64,000 nt of DNA from Desulfomonile tiedjei (GTDB lineage Bacteria > Desulfobacterota > Desulfomonilia > Desulfomonilales > Desulfomonilaceae): assembly GCA_016218715.1 (NCBI GenBank), contig JACRDG010000032.1:248001-312000 (forward strand), in the 5' to 3' direction. Below, piece after piece: positions 1-64,000 of this stretch (positions within the stretch are counted from its first letter, which is position 1; each line of letters starts with the position of its first letter). The notes beneath the pieces were generated by a model. It saw only the letters and a list, made by a program, of their open reading frames with translations. It searched no databases and was not told where the DNA came from. The position numbers and the translations under genes were made by a program.

Positions 1-500
1 CCACTAAGGAAGGGCCTTTTCGTGAAATATAGTCGCCTGCTGGAGCTTAAAATTAGTTCACCATTGTGAATCCATCTGTGGGCCGCGGATCATCGCTCTC
101 CACTGCCTGACAGATAATGACAGATGTGAAAAATTATCATCGCTTGGATGGCCAGGGGGCCGAGGGGGGCGGGTTCATGGCAGTTTCCGGGTGACTACTC
201 CTCAAGAATATGAAATAATAATAAGATGCGCCGTGTTAGTAGGTTTTTCGTAATGCTGGGATGGTCATCCACACGGATTGACTCAGAATATGCTTGGAAA
301 ATCAGCGGCACTGGAGTATCCCCCTGTGGGGGAGCTGCCGTTTGTTGAGCCTTTTCGCGCGCCTGACGGAGAACCCTGATGTGGACTACTCGGGAGGCAG
401 GACAGGGCCGCGAAAAAACGCGATAACCTTCAGGCCCAGAACCTGGTGCCGAGGTTAACGCGTTGAAAACAGCAGGGTATATCATAAGTTTATTTTGTTA
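1..500. other. Intergenic region with an imperfect inverted repeat
   Basis: No convincing gene is seen; the short open frames on either strand lack ribosome sites and protein-like composition. Positions 417-430 and 451-464 form an imperfect inverted repeat (12 of 14 bases pair) around a shorter CAGG/CCTG stem, so this stretch can fold into a long hairpin. It might be a terminator or processing site of a gene lying to the left, which cannot be judged from here. Confidence 0.5.
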
Positions 501-529
501 TTGATTTCTTGGCCATAACATGGTAAATA
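501..529 (+). promoter_or_regulatory. Putative sigma70 promoter of the L,D-transpeptidase gene
   Basis: TTGATT at 501-506 and TAAATA at 524-529 are separated by 17 bases and lie about 45 bases upstream of the start codon. The match is by eye only. Confidence 0.45.
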
Positions 530-573
530 TACGTATCATTTTTGTACATTTCCTGGGATGAAGAGAAGAGGTT

Positions 574-1602
574 ATGTGCCGTCGTATCTTTTCTGTGATG
601 GGTATGGGTCTTCTCGCGACGCTTCTCCTCAGTTCTGCAGGTGTCGCGTACCAAGTCAACGCTGTCCCTCCGGGGTTCATGGTGGCTTATGCCGCACCCA
701 CGGCCTCGGGGCAGGGCACGATTCGGATCGCTCAGGCGGTCTCCCAGGCGAGGACCAGACTTGCCGCGCGTTCGGACGAGCCCACGGATCGCCATACGCA
801 GAGCGGCTCTCGTCCGGACGGTTCATCGCCGCGGGCCGCGGTCTCTGACGGCGCGCTCCCTCCGGTGGTGCAGCAAATCCTGACCGCGTCGTTCCCTCAC
901 GCCGTTCCTGAGAAGGTCACCGATTCCGCCGCAGATGCAGCGACCCTCGCAGCCGCAGAGCACGCGACGCCGGACAAAGGTCGTTTCCAGACCCGTTTGT
1001 CCCCGAATGACTCCACGACGCCCGATGGCGAGTCGCCCACTGGTGCCGAGCAGGGGTACAGCCACATCGAGATCGAGGTGAGCCATTCCCGGCACGAGTT
1101 CAAGTTATTGCGAGGTCCCGCGTTCGGGCAGAAGGAAATTCTTCATGAGTGCAGGGTCGGCCTCGGCAACCCTCGCGAGTTCCCCACACCGGTGGGGGTC
1201 TATTTTGTGACCCACATCTACGATGACGATCCCTGGTGGATACCACCCGCCAACCGACCGTGGGCGTGGGGGCAGTCCCCCAGCCGCAAGGTGTATGGCG
1301 GCATCATGGCACCGCTCCTGAAAAAGAGGACGCTGCCCACCAGGAAGAAGGCCGGTGATTCAGAGGATTTCGTCGCGGAGCTCGTCCGGCTGGACGATGA
1401 TGGGTACCGATTCCACGGGACCAACGCACCGCGGAGCATAGGACGAAACGAGTCGCACGGGTGCGTCCGCATGCTCCCCGCGGACGTGAAGAAGGTGGCC
1501 GAACTCATCAAAGACAATGTGGGAATCGCGTCCCGGCAGGAATCGGAGAACGGCACGTACGTGATCCTCAAGGCGCCGGTGCGTCTCAATCTGATCAAGT
1601 AG
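574..1602 (+). CDS. L,D-transpeptidase (YkuD domain), exported
   Basis: The 342-residue product begins with a hydrophobic signal sequence (about residues 5-25, ending near AGVAYQ). Residues about 30-160 are a Ser/Ala/Pro-rich low-complexity linker. The C-terminal half (about 165-335) is a YkuD catalytic domain: the signature HGTNAPRSIG followed by SHGCVRM supplies the conserved His and the nucleophilic Cys. Members of this family act in the periplasm, forming 3-3 peptidoglycan cross-links or attaching proteins to peptidoglycan; which of these applies cannot be told. The ATG follows an AAGAGG ribosome site and a good promoter match. It appears to be a single-gene unit with a strong hairpin downstream (1697-1717). 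Confidence 0.9.
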   Translation: MCRRIFSVMGMGLLATLLLSSAGVAYQVNAVPPGFMVAYAAPTASGQGTIRIAQAVSQARTRLAARSDEPTDRHTQSGSRPDGSSPRAAVSDGALPPVVQQILTASFPHAVPEKVTDSAADAATLAAAEHATPDKGRFQTRLSPNDSTTPDGESPTGAEQGYSHIEIEVSHSRHEFKLLRGPAFGQKEILHECRVGLGNPREFPTPVGVYFVTHIYDDDPWWIPPANRPWAWGQSPSRKVYGGIMAPLLKKRTLPTRKKAGDSEDFVAELVRLDDDGYRFHGTNAPRSIGRNESHGCVRMLPADVKKVAELIKDNVGIASRQESENGTYVILKAPVRLNLIK

Positions 1603-1696
1603 CGTCTCGGCAGGGCAGGGGAAGATCGTTTTAAGCTAAGTAATTGTTTTCATAAATACGGTCTCGCTTCGAGGCTTTGCTCTTGGCTGTTCAGTG

Positions 1697-1717
1697 GGGC
1701 CGGCATCTTGCCGGCCC
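1697..1717. repeat. Perfect palindrome, member of a dispersed GGCATCTTGCC family
   Basis: Arms GGGCCGGCA and TGCCGGCCC pair perfectly around a TCT loop. Related palindromes with the same core occur at 21251-21269, 37001-37016 (degenerate) and 54053-54082, all between genes. It could also serve as a terminator for the converging genes on either side. Confidence 0.6.
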
Positions 1718-1830
1718 ATGAAGACGTGACAGGGAAGATGCCTATCCCACCAAGATTCCGGAAGTGCATGACCGAACTTGCCAAGAGGAGCAGTTGGGCA
1801 TGACACAATTTGGCCCATCGAGCCGCAACG

Positions 1831-2922
1831 CTAGTGCGCCGACTGGCCCCAATCCACCTCGATAGCGTAGTCGATAAGCTTTTTGACTCGCTGTTCGTCT
1901 ATCACAGGGGCTGGCAGATCCGGCACTGCGCGTTCCGTATTGGTCCTGTCAAACAAGGGGTCGTTTGAAAAGTGGAGGAGGATGGTCTGCATTTGCCTCC
2001 ACACCATCCGTTCGACGCGGTTCCTCGGCTGGGTAAAAGGCGAACCCACACCGGCAAAACGAAATCCATTAAGATTGAACCTGCGGCAAATGAGATCGAG
2101 CGTCCACTGGTGCGTTGGGGGGCTGGGATGGGTCAGGTGGAAGATCTTGTTGTGGTTTTCGGGGTTCTCGATGATGCGGACCGCGGCTTTTGCCACCCAG
2201 TCCACGGAAATCATATTGATGGTCCCTTCGGGATCGGCCGGGATGTCAATGCGCAGGTCGTGCCTGTTGAATTCGGAGCTGTCGCCTATGAGCCGGTCGA
2301 GAAGGTGCACGGCCTGGAATAGGATGTACCAACCGGAGAAGGATGAACACCTCCCGGTCTCCGAATGGCCCACGATCACTGCAGGCCGCAGGATCGTCGC
2401 ATCACCCATCCAGATTTGCTCCGCTTCCCATTTGCTCTCTTCGTACACATTCACGAAGTCCCCCCGGGGATGGTCGACCTCGTACATGAGCTTTCCTTGG
2501 ATGAGGCCGCACACGTAGGCCGTGCTGAAGAGGTGGACCTGCATGGGCTTGATTTCCACGAGCTTGCGCAGCACCTTTGCGCTGCCCAAATTCGTTCTCA
2601 GCGGTTCGCCGTATGCGTCGAGATGGAGCCGGGTGGATGCCGCGGCGTTCAGGAGCGTGTCGACGTCTTCGAGGCCCTGGTACTCCTGGCACCAGCTCTT
2701 CCAGCGATCGGCCGCATCGAGGATTTCTCCCTGGAACCAGTGCAGGCTGTCCGCGCTCCTGGGGAGTCCGATGCTGCTGAGAAAGCGAATGGTGTCGAGC
2801 TTTCGAGGCTCGCTCCGGTAGAGGCACCAGACGCTGTGACCTCGTTCCAGCAGTTCGGCGAGGAGGTATTCTCCCAGGAATCCGGTGGCCCCTGTGAGAA
2901 GCACTGTCATAGATCGGCCCAT
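1831..2922 (-). CDS. NAD(P)-dependent extended SDR, thioester-reductase-like
   Basis: This 363-residue protein opens with a Rossmann motif, TGATGFLGEYL (about residues 9-19), and carries the YEESK catalytic Tyr-Lys signature near residue 160. Overall it looks like the extended SDR family that includes thioester reductase (R) domains of PKS/NRPS and the fatty acyl reductase NAD-binding domain. It is a free-standing gene, divergent from the megasynthase gene with 218 bases between the two starts. That position suggests, without proving, that it reduces the enzyme-bound acyl chain to an aldehyde or alcohol; a sugar or sterol epimerase-type SDR is the main alternative. The ATG at 2922 is favoured by GGAGGA 5 bases upstream; an internal ATG at 2910 is possible. 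Confidence 0.7.
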   Translation of the reverse strand: MGRSMTVLLTGATGFLGEYLLAELLERGHSVWCLYRSEPRKLDTIRFLSSIGLPRSADSLHWFQGEILDAADRWKSWCQEYQGLEDVDTLLNAAASTRLHLDAYGEPLRTNLGSAKVLRKLVEIKPMQVHLFSTAYVCGLIQGKLMYEVDHPRGDFVNVYEESKWEAEQIWMGDATILRPAVIVGHSETGRCSSFSGWYILFQAVHLLDRLIGDSSEFNRHDLRIDIPADPEGTINMISVDWVAKAAVRIIENPENHNKIFHLTHPSPPTHQWTLDLICRRFNLNGFRFAGVGSPFTQPRNRVERMVWRQMQTILLHFSNDPLFDRTNTERAVPDLPAPVIDEQRVKKLIDYAIEVDWGQSAH

Positions 2923-3075
2923 TCTTCCTCCGTGCGGGACGGTTGTCTCGGCCGGCAGGAACCAAGGGCTTGCCGGGCCGAGTCCAAACGTGTAATCATT
3001 GAGTCTAAGTCAGGCTGAAGGTTCATGCAAGGGAAAACGGAGCCCGGCCCGTGGCCTGATGGGGCGTTTTTCAGT

Positions 3076-3103
3076 TTGGCGATGTTGGAAAATCTGCTAT
3101 ATT
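3076..3103 (+). promoter_or_regulatory. Putative promoter of the megasynthase operon
   Basis: TTGGCG at 3076-3081 and TATATT at 3098-3103 with a 16-base spacer, 37 bases ahead of the ATG at 3141. The intergenic region must also hold the promoter of the divergent reductase. Confidence 0.4.
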
Positions 3104-3140
3104 AAGCGTTTGATTTCAAATCCTCGGTGAGGGGTCAGAT

Positions 3141-6100
3141 ATGTCCGTGAGTAGTGAATTTCCTTTGATTGCCTTTGTCTGGCGCTATGGCGACATTGCC
3201 TCGTCCGTTGTGGACGCGGCACGGAGCACCGGGACTCTGGCAATCTTCGATGTATCTGAATATAAGCTGAACGAAGCAAGCAGAGCCCTTTTGCAGGCCG
3301 ACGCAGACGGACGGTCCGTTGGTTTGAAGATATCACCCGAAGCCCTCCTGGATGACACCCTGCAAGAACTCGTTGACGAAACGGGCATTACTACTTTCTT
3401 CACCGAATTGCACCCGCTTCTTCTGAACGGTGATGTCGATCGGTACCTGGGCAGGATCGGAGAGCTCTCCGGAGAGGTCACGATCGTTCCCATAGTCGGC
3501 GATGTAGGCCTGATCCAGCACATTCTGCTTTCCCGTCCCGACATCGGCCGGCTCGCCTTGAAGGGGAGCGAAGCGGCCGGACTCGTCAGCACTGAAACGA
3601 CATTCACGCTCTACTCCGCGGTCCGTGAGATGCTGGTTTCCCGGGAAGAGCCGATGGAGCTGACGATCTGGGGGGGAGTGGCAACCCCGGAGGCTGCTGC
3701 GGCATTTCTCGCCGCGGGAGCGGGAGGTCTCGTATTTGAGAGCGTACACTGGCTCACGGACCTCGTCGGCCTGAGCGCAGAACAGCACAAGCGCATCGCA
3801 AACCTCCGTCCGGACCACACCGACCTCAACGGCTTGAATCTGCAAGTCCCCTGCCGGCTCTTCAACAAAGGGAACTCGAAATCGGTGAAGGAACTGCGGG
3901 CGTTCGCCGGGTCCCTGTGCGGGGCCGAGATCAGAGACGAGCAGCGAAGGTTCTTCGCCAACCGGATCAACAAGGAAGCGGTCGCTCCGCTCGACAGTAC
4001 ATTCAGCCGGGATGAACTCATCCCCCTCGGCGTGGACGCAGCCTTTGCCGCGTCGTTCGTGAGACGCTTCGGCTCTTCGACTCGGGACGCGATCCACCGA
4101 TTCGTGCAAGCGGTGGAAGACTGCTGTGCCGCTGCCCCGGCCAGGGCCGCGGCGTTCGCGAGCAGCCCGGTGGCCCGTGATATGGGAACGAGATACCCGT
4201 TTATTCAGGGGGCAATGTCGTCCATTACCGATGTGCCGGAATTTGCCAAGCGGGTCGCGGACGCGGGTGGCTTGCCGACGGTAGCCCTCGGAGTAATGGG
4301 GCCGGACGTGCTGGCCGACAAGCTCGGGCGCCTCGGCGAGGTCATGGAGAGCCGACCGTATGCGGTAAACGTCATTACCCTGCAGGAGAATCCGCAACGC
4401 CAGGCCCAGTTGCAGTGGATCCGCGCGAATCGTCCGCGATTTGCAGTGATTGCCGCAGGGGAACCTTCCCACGCAAAGGAACTGCAGGCAGACGGCATCG
4501 ACACCGTGTACATAGCTCCCAACGAAGAACTGCTGAAGCTGGCCCTCGACGCGGGTATCAGGTACGTGATCTGCGAAGGGCACGAGGCGGGCGGCCACGT
4601 CGGGCAGCACAGTTCGCTTACCATGGCGCAGATCGTCATCGACCTGAAAGACCGCGAGCCGAGCCTGTTCAATGCCTGCAGCGTCATCCTCGCGGGAGGG
4701 ATATTCAATAGGGAGACCGCATTCATGGCCGCGATGCTGGGGGCCGACGCGATCCAGACGGGGACCGGGTACCTGAGCACCGCGGAGATCGTGGAGACCG
4801 GCGCGTTAACCGGCTTATACCAGCGCATGATCCTGGACGCCCGCCTCGGCGGAACCGTGGTCACCGGCGAGGGGACCGGCTTGAGGGTCCGGTCGCTGAG
4901 GACCTCACGGATTGAGGCGATCTGTTCGCTCGAGAGGGACTTCGCCGCGGGATCTCACGACGAGGGAGCGTTCCGTAGAAAGATCGAGGAGCTTTCCGCC
5001 GGGAGCCTCTTCGTCGCCGCGCGAGGCTTGGACAGACCGGGCGGGTCCCCACTGGACGAGCAGGAGTGCATGGATTACGGGCAGTTCATGAGCGGCGCTT
5101 GCGCAGCGGCCATCAACAGCGTACGCACCATCGCAGACTACCATCGCGCCCTGGCAGAGGCGCCGCTGGCTGTCGGTCTCCCCTTCGTAGGGCCGATCGT
5201 GGACCGGCCCGCCGCGAGAGTGAGGCCCGAAGAGCTGGCAGTGTCCCCGGCGTCCGGTGTCGTCGGCAGAACCGGCCACGCTGGGCCGCAACCGGAGAGA
5301 ATCGCTATCACCGGTATGAGCGTTGTCAATGCTCTGGGGAACAGCCCTGAGGAGGTCTGGGCTGCATGTTTGGCCGGGAAGAGCGGCATCATTGCCGTGC
5401 CGCACACTCGCTGGGACCACGCCGAGTTCTACCATCCCAGAGTCAGGATGTCTGAAAAGACCTATTGCAAGGTCGGCGCGTTCCAGAACATCGAAGTGTC
5501 ACGCAAGGACATCGGAATTCCACCGCAGGATTTCCGGACCATGACCAACTCCACCAAGATCACCATGTGGTTGGCCACGAAAGCGGTCGAGGAGTCTGGC
5601 ATACTCGAATCGGACATCCCGAGGGAGCGGATCGCGGTTCTCATCTCACAGAATTCCGGCGAGGCCGCGGCGACTCTGCAGGACGTCATCATCCGGGGCG
5701 AACTCTCGAAGATCGTCTCCGCAATGAAGAAGGTCGTGAACCTGTCCGCGGAAGCCGAACACGCGGTCGAGGAGCAGATCAAGGCCGGGAGGATCGTGAT
5801 AGACGACACCACCTTGCTCGGAAGGCTCAATTGTTCGGCCGCCGGCTTCATCTGCAACAAGTACGGCTTTATGGGACCGAGTTTCTCCGTATCCGCCGCG
5901 TGTGCTACGTCTCTGGTCGCGATGTACAGCGCGTACCAGATGATTCGCAACGGCATCATCGATGCAGCGGTCATCGGCGGCGCTGAAGAATTCCTCACCC
6001 CTATGCACTTCCTGGAGTTTTCCGCGCTCGGCGCTCTCGCAGGTCTCGCGGGAATTGAACGACCGCCGACGCAGGCGAGCCGCCCCTTCGACATGGACCG

Positions 6101-9100
6101 TGACGGCATGGTACTCGGGGAAGGGGGCGGGGTCATTATCATCGAACGGGAATCCCTTGCCCGCAAGCGAGGAGCGAAGGTTCACTCGTACATCACGTCA
6201 ATGGGCGCGAGCAACAATCATCTGGGCATGGTCGAGTCTTCCCGGATCACGCAGGAGATCGCGATTCGCGAATCCTTCAGAGATGCTTCGTACGGGCCTG
6301 AAGGGGTGGATCTCATCGAGTGCCACGCCACCAGCACCCGGCAAGGGGACGTGGAAGAGGTCCAGGCGCTGAAATCCTTCTACAACTCCGGCAAGGGGAC
6401 AGTCCTGACGTCCTTCAAGTCGCAGATCGGGCACACCTTGGGCGCTTCGGGCATCAACAGCCTCGTCCGGGGTGTGATGGCCATGAAGGCAGGCCTTTTC
6501 CCGGCCACGCTAAACTACGAGACCCCGGACCCGGAGATCGGCATCGAAGGATCGGGCTTTACCGTGCATCGGGGACCGGCCGAATGGCCGCAGCGGAATG
6601 GTCGGCCCAGGAGGCTCGAAGTGAATGCTTTCGGTTTCGGCGGCTCCAATTACGTGGTCCAGGTGGAGCAGGCGCTGGATGACGATGCGGCGGTAACGGT
6701 CTCGCCTCCGCAGGTCCACCGAGCTGTTGAAGGGCCTTCAGACGCGGCCCCCGTGGAAGGGATCTCGTTCTTCAGGACGACGATCGGTGGGGCCTCGTAC
6801 CGGCTCGGCGTGGTCGCCGCGAACGAAGGGCAGGCCATCGAAATGGTGCAGGCATGCGAGCCTTTTGCCAATGACGGCGCCATCGCGCCCAAGCGGCTGA
6901 GAGCCCTGGCGCGGCAGGGGATACACCTTGGTGTGGAGAGCGAAGCCCCGTCGCCGCTCGCGTTCGTGTTTCCCGGTCAGGGTTCCCACTATGCCGGTAT
7001 GGGGCACGAACTCTATCAGACCTTCCCGATCGTGCGCGAATGGATGGATCGAGCGGCCAACGTTGCGGAATTTGACCTGCTGCAGCTTCTCTTCCACGAC
7101 AGCGAAGAGGATCTCCAGAAGACTCGATGGCAGCAACCCGCGCTCTTCACCATGGAATTTGCCATGGTGAAGCACCTGATGTCCCTCGGGGTTCGGCCGA
7201 CGGCCGTGGCCGGCCACAGCTTGGGCGAGCTTACCGCCCTGTGCGTGGCAGGGGTCTACTCGTTCGAGGATGGGTTCCGCATCGTCAACAAGCGGGCGAT
7301 TTGCATGGATAAAGCCTGCGAGAATAACGTGGACCCCGGCGTGATGATGGCGGTCGATGCACCCATGGACTTCATCGAGGAAGCGCTCCAACGGGTGGAG
7401 AACGTCTACATAACGAACCTCAATTCTCCGCATCAGGTGGTGCTCGGCGGCAATACCGAGACGGTGAAGGCCCTGGGAGCCGAACTGAAGCAACATGGCC
7501 ACAGGAGCAAACTCCTGAGGGTGAGCATGGCGTTTCATTCGCCCATCATGCGGTGCATCCACGACGAGTTGGAGGAGTTCATAGCGGGGGTCCGATTCCA
7601 TCCGCCGCAGATTCCGGTCATTTCAAACACGACGAAAGAGCCCTTCCCCGCGGAGGAGGCCGAGATTAAGAAGATCGTGATGGCTCATCTGGAGTCACCG
7701 GTCTACTGGATGGAGAACGCGCTAACCTTGTGGAACGACTACGGCGTCCGAGTGTTCGTCGAGGTAGGGCCGAGAGACATCCTCAGCAATTTGATCGCGG
7801 ACAGCATTGAGGAAGCGCACTGCGTCCAGACCTGTCTCCCGTCCGCGGAGGAGCTGATCTACCGAACCGCGCTCGCGCAGCTCTTTGCCCGGGGCAACCT
7901 CCCGGTCCGGAGCAGCCTGAAGTTCGTGAGCTTTCCCACGACAGCCAAAGCTCCGGAACCGTACGCGCCCGCGTCGGCGATGACGTCGGCAACCTCTGCT
8001 CCCGGCCCTCAAGGGACCGTGGAGAGAGTCATACAAAGAGAAATCAATTCGTTCGTCATGGAGAGCTTCGGGCGCTTTCTGAAACCGAATCTCCTGGCAG
8101 CCATCAGGAGGGAATACGATCCTGGCTGCACCGTGGAGAAGCTCGACAGTCTCTTGAAGACCATGTTTCCGACCGCGGCGGTTCCTGCCGGGCCGATCCC
8201 CATCGCTGCTCCCGAAGCCGTGCTTCCGCAATCGTTGGTGCAGCCTGTGGTAGCTGGCGGGGCTCCTGTGCAGGCGGTCAAGGTCGATGATGTATCCACT
8301 CCCGCGGACTCGGAAACCGGAGATCTTACCGAGACCGTGATCCGGATCATCATGGATGCCACGGGGTACGAGCGGAACGAGATCGAGCCGGACATGGATC
8401 TCCGCGAAGATCTGTCCATCCGATCGAGCCGTCTGCCGGTCATCATGGACGCGCTGGAGGCCCAGTTCGCAGTGAAGATCGAGCTTGAAGAGTTCATGGA
8501 TGCGCGAACGATCAGAGACATTTCCGAGCGGCTCGCTAAACTCGTAAAGAAAGTTGACGCGAGGCCGGCTGCGAACAAAGCAACCCAGTCTCCTGCAAGG
8601 CGGCCCCTCCCGGCTGAACCGGCAGCGTCCCGCGAACGACAGCCGATCAAGAGGGTTGTGTTCAGAGAGGTCCCACTGGAACCGGGAAGCTTCCAGCCCG
8701 TGGAACTCGACCCGCTGGAATCTGTTGCGATTCTGTCGGCCGTCGGCGGCACCGGGCTTCGGAAAGCGGTTGGGGATGTCTTCCGGAGGGATTACGGCGT
8801 CGGCCTGGCTCCCGTAGCCTTTCTCGGGGATGGATCGGGCCGGGAAGACGGTGCGTTCGACCTCCGAACCGAGGAAGGGAGAACGCTGGCCGTGCGGCAG
8901 CTCGAAGAGATAGGATCGCTTGCCGGCCTGGCTTTCATACTCGACGACGCACTAGCCGAGAAGCTGGAGACCGTGGATGACGTCTCAGCGATTCTCAAAG
9001 GGTTCTTCGGAATACTGAAGGCATTTGCGGAGTCTTCTTCCCGGAAGTTCGCCATCTGCCTCCATCGCACCGATCACGCGAACGGCCTCGGGCGGCTCCT

Positions 9101-11162
9101 GTCCGAGGGGCTGCTCGGGATGTTCCTGAGCATGGCTCAGGAATTCAGTTCAGTGCAGTTCCGCACGGTGCGGCTCGACAGCAAGACCAATCTCCGCGAC
9201 GCGATCAGAGGATCGCTGGACCGCAGTCAGAAGGTCCTGGAAACCGTGTATAAGGGCGGGTCCCTGTTCACCCGGCGGGGACTGGTCGTCCCGCTGCCGT
9301 TCGGAGAGCCGGAACCGGCTGCGCTGACCGCGGACGATGTGGTGGTCTTTTCCGGAGGCGCGTACGGGATAACCCCAGAATTGGCCAGAAGTCTGGTCCC
9401 CTATGGGTGCAGAATGGTCTTCCTGGGAAGGACCGCGCCAGACCCGAACGTGGACTACGACCGCATCCCCGACGATCCCGTGTTGGCCGAACAGGCTGCC
9501 TCAAAGCTCCTCGCCCAAGCACCGCCGCTTGCCGCAGGCGAACAGGGCCGAAAAATTGCCGAGATCGTGCGCGGGGCGGAGATATTCCGGACGATCAATG
9601 GACTGCGTTCGGCAGGAATCGACGCGTCGTATCACAGTTGCAACGTGACCGACTCGCGGGCCACCCAGGCGGCCGTTGAGGAGATCGTAAAGAAGTACGG
9701 GAAGATAGACGGTATTGTACATTCAGCCGGGCTCCTCCGAGACAGCTTTTTGAAGCAGATGAGCTCCGAGGACTTCTCCGCGGTAGTGAACGTCAAGTTC
9801 CTCGGCGCGTGGAATCTGTTCAACGCGGCGGAAAAGGTAGGCTTGCGATTCATGGCGTGCTTGTCTTCTGCCGCTTCCATTCAGGGAAACCCGGGACAGG
9901 TGAACTACGCGGCCGGCAACCGGATCATGTCCGCGTTACTCACTCACCTGCGACGAACCCATCGCTCGATTCGCTTCAAGGCGCTGATACTGCCGCCCAT
10001 CGAGGGAGCCGGCATGGCGGAGAATGAGGAGATTCGCTCCCTCATGAAGCGGATGAACGCGGAATACGTCCACGTTCGGGAGCTTGCGGGGCTGTTCTGC
10101 CGGGAGTTGTTCGTGGCTCCCGCTGATGACGTGTGGGTCATGCTCATGCGTTCACTCCCGGACGTCCCTACGGTGAAACTCGACCAGTCGGAGGTCCTCC
10201 CGTTTCCGGGACGGCTCCACGCTGGAGGGGTCGTTTTCAACGGCGAAGAATTTCCGATGATCGATGCCGTCTCACGCATAGATATGAGCGAGGGGCTGCT
10301 GGAAGTGGCCAGGACTTTTTCCCATGAACGGGACCTCTGGATCAACGATCACAAGCCGTTCAAGATTATGAAGGATCCCATTGTTTCTGCGATCATGGTT
10401 GTGGAGACGTTTCTGGAGGCCGGACGCCTCCTCTATCCGCATTTGACGGCCCTGGGGATCAGGAACGCTCAATTCCTGGACATTATCGAATGCCCACCCG
10501 GTTCTCCACGGCAAACGGAGATCCTTTGCCGGCGACTCGAATCTCCGGGTCTGGAGGTTGTTTGCGAAGTGTCGCTTGCGGCGCGGGAGCTTTCTCCCAC
10601 GGGCAGAGTCGTCGAGCCCAAGCTGGCCAACTACCGAGCGCTGGTGGTACTAGGCGGCGGACCGGGCCGTGGGTTCCGTGAACCCCACGACCTGCGGGTC
10701 ACCCGTGAAGAGCTGGAGAGCCGGCCCATGAATCGGAGTGAAGCCCTGAAATGGTACGACAACCGTACAGACCTGAAAGGCAGATACCGTGTGGTCCAGG
10801 AGATGTATGGATCGGCTTCTGGAGCAGTTATGGGTCGGATCCAGTACGCGGAGACCGCTGACTTCGCTCCCCCCGCGAAGACGCACTATCAGTATCCGCC
10901 GTATCTTCTGGAGGGGCTCATGCAAGTGGTGAACTTTTACATCATCATGAGGGACCCCAACGAGAAGCGGTCCATGATCCCCTTCGGGATCGGCGAGATG
11001 GCTTTCTCAAGAAAGTGTTCCCCGGGGGAAGCCATAACAGTGGAAGCCAGGATCAGGCATCAAACTGAGGAAGGAATCACATGGGACGCTCGGGCTGCAG
11101 ACAAGAACGGGCAGACCATCATGTACGCAAAGGACCTGGTGATGCGGTGGTTCCCGAAATAA
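3141..11162 (+). CDS. PUFA-synthase-like megasynthase: NMO-like/ER, KS, AT, ACP, KR, DH
   Basis: A single 2673-residue chain. Residues 1-about 300 resemble a nitronate-monooxygenase/PfaD-type TIM barrel that seems degenerate; about 345-640 is a second, better conserved one (PFIQGAM near 353, CEGHEAGGHVG near 480, AGGI...ADAIQTGTGYL). Next come a ketosynthase (about 718-1210, Cys921, His1062, His1098), an acyltransferase (about 1270-1560, GHSLGE with Ser1360), one acyl carrier protein (about 1727-1800, candidate phosphopantetheine Ser1762 in LSIRSS), a ketoreductase (about 2060-2310, SGGAYGIT, Tyr2256) and a dehydratase-like hotdog region (about 2390-2673, His2404 in INDHKPF). The content matches secondary-lipid/PUFA synthases, where the PfaD enoyl reductase is usually a separate protein and ACPs come in tandem; here the reductase is fused and only one ACP is visible. 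GAGGGG precedes the ATG. The product is unknown; a reduced fatty acyl or polyketide chain is inferred. Confidence 0.88.
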   Translation: MSVSSEFPLIAFVWRYGDIASSVVDAARSTGTLAIFDVSEYKLNEASRALLQADADGRSVGLKISPEALLDDTLQELVDETGITTFFTELHPLLLNGDVDRYLGRIGELSGEVTIVPIVGDVGLIQHILLSRPDIGRLALKGSEAAGLVSTETTFTLYSAVREMLVSREEPMELTIWGGVATPEAAAAFLAAGAGGLVFESVHWLTDLVGLSAEQHKRIANLRPDHTDLNGLNLQVPCRLFNKGNSKSVKELRAFAGSLCGAEIRDEQRRFFANRINKEAVAPLDSTFSRDELIPLGVDAAFAASFVRRFGSSTRDAIHRFVQAVEDCCAAAPARAAAFASSPVARDMGTRYPFIQGAMSSITDVPEFAKRVADAGGLPTVALGVMGPDVLADKLGRLGEVMESRPYAVNVITLQENPQRQAQLQWIRANRPRFAVIAAGEPSHAKELQADGIDTVYIAPNEELLKLALDAGIRYVICEGHEAGGHVGQHSSLTMAQIVIDLKDREPSLFNACSVILAGGIFNRETAFMAAMLGADAIQTGTGYLSTAEIVETGALTGLYQRMILDARLGGTVVTGEGTGLRVRSLRTSRIEAICSLERDFAAGSHDEGAFRRKIEELSAGSLFVAARGLDRPGGSPLDEQECMDYGQFMSGACAAAINSVRTIADYHRALAEAPLAVGLPFVGPIVDRPAARVRPEELAVSPASGVVGRTGHAGPQPERIAITGMSVVNALGNSPEEVWAACLAGKSGIIAVPHTRWDHAEFYHPRVRMSEKTYCKVGAFQNIEVSRKDIGIPPQDFRTMTNSTKITMWLATKAVEESGILESDIPRERIAVLISQNSGEAAATLQDVIIRGELSKIVSAMKKVVNLSAEAEHAVEEQIKAGRIVIDDTTLLGRLNCSAAGFICNKYGFMGPSFSVSAACATSLVAMYSAYQMIRNGIIDAAVIGGAEEFLTPMHFLEFSALGALAGLAGIERPPTQASRPFDMDRDGMVLGEGGGVIIIERESLARKRGAKVHSYITSMGASNNHLGMVESSRITQEIAIRESFRDASYGPEGVDLIECHATSTRQGDVEEVQALKSFYNSGKGTVLTSFKSQIGHTLGASGINSLVRGVMAMKAGLFPATLNYETPDPEIGIEGSGFTVHRGPAEWPQRNGRPRRLEVNAFGFGGSNYVVQVEQALDDDAAVTVSPPQVHRAVEGPSDAAPVEGISFFRTTIGGASYRLGVVAANEGQAIEMVQACEPFANDGAIAPKRLRALARQGIHLGVESEAPSPLAFVFPGQGSHYAGMGHELYQTFPIVREWMDRAANVAEFDLLQLLFHDSEEDLQKTRWQQPALFTMEFAMVKHLMSLGVRPTAVAGHSLGELTALCVAGVYSFEDGFRIVNKRAICMDKACENNVDPGVMMAVDAPMDFIEEALQRVENVYITNLNSPHQVVLGGNTETVKALGAELKQHGHRSKLLRVSMAFHSPIMRCIHDELEEFIAGVRFHPPQIPVISNTTKEPFPAEEAEIKKIVMAHLESPVYWMENALTLWNDYGVRVFVEVGPRDILSNLIADSIEEAHCVQTCLPSAEELIYRTALAQLFARGNLPVRSSLKFVSFPTTAKAPEPYAPASAMTSATSAPGPQGTVERVIQREINSFVMESFGRFLKPNLLAAIRREYDPGCTVEKLDSLLKTMFPTAAVPAGPIPIAAPEAVLPQSLVQPVVAGGAPVQAVKVDDVSTPADSETGDLTETVIRIIMDATGYERNEIEPDMDLREDLSIRSSRLPVIMDALEAQFAVKIELEEFMDARTIRDISERLAKLVKKVDARPAANKATQSPARRPLPAEPAASRERQPIKRVVFREVPLEPGSFQPVELDPLESVAILSAVGGTGLRKAVGDVFRRDYGVGLAPVAFLGDGSGREDGAFDLRTEEGRTLAVRQLEEIGSLAGLAFILDDALAEKLETVDDVSAILKGFFGILKAFAESSSRKFAICLHRTDHANGLGRLLSEGLLGMFLSMAQEFSSVQFRTVRLDSKTNLRDAIRGSLDRSQKVLETVYKGGSLFTRRGLVVPLPFGEPEPAALTADDVVVFSGGAYGITPELARSLVPYGCRMVFLGRTAPDPNVDYDRIPDDPVLAEQAASKLLAQAPPLAAGEQGRKIAEIVRGAEIFRTINGLRSAGIDASYHSCNVTDSRATQAAVEEIVKKYGKIDGIVHSAGLLRDSFLKQMSSEDFSAVVNVKFLGAWNLFNAAEKVGLRFMACLSSAASIQGNPGQVNYAAGNRIMSALLTHLRRTHRSIRFKALILPPIEGAGMAENEEIRSLMKRMNAEYVHVRELAGLFCRELFVAPADDVWVMLMRSLPDVPTVKLDQSEVLPFPGRLHAGGVVFNGEEFPMIDAVSRIDMSEGLLEVARTFSHERDLWINDHKPFKIMKDPIVSAIMVVETFLEAGRLLYPHLTALGIRNAQFLDIIECPPGSPRQTEILCRRLESPGLEVVCEVSLAARELSPTGRVVEPKLANYRALVVLGGGPGRGFREPHDLRVTREELESRPMNRSEALKWYDNRTDLKGRYRVVQEMYGSASGAVMGRIQYAETADFAPPAKTHYQYPPYLLEGLMQVVNFYIIMRDPNEKRSMIPFGIGEMAFSRKCSPGEAITVEARIRHQTEEGITWDARAADKNGQTIMYAKDLVMRWFPK

Positions 11163-11205
11163 CGCAGGGTCGGGGCATTTGAAGGACGGAGGCTGCTACG
11201 TACTG

Positions 11206-11994
11206 ATGGAGAGCGCTAAACGGGGCAAGAGTGGCGCAACTGTTTCGTCTGATTCGGTCGCGGAACTTCGGCTTGGGCAGCCGGAGGTAGTCCGGGATCT
11301 TCAGGTGAGGAGCGCACTGGTCGGCGATCATCCGGTACTGTACGCACGAGCGACTCTCTCCTGCAGACAGAAAAGGGACGCGTCGCTTCGCCGGACGTTG
11401 CAAGAGCAGCTCGCAAAGCTATTGTGGACGCGGAGCGCTAGTTCCTCGTACGAAGGCACAAGTTCGCACGGAATCACGCATGACGTGAGGATAGTGCGAA
11501 CGATCCTGAACAGACCGCTCCTGAGGGTCTCCGACCGACGATGTGCCTCCGTGTCGTTCAGCTGGACGACCGGGGTACTCTGGGCCGCTCTGTCCGACGA
11601 GGGAACGGGAGTAGGCATAGACGCTTCCGAAGCGGCTGAGTTTGAAGGACCCTACCCCTACGAACGAGTTTTTGGCGAACCGGAATGGGGCGCATGGTTT
11701 ACTGGTGGCCGTGAGACCTATCCCGAAACCGCGGCGCTCGTGTGGTCCGGCAAGGAAGCGGTCGTCAAAGCCATTGGGTCCGGTTTTCACCTGATCGCTC
11801 CGCGCGAGGTAGAGATCGTTCCCTGCGACACACAGAGAGACCAAATCAGGTGCCGTGCCGGCTTCTCGAACCGGGTACTGGAACGATTTCCGGAACTGAG
11901 GCGCGCCAGGACCTGCATCATGAGCTTCAAAGAAAGTCGGGCATGGCTCTCCATCGCTCTGATCGAAGTCCACATCGAGGGTATGGGTGGATGA
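11206..11994 (+). CDS. 4'-phosphopantetheinyl transferase, Sfp-like
   Basis: The protein has the paired signatures of this superfamily: GVGIDASE (the acidic residues that bind magnesium) and, about 50 residues later, WSGKEAVVKAIGSGF. About 260 residues is normal for the Sfp/EntD type. It lies just after the megasynthase stop in the same direction, so its likely role is to attach the phosphopantetheine arm to Ser1762 of that enzyme's ACP. The open frame also has a TTG at 11179, adding nine residues; I prefer the ATG at 11206, although the GGAGG ribosome site at 11187 is rather far from it. The N-terminal third is poorly conserved. Confidence 0.82.
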   Translation: MESAKRGKSGATVSSDSVAELRLGQPEVVRDLQVRSALVGDHPVLYARATLSCRQKRDASLRRTLQEQLAKLLWTRSASSSYEGTSSHGITHDVRIVRTILNRPLLRVSDRRCASVSFSWTTGVLWAALSDEGTGVGIDASEAAEFEGPYPYERVFGEPEWGAWFTGGRETYPETAALVWSGKEAVVKAIGSGFHLIAPREVEIVPCDTQRDQIRCRAGFSNRVLERFPELRRARTCIMSFKESRAWLSIALIEVHIEGMGG

Positions 11995-12102
11995 TTGGCC
12001 GGCAGCCCTCCGATGGGGCATTGTTGTCGGCACATGCCGCAGAGCCGTCGATAAATCCCGGCGGTCTTTCATTCTGCTCCTGATGGAGCATGGAGGCATC
12101 AA

Positions 12103-13638
12103 GTGCGAGTCCTGTTGATAAACAGCAACAGGAAACACGATCTCCTGGCTGCACCCCCTCTCGGGCTGTGCTATGTTGCCGAGGCCGCTGCTGCGGCCGG
12201 GCACCAAGTCAAGGTGCTGGACCTGTGTTTTGCGTTAAAGAGCGTCCAAAGCTCCATCGAAAACGCGATCCGGACCTTCCAACCTGAGACGATCGGCATC
12301 TCGGTGCGCAACATCGACAATGTGAACATGTTGCACCCGGTCACGTATCTGCCGGAAATCGCAGAGATGGCGCACTCCATCAAAAGACTCACCCGCGTCC
12401 CGCTCGTGGTGGGTGGTTCAGGGGCCAGTCTTATGCCTGCCAACGTGCTGGAGCTCCTGGCAGCGGACTTCATCGTGGTTTCGGATGGCGAAGAGACCTT
12501 CGTGAAACTTCTCGCGTCCATCGAAAAGGGAGAACCGCCCGAGGCCGTCCCCGGGGTGGGCATGATGAACGGGGACGGGTTTCACCTTACACCGCCACTG
12601 CTTTCCGAATTCCGAGGGCGCACGCCGGATCTGGGGCGTTGGATCGACACGAAGCCGTACGAAAAAATCGGCGGCAGCTACAACATCCAGACGAAACGAG
12701 GATGCAGGCAGGGCTGCATTTACTGCACGTACAACCAGTCCATCGAAGGGAACCGGCTACGGATCCGCCCAGCCGTCGAGGTGGTGGATGAGGTGGAAGA
12801 AGCGCTCCACAAGTATCGTCCCAAGACCTTCGAATTTGTCGATTCCGTGTTTAACGATCCGCTGGAACACTCCGTGGAACTCATGGAGGAGATCTTACGC
12901 AGGCCCTGGAAAGCGGAATTCACCGCGATGGGCGTTCATCCGAGCAACCTGGACAAAGGGTACCTCGATCTCATGTGGAGAGCTGGTTTCCGATCGTTCA
13001 TGATCACTCCCGAGTCTGCCTCGGAGCACATGCTGAGAAGTTACCGGAAGGGATTCTCACGAGATGATGTGGTCATGGCTGCGGAGGCAATCAACCAGAC
13101 CGCTTTCTCCGCGTGGTGGTTCTTCATGATCGGAGGCCCGGACGAAACCAATGAAACCTTGCAGGAATCCCTCGATTTCGCGCTGGATCGCCTGCAGAAG
13201 AATGGGCGTGCCGTGACCAACGTTGCGCACTTCTTTATCGGAGTCAGAGTCTATCCGGGGACCAAGCTGTGGGAGATCGCGAGAAACGAGGGTTTCTTCC
13301 CGGATTTAGTCGATCCGTTGCAGCCGCTCTGGTATCTGTCCGAGAAACTGGATCTTGACCGGGCCGTGGGTCAGATGAACCGAGCCGCATCTCTATGCCC
13401 CGAAGTTTACCTGGGATTCGATGAGCGGGTCCTGGTGTTTTCCAAAATCGCGGCCACGGTATTCGACTTCCTGGGATTTCCCGGCCCGTACTGGCGCTAT
13501 TTCCGAGCTGCCAATCAGTTTGGGCTGAGCACAGGCATCCGTTTCATGTACCGGCCGGCGGACATGGCAGGAATGCTCAAAGATTCCTTGCGGCGCCAAG
13601 GTTATTCCGGGCACCTGATCCAGGGTTACACGCCATGA
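12103..13638 (+). CDS. B12-binding-domain radical SAM enzyme
   Basis: A 511-residue protein. The N-terminal part (about 1-150: RVLLINSNR, PPLGLCYVAEAAAAAGH, VVGGSGASLMP) looks like the cobalamin-binding fold of class B radical SAM enzymes, and the radical SAM core begins at GCRQGCIYC (Cx3Cx2C, about residues 200-208), which would ligate the iron-sulfur cluster. The GTG start sits behind TGGAGG. It follows the transferase gene by about 110 bases and probably belongs to the same transcription unit. Enzymes of this class methylate unreactive carbons, close rings or act on lipids such as hopanoids; here it could tailor the megasynthase product. Substrate cannot be deduced. Confidence 0.82.
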   Translation: MRVLLINSNRKHDLLAAPPLGLCYVAEAAAAAGHQVKVLDLCFALKSVQSSIENAIRTFQPETIGISVRNIDNVNMLHPVTYLPEIAEMAHSIKRLTRVPLVVGGSGASLMPANVLELLAADFIVVSDGEETFVKLLASIEKGEPPEAVPGVGMMNGDGFHLTPPLLSEFRGRTPDLGRWIDTKPYEKIGGSYNIQTKRGCRQGCIYCTYNQSIEGNRLRIRPAVEVVDEVEEALHKYRPKTFEFVDSVFNDPLEHSVELMEEILRRPWKAEFTAMGVHPSNLDKGYLDLMWRAGFRSFMITPESASEHMLRSYRKGFSRDDVVMAAEAINQTAFSAWWFFMIGGPDETNETLQESLDFALDRLQKNGRAVTNVAHFFIGVRVYPGTKLWEIARNEGFFPDLVDPLQPLWYLSEKLDLDRAVGQMNRAASLCPEVYLGFDERVLVFSKIAATVFDFLGFPGPYWRYFRAANQFGLSTGIRFMYRPADMAGMLKDSLRRQGYSGHLIQGYTP

Positions 13639-13759
13639 AGGGCAAAACGCTAAAAAGTTCTGCATAATGTCTTTTTGCACCTTGCCTCGAATTCTCCGGA
13701 TCAGGGAAAGTTCGCAGCGCGGCTGCACGGGCTTTTCTGGCGGAAGTTTGAGAAATTTC

Positions 13760-13788
13760 TTGCCTTTTGACAATTCGGTTGTTATAAG
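13760..13788 (+). promoter_or_regulatory. Putative promoter of ihfA
   Basis: TTGCCT at 13760-13765 and TATAAG at 13783-13788 with a 17-base spacer, about 50 bases before the start codon. Confidence 0.4.
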
Positions 13789-13840
13789 AGACACATGCGA
13801 AATCCCATGTGGGTCTGTTTGTTCAATGTGGAGGGAATCG

Positions 13841-14143
13841 ATGACACTAACCAAAGCGGACATCGCGAAAAAGATCGCCGACGATTGCGGGTTCATGAAG
13901 GGTGAAGCCACTGAGATAGTGGAGAAACTTCTGGATATAATAAAGGCGAGGCTTATAGCAGGCGAGGACGTCATGATATCGGGATTCGGCAAGTGGACCG
14001 TCAAGGCGAAACACTCGCGCAGAGGAAGGAATCCCCAGACCGGAGAAGAACTCATCCTCGACGCCCGCCGGGTGGTCACCTGGAAGTACTCCCCCGTTCT
14101 CAAGAAATCGGTGAACACCGGCTCCTCGGAATCCGGCCAGTGA
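13841..14143 (+). CDS. ihfA: Integration host factor, alpha subunit
   Basis: The 100-residue HU/IHF-family protein begins MTLTKADIAKKI. The ISGFGKWTVKAK turn, the DNA-intercalating arm (RGRNPQTGEE) and the terminal block ARRVVTWKYS match the alpha rather than the beta subunit or HU. It would bend DNA as part of a heterodimer. The frame stays open upstream to 13667, but the ATG at 13841 has a GGAGGG ribosome site 5 bases away and gives the standard family length. Its partner subunit is not in this window. Confidence 0.9.
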   Translation: MTLTKADIAKKIADDCGFMKGEATEIVEKLLDIIKARLIAGEDVMISGFGKWTVKAKHSRRGRNPQTGEELILDARRVVTWKYSPVLKKSVNTGSSESGQ

Positions 14144-14288
14144 CAGACAGATCTCGCAGTGGTCGGTGACGTCTCGGCTCCCGAGAACTCCGCCCTGGCA
14201 GTTGGATAACCAAACAGCCCGATCAACTTACATCGAAAACACCCGAAGGACCGTTGCCTCTCCCTTCAAAAGCTTGGTATACTATAGA

Positions 14289-14428
14289 GCAGTTGCCAAA
14301 ATTACTGGCCGGTTGGACGGCAGCCCGCCTGCAAGACTCCCCCGATCCGGACAGTGCGGAGCCGTCAAACCTGCGTTCGGGGGCGTCCCAGGCGACGGAG
14401 TGAACCGACCGGAAGTCCGGGCAACTGC
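14289..14428 (+). ncRNA. Candidate structured leader RNA, copy A
   Basis: GCAGTTGCC (14289-14297) pairs perfectly with GGCAACTGC (14420-14428). Inside it, CCGGTTGG (14309-14316) pairs with CCGACCGG (14405-14412), then CGCCTG (14326-14331) with CAGGCG (14389-14394). The centre holds a conserved block (GGACAG, GAGCCGTC, ACCT, CGTTCGGGGG) that is nearly identical in copy B at 18469-18608, where the outer helices are kept by compensatory changes. It ends 68 bases before the zinc-ribbon gene. It does not match SAM, SAH, c-di-GMP or cobalamin riboswitch consensus sequences that I know. Confidence 0.6.
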
Positions 14429-14496
14429 TATACTGAATCGATGGAGGGTTCGTCGATGGCGTAAAGTCCAGCCGTCGACGCGGGAATTCGTGGGAA

Positions 14497-15204
14497 ATGA
14501 CCGTTGCAACCGACCCCAAACGCGCGAAAATACCACTGAAACAGTTCCTAACGGACTATCAATCCGGTCTGGGCGACCGGGAGATCATGCAAAAGTACGG
14601 TCTCGCGGCCAGCCACTTCGTTTCCCTCATCAAAGCCCTACTCCAGAAACAAGTGCTCAAGCCGGAAGATCTCGCCAGGCGAAAAGAACTGATGGCCCAG
14701 CAGGAGCAGGTCAAAGAAACCCAGTTCCTGAAGAGCCTTTATATTTGTCCCAACTGCGGGCATCCTCATCCGGAGCAGTTTGACGTCTGTCCGGCGTGCG
14801 GCTTTAAGCCAGCGGAGGAGCCGGCGCAGAACCACGGCGTTGCAAGCGTGACTACCACAGGCGGTCACTTCTACGTGGAAGATGAGGACGAAGCGGCGGG
14901 GGAGGAGGTCGAAGAGGATGAGGAACAGCGGGCAGACCTGAAGACGGAGCCGTTGGAGCCTCCCGTACCCAAATCAACCACCGAGGAGAGCTCGGAAGAC
15001 ACCACTGAACCGATCGAGCCACATGAGGCCAAGCCGGAGCCGACAGATGCCACGGATAGGCAGACCGAGCGACCACGTCTTCCCCCGATCGCGCCGAAGG
15101 ACGAACCAAAGGACAAACCAGCCCCACCAAAGGACGAGCCTACAGAGAAAGCTTCCCCGTTCAAATCCGTCCGCTCGCTGATCGCCAGAATCAGGAAACC
15201 ATGA
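14497..15204 (+). CDS. Zinc-ribbon protein with long acidic Pro-rich tail
   Basis: This 235-residue protein is not recognised as a named family. Residues 1-75 look helical (LKQFLTDYQSGLGDREIMQKYGL resembles a small helix-turn-helix or SHOCT-like segment). About residues 84-107 hold a zinc ribbon, CPNCGHPHPEQFDVCPACG. The rest is disordered, rich in Glu, Pro, Asp and Lys, ending with a basic SLIARIRKP. No membrane segment is visible. It lies 36 bases before the MATE exporter gene and behind structured RNA copy A, so the RNA may control both genes. Function unknown; regulation of transcription or a protein-protein adaptor would fit. Confidence 0.7.
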   Translation: MTVATDPKRAKIPLKQFLTDYQSGLGDREIMQKYGLAASHFVSLIKALLQKQVLKPEDLARRKELMAQQEQVKETQFLKSLYICPNCGHPHPEQFDVCPACGFKPAEEPAQNHGVASVTTTGGHFYVEDEDEAAGEEVEEDEEQRADLKTEPLEPPVPKSTTEESSEDTTEPIEPHEAKPEPTDATDRQTERPRLPPIAPKDEPKDKPAPPKDEPTEKASPFKSVRSLIARIRKP

Positions 15205-15240
15205 CCTCTACGGCGCTCCGCAGCCTCGCCAACCCTTGAC

Positions 15241-16824
15241 ATGCCCACAAGCAAGAAACCTCAAACGCCTGCGCGGTTGACCGAAGAATCTGGTGACCGC
15301 AGCCCCCGGCAGCCCTCCGGGGTGGACTCGGCTGAGACGGAGCAAGGCTTCCAGAGCCGAGTTAGGGAATCGACGCCCGGTGTTCTGTCGCGTCCGAAAA
15401 CAGACCGGCACGATTCGCCTGCGGGGCCTTCAGCCGCGAGACGCGAGGCGGACGCCGGCGGGTACCGGGAAGTCCTCCGGGTCGCCGTTCCGCTCGTGCT
15501 CTCGACAGCTTCCCTGACGCTGATGCTCTTCGTGAACCGTATGTTCCTCGCCTGGTATGGACAGAGTTCCGTGGCCGCCGCGACACCGGGGGGGATCACG
15601 TACTTCACGATCTGCTCGTTTTTTCTGGGAACGGCAGAATATGTGAATGCCCTTGTCGCCCAACATCACGGCGCGGGTGACAGGCCGGCCTGTTCTCGGT
15701 CGGTCTGGCAAGGAGTGTGGTTCTCTCTCGCGTCGGCTCCAGTGATTCTCGCTCTGATCCCGGTTGGGAGAGAGATGCTCACCTGGAGCCAGCACGGTCC
15801 CGAACTGGAGGAGCTGGAGAAGGAATACTTTTCCCTTCTCATGATTGCGGGTGTTGCCCTTCCATTCAACGCTGCGTTGGCGTCATTCTTCTCCGGCCGC
15901 GGGAGGACGAGGGTCGTGCTATGGGGGAACCTCATGGCCAACTGCCTGAACGTGGCACTGGATTACGTGCTCATTTTCGGCAAGCTGGGGTTCCCGGAAA
16001 TGGGGATTCGCGGGGCGGGCCTTGCGACTGCCATAACGAGCGTGATTCCTGTGGTCTACTGGGGGGCCCTGTTTCTCTCTCCCCCTTATCAGAGGGAATA
16101 CCGGTCTCGCAAGGAGTGTCGATGGGACCCCCGGTTGTTCAAGATGCTCGTTCGCTACGGGTTCCCGGCCGGAGGCCAGCTATTTCTCGACGTCGCCTCC
16201 TTCACGGTGTTCGTCCTACTGGTGGGGCGACTGGGAGAAGGGGCACTTGCCGCGAACAACGTTGTGTTGACGATCGACATGCTCTCGTTTCTCCCCATGG
16301 TGGGGATGTCCATCGCAACCGCCACGCTTGTCGGCAAGTATATGGGTCGAAACGAGCCGGCGTTCGCGGAAAAGAGCGCCTATTCCGCGCTCAAGCTTGC
16401 GTTGGCCTATTCGTTCGCTTTCGCGGCTCTCTTCTTCTCGGTTCCCGAGCTGTTCCTGCATCTCTTCAGCCCTGAGCACCATGGGGCTACCGCATTGCCG
16501 GAGGTCGTGCGCACGGGCACGATCCTGTTGCGTATGGTGGCAGTTTACACGGTGTTCGACACGATGGTCATCGTGCTATCGGGTGCGCTCAAAGGGGCCG
16601 GCGACACGCGTTTCGCGATGGCCGCTCAAACCGTCTTGGCATGGCTTGTTCTGGTGGTGCCGGTTTATGTGACCATCGAATACCTTCGCATGAGCGTGTT
16701 TACCGCGTGGGCCTGCCTGGTCTGCTACAGCCTGCTTGCGGGCACGGTCTTTCTTCTTCGCTTTCGGTCGGGGTACTGGAAAACCATAAGGATCGTTGAA
16801 AGGCGGCCCGAGGCCGAGGGGTGA
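15241..16824 (+). CDS. MATE-family multidrug/organic cation exporter
   Basis: The frame encodes 527 residues. About the first 75 are hydrophilic and Ser/Pro/Arg-rich; the remainder holds about twelve hydrophobic segments with the MATE repeat pattern (for example FVNRMFLAWYGQSSVAAATP and the matching second-half ANNVVLTIDMLSFLPMVGM). MATE proteins are about 450 residues, so either the N-terminal extension is genuine or translation starts further in; no internal start is clearly better. These transporters sit in the inner membrane and use sodium or proton gradients. Cargo is unknown; export of the product of the upstream lipid locus is only a guess. Confidence 0.85.
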   Translation: MPTSKKPQTPARLTEESGDRSPRQPSGVDSAETEQGFQSRVRESTPGVLSRPKTDRHDSPAGPSAARREADAGGYREVLRVAVPLVLSTASLTLMLFVNRMFLAWYGQSSVAAATPGGITYFTICSFFLGTAEYVNALVAQHHGAGDRPACSRSVWQGVWFSLASAPVILALIPVGREMLTWSQHGPELEELEKEYFSLLMIAGVALPFNAALASFFSGRGRTRVVLWGNLMANCLNVALDYVLIFGKLGFPEMGIRGAGLATAITSVIPVVYWGALFLSPPYQREYRSRKECRWDPRLFKMLVRYGFPAGGQLFLDVASFTVFVLLVGRLGEGALAANNVVLTIDMLSFLPMVGMSIATATLVGKYMGRNEPAFAEKSAYSALKLALAYSFAFAALFFSVPELFLHLFSPEHHGATALPEVVRTGTILLRMVAVYTVFDTMVIVLSGALKGAGDTRFAMAAQTVLAWLVLVVPVYVTIEYLRMSVFTAWACLVCYSLLAGTVFLLRFRSGYWKTIRIVERRPEAEG

Positions 16825-17126
16825 TGGCGTCCTTCCCCGTCCGCGGCCAGTTGAATGTTCAGCCCCAGCCGTTGCAAAGAGGAGCTCCGTGTCCGTCATT
16901 CCGGTGGAGGCGGGGGGCCGCTCACTCCTTCCTGGTTTCCGGCCTTCGCCGGGGTGACGGGGAGGGGTACGGGCCGGTCCTCAAGCCAACAGCCTTGGGC
17001 TACTGCCCCAGACAATCGGATGCGAACAGGCGACGGAATTTCTTTGTTGACGGGCCGCGTGAACTATGCTTAATTTGAGTGCTTAACATTACGACCTGGC
17101 AAGCGGTCCGAAAGGAGGCGTACTTC
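16825..17126. other. Intergenic region before metK
   Basis: About 300 bases without a gene. It contains the palindromic repeat described at 16895-16958 and further GC-rich palindromic DNA. No clear riboswitch was recognised; the conserved core of the structured RNA found at 14289 and 18469 is absent here. Confidence 0.5.
16895..16958. repeat. REP-like repeat (GTCATTCCGG...CCGGCCTTCGCCGGGGTGAC)
   Basis: GTCATTCCGG at 16895 and the hairpin CCGGCCTTCGCCGG ending in GGTGAC at 16939-16958 are the hallmarks of the widespread intergenic palindrome GTCATTCCGGCGAAGGCCGG. A related block lies at 60329-60410. Confidence 0.65.
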
Positions 17127-18296
17127 ATGGGGGCAAGCAGTTACTTGTTCTCATCTGAATCGGTTTCTGAAGGTCATCCGGACAAAATAGCCGACAGAAT
17201 ATCCGATACGGTCCTCGATGCCATGATTGCACAGGACTCGCGTTCCCGCGTGGCGTGTGAAACGCTGGTAACCACGGGACTGGCTCTCGTGGCCGGCGAA
17301 ATAACCACCAAGGCGGTCGTGGACATTCCGTCACTCGTTCGCAATGCGGTCAAGGATATTGGTTACACCGACGCAGCTTTCGGCTTTGATTACGAAACCT
17401 GCGCAGTGCTGGTGACCCTGGACCGGCAGTCCCCGGACATCTCCATTGGTGTCAGCGAGGGTGAGGGTCTCTTCAAGGAACAGGGAGCGGGCGACCAGGG
17501 TCTCATGTTCGGCTTCGCGTGTAACGAGACCCCGGAACTCATGCCGATGGCAATCCAGTACGCCCACCGGTTGACCGAGCGACTGACCGAAGTCCGCAAG
17601 GAGCGGATCCTCGACTTCCTCAGACCTGACGGCAAGTCTCAGGTGACCGTGCGATACATGAACGGCAGACCGACCAAGGTGGACACGGTAGTCGTGGCAG
17701 CGCAGCACGAACCTGATGTGACGCTCGATCAGGTCAAGGAAGGGATCGTCGAAGAAGTCATTAAAAGGGTCGTGCCGGCCCACTTGATCGATGACAGCAC
17801 CCGGTATCTCATCAATACGACAGGTCGGTTCGTCGTCGGCGGGCCGCTCGGCGACTGCGGACTTACCGGCCGCAAGATCATCGTGGATACGTACGGCGGC
17901 TATGGGGCCCACGGTGGCGGAGCGTTTTCCGGGAAAGATCCCAGCAAAGTGGATCGCTCCGGCGCCTACATGGCTCGCCATGTGGCCAAGACGGTAGTGG
18001 CCGCCGGGCTCGCAGAGCGATGCCTGCTTCAGGTTGCGTACGCCATCGGGTACCCAGAGCCGGTTTCGTTGATGGTTGACAGCAGGGGCACCGGCAAGAT
18101 CCCCGATGAAAAGATCAGTGACATCGTCGCCAAGATGTTCAGTTTCAAGCCCGCATCGATCATCAGGTACCTCGACCTGCTCAGGCCGATCTACCACAAG
18201 ACTGCGGCCAACGGGCACTTTGGTCGAGAAGATCCGGACTTTACCTGGGAAAAAACGAACAGGGCCGCAGAAATGAGAGAAATGGCCGGGCTGTAA
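17127..18296 (+). CDS. metK: S-adenosylmethionine synthetase
   Basis: The 389-residue protein carries the complete family signatures: [14 protein letters not shown] at the N-terminus (ATP and metal binding), [13 protein letters not shown] in the middle and [20 protein letters not shown] (the phosphate-binding loop) near residue 265. It makes SAM from methionine and ATP. Translation is set at the ATG 17127 because AAAGGAGG lies 8 bases before it; the frame is open up to a GTG at 17079. With ahcY 336 bases downstream in the same direction it forms a SAM-use and SAH-recycling pair, and its SAM would also serve the radical SAM enzyme nearby. Confidence 0.97.
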
Positions 18297-18468
18297 TCTA
18301 CGGTTCTCTCCCCGGCTCGGTGTCGCTCAGGCAAGACCATTGCCCTCAAGCGCTGTCTCTTCTGCCGCAGGCCGACGGCCGCGCGGGGCAGGAGGGGCTT
18401 TTCGTCGTGGGAAGGTTGTACCGGATACGTCAACGTCTGCGGGAATGCCGAGGCTCCGCAGCTTCAAA

Positions 18469-18608
18469 GCAGTTGCCAAGAATAATGTCCGACCGGATGG
18501 CAACCCGCCCGGGGAACCGCCGCACTTCGGACAGCTCAGAGCCGTCGGACCTCCGTTCGGGGGTCCTCCCGGCGGGCTTGGGAAGCGGTCGGTCGATTTG
18601 GCGACTAC
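18469..18608 (+). ncRNA. Candidate structured leader RNA, copy B (ahcY leader)
   Basis: GCAGTTGCCAA (18469-18479) pairs with TTGGCGACTAC (18598-18608) at 10 of 11 positions; CCGACCG (18489-18495) pairs with CGGTCGG (18586-18592); CCCGCC (18504-18509) with GGCGGG (18571-18576). A stem GGACCTCC/GGGGGTCC with loop GTTC occupies 18547-18566. The core shares CGGACAG, GAGCCGTC, ACCT and CGTTCGGGGG with copy A at 14289-14428. It ends 24 bases before the ahcY start, which suggests control of translation or termination, perhaps by a SAM-cycle metabolite. Confidence 0.62.
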
Positions 18609-18622
18609 TACACCTAATGTGA

Positions 18623-19885
<1,263 letters not shown>

Positions 19886-19897
19886 TACCAAGCCGTT

Positions 19898-19947
19898 TTC
19901 CAAGAAGTAATCCGGGGAGAACCTTCTTGGAAAAAAGGTTTCTCCCC
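19898..19947 (+). terminator. Terminator-like double hairpin after ahcY
   Basis: GGGGAGAACCTT (19914-19925) pairs with AAGGTTTCTCCCC (19935-19947). A competing perfect pairing joins TTCCAAGAAG (19898-19907) and CTTCTTGGAA (19923-19932), and the two overlap, so only one can form. The same GGGGAGAACC...GGTTTCTCCCC hairpin occurs at 61756-61790. Confidence 0.6.
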
Positions 19948-20103
19948 AAAATCACGCTCTGGATTTCGACTTGATTAGACCGTCCCGAAACATCGCCCAC
20001 ACATACCGACAGCACGCGTGAATGATGGGGGGCCGTTTTTCTGCCACGTCAGCAGACCGTTTCCGAGTCAAACCGTCTGGACTCGGAAAAGAGTTGCGAT
20101 ACC

Positions 20104-20112
20104 TGATACAAT
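20104..20112 (+). promoter_or_regulatory. Putative extended -10 promoter before the REC-GGDEF gene
   Basis: TGATACAAT fits the extended -10 pattern, about 90 bases upstream of the ATG at 20203. No good -35 box is present. Confidence 0.3.
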
Positions 20113-20202
20113 AACGCTATAGAGGTACCTGCGGCTGGGACCATATGTCGGCCCTCAAAGACGCTCGCTCTACGGTAAGTTGCTCCCCGGCGGAAGAGCC
20201 CG

Positions 20203-21147
20203 ATGGCAGATCTGCATTTACTTGAAGAAAAACAAGCACCGCCCGAGATCCTGGTGGTAGACGACGATGCCATGGTGCTCGATATCGTGGTGGAATCCAT
20301 CAGGGCTGCAGGGTTGAACGCGGACGCGTGTGAGGACGGCGCGGAAGCTCTCGCGAAAAACGAAGCCACCCACTATGACCTGATCCTGACCGATATGAAA
20401 CTGCCGGGCCTTGACGGCCTGTCCTTGATCAAGAGGCTCAAGGCCGATAATAGTGATACCGACGTGATCGTCATCACCGGTTACGGGTCCGTCGAGAATG
20501 CCGTGGAATGCATGAAGGCCGGGGCCATCGATTACATCATCAAGCCCTTCACCGTGGACCAGATCCAGGTAGCCGTTCGCAAGGCCTTGGACCACCGGGA
20601 ACTCAGGCGACGAGCCCTCGAACGGGAGCTGTACCGAGAATTATCCTACCTCGATCCCCTCACCGGAATACACAACCGCCGGTACTTTGACGAGGCCCTG
20701 GAAGCGGAAACTCAAAAATCCCTCCGGCACAAGGCCCCTCTCGTCCTCCTGATGATCGACATCGACGACTTCAAACAGTATCAGAACAACGACCACCAAC
20801 GCGGTGACGAGGCCCTGAAGAAGATGGCCCACCTGTTCAAGACTACTTGCAGAGTCTACGATGTCGTGACCCGATTCGGTGGGGAGGAGTTTGCGATCAT
20901 CTTCCCCGGTGCGGGGCTGGAGCACTCCATGGAGATGGCAGGCCGTATCCTCCAGGAGGTCCGGGACGCCAGCTTCGAGGGTGAAGAACGCTGCCCGCTG
21001 GGAACGCTCACCGTTTCCATCGGAGTAGCCTGCTTTCCGGAACACGCGAGCAGCTCTGCCGGACTCGTGCGCTGCGCAGACCAAGCCCTCGACGAAGCCA
21101 AACGCCGCGGCAAGAACAACGTGCAGCTCTGGGGCAGCTTCCGCTGA
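20203..21147 (+). CDS. Response regulator with GGDEF diguanylate cyclase output
   Basis: A receiver domain occupies about residues 13-130 (acidic pair VDDD, phospho-acceptor Asp in LTDMKLPG, conserved Lys in IIKPF), followed by a GGDEF domain (about 150-310) with an intact GGEEF active site. RVYD lies five residues before GGEEF and matches the RxxD inhibitory site, so product feedback by c-di-GMP is expected. The protein would be a cytoplasmic diguanylate cyclase switched on by phosphorylation. No partner kinase gene is nearby. The architecture is like PleD with one receiver domain. Confidence 0.93.
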   Translation: MADLHLLEEKQAPPEILVVDDDAMVLDIVVESIRAAGLNADACEDGAEALAKNEATHYDLILTDMKLPGLDGLSLIKRLKADNSDTDVIVITGYGSVENAVECMKAGAIDYIIKPFTVDQIQVAVRKALDHRELRRRALERELYRELSYLDPLTGIHNRRYFDEALEAETQKSLRHKAPLVLLMIDIDDFKQYQNNDHQRGDEALKKMAHLFKTTCRVYDVVTRFGGEEFAIIFPGAGLEHSMEMAGRILQEVRDASFEGEERCPLGTLTVSIGVACFPEHASSSAGLVRCADQALDEAKRRGKNNVQLWGSFR

Positions 21148-21250
21148 TACGATTATTCTGTGAGACGAGGAATCCTGAGGCCCTTACCCCAACCGTCTCC
21201 GCGTGGGAGGGGGAGTAGCACAGAGTCTCCTCCAAGCCGGAACGGGAAGA

Positions 21251-21269
21251 CGCCGGCAAGATGCCGGCG
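21251..21269. repeat. Perfect palindrome, same family as at 1697
   Basis: CGCCGGCA and TGCCGGCG pair around AGA. It lies between the converging GGDEF and AAA ATPase genes and may end transcription from either side. Confidence 0.55.
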
Positions 21270-21318
21270 CTACTGAGAGCCCCGCCGACGAGAACACGAC
21301 GGACAGCCACCATTCCCG

Positions 21319-22398
21319 TCAGTACCGGGTGAATTCCCGGCATTCTTCCTTAAAATCATTGATCAAATCGACGTTCAGGCTCGGCCGTACCTTCGGCATC
21401 ACTTGGAGAAAGAGTTCGGTGGTGAGCCGGTAGTCTTCCTTCTGTGCCAGTTCCCGCTCAAAGGCTACCTGCGTCACCCGTTGGAAGAGGTACTCGATGT
21501 CCGCAGGGGTGAAGAGCGGAATCATCGCAAGGATCCGATCGACATCCACATCAGGATTGTTGGTCTTCGACAGGTAGTACTCAAAAATCGTCCTCCTGCC
21601 CTGATCGTCCAACCCTCCCACCGGGATGATGCAGTCGAAACGTCCCGGCCTCAGCAGCGCGGCATCCAGTTCCCTGATATAGTTGGTCGCACAGACCAGG
21701 AGCAGCCTCTTCGCGTATTGCTTGAGCAGAGGCACCTGCTTGAGCAGCTCGTTGGTGATCGATTTGTCCAGCCGTGACGCGTTGTCCCGGCTCCCCGCGA
21801 TCTCTTCGAACTCATCGATGAAGATCACCGCTTCGTCCAGGTTCCGGGCCTTTTCCATCAACCGTTTCAGGTTTGCGCCGATGGCATGCGTTCCGTCCAC
21901 CATGAGATCGCTCGGGCTGATCTCAATGTACCACCACCCCAGCACGCCCGCGATCGCTTTGACGAAGTGCGTCTTACCCGTTCCCGGAGGGCCGAAAAAC
22001 AGAATCGTTTTGGGTGGCGTCACCCCGTGTTTTTGCGCAAGTTCCACTTCGGTCAGCGGCAGGACGATCCTCTTGCCGACGATCTGTTTAGGGGGCTGGG
22101 ATTCTGAGATCGTCTCCCAGATACTCTGGTCGACCATTTTTGCGCCGAGTTCCTTCAGGAGGCCGGCATTCTCACTACTGATAAGCCCTTCATCGACTGC
22201 GCCGGTGTTCTCGATATAGTCCAGGACTGCTACTTTGGTTCCCACGTCCCGGCCCAGTTTTTCCGAGAGGAACCATTTATGATCCAGAATCCTGATCCAG
22301 ATGTCACACGCGACCTCGGGTTCGAATTTGTGGCCGCTGAGATCATAAATCAGCTCGGAACACTCTGCGGGATTAGGAAGAGAATTTACTATGTCCAT
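21319..22398 (-). CDS. AAA-family ATPase
   Basis: The 359-residue protein has one AAA module in its middle: Walker A FGPPGTGKTHF, Walker B AVIFIDEFEEI, and an RPGRFD second-region-of-homology arginine block (LLRPGRFDCIIPV). About 120 N-terminal residues are helical and unlike known AAA adaptor domains I can name; the C-terminal tail is helical. AAA proteins of this class remodel or unfold protein partners as ring hexamers. The ATG at 22398 is chosen because AGGAGG lies 7 bases upstream; a TTG seven codons earlier is less likely. A consensus promoter precedes it. Substrate unknown. Confidence 0.85.
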   Translation of the reverse strand: MDIVNSLPNPAECSELIYDLSGHKFEPEVACDIWIRILDHKWFLSEKLGRDVGTKVAVLDYIENTGAVDEGLISSENAGLLKELGAKMVDQSIWETISESQPPKQIVGKRIVLPLTEVELAQKHGVTPPKTILFFGPPGTGKTHFVKAIAGVLGWWYIEISPSDLMVDGTHAIGANLKRLMEKARNLDEAVIFIDEFEEIAGSRDNASRLDKSITNELLKQVPLLKQYAKRLLLVCATNYIRELDAALLRPGRFDCIIPVGGLDDQGRRTIFEYYLSKTNNPDVDVDRILAMIPLFTPADIEYLFQRVTQVAFERELAQKEDYRLTTELFLQVMPKVRPSLNVDLINDFKEECREFTRY

Positions 22399-22466
22399 GA
22401 CTTCCTCCTGGTCTATCAAAAACTCGGGCCAGAGCCGTAAGGGGCCGCTGTCCGGGTGAACTGGAC

Positions 22467-22495
22467 CTTATAGAGGCTCAGTAGACTCTTGTCAA
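22467..22495 (-). promoter_or_regulatory. Strong sigma70-type promoter of the AAA ATPase gene
   Basis: Reading leftward, TTGACA (22490-22495), 17 bases, then TATAAG (22467-22472). It is 68 bases upstream of the start codon. Confidence 0.65.
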
Positions 22496-22596
22496 GTCTT
22501 ATCAACCCGGAGCAGGTCAGTGCTCCCATCGTCGGAGATCCTGGCCCTGTCCGCTCCTGACACCTTGCGCCCGGTCCCATTGGAGCCGGGGAGGTA

Positions 22597-22605
22597 TGCT
22601 ATAAT
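22597..22605 (+). promoter_or_regulatory. Putative extended -10 promoter (TGCTATAAT)
   Basis: TGCTATAAT sits about 190 bases before the lyase gene start. The roughly 400-base region between the two divergent genes holds this, the leftward promoter at 22467-22495 and no other recognisable feature. Confidence 0.4.
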
Positions 22606-22797
22606 GGGCCCCAAGCATATGTCGCCTATGTAATAGTTTGATGAGAATGGCGCGAGGAATTCACATCGAATTTCACGGGGGCCGGGCATATATCGAATAT
22701 GTGACCACCGCCCGACTCTAAGGTTCCCTTTTTTGGGCCATGATGGCTCCTGCGGCCAGTGCGCCGTGGCCGGAAGACCCTGAATGAGCGGAGATCC

Positions 22798-23730
22798 ATG
22801 GTGGATCGAGAAGAGAAAAGGCACTTCAACGATCAAAGAGACAGGAAGGTCTGCTTGCAAGAAGTCGGTCCGAGGGACGGCCTGCAAAACGAGGCGCAGA
22901 CGCTGCCGCCCGAGACGCGAGCCGACCTCATCGAGCGACTTCTCGACACAGGTCTCACGCGCATCCAAATCGGTTCGTTCGTCAACCCGCGGAAAGTTCC
23001 GCAAATGGCCGGCACCGGCGAGGTGTGGCGGCGATTGCAGCACAGGCCGAACGTCCGGTACAGTGCGTTGGTGCTCAATCAACGAGGCCTGGAGACCGCG
23101 CTCGCCGAAGGAGTCCCGCACGTGGAGATCTACGTCTCTGCTTCGGAAACCCACAGCCTGAAGAATGTGGGCGCATCCGTCCGGGATGCACTGGCTGAAG
23201 GGGTCCGTATGGTGGAGACGGCGCTCGGCATGGGCGCGGGGGTCACCGCGGGGGTGATGTGCGCATTCGGTTGTTATTACGAAGGATCAATGTCGATTAC
23301 ACAAGTGCGGGAGCTGGTGGCAAGGTTCGATGCGGTGGGGCCGGTGGAGATAGGGCTCGCGGACACAGCCGGATTGGGGGAGCCGCAAGGGGTCAAGTCC
23401 GTCATCGCCTCAGTTGCGGAGCTGGTCGGAGTGGACCGCTTGACCGTCCATCTGCACGACACGCAGGGAATGGGCCTGGTCAATCTCCGCGCCGCGCTGG
23501 ATACCGGAGTGCGGCGGTTCGATGCGTCGGTTGGCGGGTTGGGTGGATGCCCGTTCATCCCCGGCGCGGCCGGGAACATCGCCACCGAGGCCGTCTGCGC
23601 GCTCCTGGAGTCCCTCGGGTACACCACCGGGGTGGATGTTGCGAAGGTCACCAGAGTAAGCAAGCATCTTGCGGCAATTCTCGGCGGTATGCCCGCGTAC
23701 CAGGTAAGCGGACGCTCTCGTGAGGACTGA
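22798..23730 (+). CDS. Hydroxymethylglutaryl-CoA lyase family enzyme
   Basis: 310 residues of a DRE-TIM barrel: LQEVGPRDGLQNE at the N-terminus supplies the metal-binding Asp and catalytic Arg, HLHDTQG (near residue 220) supplies metal-binding His residues, and GGLGGCPFIPGAAGN is the HMG-CoA lyase signature with its active-site Cys. The family cleaves HMG-CoA into acetyl-CoA and acetoacetate in leucine breakdown; related citramalyl-CoA or methylglutaryl lyases cannot be excluded. The frame extends upstream to a GTG at 22759, but the ATG at 22798 with GGAG close by gives the family length. It stands alone, with no leucine-degradation partners nearby. Confidence 0.87.
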   Translation: MVDREEKRHFNDQRDRKVCLQEVGPRDGLQNEAQTLPPETRADLIERLLDTGLTRIQIGSFVNPRKVPQMAGTGEVWRRLQHRPNVRYSALVLNQRGLETALAEGVPHVEIYVSASETHSLKNVGASVRDALAEGVRMVETALGMGAGVTAGVMCAFGCYYEGSMSITQVRELVARFDAVGPVEIGLADTAGLGEPQGVKSVIASVAELVGVDRLTVHLHDTQGMGLVNLRAALDTGVRRFDASVGGLGGCPFIPGAAGNIATEAVCALLESLGYTTGVDVAKVTRVSKHLAAILGGMPAYQVSGRSRED

Positions 23731-23987
23731 TAGCGATGAGGTGACGTGGAGCTGCCACCCATGGTCCGGGGATCGAATGGAGGGGCAGGACCTGCCCTGC
23801 CCATGAGAGAAGTCAACGCCTGTGTCGGTGTTGTGCTTGCAAGGGGGGCAGCAAGAGGCGCTCCTTAAGACGGAAAACCCGGCGCGGCCGCCGACTTCTA
23901 CTGCTTCAACGCCACCGAATTCAGGCGATCGATTACTGAGATCCAGGACCCCAGTAAGACACCATATTTGCGAGAGAGAGTATTGAG

Positions 23988-24350
23988 CTACGTCAAATCC
24001 TCTTCGTCCTCGTCCTCTTCGTCCCAGTCGTCGTCTTCTTCCTCGTCGTCCTCCTCTTCGTCATAGTCTTCGTCATCATCCTCTTCCTCGTCGTATTCGT
24101 CATCCTCGTCTTCGTCCCAGTCGTCCTCTTCCTCGTCGTCGTCCTCCTCCTCGTCATCTTCTTCCTCCTCGTATTCGTCATCCTCGTCTTCCTCGTCCCG
24201 TGCGGCGAAGAAGGCAGGAAGCCCGCCGGCCGGCGACCGGTCACGATCGGGGGTGAACAAAAGGAGGTTCGCGACAGACCCGTCTGGCTCGGCAGCCGGC
24301 AGCAACGAAAAAGCATCGGAAACAAGGTCATCTTGTCGAGTCACGGTCAT
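23988..24350 (-). CDS. Extremely acidic Asp/Glu-rich protein
   Basis: The 120-residue product starts MTVTRQDDLVSDAFSLLPAAEP, a plausible 35-40 residue ordered head. From about residue 48 to the end it is almost only Asp and Glu, with Tyr or Trp every 8-12 residues (DEYEEEE, DDWDEDE, DEYDEEE). The underlying DNA is a TCC/TCG trinucleotide-like low-complexity tract, so replication slippage may vary its length. AAGGAG lies just before the ATG at 24350; a frame start 12 codons upstream is also possible. No family is recognised; cation binding, nucleic-acid mimicry or chaperoning of basic proteins are possibilities only. Confidence 0.6.
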   Translation of the reverse strand: MTVTRQDDLVSDAFSLLPAAEPDGSVANLLLFTPDRDRSPAGGLPAFFAARDEEDEDDEYEEEEDDEEEDDDEEEDDWDEDEDDEYDEEEDDDEDYDEEEDDEEEDDDWDEEDEDEEDLT

Positions 24351-24472
24351 GCTCCTTGGAAAAAGGTCTTCGTGGCTTATTACCATGAAACGGCCGGCGA
24401 GTCATACGGTATAGTGCCATTATCTGAACTTCTCAACACGGGTCAAGCCGAACGGTGAGAAGACCTCGCTCG

Positions 24473-25144
24473 TCAGTCGATCTCCCTTGGCAGATTGCCG
24501 TACCAGGGATCGGACGAGTTTTTCGCGACCGAGCCGTTTCCTTTGGATTCTTCCAGCGCGGTCAAAACCCACACGAGCCCCTTCATGGCGGACGACGTGA
24601 GGAGGTATTCCAACGGCTGCCTGATCGCGTACACGATTTTCGGGCAGTTCGTCTCATGAACCAGGAGCGCGCCTCTCAGGATGACCCCTCGAACCTTCTC
24701 CAGCGCGGAGCGGTAGTTGCGGCTCACCCGCTCCGGGACCGGCATGACCGTGGCAGTGGGTTTTATTTTCGCATAGGCCTGTTTCGGAGCATCAAGGCCC
24801 ATCCGAGCCACAAAAGCTGCATCCCGGTCCGCATCGTCTCCGTAAAAGCACAACCCATCGAGCGTACGGAAGTACGAGGTGGCGACGGTATCCCGGGCAT
24901 CGACCCAGACCCCCTCGATGAGAAACCGATCCTTTGCCTGGACCGCGGAGTCGCCGAGTTCCCACAACCCGCCGGTCATCTCCCAGAGCGCGTGATACCG
25001 TCCGTCCGTGCGCTCCCCGACGACGCAGAAGTGGCCCGGCTCCCGTTCAGGCCAGCCGATCCCGGCCCATATTTTGGTGAATTGCTCGATCCTGTCGATC
25101 CCGGACACCGCAATGGTGCCGTCCGGGCAATTTTCAGCGTGCAT
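24473..25144 (-). CDS. Hypothetical phage protein next to terminase
   Basis: A 223-residue protein, not recognised. It contains SGIDRIEQFTKIWAGIGWPE, a run of short beta-like segments and no signal or membrane segment. It begins 3 bases after the large-terminase stop, so the two are translationally linked, and it is the last gene of the leftward phage unit. The central part mentions a typical mixed alpha/beta composition (VDARDTVATSYFRTLDGLCFYG). A packaging accessory or a cargo gene would both fit the position. Confidence 0.65.
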   Translation of the reverse strand: MHAENCPDGTIAVSGIDRIEQFTKIWAGIGWPEREPGHFCVVGERTDGRYHALWEMTGGLWELGDSAVQAKDRFLIEGVWVDARDTVATSYFRTLDGLCFYGDDADRDAAFVARMGLDAPKQAYAKIKPTATVMPVPERVSRNYRSALEKVRGVILRGALLVHETNCPKIVYAIRQPLEYLLTSSAMKGLVWVLTALEESKGNGSVAKNSSDPWYGNLPREID

Positions 25145-25147
25145 CTC

Positions 25148-26878
25148 CTAAAACTCGCCTCCTGAGGGTAAACTCGGTCGCATGAAACGATTCTCCCAGT
25201 TGTAGGTCCGCATCTCGTTGGCTATGGCCAGCGCTATGATTTCGTCGTCATGAGCGAGCTTCGCATCGGGCGACCGGTAGTTCTGCCTGAAGGTTTTCCG
25301 CTCGGAATCCCAGACGAAACCCTGCATCTCGAGGAGCGTCGTCCTGCTGAAGATAGATAGGCCGCGGCTCTCCACCGTCTCTGCGAGGCGGCTCAGCATG
25401 GCCTCTTTCGTGGTGCGGTTCGTTATCCAGCCCAGCCGGCGGGTCTCTTCGGGGATCTTGCGGTCGGTAAAAGTGTGATAGTAGAGATTCGGGTACCCCG
25501 TCATGCGCGGATAGTCCGACACACCCCGTTCGCATACCGAGAGCGTGGCCAGCCCCGGACCGTTGCGTTCGATCCCGAGGAGACCGTGCCGGTAGTACGT
25601 GCCGAGGAGGTACGCGTCCACGCCCGCGGCTTCAGGTCTGACGCGGTTCGAGCGATAGCGCGCTGCCACCTCCCGCGTCTGGTTGCAGATCACCTGGATC
25701 ACCGTGTAGTCTCCGCCGACTCCTTCCCCCACATCCATGCCGAGGCTGTAACTCAGTGACGGGCCGGGCTCCTTCCAGATTTCCAGCGGACCGCCCGGAT
25801 CGTTCACAAAGACCGGCTCCGGGGGGTTGTCCTCCGAGAAATCCAGGTGGCCTCGTTTGAAAGGCTTGCAGGCAACACTGCCCAGGAGTTCGCGGAGCAC
25901 TCCCTGGTCGAACCAGGGCATGCCGGTGAAGATGAAAGCGACCTCCGGAGAGATGGGATACTCCTGATGAAACTTCTCCCAGGAGTTGTGGCACTGATTT
26001 ATCCTGGTGTGCCGGGCCCACTTGATTTCTTCCGGAGCGAGTTTGTAGGTGCGGACATAGCCCTGTTCTTCCGGGGTCAGCTCCAGGCGCTCCCGCTGAG
26101 CCACCGGCAGACTGTACTCCGGAAAACCTTTCCAGGAGAGGAACAAGGGCTGCATGTCCGACTCGCCGCGTTCCGCGGCTACCCACGCCTGATGGAAGAG
26201 GTTCTGCACCCCGTTCGCGGTCGATTCCCAAAAGACCAGCGTGTCCGCATGCTGGGGGACCGCCTGGTTAATGGCCAGGACCGGTCCTTCGGGGTTTTGC
26301 CAGAAAGCGACCTCGCTCGCGTGCACGTAGTGAAAGGTGCCTCCCCGGCCGAGATTGCTGTTGGACGCTGAGTCGATCTGTATCCTGGAAGAATGCGGCG
26401 CGTCGTACTCGATGCAGCGGACGTTGTCCCTGGCCAAAGGGGCAGCGAGACCGCGTGGGAGAAACCGGTAAAACCGTTTGGTCATGGAAAAGATCGTCTG
26501 CGCGCTCTCGACGGAATGCGCTGCAACCAGGGCGAATCGGTTGGGGTACCGCGAAACGAGGGCGAAGATGAACGCCTCGATGAGCGTGGAAATCCCCAAC
26601 TGTCGTGACTTGCAGCAGATGAACCGCGCGGGGACGTTCCGTTCGCGGCACTCCATGAGCCGGTGAAACACGGTCTCCTGCGACCGGTTCATAAGGAGCG
26701 AGACCGTCTCACCCCGCTTGTTCACGATTTTGAGATCCTCTATGAATTTCTGAATGTCGAAGAGGTCGGTCTCAGACCAAAAGGGCATCTGTTCGAGGAG
26801 TTGTTCGAGCTGTCCCACACGACTCTTGGCCTGCCTGAGGGTGACCTCATCCGGCCGGGGCAGGGTCACCCATCGCAT
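25148..26878 (-). CDS. Phage terminase, large subunit
   Basis: The 576-residue protein has the ATPase half with the Walker A-like CCKSRQLGIST (about residues 87-97) and a Walker B-like FHYVHASEVAFW (about 175-186), then the nuclease half opening with LGMDVGEGVGGDYTVI (about 380-395), where Asp residues would bind catalytic metals. This is the motor that packages DNA into the procapsid. Its start overlaps the end of the preceding gene by 13 bases. All visible catalytic motifs are intact, which argues that the particle can still package DNA. Confidence 0.9.
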   Translation of the reverse strand: MRWVTLPRPDEVTLRQAKSRVGQLEQLLEQMPFWSETDLFDIQKFIEDLKIVNKRGETVSLLMNRSQETVFHRLMECRERNVPARFICCKSRQLGISTLIEAFIFALVSRYPNRFALVAAHSVESAQTIFSMTKRFYRFLPRGLAAPLARDNVRCIEYDAPHSSRIQIDSASNSNLGRGGTFHYVHASEVAFWQNPEGPVLAINQAVPQHADTLVFWESTANGVQNLFHQAWVAAERGESDMQPLFLSWKGFPEYSLPVAQRERLELTPEEQGYVRTYKLAPEEIKWARHTRINQCHNSWEKFHQEYPISPEVAFIFTGMPWFDQGVLRELLGSVACKPFKRGHLDFSEDNPPEPVFVNDPGGPLEIWKEPGPSLSYSLGMDVGEGVGGDYTVIQVICNQTREVAARYRSNRVRPEAAGVDAYLLGTYYRHGLLGIERNGPGLATLSVCERGVSDYPRMTGYPNLYYHTFTDRKIPEETRRLGWITNRTTKEAMLSRLAETVESRGLSIFSRTTLLEMQGFVWDSERKTFRQNYRSPDAKLAHDDEIIALAIANEMRTYNWENRFMRPSLPSGGEF

Positions 26879-27273
26879 CCGGCATCATTCCAGACCTCCG
26901 CTGGTCGCGCGGCGCCACTGAGCCTGGCCGAGAGTAGCTCCTGGATGCGGCGTTCCAGGTCGTCCAGGCGCATGGCGATGGCCGCGGCTTCTTCGCTCTT
27001 GATCTTGGTCTCCATCATGGCGCGGGCGGTGTTGATGAGCTTGTCCAGGACTTTGATCTGGTCCATGGACTCCTTGGATGCCGCGGGCACCTCAGCGATG
27101 AGACGCATGACCAAGTCCAAGGCAGATGACGGGGTCAGGCCGGCAGAGACGATTTCCCGCATCTGGTCGACCAGCGACGGATCGAAGGGACTCGCAGGTT
27201 CCGTTGGATCGCGGAGCGTCCCTTCCGGGACATCGACGGTGCTTGTGGTTCTGTCGCAAATCTTTCCGGGCAT
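26866..27273 (-). CDS. Probable small terminase subunit or packaging accessory protein
   Basis: A 135-residue protein assigned from position: it directly precedes and overlaps the large terminase gene. It starts MPGKICDRTT (the frame is open further up, but GGAAGAAGAA precedes this ATG). The middle is helical with a coiled-coil-like run, EEAAAIAMRLDDLERRIQELL, as often seen in the oligomerisation part of small terminases. No DNA-binding motif is plain. Confidence 0.55.
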   Translation of the reverse strand: MPGKICDRTTSTVDVPEGTLRDPTEPASPFDPSLVDQMREIVSAGLTPSSALDLVMRLIAEVPAASKESMDQIKVLDKLINTARAMMETKIKSEEAAAIAMRLDDLERRIQELLSARLSGAARPAEVWNDAGCDG

Positions 27274-27518
27274 GGTTCTTCTTCCTGATAGTTTGCACTG
27301 GTGCTGAATTCGAGAGGTGCGCGCAAGAATCGGCTGTGGGAGGAAGCGTAAGATCGGAGAGTACAACGTCAGCCAGGGTTTCTGTCTTCAGTCGGGTGGA
27401 ATGCGGAGCTGAATCGGTGGGACAGCGATTTTGCCCGTCACTTACAGGTAGACAGGCAATCCCGCGATGTGCGGAACCGTCCCACCTTGCAGCCTCAAAA
27501 CGGGCATGCCGCTGTCCG

Positions 27519-27854
27519 TCATTCTTCGTCTTCGTCGTCAAAGGGGGCGTCGTCGATGCCGAACCTGTAGCAGTCGAGGATGTCGGGATTGTTGAGGAGG
27601 AAGGTGTGCACGAAGAGCGCTATCCACCTGGCCTGGGCCTCGTCGATGGTCCCCGCGATCTCCTGCTGGGCCACGTGGACCGCTTCATGCCAGAGGACGC
27701 TCAGTGCCAAAGCCATATCAACTTCGTCGTCCAAATAGATGGTCCCGTCGCGGTAGGAGGCCGCGCCCAGAATACCTTCGAGGCTTTGAACGGGAGACAC
27801 GTTGCGCACCTGGTAGATCCGGCCGAAGACGATCAATTCCTCGGGAATTTGCAT
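27519..27854 (-). CDS. Small HExxH putative metallopeptidase
   Basis: The 111-residue product begins MQIPEELIVFGR and contains LWHEAVHVAQQE (about residues 62-73), a zincin-type HExxH motif in a helix, followed by a helix with Glu residues (IDEAQARWIALF) that could give the third ligand. The end is acidic (DDAPFDDEDEE). Small zincins of this kind occur in phage and mobile elements, some as ImmA-like repressor-cleaving proteases. A GAAAGGAG ribosome site selects the ATG at 27854; the longer open frame has no support. Its place between the terminase and hypothetical genes does not reveal the substrate. Confidence 0.65.
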   Translation of the reverse strand: MQIPEELIVFGRIYQVRNVSPVQSLEGILGAASYRDGTIYLDDEVDMALALSVLWHEAVHVAQQEIAGTIDEAQARWIALFVHTFLLNNPDILDCYRFGIDDAPFDDEDEE

Positions 27855-27951
27855 GCTGAGACTCCTTTCGACAGATATCGTGATGTTGGGACATACGGGC
27901 AAGAACCAGGGGTAAAGAGGACTCTCTCGGAAGAGAGTCCTCCCGTTCGCG

Positions 27952-28143
27952 TCAGACGACCTCCTCCCATTCCCCCCAGTAGAACGGTTCCATCTCCTGG
28001 TACCTCTCCGACCACTGGTGCCAGACCCCCTGAGCACACCAGTGTTTTCCCGGTTCCTCGATCTCCAGCGGCGCCGGTCCAAGGCGGCAGACGTCGCCGT
28101 CCATCTTGATGCACGTACTGCAAAGCATGACGGATCGTTTCAT
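27952..28143 (-). CDS. Small Cys-containing phage protein
   Basis: A 63-residue product, MKRSVMLCSTCIKMDGDVCRLGP..., with CxxC at residues 8-11 and two further Cys, suggesting a small metal-binding fold. AAAGGAAG precedes the ATG at 28143. The C-terminal part is Trp/Glu-rich. Not recognised. Confidence 0.55.
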   Translation of the reverse strand: MKRSVMLCSTCIKMDGDVCRLGPAPLEIEEPGKHWCAQGVWHQWSERYQEMEPFYWGEWEEVV

Positions 28144-28413
28144 GTTCGGCTTCCTTTCCGTGAAGGGTGGTGGTCGAGCGCTCCCGCGCGCGAAGAAAAT
28201 TGTTCCTGTTGGGCAAAAATATTGTCTTTTTCGATTCGGCCTTAGGCAACCGGGGACCATGGGTTGGGTGCCAGCAGAGGCACCCTTGCAGGAAAGTCTT
28301 TTGGATTGCTTACGGCAAATCCTCGAACCAAGGCCGGACTCTGCGGCGTTCCTTCAGCACGGTTGGGCAGAGGTTTCGGCCAGTTTTCCATGTGCCGATG
28401 TATAAGGATCGCG

Positions 28414-28806
28414 TTACCTCCGGACCAGCGAACGGTGCCATTCAGCTTCTCTGACCATCGTATCGGGACTGACGAGGCCCTCCCGATAGCGCTCCTGATT
28501 GACCCGTGCGAGCCGTTTGCGATGGGTCCCGTCGTAGAGCGGTCCCTGCGCGTCCCGGAGCTTCTGCTGCTCCGCGTCGGATAATGCGTGAGGACACGGT
28601 GTGGGCAGAGAGCATCTGAGGTAGTCGGCATTGACTCTGACTGTTGTCGGATCGCGCTCGCCATTGAAGTGGAGGATGTGGCGGCTCGTCCGTAATTGAT
28701 AGAGCCGACACGCGTCGATGGTGATCTTACAGCCCCATCTGCAGTCCACGAGGCGGTGCGCGTTGGCTTCTCTCCATTGGGCCACGGTCTCTTCTATGGG
28801 TGTCAT
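28414..28806 (-). CDS. Hypothetical phage protein with Cys-rich N-terminus
   Basis: 130 residues. The region CRWGCKITIDACRLYQ followed by a later C-PTPC-PH pattern could bind zinc and resembles small phage proteins of unknown role. It overlaps the upstream gene by 4 bases (ATGA), indicating coupled translation. The C-terminal half is basic and helical. Function unknown. Confidence 0.6.
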   Translation of the reverse strand: MTPIEETVAQWREANAHRLVDCRWGCKITIDACRLYQLRTSRHILHFNGERDPTTVRVNADYLRCSLPTPCPHALSDAEQQKLRDAQGPLYDGTHRKRLARVNQERYREGLVSPDTMVREAEWHRSLVRR

Positions 28807-29033
28807 GGCGCGGTCTCCCCTGCCAAGGATCGCTCCTCGTGCCAGTCGTACGGGATGTTCAGATGGAGCCGCAACCGGCGCATGGGAGCGAGAAGACCGA
28901 ACTCCATGGAATCGAGAAGATTCCGGGCATCCGGGTCGTCGAGCGATTCCACGTGGGATCGCACCACGGAAAGCTGCTCGTGAAGCTTGTTGAAGGAGTT
29001 GGAAATCAACTTTCGCGTATCCGGGTTTGACAT
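28803..29033 (-). CDS. Small helical phage protein
   Basis: 76 residues, MSNPDTRKLISNSFNKLHEQL..., predicted helical throughout and without recognised motifs. It is the first gene after a 330-base gap and is coupled to the downstream gene by a 4-base overlap. AGGAGG stands upstream of the ATG. Function unknown. Confidence 0.6.
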   Translation of the reverse strand: MSNPDTRKLISNSFNKLHEQLSVVRSHVESLDDPDARNLLDSMEFGLLAPMRRLRLHLNIPYDWHEERSLAGETAP

Positions 29034-29363
29034 GACACGCCTCCTGTAGGGTGGAAATCCGCGGGATGGCTTCCTCGCGGGTGAGCAGCGCGGTTAACCG
29101 TGCGAATTAATCTACGAAGCCGGCGACCCCGCGGTCGAGACTGGTGTTTGCGGTGGGCTAAGGGTGTCGGCTCCATGAGAGAACGTATGTTCTCCATATG
29201 ACCCCATGGGACCATAATTAACCAAATGTGTCAACTCCAAAGTCGAACCTCTCTCACGCGGCTCCGGCAGCCCTCCTCTCCGGCCGCGCTGCTCGACAAA
29301 GGCTCGACTCCCCTGAAAGGAACGGCTCTCTTTCGACAGTGCTTGTATGAACTGGGATTGGTC
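29034..29363. other. Non-coding gap with palindromic operator candidates
   Basis: No gene is seen. It holds the perfect 16-base palindrome at 29179-29194 and right next to it an imperfect 20-base palindrome at 29194-29213 centred on CCATGG. It separates the 391-residue particle protein from the terminase unit. Confidence 0.5.
29179..29194. promoter_or_regulatory. Perfect palindrome GAGAACGTATGTTCTC, operator candidate
   Basis: The inner part GAAC-N4-GTTC equals the core of the Gram-positive-type LexA (DinR) box. Deltaproteobacterial LexA sites vary, so an SOS link is only suggested. It lies 145 bases upstream of the gene starting at 29033. Confidence 0.4.
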
Positions 29364-30539
29364 TCAGTAGCTGCTGGAACTGTCGTTCGTGCGGGACTGG
29401 CTGGAGCCTCCCGAGCGGCTGCTCCCGCCGCCCCCCGCCCTCAGTTGCATGGAGCGTTGCCAGGGCTTCAGGTAACCCAGCTCGACTCCGAGCCGGTCAG
29501 CCCACAAGGTGTCCTCGCCGATAAGGGCGGGGTTGTACCCGCCCAGCGCCGACGCCAAGCCGGCCCTGTTCGCCAACTGGCGCCACTTCATTTCCCGCTG
29601 GGACGCTTCATCCAGCGTTCGAGTCCGATCGTCGGATGCCCATGCCATCTGTTTTCTGGCCTTTTCCAACTCCTGACGGAGAAGCTCCAGCTCCAGTTTC
29701 TGGCGCTGGCTTGCGAGGGCTGTTTGTTCGCTTTTCGCTGGGTCCGGTTGCGCGTTGGATCTGAGCATAAACGGCTGCCGGGGTGCCACGACCTGCGACC
29801 TCGGCCGCGAGGCCGCGTGCAGTCGCCGGCGGCGCAGGTCCAGGTCCAATTGAGCGCTCTCGCGCTCCAACTGCATCTGCTGAAGTTGCTTCTCCTGGGC
29901 GAGTTCCCGTTCGGGATTTCCGCGCTGCCACGTGACGTCGCCTCGCCAGTCCTCGTGCATCTGGTCTCCAAGCCTGTTCTGCCAATCCGCCTGACCGCTC
30001 ACGTACCGATGCTGCAGGTCGAGGAGATTCTGAAGGTTCCTCAACGCCTCTGCTGACTGGGCGAACTGGGTGCTCTTCACGTACTTGTTGTAGTCCATGG
30101 CGCGGGAGAAACGGTCCGAGTAGCCTGAGGCAAGCGATTTCATGGCCTGCTGGTGGAGGCTCGAATCGAGGCCGGGTCCTCCGACCACGTTCATGCCCCC
30201 TCGTCTGATGCCCGCGCCGGCCGCGCGGCGTACGTAGTCATCGAGGGTGTTGCGCTGACCGGCGAGCGCGTTCTCCATATAGTCCCCGACTTCTCGATCG
30301 CCGGGCCGCGCAACATGGGTCCCGGCAGAACCGAGAAAGCCTTTGGAGCGGTTCGCTCGATAATTCCCATACTCCTGGTCGACGATCCGACCGATCCTCT
30401 CTGATCCGCTCGAAAACGGACTGGTTCCGTAGGACTTCCCGTAGTCGAATCCGGAGTAGGATGGTTTGGATCTGAGCGTTCGACGCTCGTTGTCCAGCCG
30501 CGTTGTGAGCGCGGCGAAATAGGGGTCTTTGTTCGCCAT
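29364..30539 (-). CDS. Phage particle protein, coiled-coil rich
   Basis: 391 residues. The N-terminal half has Gly/Ser/Tyr-rich segments (SYSGFDYGKSYGTSPFSSGS) and helical stretches; about residues 190-340 form a long Gln/Glu/Arg-rich coiled coil (QEKQLQQMQLERESAQLDL). The C-terminus is Gly/Ser-rich. Immediately downstream of the giant tail protein gene in transcription order, it may be an internal core or ejection protein, a usual place for such coiled-coil proteins in podoviruses. No family is recognised with certainty. Confidence 0.6.
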   Translation of the reverse strand: MANKDPYFAALTTRLDNERRTLRSKPSYSGFDYGKSYGTSPFSSGSERIGRIVDQEYGNYRANRSKGFLGSAGTHVARPGDREVGDYMENALAGQRNTLDDYVRRAAGAGIRRGGMNVVGGPGLDSSLHQQAMKSLASGYSDRFSRAMDYNKYVKSTQFAQSAEALRNLQNLLDLQHRYVSGQADWQNRLGDQMHEDWRGDVTWQRGNPERELAQEKQLQQMQLERESAQLDLDLRRRRLHAASRPRSQVVAPRQPFMLRSNAQPDPAKSEQTALASQRQKLELELLRQELEKARKQMAWASDDRTRTLDEASQREMKWRQLANRAGLASALGGYNPALIGEDTLWADRLGVELGYLKPWQRSMQLRAGGGGSSRSGGSSQSRTNDSSSSY

Positions 30540-30675
30540 TGTGGTTCCTCCTTGGATGGATGGGATTCATGAAAAACGTTGAGGGTACTTTCTCTCGAAC
30601 GGTTTCGATGGGTTCTCTTTCAGAGAGGTAATCTCGCTAGTTTGTGAACAGAGGATTCTCCCGATATTCCTCCTC

Positions 30676-33600
30676 TCACAGGGCCCCCCACTCGCGGATC
30701 AGGGAAACACCGATCTGTAAGCCGTACAGGTGGGTAATGTCCTGGAATTCAATGCGGAGCTTGAAGAACCGCCCCTGTAGGTTGAGGCTTTCATCTTCCC
30801 GCGCGAAAAATCTGCTGGCAGCGATGTCCAGGTCGGAGAGGAGCAGAGAGCTGTCGGGGCGGGAGGAATCGGTGTTACCGTCCACCCATATCTTGAGCCC
30901 GATGGTCTTTCCCGCAGCGGTTCGGCCGAAGAGTCGAAGCCTGCGGATAAGCTTGAGCCATTCGGGTGAACCGAAATGGAGCCACCCGGTCTCTACCCAT
31001 CCGGGTATCGCGGCCCCGAGGTCGGTTGCGTCCGCAGGGCCAAAGAGCCTGACGATGCGACCGTGGTAATCACCGCCGTACAATCCGATTTCTCCGAGTT
31101 TGCCGGGTGCGTTTTCGTTGTGGTGATAGGCCACGGCGATCGATGCAAGAGCGATGCTGAAGGGAGGGAGCCAGGTCCGGAGAGACAGGTCGTAGACGAT
31201 CAGGCGGTTATTGGTCGTTTGCACGGTCTGACCCGGCTCAGTAATCATCGGCACGGCCCATACGATCCAGTTCTTTACGGGCCAATACTCTCCGCAGGCG
31301 CGGTGGAGCGCATCGAGAGCCAACCTCGGTATTTCTCGTCCGTCCCACCAATTGACCGAATCCGACAGCACGGTTCCTCGGCCGGTGTTCCATTCCGAGT
31401 CGGTGTGTAATCCGGTGGAAACGAAGCCGCCGAACCGATTGAGGAAAAAGAGCCCGGAACGGGTTCCCGAGTCCAAACCGGTCATGGGTGCTTTTACGAT
31501 CACGTTGGAATTTACGGGAATATGTCTCGCGGCCTCAACTCCTTCGAAGGCAAAGTTGGACGGGTCACAACCGAGGAGCTGATGCCACGTCTCGGTCTTG
31601 CCTACCAGGAGCCCGTTCCATGCCGCGACTGCACACTGGATCCGATCCATGCCGCCAATGCGGTAGCTGGCGCTGTCCTGGCCCGAGAAGCCATACTCTT
31701 CCAGGGTCCTGGACAGGTCGGCCTGATCCCAAGCGTCAGGTCGGGAAAGGAGCGCAACCCGATCCTTGACCGCTGCTGCGAATTTGTACTTGTGGAGCCT
31801 CGGCGGAACCGCGTAAATGCGCACCTCGGAGATGGCCGCGGCGGAAGAGAGCGCTGCCGACACCGAGAGCCGAATCCAGTACCCTCGGCTGAAAAAGCCG
31901 TCGAATGGGATGTTGGCGCGCCAATCGATCGGTAGGCTCCAAGAGATTTTTCCCTTGCCGGAAACCGTTTTCCCCTGAGAACCCTTGGTGCCATCAGTCA
32001 CGGTCAGGGACGTCCAGGCCTCGCCGTTCCAATACTCGGCTGAGAGCACCGCGGGATTGGTATTGTTTGCCGCGTACGGCGTAACTTCGATCTCATTGAA
32101 CGGCCAGCAAAACCCGACGTAGAGATAGTCGTCCGGGGCCATCGGGACACTGGCTTTCGAGAGTTCCGTCAGCGCGTTATCGCTAACCTCGACGGTGTAA
32201 TCCCGGGTCATGTTGGCGCTCGTATCGACGTACACGAACCCCATGGGCACATCCGGTTGACCGTCACCGATGTTGCTCAACGGCTGGCACGGGGCTTTGT
32301 ACAGTATCCGGGAGACAGCGCAGTCCGAACTCGTGCCCGAGGGAACGAACTTGAACCAAAAACCCGGCACCTCGTTCAGGACCGAATAGTCAGCCGCGAA
32401 GGGTCCAGCGCCGAGATATTCCACCGTGCCGGTTTGTGACCACGGGATGCCAGTTGGGGCCGTGTTATCATCCCATCCATGACCTGCGTCCCAGGCCCCA
32501 CCGCTCCAGCCATAAATGTACGTGTCACCTGCGTCGTTGTACTGCACGGTGTAGCTTGTGAGGGTCGGATATCCATTTGCTGTTGCGGCCATTCCGAACG
32601 CAAAATCCATGTAATTAGTGATATGGAGTTCTATGCCTCCAGTCTCTTTCCACTGGTCGCTCGCGATCGCTTCAAGCTGCGTGCCGCTCATATGATTCTC
32701 GGCAATAGCGAAAGCCTCTCGGAGCGCTGTGTAGAGATCGTTCGTCGAGGCGTTTTGCCAGGCATCCGCGGCGTCTTTGTATTGCCAAGTAGTACCGGAA
32801 TCGTGCTGCACGATGGTGCGCCACGCATCGTTCACGAAGACTGAGAAGGACTCCCGATCGTCGAAGCTCACCGCATGCCAGAGAGTCGTTCCAGTCGGGA
32901 CACTCTCGGTAACAGAAACGCCCTGGAAGTCTTCGGCAGAAATGACGCTGACCTGGTTGACGTCAGTGGTCGTGCCGACAAAAAGTCGCTCTGATTGAGG
33001 GAACGCAGGCTTAGATGAAACATCGGTAACCGCATAACGATTGGACGCAGTAGCGTAACCGGTGACTGTTTGTTGATTCCAAGATTGCACCGGCAGGGTG
33101 GCGGTCCCGATCCTGAAATATGGCTTACTGTTGGCATCAATATACGCATTTGACGTCTGGCTGAGGAAAGCTGCGGTTGCCGACTGCCCACTTCTCAAGG
33201 TTGCCACTGAACGAGCCACGTCGATAATGAGAAGGTAGTCCTTCGTCTCATCTACTGCGTAGGTTATGATATCGCTCTCTATATCCTCCGACCATGTTGA
33301 TGCCGTGAAGCCGCTTTCCCCGCCATTGAACGTGATCTCAGTAGGCGCCGTCGTCCCGTTGGCGGTCATGCCGGCACGTTCGACTATGGACACATGCGAC
33401 GCGCTGCAAACGAGTAAGTCATCAGACCACCAAACCTTCTGGGAATCAGAAAGATCGCCGCTCTTTACAGTGACTTGGATGTGACCCGCGTTCGCGGATA
33501 TCTCAGAAGCTCTCAACGGAATGCGAACAGATCCGCCCCCGAAGGAACCAGACAGGCCATCTATGGCTGCGAGCGACCAGACGGAGGCAGCCTCCCCAAA

Positions 33601-35703
33601 GCCGGATCGCACGCTAACTCGATCGGATGACAGCGTCATGCCGTGAATTGTAGTTACCGCTTGACTTGTAGTCGTCTCGCTTAATGTGATTTCGCCGGTC
33701 CCTTCGCCGTCATCGACGATGTCAACGATGTATCGAGTGCCACCAGGAAGCGTTACTTCAAGCCCGACCTCCACGTCGGGGCAGGCATTCCCTTCACCCA
33801 CAGTCAAAGGCGTATTGGAAACATCCTCAAAATGGCCGGTTGCTCCGGCGTCCTGTACCCAGTGGTCAATGGTTGCTTTCAGGTCTTGTCGGTTCAGATG
33901 AGCGGCGCTGGTGAAAGCGACCGTGTTGGAATAGGATCGTGAATCGTCTTCGAGGCTCAGTGTATTTGGTGTCGCCATCTCGATCCAGAAGGCTTGGACC
34001 TGCGGCATGTCAGTGCAGATGTAGAGCGCTCCGGAGCTCCGGATGTTGCCGATATTGGCCACGGTGTCCGGGTCTTTGTCGCAGACCTGCGGGCTCACGT
34101 CGTAGTAGTTGCCCTCGGTGCCCGTGCTGGAGGTTCCCGCCTGCTGGACAAGGACCGCTTTCGGGACCAGCCAGTCGGATGCATCGTCGGAAAGTGACAG
34201 GCCCGTGACCAGCGGTGGAGCCGCTATCCCTTCCGTGACCACGAGCCGGTCGTTCAGGACGGCGAAGGAGCAGACACCAGCACCCGCGCCCAGGTCGTAA
34301 ATCTGCTGGAATACTCCCTCGGTGGTAGGGAGATGGGTGGGGCAGGCGTACAAGCCGTTGGTTGCTGGGATGGGTTCAGCGCCCCCTTCGGGAGGCGGTA
34401 TGTAATCACAGATGTCCTCGAAGATATCGACTCCGTGGCCATAGTGATTCATTCCTGCATCATCGATTGTTTGCCCGAAGATAAGGTATAAGGTGCCATC
34501 CGAAATGTGTCCTCTGGCCCCAACTAATTGCTCGTCACTTGCAGGGGCGTCCACCTCAATGTGCTGCCATGCATCATCGCCATGGACCCATAGCCATGTT
34601 GTCTCAGTGAACGGGGCTGTAGGGGGGTCCCACACGCCCCCCATGCAGATATAGGAGTCGTTGGTGCTGCAATAAACCATCGTCGGGTCGCTGTAATAGG
34701 TCTGTTGCGAAAACACGATTGATGGCATGTACGTCCACACGGAGGTCGAGCAATCTAGTTGCCAAAAAGTGGCAGAAGCTACACTCCCTGGCGCGGTAGT
34801 TCCGAGGACAATCTTGTCTCGCACGGGGTCATAAGCCGCGGGTTGATGTTCACAGACCCCAATTTCCCCAGGATCGAGATCGAAGCGGGTGCATTCGACC
34901 CGACTCCACACGAGGGTGCCTAGCGCCAGGTTCGCATAGTTCTTCACCCACATGTCCCCACCATTCCGACCGAACAGGATAAGGGAATCAGAGGTCGGTC
35001 GATAGATCATCGGTGAATAAGCTGGATACACCTCGTGGGTCTGATTTTCCGGTGGGATCACGACTTCGATGAACGCATTAAGGGCAATGTCGTATTTGAC
35101 CAGCTTCGTCTCTGCGCCTCCGGTGGCTGTGGTTCCGAAGATCCATAAGCAATGCCGAGTAGGGTCGTAGGCTGATGATGGGGGATACTCGAATACGGGG
35201 ACATCACCAGTGTAGTCGGTGACCTCGATGAATGTGCGCGTCTCGCAGTCGAAATACCATAGGTCAAGGATTGGCGTTACCCCGTCCTCTTCGTAACCGC
35301 TACAAATCCAAATCCTATTGTTCTGGGAGTCGTAACCAGTGTTCGGCCAAATACGGTGAGGTGGTCTCGGGATAATCTCAGCAGACCCCCCAATAAAGTG
35401 AACTGGTGGAGATTCCTCTGGCATCACTTCATCCGTACGAACCTGCACCACCACATAGCTCGTCTCGTTCGTCGGGAAGCGCACCTGCTTGAGCGCCATC
35501 ACTTCACCGTCTGGAAGGCTCCCCGCACTGACGATGGATATCCCGCCTCGTGTCTTCAGACCGCCGTCCACGAGTTCGACGTTCTCACCGCCCATCAGGG
35601 CATTGTGGGGAAAAGCGAGAGGGTTTTTGCGACGATCCTGTATGCCGCCGGTCCAATCGAAGAAGTTGATCACCCGGTAGGGTTCCGTATTATTACGAGG
35701 CAT
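30676..35703 (-). CDS. Giant phage tail/nozzle protein with propeller-like N-terminus
   Basis: 1675 residues. The opening TGGIQDRRKNPLAFP...VELVDGGLKTRGG resembles the start of podovirus tail-tube (nozzle) proteins, which begin with a short NamP...GGL-RPG-type block. Residues about 60-450 contain repeated kelch-like or propeller units (DLWYFDCETRTFIEV, YDPTRHCLWIFG, NDSYICMGGVWDPPT). The centre is beta-rich with fibronectin-like segments, and the last 350 residues again look like a nozzle-type domain (WHQLLGCDPSNFAFE, GRIVRLFGPADATD). It would form the short tail or its receptor-facing part. The great length compared with about 800 residues for T7 gp12 suggests an insertion of surface domains. 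Confidence 0.68.
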   Translation of the reverse strand: MPRNNTEPYRVINFFDWTGGIQDRRKNPLAFPHNALMGGENVELVDGGLKTRGGISIVSAGSLPDGEVMALKQVRFPTNETSYVVVQVRTDEVMPEESPPVHFIGGSAEIIPRPPHRIWPNTGYDSQNNRIWICSGYEEDGVTPILDLWYFDCETRTFIEVTDYTGDVPVFEYPPSSAYDPTRHCLWIFGTTATGGAETKLVKYDIALNAFIEVVIPPENQTHEVYPAYSPMIYRPTSDSLILFGRNGGDMWVKNYANLALGTLVWSRVECTRFDLDPGEIGVCEHQPAAYDPVRDKIVLGTTAPGSVASATFWQLDCSTSVWTYMPSIVFSQQTYYSDPTMVYCSTNDSYICMGGVWDPPTAPFTETTWLWVHGDDAWQHIEVDAPASDEQLVGARGHISDGTLYLIFGQTIDDAGMNHYGHGVDIFEDICDYIPPPEGGAEPIPATNGLYACPTHLPTTEGVFQQIYDLGAGAGVCSFAVLNDRLVVTEGIAAPPLVTGLSLSDDASDWLVPKAVLVQQAGTSSTGTEGNYYDVSPQVCDKDPDTVANIGNIRSSGALYICTDMPQVQAFWIEMATPNTLSLEDDSRSYSNTVAFTSAAHLNRQDLKATIDHWVQDAGATGHFEDVSNTPLTVGEGNACPDVEVGLEVTLPGGTRYIVDIVDDGEGTGEITLSETTTSQAVTTIHGMTLSSDRVSVRSGFGEAASVWSLAAIDGLSGSFGGGSVRIPLRASEISANAGHIQVTVKSGDLSDSQKVWWSDDLLVCSASHVSIVERAGMTANGTTAPTEITFNGGESGFTASTWSEDIESDIITYAVDETKDYLLIIDVARSVATLRSGQSATAAFLSQTSNAYIDANSKPYFRIGTATLPVQSWNQQTVTGYATASNRYAVTDVSSKPAFPQSERLFVGTTTDVNQVSVISAEDFQGVSVTESVPTGTTLWHAVSFDDRESFSVFVNDAWRTIVQHDSGTTWQYKDAADAWQNASTNDLYTALREAFAIAENHMSGTQLEAIASDQWKETGGIELHITNYMDFAFGMAATANGYPTLTSYTVQYNDAGDTYIYGWSGGAWDAGHGWDDNTAPTGIPWSQTGTVEYLGAGPFAADYSVLNEVPGFWFKFVPSGTSSDCAVSRILYKAPCQPLSNIGDGQPDVPMGFVYVDTSANMTRDYTVEVSDNALTELSKASVPMAPDDYLYVGFCWPFNEIEVTPYAANNTNPAVLSAEYWNGEAWTSLTVTDGTKGSQGKTVSGKGKISWSLPIDWRANIPFDGFFSRGYWIRLSVSAALSSAAAISEVRIYAVPPRLHKYKFAAAVKDRVALLSRPDAWDQADLSRTLEEYGFSGQDSASYRIGGMDRIQCAVAAWNGLLVGKTETWHQLLGCDPSNFAFEGVEAARHIPVNSNVIVKAPMTGLDSGTRSGLFFLNRFGGFVSTGLHTDSEWNTGRGTVLSDSVNWWDGREIPRLALDALHRACGEYWPVKNWIVWAVPMITEPGQTVQTTNNRLIVYDLSLRTWLPPFSIALASIAVAYHHNENAPGKLGEIGLYGGDYHGRIVRLFGPADATDLGAAIPGWVETGWLHFGSPEWLKLIRRLRLFGRTAAGKTIGLKIWVDGNTDSSRPDSSLLLSDLDIAASRFFAREDESLNLQGRFFKLRIEFQDITHLYGLQIGVSLIREWGAL

Positions 35704-35754
35704 TTGCGCTTCCTTTCAGGTACGTCAGACGAGTTGGCCGCTGCACGATGAGGG

Positions 35755-36903
35755 TCACCGATAGGGTCTCAGCGACAGACCCGGCGGGTCCCCTTCACCG
35801 AGGAGCTTTTGCTTTTCCCGGTCGTAGAGCGCGGAATACTCTTGGAACTTGAGGTCCGCACCGGGTGCGTGCCGGTCCCTCAGGAAGGACTGCCTGAGCA
35901 CGTAGTACACGAAGACCGTGTCGTGGGCCCTGGGCAGAGGCGGATCGGGACTTTCCGGCCCGCAGGTGAGATCGTCAGGCACATACGAGTGGTAGATGCA
36001 GAAGCCTGATGCGAGACTCTCCTGTGGCGGAGGCCAGACGAACAACGCGGTGTTTTGAACCGCGTAGTACTCCGGCACACCCATGCTGTTGGACGCGGTT
36101 CTCAGCTCGTCGTACTCTTTGTATCCGCTCAGAGGCGCCATGGGGTTGGCCCGGCCGCTGAAGCGAACCTGATGCACATCCTGGAAACGAGGGATCGCGG
36201 CCAGGAGATCGATCCGATTGGCCCCTGCAACGCTGGGAATCCAGGTTTCTGCCCGCCAGTAGTCGTCCTGAGCCAGTTCCTGGAGGCATCGGTTGATAGA
36301 CCGGACGATGAACTGATCTGACAGGAATCCGCCACCGGCTTCGTTGAACAGATCCCGCACTGTGTCGACGATCCGGCCGATCCTCCCGGGACAGTCGGAG
36401 ACCGCGGTGTCGTCCGCGACGATCTCCAGCGAAAGGGCAAATACTTTGATCGGGTTGGGATCTTCTCCCGCGGACGCGGAAGGTCGTTTCAGGACGAACG
36501 AAAGATAGTCCCCCGGTTCGATGCTCGTCTCGCCGATCCGGCCGGCCGCGGTGGCTCCCGTAACCGCGAGCGTTCTGGTGGTGAGCCGGTCGGCGACCGT
36601 CGCGGCTTCGTATTCGCCGGAAACGGTTTCCATCACCGAATCCTGCGCGGTTACGTGGACCCCGGGCCTGACCAGGAGCGTCTTCACTTGCCACGCGTGC
36701 CGCGCGGAAACGGATGGCGTGGATTCGTGGAGCGTGAGCACGACGTTGCTCCCGCTCATGTACGTGTCTGGAACGACGATGGAGAACCGGGCTTCATCGG
36801 CCGGCTCCCATTGGGTGAACCCGACCAGCGAGGTGGCATCGTACCCCTCAGCGGGAACGGCGCCGGAAGATGGAATCAACCTCTCGATACGTATTACTGC
36901 CAT
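35755..36903 (-). CDS. Phage head-tail adaptor-like protein
   Basis: 382 residues beginning MAVIRIERLIPSSG. The first 170 residues are a beta-rich domain of unknown kind; the C-terminal half (IGRIVDTVRDLFNEAGG ... INRCLQELAQDDYWRAE ... YYAVQNTALFVWPPPQ) matches the pattern of small podovirus adaptors that join portal to tail. It precedes the giant tail protein gene, the usual order. The ATG at 36903 has GAGAGAGG 6 bases upstream; an open frame further left has no support. Confidence 0.62.
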   Translation of the reverse strand: MAVIRIERLIPSSGAVPAEGYDATSLVGFTQWEPADEARFSIVVPDTYMSGSNVVLTLHESTPSVSARHAWQVKTLLVRPGVHVTAQDSVMETVSGEYEAATVADRLTTRTLAVTGATAAGRIGETSIEPGDYLSFVLKRPSASAGEDPNPIKVFALSLEIVADDTAVSDCPGRIGRIVDTVRDLFNEAGGGFLSDQFIVRSINRCLQELAQDDYWRAETWIPSVAGANRIDLLAAIPRFQDVHQVRFSGRANPMAPLSGYKEYDELRTASNSMGVPEYYAVQNTALFVWPPPQESLASGFCIYHSYVPDDLTCGPESPDPPLPRAHDTVFVYYVLRQSFLRDRHAPGADLKFQEYSALYDREKQKLLGEGDPPGLSLRPYR

Positions 36904-37087
36904 GTGAGCCTCTCTCGACGTGCAGAACCGATAGGGGAACGGTGCGTTTATAGGAATTGTCGAAAACAACTGAGCGATGGGCGCGGTGGGTTTCGGAGAA
37001 CGGGCATCTTGCCGGCCATTCATGGACAGCCGAGACGCCAGTCGTGAGACTGCATATCGGTCGGAGATTTGTGAATGCCGGTCAGAA

Positions 37088-37558
37088 TCAGTAGGTCCAG
37101 ATCATGCCGGGCGGGAGTTCGGGATCGTCGTCCACGTGGATGAAGTCCTTCCCGATACCGATACGGTTGAACAGCGGAAGCGCCGCGGTGAGAAATGCAA
37201 ACCGATACGCCGCATCGGGACAGCGGACGTCCACGGCACGACTGCATCCGTCTTTTGCCAGATGAGCCGATCGGACGCGCCCTGCCACTTTGTTATTGTG
37301 TCGTTCGCACCGTGTTCCGGAGATGACCTCAACGGGCTTGCCGATGAGGTCCCTGATGCGGTCGAGCTTTGCTACGGTTCCGAGGGAGATGACGTCGGGA
37401 TGGTCGCAGTACCCGTCGCATTTACACGTGAATTCTCTCGGGGTGAAATGTTTGATGTTATCCCAGGAAGGCTCCTCCGGTGCCACGATGCCATTGCCTT
37501 TCTCTTCCGCGGATGAATCGGTTTCAACTTTTCCGGGTTTCCCTTTGGGCCGGGCCAT
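37088..37558 (-). CDS. Peptidase M15 family endolysin
   Basis: 156 residues. FTPREFTCKCDGYCDHPDVI is typical of the M15A substrate-binding region, SAHLAKDGCSRAVDV gives the first zinc His and Asp, and IGIGKDFIHVDDD gives the last zinc His with the catalytic acidic residue. The enzyme would hydrolyse peptidoglycan peptide stems for host lysis. A basic N-terminal tail of about 35 residues has no signal peptide, so a holin would be needed for release; small membrane proteins are encoded just upstream. Confidence 0.82.
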   Translation of the reverse strand: MARPKGKPGKVETDSSAEEKGNGIVAPEEPSWDNIKHFTPREFTCKCDGYCDHPDVISLGTVAKLDRIRDLIGKPVEVISGTRCERHNNKVAGRVRSAHLAKDGCSRAVDVRCPDAAYRFAFLTAALPLFNRIGIGKDFIHVDDDPELPPGMIWTY

Positions 37559-37625
37559 GCAGATATCCTCCTTCGTTGTGGGGTGGCGGGGTCCACCGAA
37601 ACGGCGGACCCGCAGAATCAGATGT

Positions 37626-37826
37626 TCACACGTCCTGATTGGCGTTGAGGCTCACCGGCTCGTTGGTAACCAGGCGCAAGGCCACGTTCACCGCGGCCAG
37701 GAGCACGGTGGAGATTTCAGCCCAGCGTCCCGGGTCGGTTCCCATGGAGATGAGGAGTGCTCCGACCAGAGCTACGAGATTGGTCCAGATTGTCTTCGAT
37801 GCCCACCACGCTTTTGGTGTGTTCAT
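37626..37826 (-). CDS. Small holin-like membrane protein
   Basis: 66 residues with WWASKTIWTNLVALVGALLI (one strong membrane helix, about residues 7-28) and a second weaker hydrophobic stretch (STVLLAAVNVALRL). The WxSKTxW motif occurs in phage-borne small membrane proteins next to lysins. It follows the NlpC/P60 gene by 3 bases. Confidence 0.6.
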   Translation of the reverse strand: MNTPKAWWASKTIWTNLVALVGALLISMGTDPGRWAEISTVLLAAVNVALRLVTNEPVSLNANQDV

Positions 37827-37829
37827 GTG

Positions 37830-38342
37830 TCACTCTCCTATGGTTAATCTGCGAACCTTCGTCAGGTTCTCTCTGAGTGGCCCACGGAGGATGTCGAGCA
37901 CGACTCCTCGCCGGGCGCTTGAATGGGTAACTCGCCGTCGGCCCTGGTCGTCCCTAAGCAGGACCCCTACGTGCCCCTCGGGGCGGCTCTCGCTGAATGT
38001 CCAGAAAAGGAGATCGCATTCGTCGGCCTCTCCCAGACCGATCTCTCTACTTTCCCAGCCACCGAATCCCTGGGACATCCGAAAGGAGGTGGTCCGCGAG
38101 ATGCCGGGAATACCGGCCCACTTCGCAGCCAGGAAGACGTACCCGGAGCAATCGAGCCCTTCTTCGAGGTCTTTCGCTCCTCCCCAGGTGTATTTCGGAT
38201 GTTTCGCGATAATGAAATGGAGCTGGCTTTTGAGAGACGTCTTGTAATGGTCAGCGAGGGCTAATGCTTCAGGTCCAGCAAAGAATGGCGCCGATAACAA
38301 GAATGACAGCAGACATAACGTAACTGGAAGCTTTCGGATCAT
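37830..38342 (-). CDS. Exported NlpC/P60 cysteine peptidase
   Basis: 170 residues with a signal sequence (MIRKLPVTLCLLSFLLSAPF, about residues 1-28). The catalytic Cys is in LDCSGYVFLAAKWAGIP (about residue 64) and the His in GHVGVLL (about 124). Such enzymes cut gamma-D-Glu-diaminopimelate bonds in peptidoglycan. The start lies inside the upstream membrane-protein gene, a 74-base overlap in another frame, as in compact lysis cassettes. Signal-bearing lysins can act without a holin. Confidence 0.78.
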   Translation of the reverse strand: MIRKLPVTLCLLSFLLSAPFFAGPEALALADHYKTSLKSQLHFIIAKHPKYTWGGAKDLEEGLDCSGYVFLAAKWAGIPGISRTTSFRMSQGFGGWESREIGLGEADECDLLFWTFSESRPEGHVGVLLRDDQGRRRVTHSSARRGVVLDILRGPLRENLTKVRRLTIGE

Positions 38343-38580
38343 CTCCTATCACCTTCATCCAATCCGAGGGAGTGATAAAATCGACGAAGAGCATGAGCCC
38401 GATCAGTGCAGGCGCGGCTACACAGATAGCTGCGAGACGCAAGAGCAGGTACCGGATCAAGCAATACGGATCGTCAATACTGACCACAGGACCCAGATAT
38501 AGGCTCAAAGCAGCGATGGTGCACAACGCTCCTACGAAGAGGACCGTCAGCAGACTCCATTTGAAGAATTCTTCCTTCAT
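38269..38580 (-). CDS. Holin-like membrane protein, three helices
   Basis: 103 residues with hydrophobic segments at about 9-30, 40-68 and 85-103. No family is recognised; the holin reading rests on size, topology and its place among two lysin genes. Its 3' end overlaps the start of the NlpC/P60 gene by 74 bases. Confidence 0.55.
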   Translation of the reverse strand: MKEEFFKWSLLTVLFVGALCTIAALSLYLGPVVSIDDPYCLIRYLLLRLAAICVAAPALIGLMLFVDFITPSDWMKVIGDDPKASSYVMSAVILVIGAILCWT

Positions 38581-38583
38581 GGT

Positions 38584-38916
38584 TCAGCTCCCTATAAGTT
38601 TGACGAGTATGCCGCCGCCGAGAATCAAGGCGAGGATGGAGACAGTCGAGCCAAGAAGCCAGATCGTGGTCTCCACGCGTTGCACGCGCTCTCCAAGTCT
38701 TGAATGTTTTTCGTGGCGGTGGGCCTCGAGTTCTTCGTGCCGTTTGTCGCACCGGCACTTCAGGTTGGTAAGGTACTTCTTGACGTTTTCGAGTTCCTTG
38801 AATTGACCGCGGTTTTGGTCTTCGATCACCGCGATCCTGCTTTCCAGGAGACCCAGTTTCTCCATGATCTTTTCCAGCATCACGAGAATTCTCTCTTCAT
38901 CGGACATTGGCGCCAT
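38584..38916 (-). CDS. XhlA/haemolysin-like coiled-coil protein with C-terminal membrane helix
   Basis: 110 residues: a coiled coil (MLEKIMEKLGLLESRIAVIEDQNRGQ onward, to about residue 85) and one C-terminal membrane segment (TTIWLLGSTVSILALILGGGIL). This layout is that of the XhlA family, which helps phage lysis. The ATG at 38916 is preferred over an upstream start. It is followed 3 bases later by the three-helix membrane protein gene. Confidence 0.6.
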   Translation of the reverse strand: MAPMSDEERILVMLEKIMEKLGLLESRIAVIEDQNRGQFKELENVKKYLTNLKCRCDKRHEELEAHRHEKHSRLGERVQRVETTIWLLGSTVSILALILGGGILVKLIGS

Positions 38917-39000
38917 TGATGCTCCTTTGCCTGCCGCATATCGCGCGGGACATCGGCACAGCACACCGTGATCGCGGGGGTTGGAACGGGTCGCCGCAGG

Positions 39001-39372
39001 TTACCGGTACGTGCCGGGCCACGGATAGCGGCTCTTGATCTCCGTTCGCTTGGCGAGCCACACATCACGACTCGGACCGTCCGCTTCGGCGTTGAAAAAC
39101 AGCCCGTCAGCCTCGGCCTGATAAGCCGCGGCACGCAGGGCCCTTATCCGCTCGCATTGCCAGCCCTTCAAGGCTGAAAAATGCTCTGCCGACAAGGCAC
39201 CTGCCGCCGCATGGGCATCGAGATCGACCTGAAGGAACCCTTCTTCACTATCAGGCAACTCAGAAATGGCGGTCATGACCTGAATGGAAGGTCCTTCTGC
39301 GAGCCACTTACATTCACCTCCCAGGAGATGATGGGAGAACCCGAGCTTCGTGAATACCGTACTCCACAACAT
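39001..39372 (-). CDS. Hypothetical phage protein after the tail fibre gene
   Basis: 123 residues, cytoplasmic and helical in its C-terminal half (AEHFSALKGWQCERIRALRAAAYQAEADGL). Position just after the tail fibre gene and the FNAEADGPSRDVWLAKRTEIKSRYP ending recall tail-fibre-assembly or DUF4376-type proteins, but I am not sure. GGAGGG precedes the ATG. Confidence 0.5.
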   Translation of the reverse strand: MLWSTVFTKLGFSHHLLGGECKWLAEGPSIQVMTAISELPDSEEGFLQVDLDAHAAAGALSAEHFSALKGWQCERIRALRAAAYQAEADGLFFNAEADGPSRDVWLAKRTEIKSRYPWPGTYR

Positions 39373-39387
39373 TACCTGCCCTCCTTC

Positions 39388-41316
39388 TCATGCTTCGAGG
39401 CTTCCCAGCCCCGTGGCGTTTGCGTAGTACTGCGAGTTCGCCGCTCTATAGAAAGTATGGAGGCTTCCCCATGTTTCTTGGCCTTGATAGACAAGATCCA
39501 AATAATGAGTTCCGGGATTGGGCGAATCGATGAAGTCTATTACCTGAGGTGTCGTCGCTGTTGACGTATGCGTAACGCCGTTCCGCCACACAGGAATCAC
39601 TCCATCCATCGCAATGCTGAATATGCCGTCAGGCGAAAAATCCACAAAGAAAGATGTCCAGCGAAAGACAATCTGAGTCGTAGCGCCACAAACAAATCCG
39701 ACGCGGAAATCGGAGGGGTGTACCGGAGTCCACCCAATCACACCGCCAGGGGCATCTATTCCTCTGATCGGATTAGTCAAAGTGTATGCCGTCTGGGCCG
39801 CGTACGGGGTCACTCTGCCTATTCTGGTCGGTAATCTGTTGTGCCGGTTCCACACGTACATTTGGTCTTCCACTTTGACGGGAGCCTGCAAACCGGCCTG
39901 ACACGTGATAGCGGCCATGCAGCCTACATTGCGTTTCCCGCCGGCACCGGATTGTACTTCCAACCCGTCCTGAAGGACCCAGCCCGTTGTGGATGCATCC
40001 AACGCGAGTGTCCCGCTGTCGTTGTAAAGGTATACTTCGTGATAGGTGTCCGCTGCCAGCGGCTCGCAATTGAGCGTAACCCCTGCCTCCGGAATGGTGT
40101 TTATCTGCCATGAGGTCCCGTCGTACAGCGCGATAGCGGTTCCATTGTATCGTCCGTACATGAGCTGAGGTGAGTGATTCGCTGTCGACTGAAGTGCCAC
40201 ATTCAGCATGGCGGGGCGGAGATCGCCATCCTGCATTTGTTGCGTCCAGTTTGCTCCTCCGTCGGTCGTGCTCTTACACACGCAGGTATACGGAATCGAA
40301 GATCCAGGATTCGTGTTCGCTCGCCGCGTAGAAAGGCTGATGTCGACCGATGCGGTCCCACTGAATGCCAGCCAATAGCGCATGCCGCGGTGCAGCTGCT
40401 GCGCCGGAAAGGTGAGCCTCTGCCATCCGGTTGAACTGACGGCCAACGTGCCGAGAGAAGCGACCTGCGTTCCGGGCGCTTCTTGATTGTCTGCTTCGAT
40501 CAGTTGAATGTCGCGAAGAGACAAGTAGGTTCCTGAACCGTTGCGGTCAGTGAACGCAATTCTATAATGACGATACGCAACCGTATTGAAGACATCGCAC
40601 TCTATACATCGGGCAGTATAGATTGCAGCCTCGGCAGTCCATGTTTTACCACCTAATCCCGAAACGATTGCCGTCCAGTCGTTATCCGTGTTCACCGTTG
40701 GAGCTGCGACATTCGAGCCCCAAAAAGTCCAGGCTTTGGGCGAACCTTCGCTCGTGGCGTCCCCCGTGAACCGAACCCGATTGATCTGTTTCGCGTTTCC
40801 AGCTCCGAAATCGAACGCAAAATAGAGTGGAGCAGATGGCGTTGGAGCCGCATTGCTGCGCGCGGGAGTCCCAGAATATCTGGCACCCGCGTCCCACGCA
40901 TACCATGCCTCAAATCCGGCCGACTCCGCATTCGCGCCGTTCACATCCCAAATGCCGACGACACACGGGCTTGGCGCGTTGTTGGCCGTCATGTCCTGAG
41001 TTGCTTTGGTTTGATTGTGGTTGAGCTGGCCTTCGGGCTCCGGGGCCGTACCGCTGGAATAGAGCGCAACAGAGAGATTCCCTGCTGAGGCGACAGCCTT
41101 GATGTACAGGCTGAGCGAATCGAGCGCGAAGTCGATTTCCGAGGTGAACCCCACTGCTACCTTGTGGTTCGCGCTCGTCAGTTGAACGGCCTGATCGCCG
41201 CTCGTCTGGATGTAAGCTGGCGGAACGTACAGGCGTCCGGCAGGGGACAATTCCCGGCGCGGCGCGGAAGTCTGGACTTCACCTCCAACACCGGGATTCA
41301 CTTCCATGGTTCCCAT
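39388..41316 (-). CDS. Phage tail fibre with discoidin-like domain
   Basis: 642 residues, beta-rich, with no membrane segment. Residues about 100-275 resemble an F5/8 type C (discoidin) carbohydrate-binding domain (AWYAWDAGARYSG, YFAFDFGAGNAKQINRVRF, KAWTFWGSN, YRHYRIAFTDRNG). The C-terminal 250 residues look like a concanavalin-type beta fold with many Trp. It would bind the host surface. GGAGGTAATGC lies before the ATG at 41316; another in-frame ATG is three codons on. Confidence 0.65.
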   Translation of the reverse strand: MGTMEVNPGVGGEVQTSAPRRELSPAGRLYVPPAYIQTSGDQAVQLTSANHKVAVGFTSEIDFALDSLSLYIKAVASAGNLSVALYSSGTAPEPEGQLNHNQTKATQDMTANNAPSPCVVGIWDVNGANAESAGFEAWYAWDAGARYSGTPARSNAAPTPSAPLYFAFDFGAGNAKQINRVRFTGDATSEGSPKAWTFWGSNVAAPTVNTDNDWTAIVSGLGGKTWTAEAAIYTARCIECDVFNTVAYRHYRIAFTDRNGSGTYLSLRDIQLIEADNQEAPGTQVASLGTLAVSSTGWQRLTFPAQQLHRGMRYWLAFSGTASVDISLSTRRANTNPGSSIPYTCVCKSTTDGGANWTQQMQDGDLRPAMLNVALQSTANHSPQLMYGRYNGTAIALYDGTSWQINTIPEAGVTLNCEPLAADTYHEVYLYNDSGTLALDASTTGWVLQDGLEVQSGAGGKRNVGCMAAITCQAGLQAPVKVEDQMYVWNRHNRLPTRIGRVTPYAAQTAYTLTNPIRGIDAPGGVIGWTPVHPSDFRVGFVCGATTQIVFRWTSFFVDFSPDGIFSIAMDGVIPVWRNGVTHTSTATTPQVIDFIDSPNPGTHYLDLVYQGQETWGSLHTFYRAANSQYYANATGLGSLEA

Positions 41317-41319
41317 GCA

Positions 41320-41640
41320 TTACCTCCATGCAAAAATGCTGACATTGACCGTTCCAGTAGGAGCCGCGATGTAGGCAAAGGCAGCACCGAGGGAGACTGT
41401 CACCGGTAATGTCCAGGAATAGCCTGCAGTCGTGAGCCTTGCCGTGGTGGAGCCGGGGACCGTTCCGCTCACATGGAGGACTTCCGTGCCGCTCTCCACG
41501 TGAAACATCACCTCCTTGAAGTCAACCGGTAGGGCTACGCCCGACAGATCGGTCCCCTGACCGGCGATCCGGTAGGTGAACAGTTCGGTGCCTCGGTCGA
41601 TGAGAGGATTGCCATTATCGTCTCTCGGAACCGGTTTCAT
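41320..41640 (-). CDS. Small beta-rich phage structural protein
   Basis: 106 residues starting MKPVPRDDNGNPLIDRGTELF. Alternating hydrophobic strands and lack of charge in the C-terminal half suggest a small particle-surface or fibre-base protein. It is the first gene after the promoter at 41863-41921, and AAAGGAG lies before its ATG. Its stop is 3 bases before the fibre gene start. Not assigned to a family. Confidence 0.6.
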   Translation of the reverse strand: MKPVPRDDNGNPLIDRGTELFTYRIAGQGTDLSGVALPVDFKEVMFHVESGTEVLHVSGTVPGSTTARLTTAGYSWTLPVTVSLGAAFAYIAAPTGTVNVSIFAWR

Positions 41641-42082
41641 AAACAAACTCCTTTCTTGGGTTTTGTCGCGCTGGCAGCCGATTGCTGTGGTCGGCAACTT
41701 GTCGAGGCAAAATGCTATGTTGTTGAAACGTGTGGGACTGGAGCTGAATTGGTGTGGCTTGGTGCAGGACGCCACGTCTCATGCGTGACGCTGTCATTCA
41801 GTCAGAATTGAGTGCCAGCAGTATAGCTACCGTTTGAAGAAAACGCCTTTCCTTTCCTTCCCTTCAATTATTATACTATCAAACATTGATAGGCCGGTCA
41901 AGCTTTCGTTGGAAAACCTACGCGGCAACGCGGTGCTGCAAGGCCCTGCGCATTGGTATAAGACACCGCCGGCCTGCAGCAAGCTCTGATGCCAAGCGTG
42001 AAACGTGTCTTTGGAGTCGTCTTCGATGGGGAATTCGTTGGACAGCGGAGAGATGGCGTCTCGATTGGGGCCAGGCCGCCGC
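41641..42082. other. Non-coding gap between metal transporter operon and tail genes
   Basis: About 440 bases. It holds the leftward promoter at 41863-41921. No convincing gene was found; the short open frames run against the flanking genes' style and lack ribosome sites. Confidence 0.5.
41863..41921 (-). promoter_or_regulatory. Phage-block promoter, copy A, with conserved upstream box
   Basis: Reading leftward: GTAGGTTTTCCAACGAA (41905-41921), then TTGACC (41896-41901), 17 bases, TAGTAT (41873-41878). The 59-base segment matches 60610-60668 at about 69 percent with the 17-base upstream box identical. It should drive the tail, lysis and terminase genes. Confidence 0.6.
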
Positions 42083-43618
42083 TCAAAGGTCAGTGCCCGC
42101 CTCTGAGCCAAGGACTTTCACGGTCACCGCATCGGCAGTTCGGTGATCGAGCAAGGTCTCGGCACCGTCTTCACGGACAAGGGTCCACAGTGCCCCGTCT
42201 TCCTTGCGTGGCCCCATCGTCACGGATTCGCCGATCCGTAACCCTGTGGCAAGGGCCTCTTTGTCAACGGACGCGACCAGGCCGGCCCTCCCTGCCCTGA
42301 GCACACTTACCTTACACAACGCGCCGGGACGGCATTCCGCGTAATTCTCGGGGATTTCCGCTCCGTGTGGGTCGTGTGTCGGGTGTCCGAGGAGATCGTC
42401 GAGGTAATTCATCGCGTCCCTATCATGGTAGTGTTCCAACTGATGGGCGCGCTCATGCAGTTCCGCCTCCGGGGTTCCGGTATGACTGAGATACGTCTCC
42501 CAGATTCGGTGGGCCCTGAGAACGCGGCGGGCCTCGCTCTTTCCATCCTGGGTCAATAGATAGCCGTCCGCCTCCTGCCGTAAGAACCCGTCGCGCGTCA
42601 TCGCCGCAACAGCGGTCGCGAGCCGCTCTCTGCCTGATTCGAGGGAGGCGGTCAACGAAGCGAGCGCGACAGGAGTATCGTCACAGCGCAATATGAATCC
42701 AAGAATGTCCTCCACAAGCTGTTGCGGCACTGAACGCCGCCTGCGGAGCCATCCGGCAAGGAGTCCATACCGCGGGGCCACCGTCAGCACGACCAGGAAC
42801 TGGAACGTGCAGAAGAGCATGATCGCTCCGCCACCCGACGAATCGAGCCATACACACAAATAGAGGCCACCGAGGACGCTGGTCATGCCAAAAAGTGCGG
42901 CCAGTATCATCATGCGGTCCAACCGATCGCACAGGAGATAGGCGGTGGCCGCGGGGGTAATGAGGAGCCCCACCACCAGGATCACTCCCACCATGCTCAC
43001 GGCGCTCACAACAACCAGCGAGACGCACGTCGTCAGGACGTAGTCGATAAGCACCACCGGCATGCCGATTGACGCGGCCATGATCGGATCGAAGCTCGTG
43101 AGCTGAAAATGACGAAAGAAGAGCACCATGATCGATAGAACCAGCGCCGCGGCTATGACGGCCACCCAAAGATCCGCGTCCGCGACTCCCAACACGTCGC
43201 CCATAATGAAGTGGACGAGGTCGATGTGGATGTGGTTTCGGAAAATCGAGACGAGCACCACACCGGCTGCGAACACCCCTGTGTACATGATGCCGATGGC
43301 AGTATCTTCTTTCAGCCGTGACACGCGTGCCACCGCGCCGATTGATGCGACGGTGATGATCGCGGCGATGAGTGAGCCCGCCAACATCGAGGGCGCGTGG
43401 GCCTCGGTGTTGAACAGCAACTTCATGAAGAGGTACCCAGCCGCGACCCCTGCAATCATGGCATGGGAGAGCGCATCGCCGAGAAACGCCATGCGCCGCA
43501 GGATCACCAGACAGCCGACCACGCTGCACACGATAGCAGCCACCGAACCACCAAGAAGGGCCTTCTGGAAGTAGGTCTCGCCGAAAGGTAGTATCAGAGC
43601 GTTGTAAAGGAGATCCAT
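42083..43618 (-). CDS. Metal ABC transporter permease fused to DtxR/MntR-type repressor
   Basis: 511 residues. Residues 1-about 285 are an ABC-3 (ZnuB/MntB/TroC) permease with about eight membrane helices (LLGGSVAAIVCSVVGCLVILRR and MAFLGDALSHAMIAGVAAG). After a linker, about 300-375 is a winged helix (LASLTASLESGRERLATAVAAMTRDGFL), about 375-430 the metal-binding and dimer part with HQLEHYHDRDAMNYLDDLLGHPTHDPHG, and about 435-511 an SH3-like FeoA-type domain. The same fusion is known in Chlamydia as YtgCR, where the repressor part is released by cleavage. Manganese, iron or zinc import is expected. The ATG 43618 is preferred over the GTG three codons earlier. Confidence 0.88.
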   Translation of the reverse strand: MDLLYNALILPFGETYFQKALLGGSVAAIVCSVVGCLVILRRMAFLGDALSHAMIAGVAAGYLFMKLLFNTEAHAPSMLAGSLIAAIITVASIGAVARVSRLKEDTAIGIMYTGVFAAGVVLVSIFRNHIHIDLVHFIMGDVLGVADADLWVAVIAAALVLSIMVLFFRHFQLTSFDPIMAASIGMPVVLIDYVLTTCVSLVVVSAVSMVGVILVVGLLITPAATAYLLCDRLDRMMILAALFGMTSVLGGLYLCVWLDSSGGGAIMLFCTFQFLVVLTVAPRYGLLAGWLRRRRSVPQQLVEDILGFILRCDDTPVALASLTASLESGRERLATAVAAMTRDGFLRQEADGYLLTQDGKSEARRVLRAHRIWETYLSHTGTPEAELHERAHQLEHYHDRDAMNYLDDLLGHPTHDPHGAEIPENYAECRPGALCKVSVLRAGRAGLVASVDKEALATGLRIGESVTMGPRKEDGALWTLVREDGAETLLDHRTADAVTVKVLGSEAGTDL

Positions 43619-43731
43619 TCCGAGCACACCTATGCGAGAATCAGGCCGGGAGCCTCACGTGAGGATCACATGCCATGGTAACCGTACAAAGGGAAAGCCC
43701 TGAAGGTTCAGGATTGCGACTGAACGAACCG

Positions 43732-44499
43732 TTACTGGCAACGTTCCTTCTCGATCTCCGCGAAAATCCGAAGCTTCCCTTCGTAGACCTCACTCAGCAG
43801 CTCTGGATTGAGCACCTTCTCGGGAGGTCCGTACGCGTAGAGGCGCTGCTTGATGAGTACAAGGCGATCGAAATACTCCGCGGCCGTTCCAAGATCGTGG
43901 TGTACGACCACAAGGGTTCGACCGGAAACCTTCGCTCGTTCGAGCACCTCGAGGATTGCCCGCTCTGTGGCTGCATCGACGCCGGCGAACGGTTCGTCCA
44001 GGAGGAGGATGTCCGCTCCCTGGGCCAGGGCCCGGGCCATGAAGACCCGCTGCTGTTGGCCTCCCGAGAGCTGGCCGATCTGCCGATTGGAGAGCTCCTC
44101 CATCCGGACCATCATGAGGGCCTCCTCGACGAGCTTTCGGTCTTGCGGACCCGGATCACGCCACCAGGGGATGTGACCGTACCTGCCCATCATGGCGACC
44201 TCCTGGACGGTGATTGGGTAGTCCCAGTCGACCGCTCCGCGTTGAGGCACATACGCCAGGCGCCCCTTGGATTGGTCCGCAGGCACGCCAAAGATGAACA
44301 TCTTCCCCACTTCTGGCTTCACGAATCCCAGGATCGCTTTGATGAACGTGGATTTGCCCGCGCCGTTCGGTCCGATGACCCCCACGAGCAGACCCCGATC
44401 GATCTCGACCGAGAGATCGAGCAGCGCCGGTCTCGGACCGAAGCTCACGGTCAGGTGTTCCACCCGGATCGCAGGAGGGCCGACTGGATCAGTGCTCAT
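43732..44499 (-). CDS. Metal ABC transporter, ATP-binding protein
   Basis: 255 residues with all ABC signatures: Walker A GPNGAGKST, Q-loop YVPQRGAVDW, LSGGQQQRV signature, Walker B ILLLDEPFAGVD and H-loop VVVHHD. The sequence is of the ZnuC/MntB family that energises uptake of zinc, manganese or iron. The second ATG (44499) lies 7 bases behind AGGAGA and is preferred to that at 44505. Its start overlaps the end of the preceding gene by 11 bases, tying it to the same operon. Confidence 0.93.
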   Translation of the reverse strand: MSTDPVGPPAIRVEHLTVSFGPRPALLDLSVEIDRGLLVGVIGPNGAGKSTFIKAILGFVKPEVGKMFIFGVPADQSKGRLAYVPQRGAVDWDYPITVQEVAMMGRYGHIPWWRDPGPQDRKLVEEALMMVRMEELSNRQIGQLSGGQQQRVFMARALAQGADILLLDEPFAGVDAATERAILEVLERAKVSGRTLVVVHHDLGTAAEYFDRLVLIKQRLYAYGPPEKVLNPELLSEVYEGKLRIFAEIEKERCQ

Positions 44500-44998
44500 G
44501 TCCATTCTCCTGCGAAGGTTTGGAGGTTTCGAGATTCACGCTGAAGGTCTCGGCAATACGAACGCCATCCTCGGACCAGAACGATCGATCCTCGATGATA
44601 CGGCCGTCACGCAGGATCCGCACTCGCAGTGCCTCGGAACGCTGGGCCTCTGGAATCAGCGGGCTCGCTTCGAAATAGAATTCGTTCTTCCCCTGGACAA
44701 GACCCTTGATGGGCTCCACGCGGATCGTCTTGCCGCCTTCCACTTTCTCGACCATCCGCACCAGTTCGGTTCCGTTGAGTTTGACCACGAGTGCTGCAGG
44801 CTTTTCGCTGCTGTCAGTCTGAAGCGCGAACGGATCGGGTTCCACGTCGAACGTGGGTGTCAATACGAGAGAATAGAGACCCTCCGCGCGGCTGAGTTCC
44901 TGGCTGATTGCCCTGTTCGGGCCCTGCCGAGCTGTCATGTAGAGCGTCAAGCCACCAAGAAGGATCAACCAAATGAGAGCTGCCACCAGCGGCCGCAT
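44489..44998 (-). CDS. Membrane-anchored protein of the metal transporter operon, unknown
   Basis: 169 residues with one N-terminal membrane helix (about 4-22, VAALIWLILLGGLTLYM) and a periplasmic beta-rich domain. The end is SQENGHEH. It lies between the binding-protein and ATPase genes, closely spaced to both, so it presumably helps metal uptake, for example as a chaperone or tether. No family is recognised and YtgABCD operons have no obvious counterpart. Confidence 0.7.
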   Translation of the reverse strand: MRPLVAALIWLILLGGLTLYMTARQGPNRAISQELSRAEGLYSLVLTPTFDVEPDPFALQTDSSEKPAALVVKLNGTELVRMVEKVEGGKTIRVEPIKGLVQGKNEFYFEASPLIPEAQRSEALRVRILRDGRIIEDRSFWSEDGVRIAETFSVNLETSKPSQENGHEH

Positions 44999-45009
44999 GC
45001 TATTGACCT

Positions 45010-45930
45010 CTATTTCAGGGCTAAGATGATGGTAAGCACGTTCTCACGCATCATACCGATATAGCTTTCTCCTGCAGACCCGGCGGGGCCCATCGAATCC
45101 GAATAGAGCTCACCGCCGACCTCCACTCCCGCCTCACGGGCGATCTCCCGGACCAGCTTCGGATTGACGCTGGTTTCGACGAAGACTGCCTTGACGCCGA
45201 AGCTCCTGATAGAATTTACCACGGCCTTGAACCGCTCGGGCGTCATGCCTGCGCCGACCTCGCTCCCAGTGGACCAACCTACAGGCGCCTGATTCTTGAA
45301 CCCGTACTCCTGGGAGAAATAATTGAACGCATCGTGGCTGGTGACGAGAATCCGTTTGGCCGGAGGAATCACGTTGAACTGCTCTCGTATCCACGAGTCG
45401 AGCACGCGAAGCTGTTGGAGGTAGAGCTTCGCCCGGGCTTCGTAATCGGCCTTGTTAGCCGGATCCAGCTTTGCAACCCCGCGAACGATGTTGTTGACGT
45501 AGACCGCAGCGTTCTTTGGAGCCAACCAGGTGTGGGGGTCCCGGATCTTCTCTCCTTGCGTCTCGAGTTCGATCGGTTGGACGCCGTCTGCGCAGGTCAC
45601 AATCGGCTTGCCCGCGTCCTTGGCGAGGGTGGACATCCAGTTCTTCCCCTCGAGATGCCATCCGTTCTGTATGCACAGATCGGCTTTCGCGGTCATCTGG
45701 GCATCCCCCGGCGTCGGCATGTAGGTGTGGGGATCCGCGCCAGGGGCAAGAATGCAGTGCACCTGACACCGATCGCCAACCACCTGTCTGGTGAAGTCGG
45801 CCACCTGCGTCGTGGAACACACGATCATCAGCTTCCGGTCGGACCTGTCTGCGGATCTGCTCTGTTGGGCGTCCACCGCTCCCGCCATGAGAGCGATCAG
45901 CGCCAGGATTGAACCGAGAGCACGGAGCAT
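45010..45930 (-). CDS. Periplasmic metal-binding protein of ABC transporter (TroA/ZnuA family)
   Basis: 306 residues with a signal peptide (MLRALGSILALIALMAGAVDA). Probable metal ligands follow the TroA pattern: His in DPHTYMPTP, His in DPHTWLAP, His in SHDAFNYF and Asp in LYSDSMGP. No His-rich loop of the ZnuA type is present, and a His rather than Glu at the third position speaks for zinc/manganese binding of the TroA kind. The ATG at 45930 gives a proper signal peptide; the frame is open 46 codons upstream without reason to use it. First gene of the transporter operon. Confidence 0.92.
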   Translation of the reverse strand: MLRALGSILALIALMAGAVDAQQSRSADRSDRKLMIVCSTTQVADFTRQVVGDRCQVHCILAPGADPHTYMPTPGDAQMTAKADLCIQNGWHLEGKNWMSTLAKDAGKPIVTCADGVQPIELETQGEKIRDPHTWLAPKNAAVYVNNIVRGVAKLDPANKADYEARAKLYLQQLRVLDSWIREQFNVIPPAKRILVTSHDAFNYFSQEYGFKNQAPVGWSTGSEVGAGMTPERFKAVVNSIRSFGVKAVFVETSVNPKLVREIAREAGVEVGGELYSDSMGPAGSAGESYIGMMRENVLTIILALK

Positions 45931-46492
45931 GGATCGGACCTCCTTCACCGGAATTATGGTGCGGCTTTGCCCATTCTTGAGCGTTTGCCCTCGAATCGAG
46001 TGGCGGCACGGTACCACTGAACCCTCTGGAGCCCCCGAACGGTCTCTCACGGGCCACAACAACTGCACAACCGTCCTTATGTGGAGAGAAAACCCTTATC
46101 TTCTTGTTTTTGACCGTAACTCACCGTACGCTCCTCCGTCAACCAAGATTTCCATGGCCCTGACCATAACACAGCTCGATAGTACCCGGACCAGAAGGAT
46201 GGGTGTATGTGCTCTGAACCCAGCACCTGGCATTGTCGGTTCGGTCAGTATCGGGGCTAAGATGTCAAGGCGCTCGACCATCCGCCGTAGCCGCAGCGAA
46301 TGCGTGTCTGAAAACATTTTGGCCCTCAAAGAAATCTATCACGATCGAACGATCGAATTCGGGTCATGTTTCTTTCTGCTCTTCACGCCTTATAACCCGG
46401 GATAGAATCTGGAGTGCATGAATCTGGTCTGTCTCCTTGTAGGAGGGAACGCTCCTTTCCGGAGGGTTCCCTCCGCGGTCAGGGACTCGGCA
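45931..46492. other. Intergenic region before the metal transporter operon
   Basis: About 560 bases between the capsid gene end and the binding-protein start. It must hold the operon's promoter; I could not pick a convincing one nor a clear metal-repressor palindrome. A small leftward frame at 46096-46329 lacks support. Confidence 0.45.
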
Positions 46493-47710
46493 CTAGCTGG
46501 TGGGGAGTCCGTGGATCATGCCGATATTGGCTCTCGGATTGCGGACCACCACGCCGTAGGTCTGGAACGAGATCAGCCAGCGCTGGTATCTCCCCTGCGT
46601 GGGTATCTCCTTGCGGTCCACCCGGTCGTTCGCGTAGTACCCGTACTCGGTTTTGGCGAAATTGACCAGGATGAGGGTATCGGGCCTCAGGTAGCGGTCC
46701 GAGATGATGGGGAAGCTCTTTCCGATCTTCGCGTCGAACGTGTCCACCTGGAACCCGACCCCTTTGTCGTCCCGCTCCATGCGGCGGTACGAGATGTCGA
46801 AGTCATGGATGAAACGGTGAGTAAGGGGATGGCACACAATATGCCAGTTACCCGCGTTGTAGTTCGCGTGCTCGTCCAGCCACAGGTGCTCGGCGAGGTT
46901 GTCCAGATCGGCCTTGGTGAGGGCTGCACCTCCCTTGTTCACGTACACGTTGGGATTGGCGAGCTCGGCCTGCGTGATGGTCGGCCACGTGCAGAGGCCG
47001 CACATGGTCGGCTCCTCGGTCTTGTTGCCGTACACGTAGCTCGTTCCGTCGTGATACGGCCGGGAACGGAGCACCGCATAGGCCAACTGCCGCCGGAGCT
47101 TCTCCAGCAGGGCAGTGACCTGGTGCTCCACCTCGTCGGATACGATCTCGTACTTGGTGTTCTTGCGGGTTTTGGGAATCTCGAAGGTCTCCGCGTGGAT
47201 CTGAGTCCCCACCTCTCGGAAGACCAGATCGAGCGATCTCGGGTCCGCGGCGTCCCGATAGTCGGACCAGACCTCCGCGATCACTTCCCAGCTTACCGGT
47301 GCAGCATCGTCGCTGAGCACCGTATTGCCGTACGCGGCTACCGCAGCAGTCAGGTCGGTGATCGACGCCACCTTCGCCTGGACGCCGTCGGTCGGGCGTT
47401 CCAGGATGGTTCCCGCGCGAATTGCCTGTTTGACCGACTCTGCCGTGATGGGCTTGCCGAAGAGGTGGCCGGAAAAAGTCAGAGTAGTCCCTGTGAGTCT
47501 TGCGGTAATCTGGGACGGATAGCCCCATTCCTCCATCCAGCGGACTACGGGGCTCGATGCCGCGTTGCCGATCTTGAGCTTGGAAAGCACGTCGCTTTCC
47601 CCTTGAACCACTTTGTCCAGGCCGCGAAGCAGGAACTTCTGCAGCAGCCGTTCCGACTCGATGTCGCTCTGGGTCCAGAGCTTCATGAAATCGCTTACAT
47701 CTCCTGCCAT
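46493..47710 (-). CDS. Major capsid protein (SU10-like, DUF5309 type)
   Basis: 405 residues, probable HK97 fold. The sequence has the marks of the SU10-like capsid family: an N-terminal helix (DIESERLLQKFLLRGLDKV), a long middle with KTRKNTKYEIVSDEVEHQ and GTSYVYGNK, and the conserved closing block FQTYGVVVRNPRANIGMIHGL. AGGAGA stands 8 bases before the ATG. It follows the scaffold gene, the normal order. A stray copy of its last 24 or so codons lies at 58060-58135. Confidence 0.82.
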   Translation of the reverse strand: MAGDVSDFMKLWTQSDIESERLLQKFLLRGLDKVVQGESDVLSKLKIGNAASSPVVRWMEEWGYPSQITARLTGTTLTFSGHLFGKPITAESVKQAIRAGTILERPTDGVQAKVASITDLTAAVAAYGNTVLSDDAAPVSWEVIAEVWSDYRDAADPRSLDLVFREVGTQIHAETFEIPKTRKNTKYEIVSDEVEHQVTALLEKLRRQLAYAVLRSRPYHDGTSYVYGNKTEEPTMCGLCTWPTITQAELANPNVYVNKGGAALTKADLDNLAEHLWLDEHANYNAGNWHIVCHPLTHRFIHDFDISYRRMERDDKGVGFQVDTFDAKIGKSFPIISDRYLRPDTLILVNFAKTEYGYYANDRVDRKEIPTQGRYQRWLISFQTYGVVVRNPRANIGMIHGLPTS

Positions 47711-47800
47711 GTCTTTCTTCTCCTAATGGTAGTTTGGGCGGCCCCGGATGCCCCGGCGCTCGCGTGGAAGACGGGTGGCGCTCATGCCGCCCGTGGTGGA

Positions 47801-48580
47801 TCAAAACTTGAACTTGCGCAGGCCTGCGAACATGTCCTCGAGGGTCTTGGCCCTGTCCAGAACCCGATCGAACTCCTTGTCCTTATCGACCGGTTCGCCG
47901 ACTTCGCCGGTGCTCTCGACCATGGATCGGTTCCGAACCGCCTTGGCAGCCGCGGAACGCCGGTCTGCCGTGGTCTCCTGCTTCTTCTGAATGGAACGGA
48001 TAAGCGCGGCAGCATCATCCGGAGGCATCCCTGCGTCGCGGATGAGGAACTCCAGTTCGTGCTCGTAAGCTCCCAGGCCCGCGTTGTCGGGGGTTCTGAG
48101 GAAATCCCGGATGAACCTCCCGAAGTTGCGTTCGTCCTGAAGCCTCTGCTCGATCCTCGTGTCGAATTCGTTCAAAGCATCCTCCTGAAATTTCTTGATC
48201 ATCATGGCGGTCGCTGCGACCGGGTCCTGCGCGAAATCCGAACGGATTCCGCTGACGAACGAGTGTTCCTCCGCGCCCCGGAGCACTCTGCCGGCCCGGT
48301 GGCCCAAGCTCTGGAGGGCTTCCTGCAGATCCCGGGTTTCCAGCTCCTTCTGTTGGAGCAGTTGTTGAGTCATCTGGTAAGCCGCGAACAGCTCTTCCGG
48401 TGACATGTTTTCCTCGAGGTCGTCGTGCGATCCGTCGGGTTGGTTCAGGCCCTCGTCGGCCTCGTCCGGATTGGTTGCGTCTGCTGATTGGGCTTCGGTT
48501 TGATCGAGTGGGTCGGGATCGGAGAGATCCCCTCGACCGGTGAACGGATGGTTTCCTTGTAGCAGATCTTCGAGTGACAA
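47801..48580 (-). CDS. Phage scaffold-like protein
   Basis: 259 residues, acidic and disordered for about 70 residues, then helical and coiled-coil (AYQMTQQLLQQKELETRDLQEAL), ending in a basic patch FAGLRKFKF. Composition and place immediately before the capsid gene are those of a capsid assembly scaffold. The first codon is TTG behind a perfect AGGAGG. Confidence 0.68.
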   Translation of the reverse strand: MSLEDLLQGNHPFTGRGDLSDPDPLDQTEAQSADATNPDEADEGLNQPDGSHDDLEENMSPEELFAAYQMTQQLLQQKELETRDLQEALQSLGHRAGRVLRGAEEHSFVSGIRSDFAQDPVAATAMMIKKFQEDALNEFDTRIEQRLQDERNFGRFIRDFLRTPDNAGLGAYEHELEFLIRDAGMPPDDAAALIRSIQKKQETTADRRSAAAKAVRNRSMVESTGEVGEPVDKDKEFDRVLDRAKTLEDMFAGLRKFKF

Positions 48581-48600
48581 AGCTCCTCCTGCCGGACCCG

Positions 48601-48882
48601 TTAATCCTGCCGGGGCCGGGCCTTGATGTAGATGCGATCCAGTCTGTTCAGGACCAGATCGATCCCCGCGACGAAGCCGCGGTTAAAATCCAGGTTTTTG
48701 TCCTTGTCGAGACATTCCATGATCTTGATGAATTGCTCGCGTTTGAGCGATTCCACGAATGCCGGCAGAAACTGGTGCTGCCACGTGGGACTCGTCGCAG
48801 CCTCGACCAGTCTGTCTTCCACCTCCTTTTCGGATTCATCGTCCCAACCGTCTCTAAACAACAGGTATTCCTTGGAGAACAT
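48601..48882 (-). CDS. Small phage protein before the scaffold gene
   Basis: 93 residues, mostly helical (VESLKREQFIKIMECLDKDKNLDFNRGFVAGIDLVLNRLD), similar in style to small portal-associated proteins. AAAGGAGG lies upstream of its ATG. Not recognised. Confidence 0.6.
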   Translation of the reverse strand: MFSKEYLLFRDGWDDESEKEVEDRLVEAATSPTWQHQFLPAFVESLKREQFIKIMECLDKDKNLDFNRGFVAGIDLVLNRLDRIYIKARPRQD

Positions 48883-49084
48883 CGGCTTGCAGCCTCCTTT
48901 GATGAGGGAATAGCAGGCGCAGCGCGAGCAGGGAGCCCGCGTCGCTGAAATTGATTTGGTGCAAAGTAGTGTTACGGAAGGTTATGAAGAATAAAGTAGG
49001 CCAAGTTGCTGGCAGGGTTCAGGTGGAAGTTGTGCTGAAATCCACTTCTTCCACGGCAGAGGAGACCAGTTAGCGACCCGCGTT

Positions 49085-49474
49085 TCACGCCTCGGTCATG
49101 CGCTGGTAAATCAGGGTGATCTCGCTCAATATCTTGTCCATCTCCCAGCGCCAAGCTCCCAGTCTAGTATGCAGCTCGAATTCGTAGTCCATCTCGATAA
49201 AGACTTCGTGAAACGCCCCGATAATGGCGCGTAACTCCCCCCGCGAAAAACGACGGAACCCATACGTTTCTGATGATGCTTCCCATCGCCTATAGTATTT
49301 GGCGATTTCATCCAGGTAATGTTCGGCCTCGCGCTTCGCCACGCCAATCTTTCGCTCGAAGTCAGCCACGCGAAAGCCGTTGCACACCTCGTTCAAGGAA
49401 TTGCCCATGACTCCCAGTTCATGATGCGACAGACCTAACACGACATAGTCAGTATGAAACTCTTGAATCTCCAT
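49085..49474 (-). CDS. Probable immunity protein for the CdiA-CT-like toxin
   Basis: About 129 residues, starting MEIQEFHTDYVVLGLSHHELG. The block LSHHELGVMGNSLNEVCNGFRVADFERKIGV resembles immunity proteins found behind CdiA-type RNase toxins, although I cannot name the family. It starts 12 bases after the toxin stop, the standard toxin-immunity arrangement. Two ATGs (49480 and 49474) are close; AGGAG is better placed for the second. Confidence 0.68.
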   Translation of the reverse strand: MEIQEFHTDYVVLGLSHHELGVMGNSLNEVCNGFRVADFERKIGVAKREAEHYLDEIAKYYRRWEASSETYGFRRFSRGELRAIIGAFHEVFIEMDYEFELHTRLGAWRWEMDKILSEITLIYQRMTEA

Positions 49475-49486
49475 TGTCATCTCCTG

Positions 49487-50068
49487 TTACTCGATGTCTT
49501 TGTCATAGAATCGCTTACCTGCATCTGGTCGAAAGGCGGTACCGCCGTCAGGATGTGAGGGATCACGAATGACAAAAGTTCCCGTTTCCTTATCCCAGTA
49601 GGCGGAGCGACCACCTTGCGGAGGTTTCCATTCTGTGGGCTTAGACAGAATCTTCAGTATGAGGTCCCGAAATTGCGTTCGGTCCGCCACCTCGGGAAAC
49701 TCACGTTTTTTGACCACATGTTTCCGATACGCGTGGCCGTGCGCAATCCGTTCAGCAATCCGCGCTATCTGCGCGGCGGTTTCAAAGGCTTCCCCGATCC
49801 GTTTCCGCTTCTGGTCCGGATCGTCTATAAGGAGCGGGAAGTTGCGCTGGAAGTGGTTAATCAGTGCTCGAATCGCATCCAAAGGATTGGGGACAGTCGG
49901 CACCTTCCGAAATGGAGAAGGTACCCCGAGCCAGAAACCCTGCTCGGAGGTCACCCTTTTGGGTGCGCCCTTTTCCTCCTTTCGTCGGTGAGGTCTTGCC
50001 TTGGTCCGGCTCCAGCTATACTCCGGGTGCGTGGCAAACCACCAGCGCCTCTGTCTGTCAGAGTCCAC
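49487..50068 (-). CDS. Toxin with RRWWFATHPEYS leader and CdiA-CT-like nuclease domain
   Basis: 193 residues. The first 20 hold the leader block QRRWWFATHPEYSWS, shared with the toxins at 57024 and 58829. A basic linker and a low-conservation middle follow. The last 95 residues (AHGHAYRKHV, TQFRDLILKIL, GRSAYWDKETGTFVIRDP, GGTAFRPDAG) match the pattern of C-terminal toxin domains of CdiA/filamentous haemagglutinin effectors, probably an RNase. The start is set at GTG 50068 because its upstream DNA aligns with the start regions at 52793 and 59590; a TTG nine codons earlier also opens the frame. No signal peptide. Its partner gene follows at once. Confidence 0.78.
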   Translation of the reverse strand: MDSDRQRRWWFATHPEYSWSRTKARPHRRKEEKGAPKRVTSEQGFWLGVPSPFRKVPTVPNPLDAIRALINHFQRNFPLLIDDPDQKRKRIGEAFETAAQIARIAERIAHGHAYRKHVVKKREFPEVADRTQFRDLILKILSKPTEWKPPQGGRSAYWDKETGTFVIRDPSHPDGGTAFRPDAGKRFYDKDIE

Positions 50069-50361
50069 GATACGTGTGTCCTTTCGTGATGACAAGTGGA
50101 AAAGTCAGAGGAAGATGAGCACGTTATTCCCCGGCAGCGACAGGGGAAAGCGGATCATCCGGCTGACGCCGAGTCGTCGCGTCAGACATTCGGCTCGTGA
50201 ACCATCGGCGCTTCAGTGCGTTACACAGTTGCGGCTGGCGTCAGTTATGTCGCTCACCGCGGAAAATCGTCATTGACCGGCTGGAGGGTAAAGAGTTATG
50301 GTCATGCGCAGGGGTTCCGAGGAAGAGGCTCGGCGCGGGCACTACCCGGGAGGAGAGACGA
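50069..50361. other. Divergent intergenic region; conserved toxin upstream DNA
   Basis: The 5' side of the toxin shares CTTGTC, CACGAAAGGA and, further up, GCCGGGGAATAACGTGCTC-like DNA with the region upstream of the toxin starting at 59590. It also serves the rightward pentapeptide gene. Confidence 0.5.
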
Positions 50362-51999
50362 ATGCCAGAGTGCAAGCACCATACAATCTGCCACCTCGAT
50401 GCCGATGAAAATACCGGCGACGGTTTCTGTATTCTCCACTCGGAAAAAGCCAACAAGGACCAAGACGATTTCCTAAGGGATTTCGACGCGCATCGTTCGA
50501 CAAACGAGGAACCTGATTTCTCATATTTTGTTTTCCCAGGTCACGCCAGTTTCTACAATGAGGCCTTCGGTAAAGCCAAATTTCTTGGTGCTCGGTTCTT
50601 GCAGGGAGTCACCTTCGCCGCGGCGACCTTTGCAAGCGCCAACTTCAGTCGTGCCAAGTTCAAAGCTGGCGCTGTCTTTCACGATGCCACATTCAACGGA
50701 TCGGCTAACTTTTCGCGCTCCGAGTTCGCCGAAGAAGTTGACTTTAGCCACGCTAAATTCACCGGTTACACCAAATTTGTAAATGCCCATTTTCAGGGAG
50801 CCAACTTCTGGTTCACCAAGTTCGTTTCGGACCGTGAGATTACAGCGGAGGTTGACTTCGCAGGTGCTGAGTTTGCTGGAGATGCATATTTTACAGATAC
50901 TCGATTTGACAAAGCCGGCTTCACCCAGGCTAAGTTCGCATCGGCCGAATTCATCAACGCGCGATTCAAGGAGGCCAACTTCGACCACGCCGCGTTCTCA
51001 GGGGCAACCACGTTTGCCGGCGTTGAGGTTTGGGAAAAGTTTCGCTGCGTAGAGGTTGGTTTCACGGGAGAGATGAATTTCACGAAAGGCCGCTTCGCGG
51101 ATGCCAACTTCTCCGGTGCCAAGTTCGCTCAGAAAGTGGACTTCGAAGGAAGGAGGTTCCTAGGGAAATCCGACTTCAGAAGGACTCAGTTCAAAACAGG
51201 AGCCAATTTCACGGGGGCCTACTTCGAAGAGAAGGTTAATTTCAGTTATGCTGAATTTCGAGAGAGAACGGTCTTTGCCCCTAAGAAACTAGCTATTGAA
51301 GGATTTGCAACCGAAACTCTCCCTGTTTTTTGCGATGCTGAAGTTGACTTCAGAGACGTGATCATCGAGCCGCTCGATGCACTCGTGCTCCGAGATGCTG
51401 ATCTCAGCAGATGTCGGTGCCAAGGCACGGACCTGCGGAAGGCCGAGATTACCGGAGCGCTTTGGCGCAAAATCGGCAGCCGCTTCGGGGTCTTTGATGA
51501 AGTCGCCTCTATACCCATGGATGCGACTCGGGACTGGTACGACATCGAGCGGCTGTACCGCGAACTGAAACAAAACTACGAAGACCGTCGTGACTACGAG
51601 CGAGCTGGCGATTTCCACTACGGCGAGAAGGAAATGCGCCGGATAAATCCTAAGACTCATTGGGCATGGCGGTTTGTCTTGGGGGTGTACCTGGTAGTGA
51701 GCGGCTATGGCGAGAGGTGCCTGCGCCCGCTTGCCTGGGCAAGTTTGTTCTTGGCACTTTTTACCATAGGTTATCTCTGGTGCGGCCTGTGTCCCAAAGA
51801 TGGAGACCAGATCCTGACGATATGTGATTGGTCGGATTGGCGTGCCTGGAATTACAGTCTCCGCGTTATGACGCTCCTCAAGCCCTATGACTGGGTTCCT
51901 CAGGGGTGCGGAGAGTGCATCAATACGTTCGCAAGCCTCGTAGGCCCGCTCCTGATCGGCCTTTTTGCTTTGACTCTCAGGCAGCGGCTGAAGCGCTGA
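50362..51999 (+). CDS. Pentapeptide-repeat protein with C-terminal ion-channel-like region
   Basis: 545 residues. An N-terminal Cys/His cluster (CKHHTICHLDADENTGDGFC) precedes a long run of pentapeptide repeats, about residues 65-400, with A(N/D)F at regular spacing (ANFSRAKF, VDFSHAKF, ANFTGAYF), which should fold as a right-handed quadrilateral beta helix. After a helical linker (DIERLYRELKQNYEDRRDYERAGDFHYGEKEM), two membrane helices frame a short pore-like loop (LFLALFTIGYLWCG ... FASLVGPLLIGLFALTLRQ). Such architecture occurs in pentapeptide-channel fusions of unknown role. It runs against the phage genes. The ATG at 50362 has AGGAGAG before it. Confidence 0.82.
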   Translation: MPECKHHTICHLDADENTGDGFCILHSEKANKDQDDFLRDFDAHRSTNEEPDFSYFVFPGHASFYNEAFGKAKFLGARFLQGVTFAAATFASANFSRAKFKAGAVFHDATFNGSANFSRSEFAEEVDFSHAKFTGYTKFVNAHFQGANFWFTKFVSDREITAEVDFAGAEFAGDAYFTDTRFDKAGFTQAKFASAEFINARFKEANFDHAAFSGATTFAGVEVWEKFRCVEVGFTGEMNFTKGRFADANFSGAKFAQKVDFEGRRFLGKSDFRRTQFKTGANFTGAYFEEKVNFSYAEFRERTVFAPKKLAIEGFATETLPVFCDAEVDFRDVIIEPLDALVLRDADLSRCRCQGTDLRKAEITGALWRKIGSRFGVFDEVASIPMDATRDWYDIERLYRELKQNYEDRRDYERAGDFHYGEKEMRRINPKTHWAWRFVLGVYLVVSGYGERCLRPLAWASLFLALFTIGYLWCGLCPKDGDQILTICDWSDWRAWNYSLRVMTLLKPYDWVPQGCGECINTFASLVGPLLIGLFALTLRQRLKR

Positions 52000-52062
52000 C
52001 AGAGGCCTTTCTGGAGACATCGTGGCTGGGAGCAACTGGCGAGCCAGTTGCCATGTTTTTGC

Positions 52063-52707
52063 TTACGTGTCTATGGGTACGCGATCCCATTCATCGTCGT
52101 CATATTTGGTGATCCAGTTAATGGCGTGGTGCCATTCTATGAGAACGTCGGGATCGAGACATCCGGGCGGCGGCTGCCCTTCGACGTATGCTTGGTCACA
52201 GGCCCAGCGCAGTCGGTAGATGAGATCGGAGGCGTCCATAATCTCCGGCTTGGGGCGTAACCTCAAGCGACGGATAAAGGGCCACGGGGATTCGTCAAGC
52301 TCAGGGAATTTGACCACTATTTCGTCATTGTTCATCTGATGATCCGGCCACGGCAGCCGATCGAAAAGGCGCACTGCCCACATCAATACAAACAAGGCTT
52401 CCACGCGCCAGGTGAACTTGTTGTTCATTTGAGCGCTTGGCGTGGGACCCGACAAGAAGGCAATCTCATCGGGACTAAGATAATCCCAGAGCTGGTGTTT
52501 GCGAAGATATTGTTTGTACTCGTCATATGACGGGTAGTACGCGGAACCGATGACACCGTGGAGGCAGAATATTCGGATGCCGACTTTCTCAGCCGTTCGC
52601 AACTCCGTCTCCTCTTCGGATTCGATGCACGGGAGCCCCGGATTATAGGGGATTCCTTTTCTTTTCAAAAGGGTTTCAGAGGCTTCCTTGCGTTCCTCCG
52701 GCTCCAT
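52063..52707 (-). CDS. DUF4272 protein, orphan immunity candidate
   Basis: 214 residues. RKEASETLLKRKGIPYNPGLP at the start, SEEETELRTAEKVGIRIFCLHGVI, then WRVEALFVLMWAVRLFD and DLIYRLRWACDQAYVEG are the conserved blocks of DUF4272, a family often found in immunity-gene arrays. It begins 2 bases after the stop of a 27-codon leader-like peptide gene (52710-52793) that takes the place of a toxin. RBS GGAGG lies before the ATG. Its ancestral partner toxin seems to be lost. Confidence 0.75.
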   Translation of the reverse strand: MEPEERKEASETLLKRKGIPYNPGLPCIESEEETELRTAEKVGIRIFCLHGVIGSAYYPSYDEYKQYLRKHQLWDYLSPDEIAFLSGPTPSAQMNNKFTWRVEALFVLMWAVRLFDRLPWPDHQMNNDEIVVKFPELDESPWPFIRRLRLRPKPEIMDASDLIYRLRWACDQAYVEGQPPPGCLDPDVLIEWHHAINWITKYDDDEWDRVPIDT

Positions 52708-52709
52708 AA

Positions 52710-52793
52710 TCATCCTCCGTACTCCGCTGGTGACTGACTGCAATCCGGATAGGTGGTAAAACAACGGTACTGCTCGCCGACGGTCTCGATCAT
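52710..52793 (-). CDS. Short toxin-leader-like peptide, probably decayed
   Basis: A 27-codon frame starting MIETVGEQYRCFTTYPDCSQ. Against MIETDQQRRWWFATHPEYSS of the AHH toxin it keeps MIET, then F-x-T-x-P-[ED]-x-S in the same spacing, while the RRWW is lost. It also shares the upstream DNA (CTTGTCCTTA, GAAAGGAGA) with the toxin at 59590. Most likely it is what remains of a toxin gene whose body was deleted, leaving its immunity gene directly downstream; a true short peptide is possible. Confidence 0.55.
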   Translation of the reverse strand: MIETVGEQYRCFTTYPDCSQSPAEYGG

Positions 52794-53331
52794 AGGGTTC
52801 TCCTTTCGTAAGGACAAGTGAAAATGGGAAAGGGATGGGCTTTCTACCTGGTGGAGGGAGCGTTGCAGCCCGCGTAGGATGCGGCGACCAACGGGACGCG
52901 CTTCGGTCGAGTCATGCTCGCCTCTCCAGGCTCACGGGATCATGACCAACTCGGCGAAGCGGTCCGTTCTTAAACCGCGCCCCAAGGCTGTAGACCTTTG
53001 TTTAGCGTACGTGCCTTGGGGGGGATTCCACTTGACTGAGTAGCTACAAGAGGGTACGCTCATGGACAGGAAAAACCGGGTTTCAGGCATGAGCGTGAAG
53101 AGGGCTCCATCTCTGGTAAATGCCCGTGGAGGCCAGGGGATGCGTTGCGGGTTCGGAGGAGCCGTCCGTGGTTTGGTTCGCGCCTGGCAGCCTCCTGAAA
53201 TGGCAAGTCAGCGGTATGATCTTGTTTGAGGAGGGAGCGCTTCCCGTGGCAAATCTCAAACGGGGGGCCGTTCTAATGGTCAATCGAGTACTGTTGTCGC
53301 TGGCCTGACTTGAGCAATGGGGGTGCTCACA
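52794..53331. other. Non-coding region with long hairpin
   Basis: No convincing gene. CCCCAAGGC (52980-52988) and GCCTTGGGG (53013-53021) form a perfect 9-bp stem. The DNA next to 52794 carries the shared upstream sequence of the toxin cassettes. Confidence 0.5.
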
Positions 53332-53952
53332 ATGAGTGACGAAAAGATTCGCTCGCCGAGATGGGGACAGATATCTCTCCAACGGCACAATAAGTGGCGC
53401 GCATATTTTTGCGTCATGGTCGTGTTTGTATTTCTTGCAGGATGCGACACAAGCGATGTCAAGCGCGCCTATTTTAGCGTGGTAGGCTATAGAGCATGGG
53501 AGATGCCTGCATCTTCCATGGAGCCGACGCTGAAAGTGGGCGACCATTTTATAGTGCGATGTGATCCCTACATTATTGGTAAACCGCGTCGTGAAGACGT
53601 TGTCTCCTTTCCATATCCCGAGGATCGATCGAAGACTTTCGTGAAAAGAGTGGTCGGCTTGGGCGGGGAAACACTAGAGATCCTCAACAAGCAGGTTTTT
53701 ATCAACGGACAGCCCCTCGAAGAGTCGTACAAACGGCACATTGACTCCAAGGTACTTCCAGCACATGCCGCCCCGCGAGACAATTTTGGTCCTGTATCGA
53801 TTCCGGAAGGTTCTGTCTTCGTCATGGGTCACAACAGGGACTACAGCCTTGACAGCCGTTTGTTTGGGTCGATCCGTGTTGCGGATGTTGAGGGGAAAGC
53901 ACTGTACATTTATTGGGGAAGTGACCTGTCGAGGATCGGTAGACTGGAGTAG
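53332..53952 (+). CDS. lepB: Signal peptidase I-like serine protease
   Basis: 206 residues. A single hydrophobic segment (YFCVMVVFVFLAG, about residues 24-37) precedes the catalytic domain. MPASSMEPTL holds the nucleophilic Ser, FVKRVVGLGGE the general-base Lys, and GHNRDYSLDSR is the conserved box E. It would cleave exported preproteins at the outer face of the inner membrane. The segment ends FLAGCD, which looks like a lipobox, so this copy may be a lipoprotein; that would be unusual. It lies rightward inside the leftward phage block, just past the portal gene end. Start at 53332 or five codons earlier. Confidence 0.83.
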   Translation: MSDEKIRSPRWGQISLQRHNKWRAYFCVMVVFVFLAGCDTSDVKRAYFSVVGYRAWEMPASSMEPTLKVGDHFIVRCDPYIIGKPRREDVVSFPYPEDRSKTFVKRVVGLGGETLEILNKQVFINGQPLEESYKRHIDSKVLPAHAAPRDNFGPVSIPEGSVFVMGHNRDYSLDSRLFGSIRVADVEGKALYIYWGSDLSRIGRLE

Positions 53953-54174
53953 CCTGATTGCACCGAACGTCTCGGACTGGGTACTCCTTTTCAAGAGGCC
54001 GGTCGCGGGTTTTGGGGCCTCTGGTGCGACAGACATCCTACTTGTCACTTCTCAGTGGACCGGCAGGATGCCGGCTCCACTGAAGAGCCAAGAGAATGGA
54101 CCCAGAGGGAGGGAGTGTTTTAGCGAAACACAGCACTCAGACCACTCTGCCCATCCGTTTATGAAATGCTGGGG
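53953..54174. other. Intergenic region with long palindrome (54053-54082)
   Basis: CAGTGGA-CCGGCA-GGA-TGCCGG-C-TCCACTG forms a long hairpin of the GGCATCTTGCC family, between the converging signal peptidase and portal genes, where it may terminate both. Confidence 0.55.
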
Positions 54175-56289
54175 TTACCCCGAAGTCACTCCAGGTCCCA
54201 GCGCATCGGCAGCCTGCATCTGCAGCGCCTGGGCAAGGGCATTGGCATCCGTCGGCTCAGGGCCCATGGGCCCGCCGTTTTCCACGAGACGGGAAGGATG
54301 GTTGGGAGCAGTCCCTGCCGGAGTGCCCTCGCCTTGCCCGCTTCCAGGGCGAGCGAACGGATTTTCGGCTTGCCCGAGGTCCGCTCCCGCATCTCCCGCG
54401 TCGATGCGGCTCAGCACCCGGTCCACGCCGTCCACACCGATAAGATCGAGGTACCGCTTGATCATCTCGGAAAACGATATTTTGACCCCTTCCCGTGCGA
54501 GGATCGGCTCGAACTGAGCGAGCGTCGGCAGGACTCGCTCGATGCTCTGGGCCTTGGCCAGGCGCGTGGAATCCTGACGGGTCATCGTCGCGGCCACCCG
54601 GAATCGGTTTGACTGGATCTCTTCCGAGGTTACTGCCAGCGGGATCTCTCGGCCGTTGCCGCTCCGTACGGTAATGACCTGATCCTCGAGCAGGAATTGT
54701 TGCAGCATCGAGAGCGCAATCGCACCGAGCGGTTCCAGGAAGGTCCTGGCAAAGAGATCGGCCCTGGTGGTAAACGGTTTCTGGGCCGATTCCTGGAGGA
54801 TATGCGCCTCGGTGGCGGTTTTGGCCTGGCCGACGAATCCCTCGACCATGTCCGGCATCGCGGTGCGCCGTTCCAGCATGTTGTTGAGGTAATCGATGAG
54901 GTAGTTGACGTCCTGCTGGGGGAAGTGCAGAGGCGGAAACGGTTGCACGTCGCCGGGCTCGTCAACGGTCCACACCTTGCCCGGATAGACCGCGTCGCTT
55001 TCGGTGCTGATCTGACGTGCAGCCGACGAACCTCGCCTGACGATGAGCTGTGCGTTGGCCGTGAGCCGGGCGTTGTCCTGGGACTGGCTTATGAACTGAG
55101 AGATGGAGTGGATCAGGTCGAGGTTGCTCTCGACCGCGCCCATGCCGAACGGCCCGGGGAGCGGCGTGTAATGGGCCGCGAGAAACGGCCTCAGGCCCGA
55201 CCAGAGCACAGGCCCGTCCGTGAGGCGCACCATGACCCCGTCTTCGGGAGAATCGGCTCCTTTGTCGGTTACGATCGTGCAGAGGCTCTCGACATGGCCT
55301 TTTGCCGTGGGGATGAGCCCGTGCCACTCCCACACGGTGACCTTGGGTATCTCGTCCGCATCGACCGATTCGCTGTCCGGGTCCCGCAGCAGGCGCTCCT
55401 CATCCGTGGTGCCCCAGGAAGGGGCGTTGCCCCAGCGGTCCATGAACGCATCGCGATTGAGCGTGTAAACCCCTCGCCGGAACTGGTCGATCACGTGTTC
55501 CCGGGTTTTGTCGACCCGGTGCCCGATCCCGGAGTGACGCTGCACGTCGCTGTGCGTGGCGGTCCAGTCCACGAGCAATCGGTCCAGCGGAATCACCTGG
55601 ATGATAGGGCAGTCGTAGATCTTCTCTTGATTGTCGATGACCTCGAGGGTGTTGAAATCCCAGCGGTGACGGTTGACCGTCCTTGTGTACCAGAAGATCT
55701 TCGCATAGACCGAACCGAAGAGCACCAGATGCTGGAGAATCTCGTACAGCCTCACATGGATCTGTCCCTGTGCGAGCCGCTGCACGAGCAGTTCCTGAAG
55801 CTTGAAAGAAGCCGGGAACGGGAGACGTGCATCGCCGCGTTCGGGGCCGTCCTCCGGCACCACGGTGAGCCATTCGGGGCCGCTGAAGATCGCCTGATAG
55901 GCTTTGTCCGCCCACGTATCCACAATGTAGGACGGCGCGAGGATGATGTCTGCCTGCCAGCGTTCTCTCCGGGAGCCCGCTGCTTTCCGCAGCGCCACCC
56001 GGTTCTCTGCCGCGGTGACGCCGGAACGAGCGCCCCACGAATGCAGCTCGCGGCGATTGTGATACAGGTCCTCAAGGAGCTTCCAGCGCTCGATCTTTCG
56101 TGCCAGGAAACTGCACGATGCCTTGCACCAGCGACTGACGTACCGAAAGGCCTCTTCCTGGAATGCCTTCGACGGTGTCGGCTGCGGCGCAACGGTCCGA
56201 TCGGAGGTATCGTGTTGATGGCCGATCTGACGGCTTGCGTCATTCTCCTCGTAAGAACGGCTTGAACCTTGGCGAACTGTTGAGTCCAT
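54175..56289 (-). CDS. Phage portal protein
   Basis: 704 residues. The body has the podovirus portal style: ILAPSYIVDTWADKAYQAIFSGPEWL near residue 115-140, LFGSVYAKIFWYT, then LIHSISQFISQSQDNARLTANAQLIV in the clip and stem region and MLQQFLLEDQVIT further on. The C-terminal 80 residues are Gly/Pro/Ala-rich. It would form the dodecameric DNA gate bound by terminase and adaptor. AGGAGAGGG precedes the ATG. The N-terminal 60 residues are disordered. Confidence 0.8.
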   Translation of the reverse strand: MDSTVRQGSSRSYEENDASRQIGHQHDTSDRTVAPQPTPSKAFQEEAFRYVSRWCKASCSFLARKIERWKLLEDLYHNRRELHSWGARSGVTAAENRVALRKAAGSRRERWQADIILAPSYIVDTWADKAYQAIFSGPEWLTVVPEDGPERGDARLPFPASFKLQELLVQRLAQGQIHVRLYEILQHLVLFGSVYAKIFWYTRTVNRHRWDFNTLEVIDNQEKIYDCPIIQVIPLDRLLVDWTATHSDVQRHSGIGHRVDKTREHVIDQFRRGVYTLNRDAFMDRWGNAPSWGTTDEERLLRDPDSESVDADEIPKVTVWEWHGLIPTAKGHVESLCTIVTDKGADSPEDGVMVRLTDGPVLWSGLRPFLAAHYTPLPGPFGMGAVESNLDLIHSISQFISQSQDNARLTANAQLIVRRGSSAARQISTESDAVYPGKVWTVDEPGDVQPFPPLHFPQQDVNYLIDYLNNMLERRTAMPDMVEGFVGQAKTATEAHILQESAQKPFTTRADLFARTFLEPLGAIALSMLQQFLLEDQVITVRSGNGREIPLAVTSEEIQSNRFRVAATMTRQDSTRLAKAQSIERVLPTLAQFEPILAREGVKISFSEMIKRYLDLIGVDGVDRVLSRIDAGDAGADLGQAENPFARPGSGQGEGTPAGTAPNHPSRLVENGGPMGPEPTDANALAQALQMQAADALGPGVTSG

Positions 56290-56473
56290 AGATGTTACCC
56301 TCTCCTTTTGTGATTGTGGTGGAAACGAAGCGGTTCAGGCGGGCTGGGATTGTTTACCGATTGCAATACAGTGAGTGATATCGGCTATCGGCAGGGCCGA
56401 CTTCTTGAAAAGCGAATTGATATCAAATGCAAGGTTTGCAGCGTTTGTCAGGGCAACGCACAGTGATCAGCTT

Positions 56474-57013
56474 TCAGTCGCTGCTCCACACAAGGCGAAA
56501 CTTGAAGCCTTTCAGTTTTGCCGTCTGGACCCTCTCTACAAAGGGGTCCGTGACAAATACGTCTGTTAAGATGCATTGGGGAACCTTGAAGACGGAGGTT
56601 CCTTCTAGCCTCTCTAGGAAAAACGCAAAACGGAGTATATCCATGATGTCGCCGTCGTCGAATAACTCTAGCTCGCAATTACCCTCATCCAATGCATCAA
56701 TCACCCGGGTTACGTTGAACACAAAATATCTTTCTGCAGCACAGGTTATGGGCAAGAGTTCTCCGCCCAGGTCCAAGAAATCTGCCAGAACTTTTGTGGC
56801 CTTTAAGCTGAAGACCGGGACGTGAGTAGCCAGACCTGGAGTGTCTCCCTTGACTAAGCGCCCATGATCAAACTGAAATGTCTCCTGAGCCGTCCACCTA
56901 TCCTTCATCGGGGTTCCGTTGAAGCCCCGCATGAACTCGACTACGTCATCTTCGTTTGTGTAATGGATTCCCCTATATTTGTTCACATCTGCGTCAAGAA
57001 TATACACGTTCAT
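56474..57013 (-). CDS. Probable immunity protein, Imm11/MXAN_0049-like (DUF1629)
   Basis: 179 residues. The C-terminal half (DFLDLGGELLPITCAAERYFVFNVTRVIDALDE ... FRLVW) fits the DUF1629 family that includes the Myxococcus immunity protein MXAN_0049, whose cognate toxin is a nuclease. It starts 10 bases after the AHH toxin gene, so pairing is expected. GGAGATGCTAA precedes the ATG. Family naming is from memory of motif style. Confidence 0.72.
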   Translation of the reverse strand: MNVYILDADVNKYRGIHYTNEDDVVEFMRGFNGTPMKDRWTAQETFQFDHGRLVKGDTPGLATHVPVFSLKATKVLADFLDLGGELLPITCAAERYFVFNVTRVIDALDEGNCELELFDDGDIMDILRFAFFLERLEGTSVFKVPQCILTDVFVTDPFVERVQTAKLKGFKFRLVWSSD

Positions 57014-57023
57014 TTAGCATCTC

Positions 57024-57788
57024 CTATTTGAGAAACTTGCCTTCAGATAGGTCTTTTCCGATCTTCTCCAACGTTCGAATTGCTTTCTCTTTCGTCGCGG
57101 CACGTCGCAGCAGCCTCAGGACCTTCACATAGTATTCCTTTGTGTGGACCCCAGGATGATACCCATGCTCAGGGATCGCGGGTTTATCGGGTAATGCCAC
57201 ACCGTTGGGAGAGCTATCTAGTTTTATCCCCAACTTCTCGAGAACCTTCCTCGCTTCTATAGCCTCGGCGAAACGGGCATCATTTTCAGGGACGATGTGG
57301 TGAGCCGCCCAGCCATCGGGTATGTTCCTCCCATCTTTGATCATTGCACGGCGAAGTCTTCGAGAAGAAGTTACGACGGACAGGGGCTCCCACGGCGCGA
57401 CTCCATCAAGGGCGTTCTTGATTCCCTTGGCTAATAGATCGAACCATGTGGGCTCCGTTGCTTCCTCATCTTCCACATCCTTCGTAGAATCAGCCTTAGA
57501 ATTGGCTTCGGGTTGGTCAGCGCCCGAGCCCTTCAACAGAAAATCCAGCGGCGTGGGGCCGTCAATGGTGCCGAGTCCCCATTTCAGCGCTTTCAGCATG
57601 GCTGCGACGGGTCCTGTCGGAAAGAATTTGAGTCCCTCGGCCACGTATGCGTCAATCTCCTCAGGGGAATAGGCCCGTGGCTTCGCTTCTTCCTCTCCGT
57701 GTTCGCGGCTCTTCCTCTCCTTGCGGCTTGAGCTATACTCGGGATGAGTCGCAAACCACCATCGCCTTTGTTGATCGGTTTCTATCAT
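57024..57788 (-). CDS. Toxin with RRWWFATHPEYS leader and AHH/HNH nuclease domain
   Basis: 254 residues. Leader: MIETDQQRRWWFATHPEYSSSRKE. A charged linker and a helical middle (VAAMLKALKWGLGTIDGPTPLDFLLKG) follow. The last 95 residues carry WAAHHIVPENDARF, EARKVLEKLGIKLDSSPNGVALP and a terminal HPGVHTKEYY, the pattern of the AHH family of HNH-type DNases used in polymorphic toxins. No signal peptide is present. GGAGGAGG precedes the ATG. It is followed by its immunity gene, then by the portal gene. Confidence 0.85.
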   Translation of the reverse strand: MIETDQQRRWWFATHPEYSSSRKERKSREHGEEEAKPRAYSPEEIDAYVAEGLKFFPTGPVAAMLKALKWGLGTIDGPTPLDFLLKGSGADQPEANSKADSTKDVEDEEATEPTWFDLLAKGIKNALDGVAPWEPLSVVTSSRRLRRAMIKDGRNIPDGWAAHHIVPENDARFAEAIEARKVLEKLGIKLDSSPNGVALPDKPAIPEHGYHPGVHTKEYYVKVLRLLRRAATKEKAIRTLEKIGKDLSEGKFLK

Positions 57789-58059
57789 ATCCTCCTCCTG
57801 TCAGCACGAGAAAAAAGGGGCTGGATCGAGGCGCGGCGGATGCACTTCGCATGGGGAATCGGGCATCAGCAGTTGAAGCGGTGCCTTCCCAGCCCCAAGA
57901 CGAGATCTCCCGGTCGGAGACGGGTTATCCCCCCGGAATGTTATCGTTGACCGCGCTTGAGGCGGCTCTGCCCCCGGTGAGGATGGATGGGGCGACCATC
58001 TCCCCCTCCATATTTCCCCCATCGTGATTTCGAGGTATTGCGTTGGTCCAACTGAACGG
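57789..58059. other. Non-coding spacer between capsid remnant and AHH toxin gene
   Basis: No gene is supported. The toxin's ribosome site lies at the left edge. GC-rich runs could include a promoter or terminator, but none is clear. Confidence 0.4.
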
Positions 58060-58135
58060 TTACGCCGGCAGCCCATAGATCATGGCGATGTTCGCCCTGG
58101 GATTCCTCGCCACCACGCCATAGGTCAGAAAGTCT
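58060..58135 (-). pseudogene. C-terminal fragment of a major capsid protein gene
   Basis: Reading leftward from the immunity stop, the frame gives DFLTYGVVARNPRANIAMIY then GLPA and stop, against FQTYGVVVRNPRANIGMIHGLPTS at the end of the intact capsid protein (46493-47710). Only about 24 codons remain and there is no start. The break is within a few bases of the immunity stop at 58136, so the toxin-immunity cassette has joined or replaced the rest of a capsid gene here. Confidence 0.82.
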
Positions 58136-58813
58136 TTACCACAGGTCGAAATAGTCCATGACCTCTTCCTGCACCTTGAGGTGTTCGGGGCTGTTTGAAT
58201 CAAAGGGACCGGGGACCAGTTCAATCAAGACTCCCTCACAGAACCGCTCGACATGCCAGCCCGGGGCCTTGAGGCAGTAATCGATCCCGCCGATGGACCG
58301 CGCCAGGTCTTTGTCGAGGTAGTGAAATCCCCTGATGATGGCAGGTTTGCTGAAATTGTCGATGGTCTGCTGGCGCATATAGGCATCCGTGCGAGTCTCG
58401 TTATCGTCTTCAGCGAGAAATGCCTCGAACGGCTTGAAAATCTCGATAGATTTCTCGAAGTATTTGAAATCAGGGATCCTCCATCTATACATTACTATGT
58501 CGTACCTGTCGACAAAGACCTCATCGGGATGCGTGCCCGTGGTCACTTCGAACCTGACGGTGTTGTCATCTCGGTTGCGAGGTGGAAGGCTGTAGAAGTC
58601 CACAGTCACACCAACGCTCCGCAACCCTTTAGAGATGTGCCTTTCGAAAATTCTCTCCAGGACGTCCGGCTCAACCTCCACTGGTTTGCTCCTCTTGTCA
58701 TACAGGATGGGAAAGCCGAAAGCCTCCCTCATGAGACCAAAGTAGTCGATAATCTCGTCGATCCTGAAATCCCCGCGAGGTCTGCACCTCTGACGAAAAA
58801 TATATCCGCTCAT
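58136..58813 (-). CDS. Probable immunity protein for the REase toxin (Imm52-like)
   Basis: 225 residues. Start MSGYIFRQRCRPRGDF, a mixed alpha/beta protein with GVTVDFYSLPPRNRDDNTVRFEVTTGTH and an acidic C-terminus. It follows the Tox-REase-5-like toxin gene by 15 bases, and Imm52 is the family usually paired with that toxin domain; the family name is given with limited certainty. GAAAGGAG precedes the ATG. Its stop joins the capsid remnant. Confidence 0.68.
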   Translation of the reverse strand: MSGYIFRQRCRPRGDFRIDEIIDYFGLMREAFGFPILYDKRSKPVEVEPDVLERIFERHISKGLRSVGVTVDFYSLPPRNRDDNTVRFEVTTGTHPDEVFVDRYDIVMYRWRIPDFKYFEKSIEIFKPFEAFLAEDDNETRTDAYMRQQTIDNFSKPAIIRGFHYLDKDLARSIGGIDYCLKAPGWHVERFCEGVLIELVPGPFDSNSPEHLKVQEEVMDYFDLW

Positions 58814-58828
58814 GCGACGAACTCCTTT

Positions 58829-59590
58829 CTACGGAACAATGGTGACGCCGGCGACATCGCCCACAGCTTTGCGAAAGGCCTCCACCTGGTGAGGTCCGAC
58901 CCTCCAAATCACCGGAAGGCCCTTAGCTGCTTTTGCTTGGTCTACCGCTTGCCTGCGAAATTGTCCGGGATCTTCCACCCACGGGTGCAGGTTGTTGTTG
59001 CTGTCAAAAAGATGCCCGTAACTTCCTTTGTACTCGTAGTATACCCCGTCTTTGAAATCATCGAAATATACCGGCTGACTTCTACCTTCCACGCGGACCT
59101 CGTATTCGTTGATGCGGTACTTTCCGTCCTTTCCTCGGATCGGCTGCCTGGACATCCGTGATTGATGCTCCAAGGACGGTCCGCCCCGACGCCCGACTTC
59201 CACCCATTTGCCAGGGCCTCCGCTCGAGCCCCTCTTGACCGCGCTGACGATAGAACCTCGTGCCAGGCTCCGGAGCAGCCCTTTGACACCTTGGACTGGC
59301 GCCATAAGGAACCGCCCAATGGGGATGAGATCCATTGCAGTATGCGGATCTGGTTCCGGCGGCAAATCGCCTTTTCGGATCCTCTCATGCAGTTCCGCAA
59401 CATAATCGTCCATCCTGTCAAGGGCGTCTTCGCATTGGTCGTATGCTTTCGGATCCGCTGCTGGAAGACCGGAAATGCGCTGAGTCCCTCTGCCCGGGAC
59501 GTCGCGCCTCCGTCGTGCGCCCCGGTGGCTCCAGCTATACTCGGGATGCGTGGCGAACCACCAGCGCCGTTGTTTGTCGTTTTCAATCAT
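58829..59590 (-). CDS. Toxin with RRWWFATHPEYS leader and Tox-REase-5-like nuclease domain
   Basis: 253 residues. Leader: MIENDKQRRWWFATHPEYSW. A basic linker, a helical segment (YDQCEDALDRMDDYVAELHERI) and a small hydrophobic stretch (IPIGRFLMAPVQGVKGLL) follow. The C-terminal 110 residues show RINEYEVRVEG, YFDDFKDGVYYEYKG, FRRQAVDQAKAAKGLPVIWRVG and a final VEAFRKAVGD: the restriction-endonuclease-fold Tox-REase-5 pattern with the catalytic D and E-x-K (YEYKG). The ATG at 59590, with AAGGAGA upstream, is chosen over a longer frame since its leader then aligns with the other two toxins. Confidence 0.85.
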   Translation of the reverse strand: MIENDKQRRWWFATHPEYSWSHRGARRRRDVPGRGTQRISGLPAADPKAYDQCEDALDRMDDYVAELHERIRKGDLPPEPDPHTAMDLIPIGRFLMAPVQGVKGLLRSLARGSIVSAVKRGSSGGPGKWVEVGRRGGPSLEHQSRMSRQPIRGKDGKYRINEYEVRVEGRSQPVYFDDFKDGVYYEYKGSYGHLFDSNNNLHPWVEDPGQFRRQAVDQAKAAKGLPVIWRVGPHQVEAFRKAVGDVAGVTIVP

Positions 59591-59979
59591 AATGGTCTCC
59601 TTGCCTAAGGACAAGCGGAATGTTTGGGAAAAGGTGGGGATGCTACTCCCCGGCTCCTGGCAAGCCGGGCAGCTGAGGTCGCTCACACCGACGGGTTGCA
59701 AGGGAAATAGCGCTATCGTCGCAGCCGTGCAGCTTTTCAGATCGATTCAGGGTACATCGCAGATGGTGTAAAAGCGAACCAACCGGGCTCAAATCGCTCA
59801 ACTGCAACACTCTAAGGCTGCTCATACCAATTGGCCTTGTAACAGGTGATATTCGAGGAGCCTACCAATGGCTTCTCCTGGCAGGTCTCCTCCGCTACGG
59901 CTGGCACAGCCTGACTGCGCTCCGGAGACCTCCCAGGAGCGCCCACTGGCAGTACCACTTGTTTAATCGCGAATTGGTA
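59591..59979. other. Non-coding region: toxin upstream DNA and a palindromic element
   Basis: The left side contains the shared cassette upstream DNA (CTTGTCCTTA, GCCGGGGAGTAGCATCC). The right side is the palindromic element at 59824-59980. No gene was found. Confidence 0.5.
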
Positions 59980-59980
59980 T
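59824..59980. repeat. MITE-like palindromic element with ATACCAATT ends
   Basis: Terminal inverted repeats ATACCAATT (59824-59832) and AATTGGTAT (59972-59980) enclose a large hairpin: 59875-59890 and 59924-59939 pair at 15 of 16 positions and the stem extends outward through CCAATGG/CCACTGG. Similar CTGATACCAA or CGGTATAAG ends occur near 19882 and 61938. No coding capacity. Confidence 0.5.
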
Positions 59981-60237
59981 CAGACGAGAATTCGGGCGGC
60001 TCTGGAGATTCGCACCGCCTCTTCTTCGTGGTCCAGGGGAGCACACAGCCTGTGTATGACCATAGCTCGTGCGACATGCCACAAATGCTCGGGAGAGAGT
60101 TCCCTCACCTGGCGGGGATACCTGAGATCGTACTTCTGTTTTGTGTGTGTCACGGATTCCAGTTCTTCTTCGATCAGCTCCGAGAGCTGGACGTACGGGT
60201 CCATTGCAATGGAGCCCCATCCATTACCGTAGGTCAT
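59980..60237 (-). CDS. Small hypothetical protein, first gene of the right phage unit
   Basis: 85 residues, MTYGNGWGSIAMDPYVQLSELI..., helical with many charged residues. AAGGTGA precedes the ATG at 60237; a GTG three codons earlier is possible. It is the first gene after the promoter at 60610-60668. Not recognised; a small phage regulator or packaging-related protein is conceivable. Confidence 0.5.
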   Translation of the reverse strand: MTYGNGWGSIAMDPYVQLSELIEEELESVTHTKQKYDLRYPRQVRELSPEHLWHVARAMVIHRLCAPLDHEEEAVRISRAARILV

Positions 60238-60328
60238 GACTATCACCTTGTAGGGAGTAATGGCTGTTTGGTTACACTGTCGCGCACTAAGTATTGCGTT
60301 TCATTACCCCGATTGGGGATCCCGGCAC

Positions 60329-60410
60329 GTCACCCCGGCAAGCGCCGGATCGGGGTCCCGGGCGGGGCTGGTGCCTAGAAATCCTGGATTCCGGCCTTCG
60401 CCGGAATGAC
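60329..60410. repeat. REP-like palindromes (GTCACCCCGG / CCGGCCTTCGCCGGAATGAC)
   Basis: Two palindromic units of the GTCATTCCGGCGAAGGCCGG type in a row, comparable with 16895-16958. They lie in the roughly 460-base gap to the right of the phage block. Confidence 0.6.
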
Positions 60411-60609
60411 GAAGAATGATTCCGGAAAGCAATACATGCGTGATCGAATCCATGCAGGAGAGTACTAATACCGCGCGCTGGTCGAGAGAAAGCCATTCAG
60501 CCGACACCAATCTGGCGGTGGCAGTCAGCGCGAGGGCCGTTGTTGTGGATACAAGTTGATGTTGAAGACGGTTGCAGTCGACCGGTCTGTCTCGGAGGTT
60601 TCTCTCTTC

Positions 60610-60668
60610 TTCTAGTTCTATTATCTCAAAAGACGGTAGAGGGGTCAACCATTCGTTGGAAAACCTAC
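60610..60668 (-). promoter_or_regulatory. Phage-block promoter, copy B, with conserved upstream box
   Basis: Reading leftward: GTAGGTTTTCCAACGAA (60652-60668), TTGACC (60643-60648), 17 bases, GATAAT (60620-60625). The 17-base upstream box equals that of copy A at 41905-41921 and the whole 59-base segments align without gaps. Confidence 0.65.
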
Positions 60669-60699
60669 CGGAGTGGGAACCCGGGCGACTCTCTTCGGG

Positions 60700-61068
60700 T
60701 CAAATCGCCGCGAGAATGACTTGCCGTTCGAGCATCACCTGCTTGAACAGAGTGGCATCGCCCAGAACCTTCCCGACGATGTTCACTGCGGACGCGGGGA
60801 CGATGCTGCCGCCGGAACTCATGGGGGTCGGGCCGAAGAAGATGCAGAATGCGTTCCCCGACGGCCAGTATCCGAGATCTCCCAGATCGACGACTTCCCG
60901 GGCGCTTTCGTCCAATTGGGCTTTCACCGGTATCGAGAAATAGATCTCGTCACCCCAGGTGTTGAAAGCGGTCGATACGGGTAAAGCTTCGGCTATCTTG
61001 CGGGCCGTCGGCGTGTCGTTCAGTTCGGCTTCCATCGAGAGTTTTCCCACGGTAATGCTGATCTTCAC
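60700..61068 (-). CDS. Cyclophilin-like fold protein (TM1367/DUF369-like)
   Basis: 122 residues starting MKISITVGKLSMEAELNDTPTA. The blocks TARKIAEALPVSTAFNTWGDEIYFSIPV and VVDLGDLGYWPSGNAFCIFFGPTPMS are those of the small cyclophilin-like proteins related to TM1367, whose function is unsettled. The GTG start lies behind GGAGGG. It seems to be a single gene outside the phage block. Confidence 0.8.
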   Translation of the reverse strand: MKISITVGKLSMEAELNDTPTARKIAEALPVSTAFNTWGDEIYFSIPVKAQLDESAREVVDLGDLGYWPSGNAFCIFFGPTPMSSGGSIVPASAVNIVGKVLGDATLFKQVMLERQVILAAI

Positions 61069-61233
61069 GGCTTCTCCCTCCTACAATCATATCGGGCCAG
61101 GCAAGAGTATTGCTCAGGGTAGTTTTACACAAAGACGGGCTGGTGGAAAGGTTTGATGCGATTTCGTGTACGCACGCGCTACTCGCCGAGACATTGAATT
61201 CGGCCGCGGCATCGCCTATCATGCCCTCGTCGG

Positions 61234-61773
61234 ATGGGACGAGAACCGTCAGGAGCTCACTGGATCGTGGAAGGCACGAGAACAAACCAACGGCTAAGCA
61301 CTGCTGAGTTCGACCTGGACGGAATGCTCGGCGGACTGGCCAAGTGGCTGCGCATCGTCGGGTTCGACACAGCGTTTCCTCGCTTCACGCCGAGGGGAGG
61401 GCGGTGGTTCGTCACCGCGGTGAAGTCCAAAGGCGGTCTGCTCACCGTGTGGGTTTCGTGTTCCCGGCCTCTGGATCAGTTGAAAGAGGTGCTTGCGCAG
61501 GCAGATCTGAGCCTGGACCCCTGCCTCTTCTTCAGCCGCTGTGTGCTCTGCAACGAACCGGTGGTGGAGGTCCCGAAAGAAGACGTGGCCGGCAAGGTCC
61601 CGGATAAGATCTTCGACCTGGTGTCCTGCTTTCACCAATGCCCGGCTTGCGGTCGGGTCTACTGGGTAGGATCTCACCTGGAACGGACGAAGGAACGCCT
61701 GGCCATGGCCGGGATCCCGCTGGATTTACACCGACTCGCTGTCGAAGAAGCAATCTGGGGAGAACCTTTTTGA
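61234..61773 (+). CDS. Mut7-C (DUF82) PIN-like nuclease-family protein
   Basis: 179 residues. DGMLGGLAKWLRIVGFDT is the typical N-terminal block of Mut7-C proteins; a zinc ribbon follows with CVLCNEPV (about residues 107-114) and CPACGRVYW (about 137-145). The family is predicted to be an RNase with a PIN-like fold, though catalytic Asp residues usually found next to the GFDT block are weak here. The true start is uncertain (ATG 61234 or GTG 61267). Its last six codons and stop are part of the hairpin at 61756-61790. Confidence 0.75.
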   Translation: MGREPSGAHWIVEGTRTNQRLSTAEFDLDGMLGGLAKWLRIVGFDTAFPRFTPRGGRWFVTAVKSKGGLLTVWVSCSRPLDQLKEVLAQADLSLDPCLFFSRCVLCNEPVVEVPKEDVAGKVPDKIFDLVSCFHQCPACGRVYWVGSHLERTKERLAMAGIPLDLHRLAVEEAIWGEPF

Positions 61774-61790
61774 AAAAAGGTTTCTCCCCA
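61756..61790 (+). terminator. Hairpin 1 of 3, overlapping the Mut7-C gene end
   Basis: TGGGGAGAACCTTTTT pairs with AAAAAGGTTTCTCCCCA with one bulge. It encodes the last residues (WGEPF) of the Mut7-C protein and resembles the ahcY terminator hairpin at 19914-19947. Confidence 0.6.
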
Positions 61791-61816
61791 GACCCCACTC
61801 CAAAAACTTCTAGTTT

Positions 61817-61863
61817 CCTTGGCTTTTCCGCCCTCCTTTTTGAGGAGAGCGGGAAAGCCAAGG
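61817..61863. repeat. Hairpin 2 of 3, 21-bp arms
   Basis: 61817-61837 and 61843-61863 are complementary at 19 of 21 positions, the other two being G-U in RNA, with loop TTTTG. Confidence 0.65.
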
Positions 61864-61886
61864 GCAAGAGTGTTTCTTGAAGGGTG

Positions 61887-61926
61887 CTTGGGGGGAACTT
61901 CTTTGCACCAAGAAGTTCCCCCCAAG
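61887..61926. repeat. Hairpin 3 of 3, perfect 17-bp arms
   Basis: CTTGGGGGGAACTTCTT (61887-61903) and AAGAAGTTCCCCCCAAG (61910-61926) are exact reverse complements around a 6-base loop. It sits 63 bases before the EamA gene start. Confidence 0.7.
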
Positions 61927-61989
61927 ATTACTCTTTGGACAGCGAATCGGTATAAGTCCAATCTCGGGAGTGGTGAAACTGGTGTCTCC

Positions 61990-62865
61990 ATGACCTGGTT
62001 CTGGCTCGCTCTCTGTTGCGCTCTGTTGACCGCGTGCTGCGATGCGGTCTCCAAGCGGATCGTTCGCACCAACGATGAATGGGTTGCAGGGACAGTCCTC
62101 CTCGGTGTCGCGTGCCTGCTCCTGACTCCGGTGTTCTTGGCTCAGGATCTGAAACCCGTTTCCCTCGACTTCATCCTCCTCCTGGCCGTTGCCCTGCCTC
62201 TGGAGGTTCTGGCGTACTACCTCTTTCTCTCCGCGATACGTTCGGGGCCTCTGTCGCTAACGGTACCGCTCCTCGCATTCACCCCCGTGCTGACGATACT
62301 CAGCTCAGCGCTGATCGTCGGGGAGCGGATATCTTCCACCGGCGCGGTCGGAATTGCGCTGGTGACCTTGGGCGCTTATCTCTTGAACGGAGACCTCGCA
62401 CGCGGCGGCCTGCTCGACCCGTTACGAGCCCTTGTTTCCCATGCCGGATCGCGGCGGATGCTGGGGGTGGCCGTTCTGTGGGCCGTAACCTCTGCGCTCG
62501 GGAAGAAAGGGGTTCTCATGTACGGGGCCATTCCCTTCGGCACGGTCTTGACCTACGGGGTGCTCGTGGGGTTCGCGGCAATCAGTCTCGTTCGTATGCG
62601 AGGGGAGCCCAAAAAGGCGAGGTTCGACGGGCGACTATGGGGCTTCTACCTGCTGGGAGGGATCTTCATGGGCTCGGCGCAGATCACGCACTTCCTGGCG
62701 ATAAGTATGGCGCCGGTGGCGTACATGCTGTCCGTCAAGCGCCTGAGCCTCGTGTTCGGCGTGCTCCTGGGGTGGCTCTGGTTCGGAGAGGGGAACATGC
62801 GCTACCGCTTGACCGCCGCGGCCGTGATGGTCGCCGGTGTCTTCTTCATCTACGATTTGCCGTGA
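61990..62865 (+). CDS. EamA/DMT-family transporter
   Basis: 291 residues with about ten membrane helices in two repeats of five, each containing an EamA-type block (RSGPLSLTVPLLAFTPVLTIL in the first; SMAPVAYMLSVKRLSLVFGVLLGWLWFGE in the second). The drug/metabolite transporter family moves small metabolites across the inner membrane; substrate unknown. The frame is open upstream through the hairpins to 61819, but the ATG at 61990 fits the first membrane helix (MTWFWLALCCALLTACC). Confidence 0.85.
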   Translation: MTWFWLALCCALLTACCDAVSKRIVRTNDEWVAGTVLLGVACLLLTPVFLAQDLKPVSLDFILLLAVALPLEVLAYYLFLSAIRSGPLSLTVPLLAFTPVLTILSSALIVGERISSTGAVGIALVTLGAYLLNGDLARGGLLDPLRALVSHAGSRRMLGVAVLWAVTSALGKKGVLMYGAIPFGTVLTYGVLVGFAAISLVRMRGEPKKARFDGRLWGFYLLGGIFMGSAQITHFLAISMAPVAYMLSVKRLSLVFGVLLGWLWFGEGNMRYRLTAAAVMVAGVFFIYDLP

Positions 62866-62876
62866 CAGGTTTGCTG

Positions 62877-64000
62877 TCAGCGCCGGCGTTGTTCCGTGGG
62901 CACGGTTGCGGGTGATTCGGTGGGATGTCCGAAGATCTCGGTCCAATCGCGGCTGAAACGGTAGACCTCTCCCAGCCCGAAGAGCGCGAGCGTGACAAAG
63001 ACCGTCTGATCGGGTTCTTTTATGCGGTGCGTGACGGGATCCTTCTCGCGAAGCTCCGAATATTTCAGCGTGACGCTCCAGCACTGTGGGTGATAGCTGA
63101 GACCGATCCCCGTGAAATACGAGAAGTTGAACTGGTGGGTGTACTGATTCTCGATGAAACATTCGAGGCTCGACGTCAGCTTGACCTGAACGTTCACGTT
63201 GGTCTGACGGTTGAGGGCAGCTTGCTTGTCATCTTCCGTGAACTGGTGGAGCACCCTGACGAGATCTCCCCGGTGATCCATGAAACCGAAGTTCAGACTG
63301 TACTGTCTAGTTCGATTCATGACCGGATCGTATTCCGCCTGAGCGGCAAGGTCGAGCAGCTGGAGCGGCTTGATCATGACTTCAGCCCGCGTCGCTGTCC
63401 AGGGAGAAGGTCTCGCATCCTGCTCCGCGGGGAATTCTTCGGATGGCTTTTTGTGCGAAAAGTCGTAACCCTGGGACAGGCGGACACTGAAGAAATCCAG
63501 ATATTCCCGGGGTCCAAGCCGGCCGGTGAGGGTGTGACGCAACTCTGCGGTGAGGAGACTCGCCCGATCCATCCGATCGGTGTCGTCGAAATAGGGATAG
63601 GTCTGGTGTTTGGCGAAGGGCCGGTAGGTCCAGGCGACCCGAGGCCTGATGTTGTGCCGTATCTTTTCGAAGCCGAGAAAACCCGCACCGTAAACTGCAT
63701 CGAGATCCGTGAAAGCCTGCGCGTGGATTTGGTAGAGATCCGTCCTCACCGTCCTGACCGAACTGATGCTTTTGTCCTGCTTGTAGTAATCCGCATCATA
63801 GGCCTTGGCAAAATAGAGCATCGACGGTTCCAGCTTGAGATAGGGACCCAAGGCCACGGGGAGGCTCAGGCGCGTATTCACCTGGAGCCGGCTGCCCAAC
63901 CACTGGTCGTTCATGATGGGAGCGTAATAGTGATTAAACATCGCGGTCGAGTCGATGTACAAAGGTGTGTACGGTATCTGCTGATAGAAGAGGGTGCTGG
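62877..64000 (-). CDS. lptD: LPS-assembly protein LptD, C-terminal part (runs off the window)
   Basis: The frame stays open to the window end, so only the last 374 residues or so are seen. They are beta-barrel-like strands (TLFYQQIPYTPLYIDSTAMF, SRLQVNTRLSLPVALGPYLKLEPSMLYF, RHNIRPRVAWTYRPF, VFVTLALFGLGEVY) in the pattern of the LptD/OstA C-terminal domain, which forms the outer-membrane pore for lipopolysaccharide. A short tail TESPATVPTEQRRR ends the protein. Its gene converges on the EamA gene with 11 bases between the stops. Confidence 0.82.
   Translation of the reverse strand, partial: STLFYQQIPYTPLYIDSTAMFNHYYAPIMNDQWLGSRLQVNTRLSLPVALGPYLKLEPSMLYFAKAYDADYYKQDKSISSVRTVRTDLYQIHAQAFTDLDAVYGAGFLGFEKIRHNIRPRVAWTYRPFAKHQTYPYFDDTDRMDRASLLTAELRHTLTGRLGPREYLDFFSVRLSQGYDFSHKKPSEEFPAEQDARPSPWTATRAEVMIKPLQLLDLAAQAEYDPVMNRTRQYSLNFGFMDHRGDLVRVLHQFTEDDKQAALNRQTNVNVQVKLTSSLECFIENQYTHQFNFSYFTGIGLSYHPQCWSVTLKYSELREKDPVTHRIKEPDQTVFVTLALFGLGEVYRFSRDWTEIFGHPTESPATVPTEQRRR

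Follow-up and report, generated by a model that had tools for sequence, protein, structure and literature searches.

A family of single-chain synthases with tandem FabK-like barrels ahead of KS-AT-ACP-KR-DH

Fusions of pfaD to pfaA, in which the ER stands ahead of KS-AT, have already been published (PMC13291983), and a catalogue by Shulse and Allen distinguishes twenty types among such synthases, noting the ars cluster (Type P), which has a single ACP, as an exception to tandem ACPs (PMC3098273). TIM-barrel enoyl reductases are dimeric in action. In a PUFA synthase from a thraustochytrid, one ER is neither stable nor able to bind FMN when its partner ER is absent; in both FabK and PfaD, catalysis has been proposed to depend on the motif-III His (PMC13311796). 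With respect to the fate of the chain, ArsA passes acyl chains from its own ACP to type III PKSs (PMC6274091), and an iterative PKS together with an AOS makes sphingolipids (PMC12134224). Work on the Black Sea pointed to Desulfobacterota as the likely makers of unusual sphingolipids there (PMC11334938); a search of the open-access literature on sphingolipids, Desulfo and PPTase found no paper.

The 64,000-nucleotide stretch of Desulfomonile tiedjei DNA analysed here (the window) holds a synthase of 2673 aa, encoded by one open frame with an ATG start, in the order barrel 1 - barrel 2 - KS - AT - ACP - KR - DH (Table 1). The synthase is like PfaA/PfaD, including the published fusions (PMC13291983), in its KS-AT-ACP-KR logic and TIM-barrel enoyl reductase, but it has no CLF and no DH/isomerase pair, a single ACP, a FabK-type barrel and a distinct KS. 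FabK itself resembles both barrels in fold and sequence, and barrel 2 also in the EAGGH motif and catalytic His; here, however, the barrels are in tandem and fused to a megasynthase, and barrel 1 is without the His and motif I. The Ars-type (Type P) synthases, represented by Beijerinckia indica pBIND02 BIND_RS19780 and by ArsA of Azotobacter vinelandii, likewise have tandem barrels, the first without the His, followed by KS-AT-ACP-KR, and the Beijerinckia protein is also alike in its length (2674 aa) and in having a PPTase close by. They differ in sequence (28% identity), in KS clade, in their two ACP matches and in their type III PKS partners; moreover, no DH is found on the chain, the DH being on a separate DH-PPTase protein. 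The SgaA/SgaB sphingolipid cluster (PMC12134224), from organisms unrelated to the window's and likened here by description rather than by sequence, is similar in that an iterative type I synthase works with an SPT-type AOS.

An earlier note on this DNA had implied that an ER fused ahead of the KS was new, which does not hold given the pfaD-pfaA fusions (PMC13291983) and the same tandem barrels in the Beijerinckia Type P synthase. The combination of an own KS clade, a same-chain DH, an IRSS carrier, a recognised pseudo-reductase barrel and sphingolipid-type gene linkage was not found described in the open-access literature. The synthase is thus probably new as a variant, not as a kind, and what sets its family apart is the KS lineage, the fused DH, usually one ACP with the odd IRSS motif, and the gene neighbours.

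Orthologues of 2.6-2.7 kaa with 50-64% identity occur across the window's own family and other families of the same phylum, and a scan of named genomes also found them in Nitrospirota, Lentisphaerota, Desulfuromonadales, Syntrophaceae, Desulfobacteraceae and Desulfarculaceae. The architecture is thus that of a family (Desulfobacterota, Nitrospirota, Lentisphaerota and others) and no isolated curiosity; 20 full-length or near-full members were used for comparison.

Table 1. Position, strand and supporting evidence of the synthase, its domains and the adjoining genes (window coordinates)
Feature	Position	Strand	Evidence
Single-chain synthase, predicted to be iterative	3141..11162	+	ORF, domain matches, orthologues
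Barrel 1, residues 1-334; FabK fold, putative pseudo-enoyl-reductase	3141..4142	+	profile, AlphaFold2, Foldseek, motif count
Barrel 2, about residues 341-670; predicted FabK-type FMN enoyl reductase	4161..5150	+	NMO, FabK 9pl0, TIGR03151, Foldseek, motif count
KS, residues 717-1180; C921, H1062, H1098 conserved	5289..6680	+	Pfam, alignment, trees
AT, residues 1269-1570; GHSLGE (S1360), MAFHS	6945..7850	+	Pfam, alignment
Single ACP, residues 1725-1802; motif DL(S/A)IRSSR	8313..8546	+	Pfam, NCBIfam, alignment
KR, residues 2062-2300; NADP loop and S/Y/N catalytic motifs conserved	9324..10040	+	Pfam, alignment
DH, residues 2360-2673; His in DH(K/R)PF and Glu in LEAL invariant	10218..11159	+	PS-DH 2528-2671, alignment
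4'-phosphopantetheinyl transferase (PPTase), directly downstream of the synthase	11179..11994	+	ACPS 1.4e-10
B12-binding radical SAM protein, related to ladderane-cluster family TIGR04072	12103..13638	+	310.9 bits, cut-off 360
Divergent SDR reductase (NAD_binding_4 / thioester-reductase-like)	1831..2922	-	below-cut-off model matches
MATE exporter	15241..16824	+	conserved downstream in 5 loci of the window's family

The two N-terminal barrels

Barrel 2 carries the motifs QGAM (356-359) and GHEAGGHVG, the latter with H486, and this motif-III His is invariant (38/38). Its best PDB match in a sequence search is FabK 9pl0 (1.3e-24), and Foldseek also returns FabK, with a TM of 0.87 by target length. 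Against the FabK model (TIGR03151) it scores 118 bits, short of the equivalog cut-off of 453, compared with only 21.7 bits against the PfaD model (cut-off 449). Barrel 2 agrees with FabK in sequence, fold and catalytic His, and by these signs we assign it as a FabK-type, FMN-dependent enoyl reductase.

For residues 1-334 of the window protein by themselves, no Pfam or NCBIfam model matches, so that a profile from relatives was needed; an NMO match is present in the barrel-1 region of 19 of 36 relatives. The barrel-1 profile (36 sequences) matches FabK crystal structures (2e-22), and a profile-profile comparison pairs barrel 1 with barrel 2 (98.8% probability, E 8.5e-17). AlphaFold2 predicts a confident TIM barrel for residues 1-334 alone (pLDDT 94.0, pTM 0.92), and scores are similar for residues 1-700 (pLDDT 92.4, pTM 0.93). 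In the barrel 1 model, eight strands (9-15, 33-37, 60-64, 85-89, 114-119, 137-140, 173-177, 196-199) alternate with helices, and Foldseek ranks FabK first (E 1.2e-14, TM 0.67-0.70). Barrel 1 therefore has the FabK fold; it fails, however, on the motif-III catalytic His, which is found in 0/38 sequences, the residues there being varied but never His. In the window protein, motif III of barrel 1 reads KGSEAAGLVS. The earlier note's proposals that residues 1-340 form a barrel and that this barrel is degenerate are both borne out. Its description of the pair as NMO/PfaD-like is right as to the two barrels but not as to their kind, given that by sequence and profile both are FabK-like and PfaD falls far behind.

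Since TIM-barrel ERs are dimeric and the thraustochytrid ER depends on a partner, barrel 1 may, by analogy, be a structural pseudo-reductase that serves as the built-in partner of barrel 2. A dead barrel beside a live one would then be a natural, covalently linked case of that thraustochytrid dependence (PMC13311796).

In a quick tree of 20 barrel 1s, 20 barrel 2s and 6 stand-alone FabKs, with long branches among the barrel 1s, the three groups separate with support of 100, 90 and 96, respectively. The tandem barrel is best read, from this tree, as one old event and a single module, which is common to the Ars-type synthase of Beijerinckia, to the genome's own PUFA-like gene (G000:C4) and to Desulforapulum autotrophicum (L062). 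The last two are tandem-barrel PUFA-like megasynthases, alike in the B1-B2 module, of single origin by the tree, but much longer, with a second KS-like domain, several ACPs, a PUFA-type KS and, in some, a fused PPTase. By eye and from partial matches, the G000:C4 synthase (L030:7200-17948; ~3580 aa) is ordered B1-B2-KS-AT-KS-like-ACPx2-KR-DH-PPTase. It should also be noted that both ACPs of this type of synthase carry Thr (LGIDTVKQAE) at the phosphopantetheine Ser site, and do so in both species (L030:7200-17948, L039:5387-15985).

The catalytic core and its expected cycle

Pfam places NMO at residues 349-596 of the synthase, KS at 719-1127, AT at 1275-1564, one PP-binding domain at 1732-1798, KR at 2069-2273 and PS-DH at 2528-2671, the same order after the barrels as had been noted earlier. 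Over the whole protein, Pfam detects no second KS/CLF, no methyltransferase and no thioesterase domain; nor does it find the second DH/isomerase of the pair seen in PUFA synthases. Conservation of catalytic residues was checked in 20 orthologues, and the KS Cys-His-His, the AT Ser and MAFHS, the KR motifs and the DH His and Glu are all conserved. The AT motif suggests malonyl specificity. The DH, which uses Glu where modular PKS DHs carry Asp, has no match in the PDB by sequence; it is probably a double hot-dog of which Pfam covers the C-terminal part only.

The claim that there is one ACP holds for the window protein but not throughout, as a second ACP match is present in the relatives at L045 and L049. 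The ACP motif is found in 20/20 orthologues, with Arg preceding the attachment Ser, a position at which most carriers have Asp. Given this unusual replacement, formation of holo-ACP is not assured. A PPTase gene adjoins the synthase in 17 of the 23 loci compared, and its product, probably the cognate PPTase, would arm the ACP.

The AT would then load malonyl onto the single ACP, the KS would condense, the KR would reduce the keto group and the DH would dehydrate; barrel 2 (FMN, H486) would reduce the enoyl group, and the cycle would repeat on the one ACP. Barrel 1, as a dead FabK barrel, would be kept as a folding or dimer partner of barrel 2 and as a scaffold. With a complete KS-AT-ACP-KR-DH-ER set and its catalytic residues kept in about 20 orthologues, the earlier suggestion of an iterative enzyme with all reduction steps on one chain appears sound. 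A saturated or mostly reduced product is likely on the same grounds, although not certain, as the use of the ER in each cycle is not readable from sequence. Being compact and having a single ACP, the synthase could serve as a model of how iterative enzymes are programmed.

Gene neighbours and the fate of the chain

As the synthase has no thioesterase, a dedicated enzyme that consumes acyl groups is expected to take the chain over from the ACP. At two Desulfuromonadales loci (L045, L049), the largely co-oriented genes run epimerase - SPT - GNAT - lipoprotein - synthase - PPTase - acetyltransferase - ABC ATPase - ABC permease, with one opposite-strand gene between SPT and GNAT in L045. A Lentisphaerota locus (L044) has an AMP-ligase - ACP - AOS fusion of 1165 aa (1890-5387) near the synthase. 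In PDB matches, the AOS of L045 is closest to bacterial SPT structures (413 bits vs 264 for KBL). The same is true of the AOS encoded in the window's own genome (G000:C4:171502), which scores 390 bits with SPT vs 281 for the next family; an SPT is thus present in the same genome as the window synthase.

A survey of 395 genomes of the phylum, made with strict score limits, recovered 17 synthase copies in 15 genomes. Genes of the GNAT family are found no more than 1 kb from SPT in 32 genomes, and one adjoins the synthase in 6 of the 17 copies. GNAT is present in 14 of the 15 synthase genomes (Fisher 1e-8) and SPT in at least 8 (Fisher 1e-4); both p-values ignore kinship, and 5 of the 15 are of one family. 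The window's own family departs from this, with its SPT and GNAT genes located elsewhere in the genome and not beside the synthase. By its gene linkage, the GNAT is a candidate ceramide-synthase-like acyltransferase.

We propose that the synthase is an iterative type I FAS-like enzyme which performs the full cycle on one chain, keeps barrel 1 as a dead scaffold and hands the chain to a sphingolipid-type pathway, an account that we consider to have about an even chance of being correct. In the relatives, the chain would most likely be taken by the linked GNAT acyltransferase and/or the SPT, and the dedicated lipid supplied is probably sphingolipid-like. More tentatively, these may be self-contained type I acyl synthases of an undescribed family, marked by a separate KS lineage and by a pseudo-reductase/reductase pair that is obligatory, which pass chains directly from the carrier into ceramide-type lipids in anaerobes such as sulfate reducers. 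Where anaerobic bacteria obtain the acyl chains of their sphingolipids becomes a directly testable question with a dedicated synthase whose gene is linked to those of SPT and of a ceramide-synthase-like acyltransferase.

At locus L088, a sulfotransferase gene (647-1852) shares a contig with the synthase, and in the window genome a gene that looks similar by eye (L144:8292-9557) is located ~4 kb away from SPT. Such genes would be in keeping with a sulfated lipid or a sulfono-lipid.

Within the window's own family, the recurrent neighbours are the reductase upstream, the B12-radical-SAM protein, which is kept beside the synthase, and the MATE exporter, whose tie to the pathway is uncertain; a relative of the SDR reductase is nearby in 10 of 23 loci. 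These neighbours raise a different possibility, namely that the NAD_binding_4/thioester-reductase-like gene product releases the chain reductively, giving an aldehyde or alcohol on which the B12-radical-SAM enzyme then acts; the relatives with the sphingolipid link would be putting the same synthase to a different use. The conservation of both genes, the matches of the reductase to thioester-reductase models (85 bits) and to MxaA (4u7w), and the closeness of the radical SAM protein to the ladderane family are consistent with this scheme. However, all of the models are matched below their cut-offs. The SPT-side epimerases of the relatives belong to a different subfamily (Epimerase 132 bits), and the reductase could hence equally be the ketone reductase of a ceramide-like lipid. 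We consider reductive release rather doubtful, and retain hand-off to a sphingolipid-type pathway as the preferred reading.

Barrel 1 activity, KS lineage and other products

Could barrel 1 have an activity of its own, such as an FMN-independent step or the isomerisation of a double bond? Its motifs 'KG.EA.G' and 'GG..(T)PEAAAAFL..GA.G' are strongly conserved, as an active domain would have it. Nevertheless, beyond the missing motif-III His, the motif-I Met is not apparent, the QG.M of barrel 2 being without a counterpart at 9-15, and the fraction of invariant columns is lower than in barrel 2 (0.096 vs 0.217). Such an activity is thus unlikely, and a structural role remains our preferred reading of barrel 1.

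The earlier note took the synthase to be PUFA-type, from which one would expect partial reduction and a product chain, polyunsaturated or oxygenated, that goes into membrane phospholipids or is used to make olefins. The kinds of domains are indeed those of PfaA plus an ER, PfaA is the best-scoring model for the KR region (83.8 bits), and the top whole-protein families are NF045894 and TIGR02813. The KS, however, tells otherwise. The 21 KSs of the architecture family group into a single, long-branched clade (100/100), to which neither the PUFA-type KSs nor the Ars-type KS nor the KS of the genome's own PUFA-like gene belongs. The named references in the tree, drawn from a plasmid collection, are modular PKSs (~32% identical) and FabFs rather than HglE, enediyne or Ole KSs; within this range, the earlier expectation that the KS would fall outside any known family of the same architecture is upheld. 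In one tree the clade joins FabF, with a long-branch warning, and when FabF is left out it joins the modular PKSs at 5% support. The attachment point shifts between trees; the separateness of the clade is firm, but its nearest kin is not. The scores agree with this separateness: the KS part reaches 188.4 bits with PfaA, compared with 634.7 for the genome's own PUFA-like gene (G000:C4), and the whole synthase 438 bits, against a cut-off of 1010. The tandem ACPs, KS-CLF pair and separate PfaD-type ER of a PUFA (Pfa) synthase are all missing, as is a second DH/isomerase. The assignment to the PUFA type is therefore not supported, and products of that kind are improbable.

Finally, an Ars-like (Type P) role, in which the synthase would supply the alkyl chain for a phenolic lipid or pyrone and a type III PKS would take it, is highly improbable. 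The tandem-barrel - KS - AT - ACP - KR order is indeed the same in Beijerinckia, but the KS is in a different clade, and a search for type III PKSs (PF00195) in the window's genome and five members of the family found none, for which reason we rejected a type III PKS as the chain-taking partner.

Elsewhere in the window, positions 29364-57788 form a prophage-like stretch with an SU10-type portal protein (54178-56289), an endolysin-like M15 peptidase, and minor tail and tail-like proteins. A pentapeptide-repeat protein of ~600 aa is encoded at 50197-51999.
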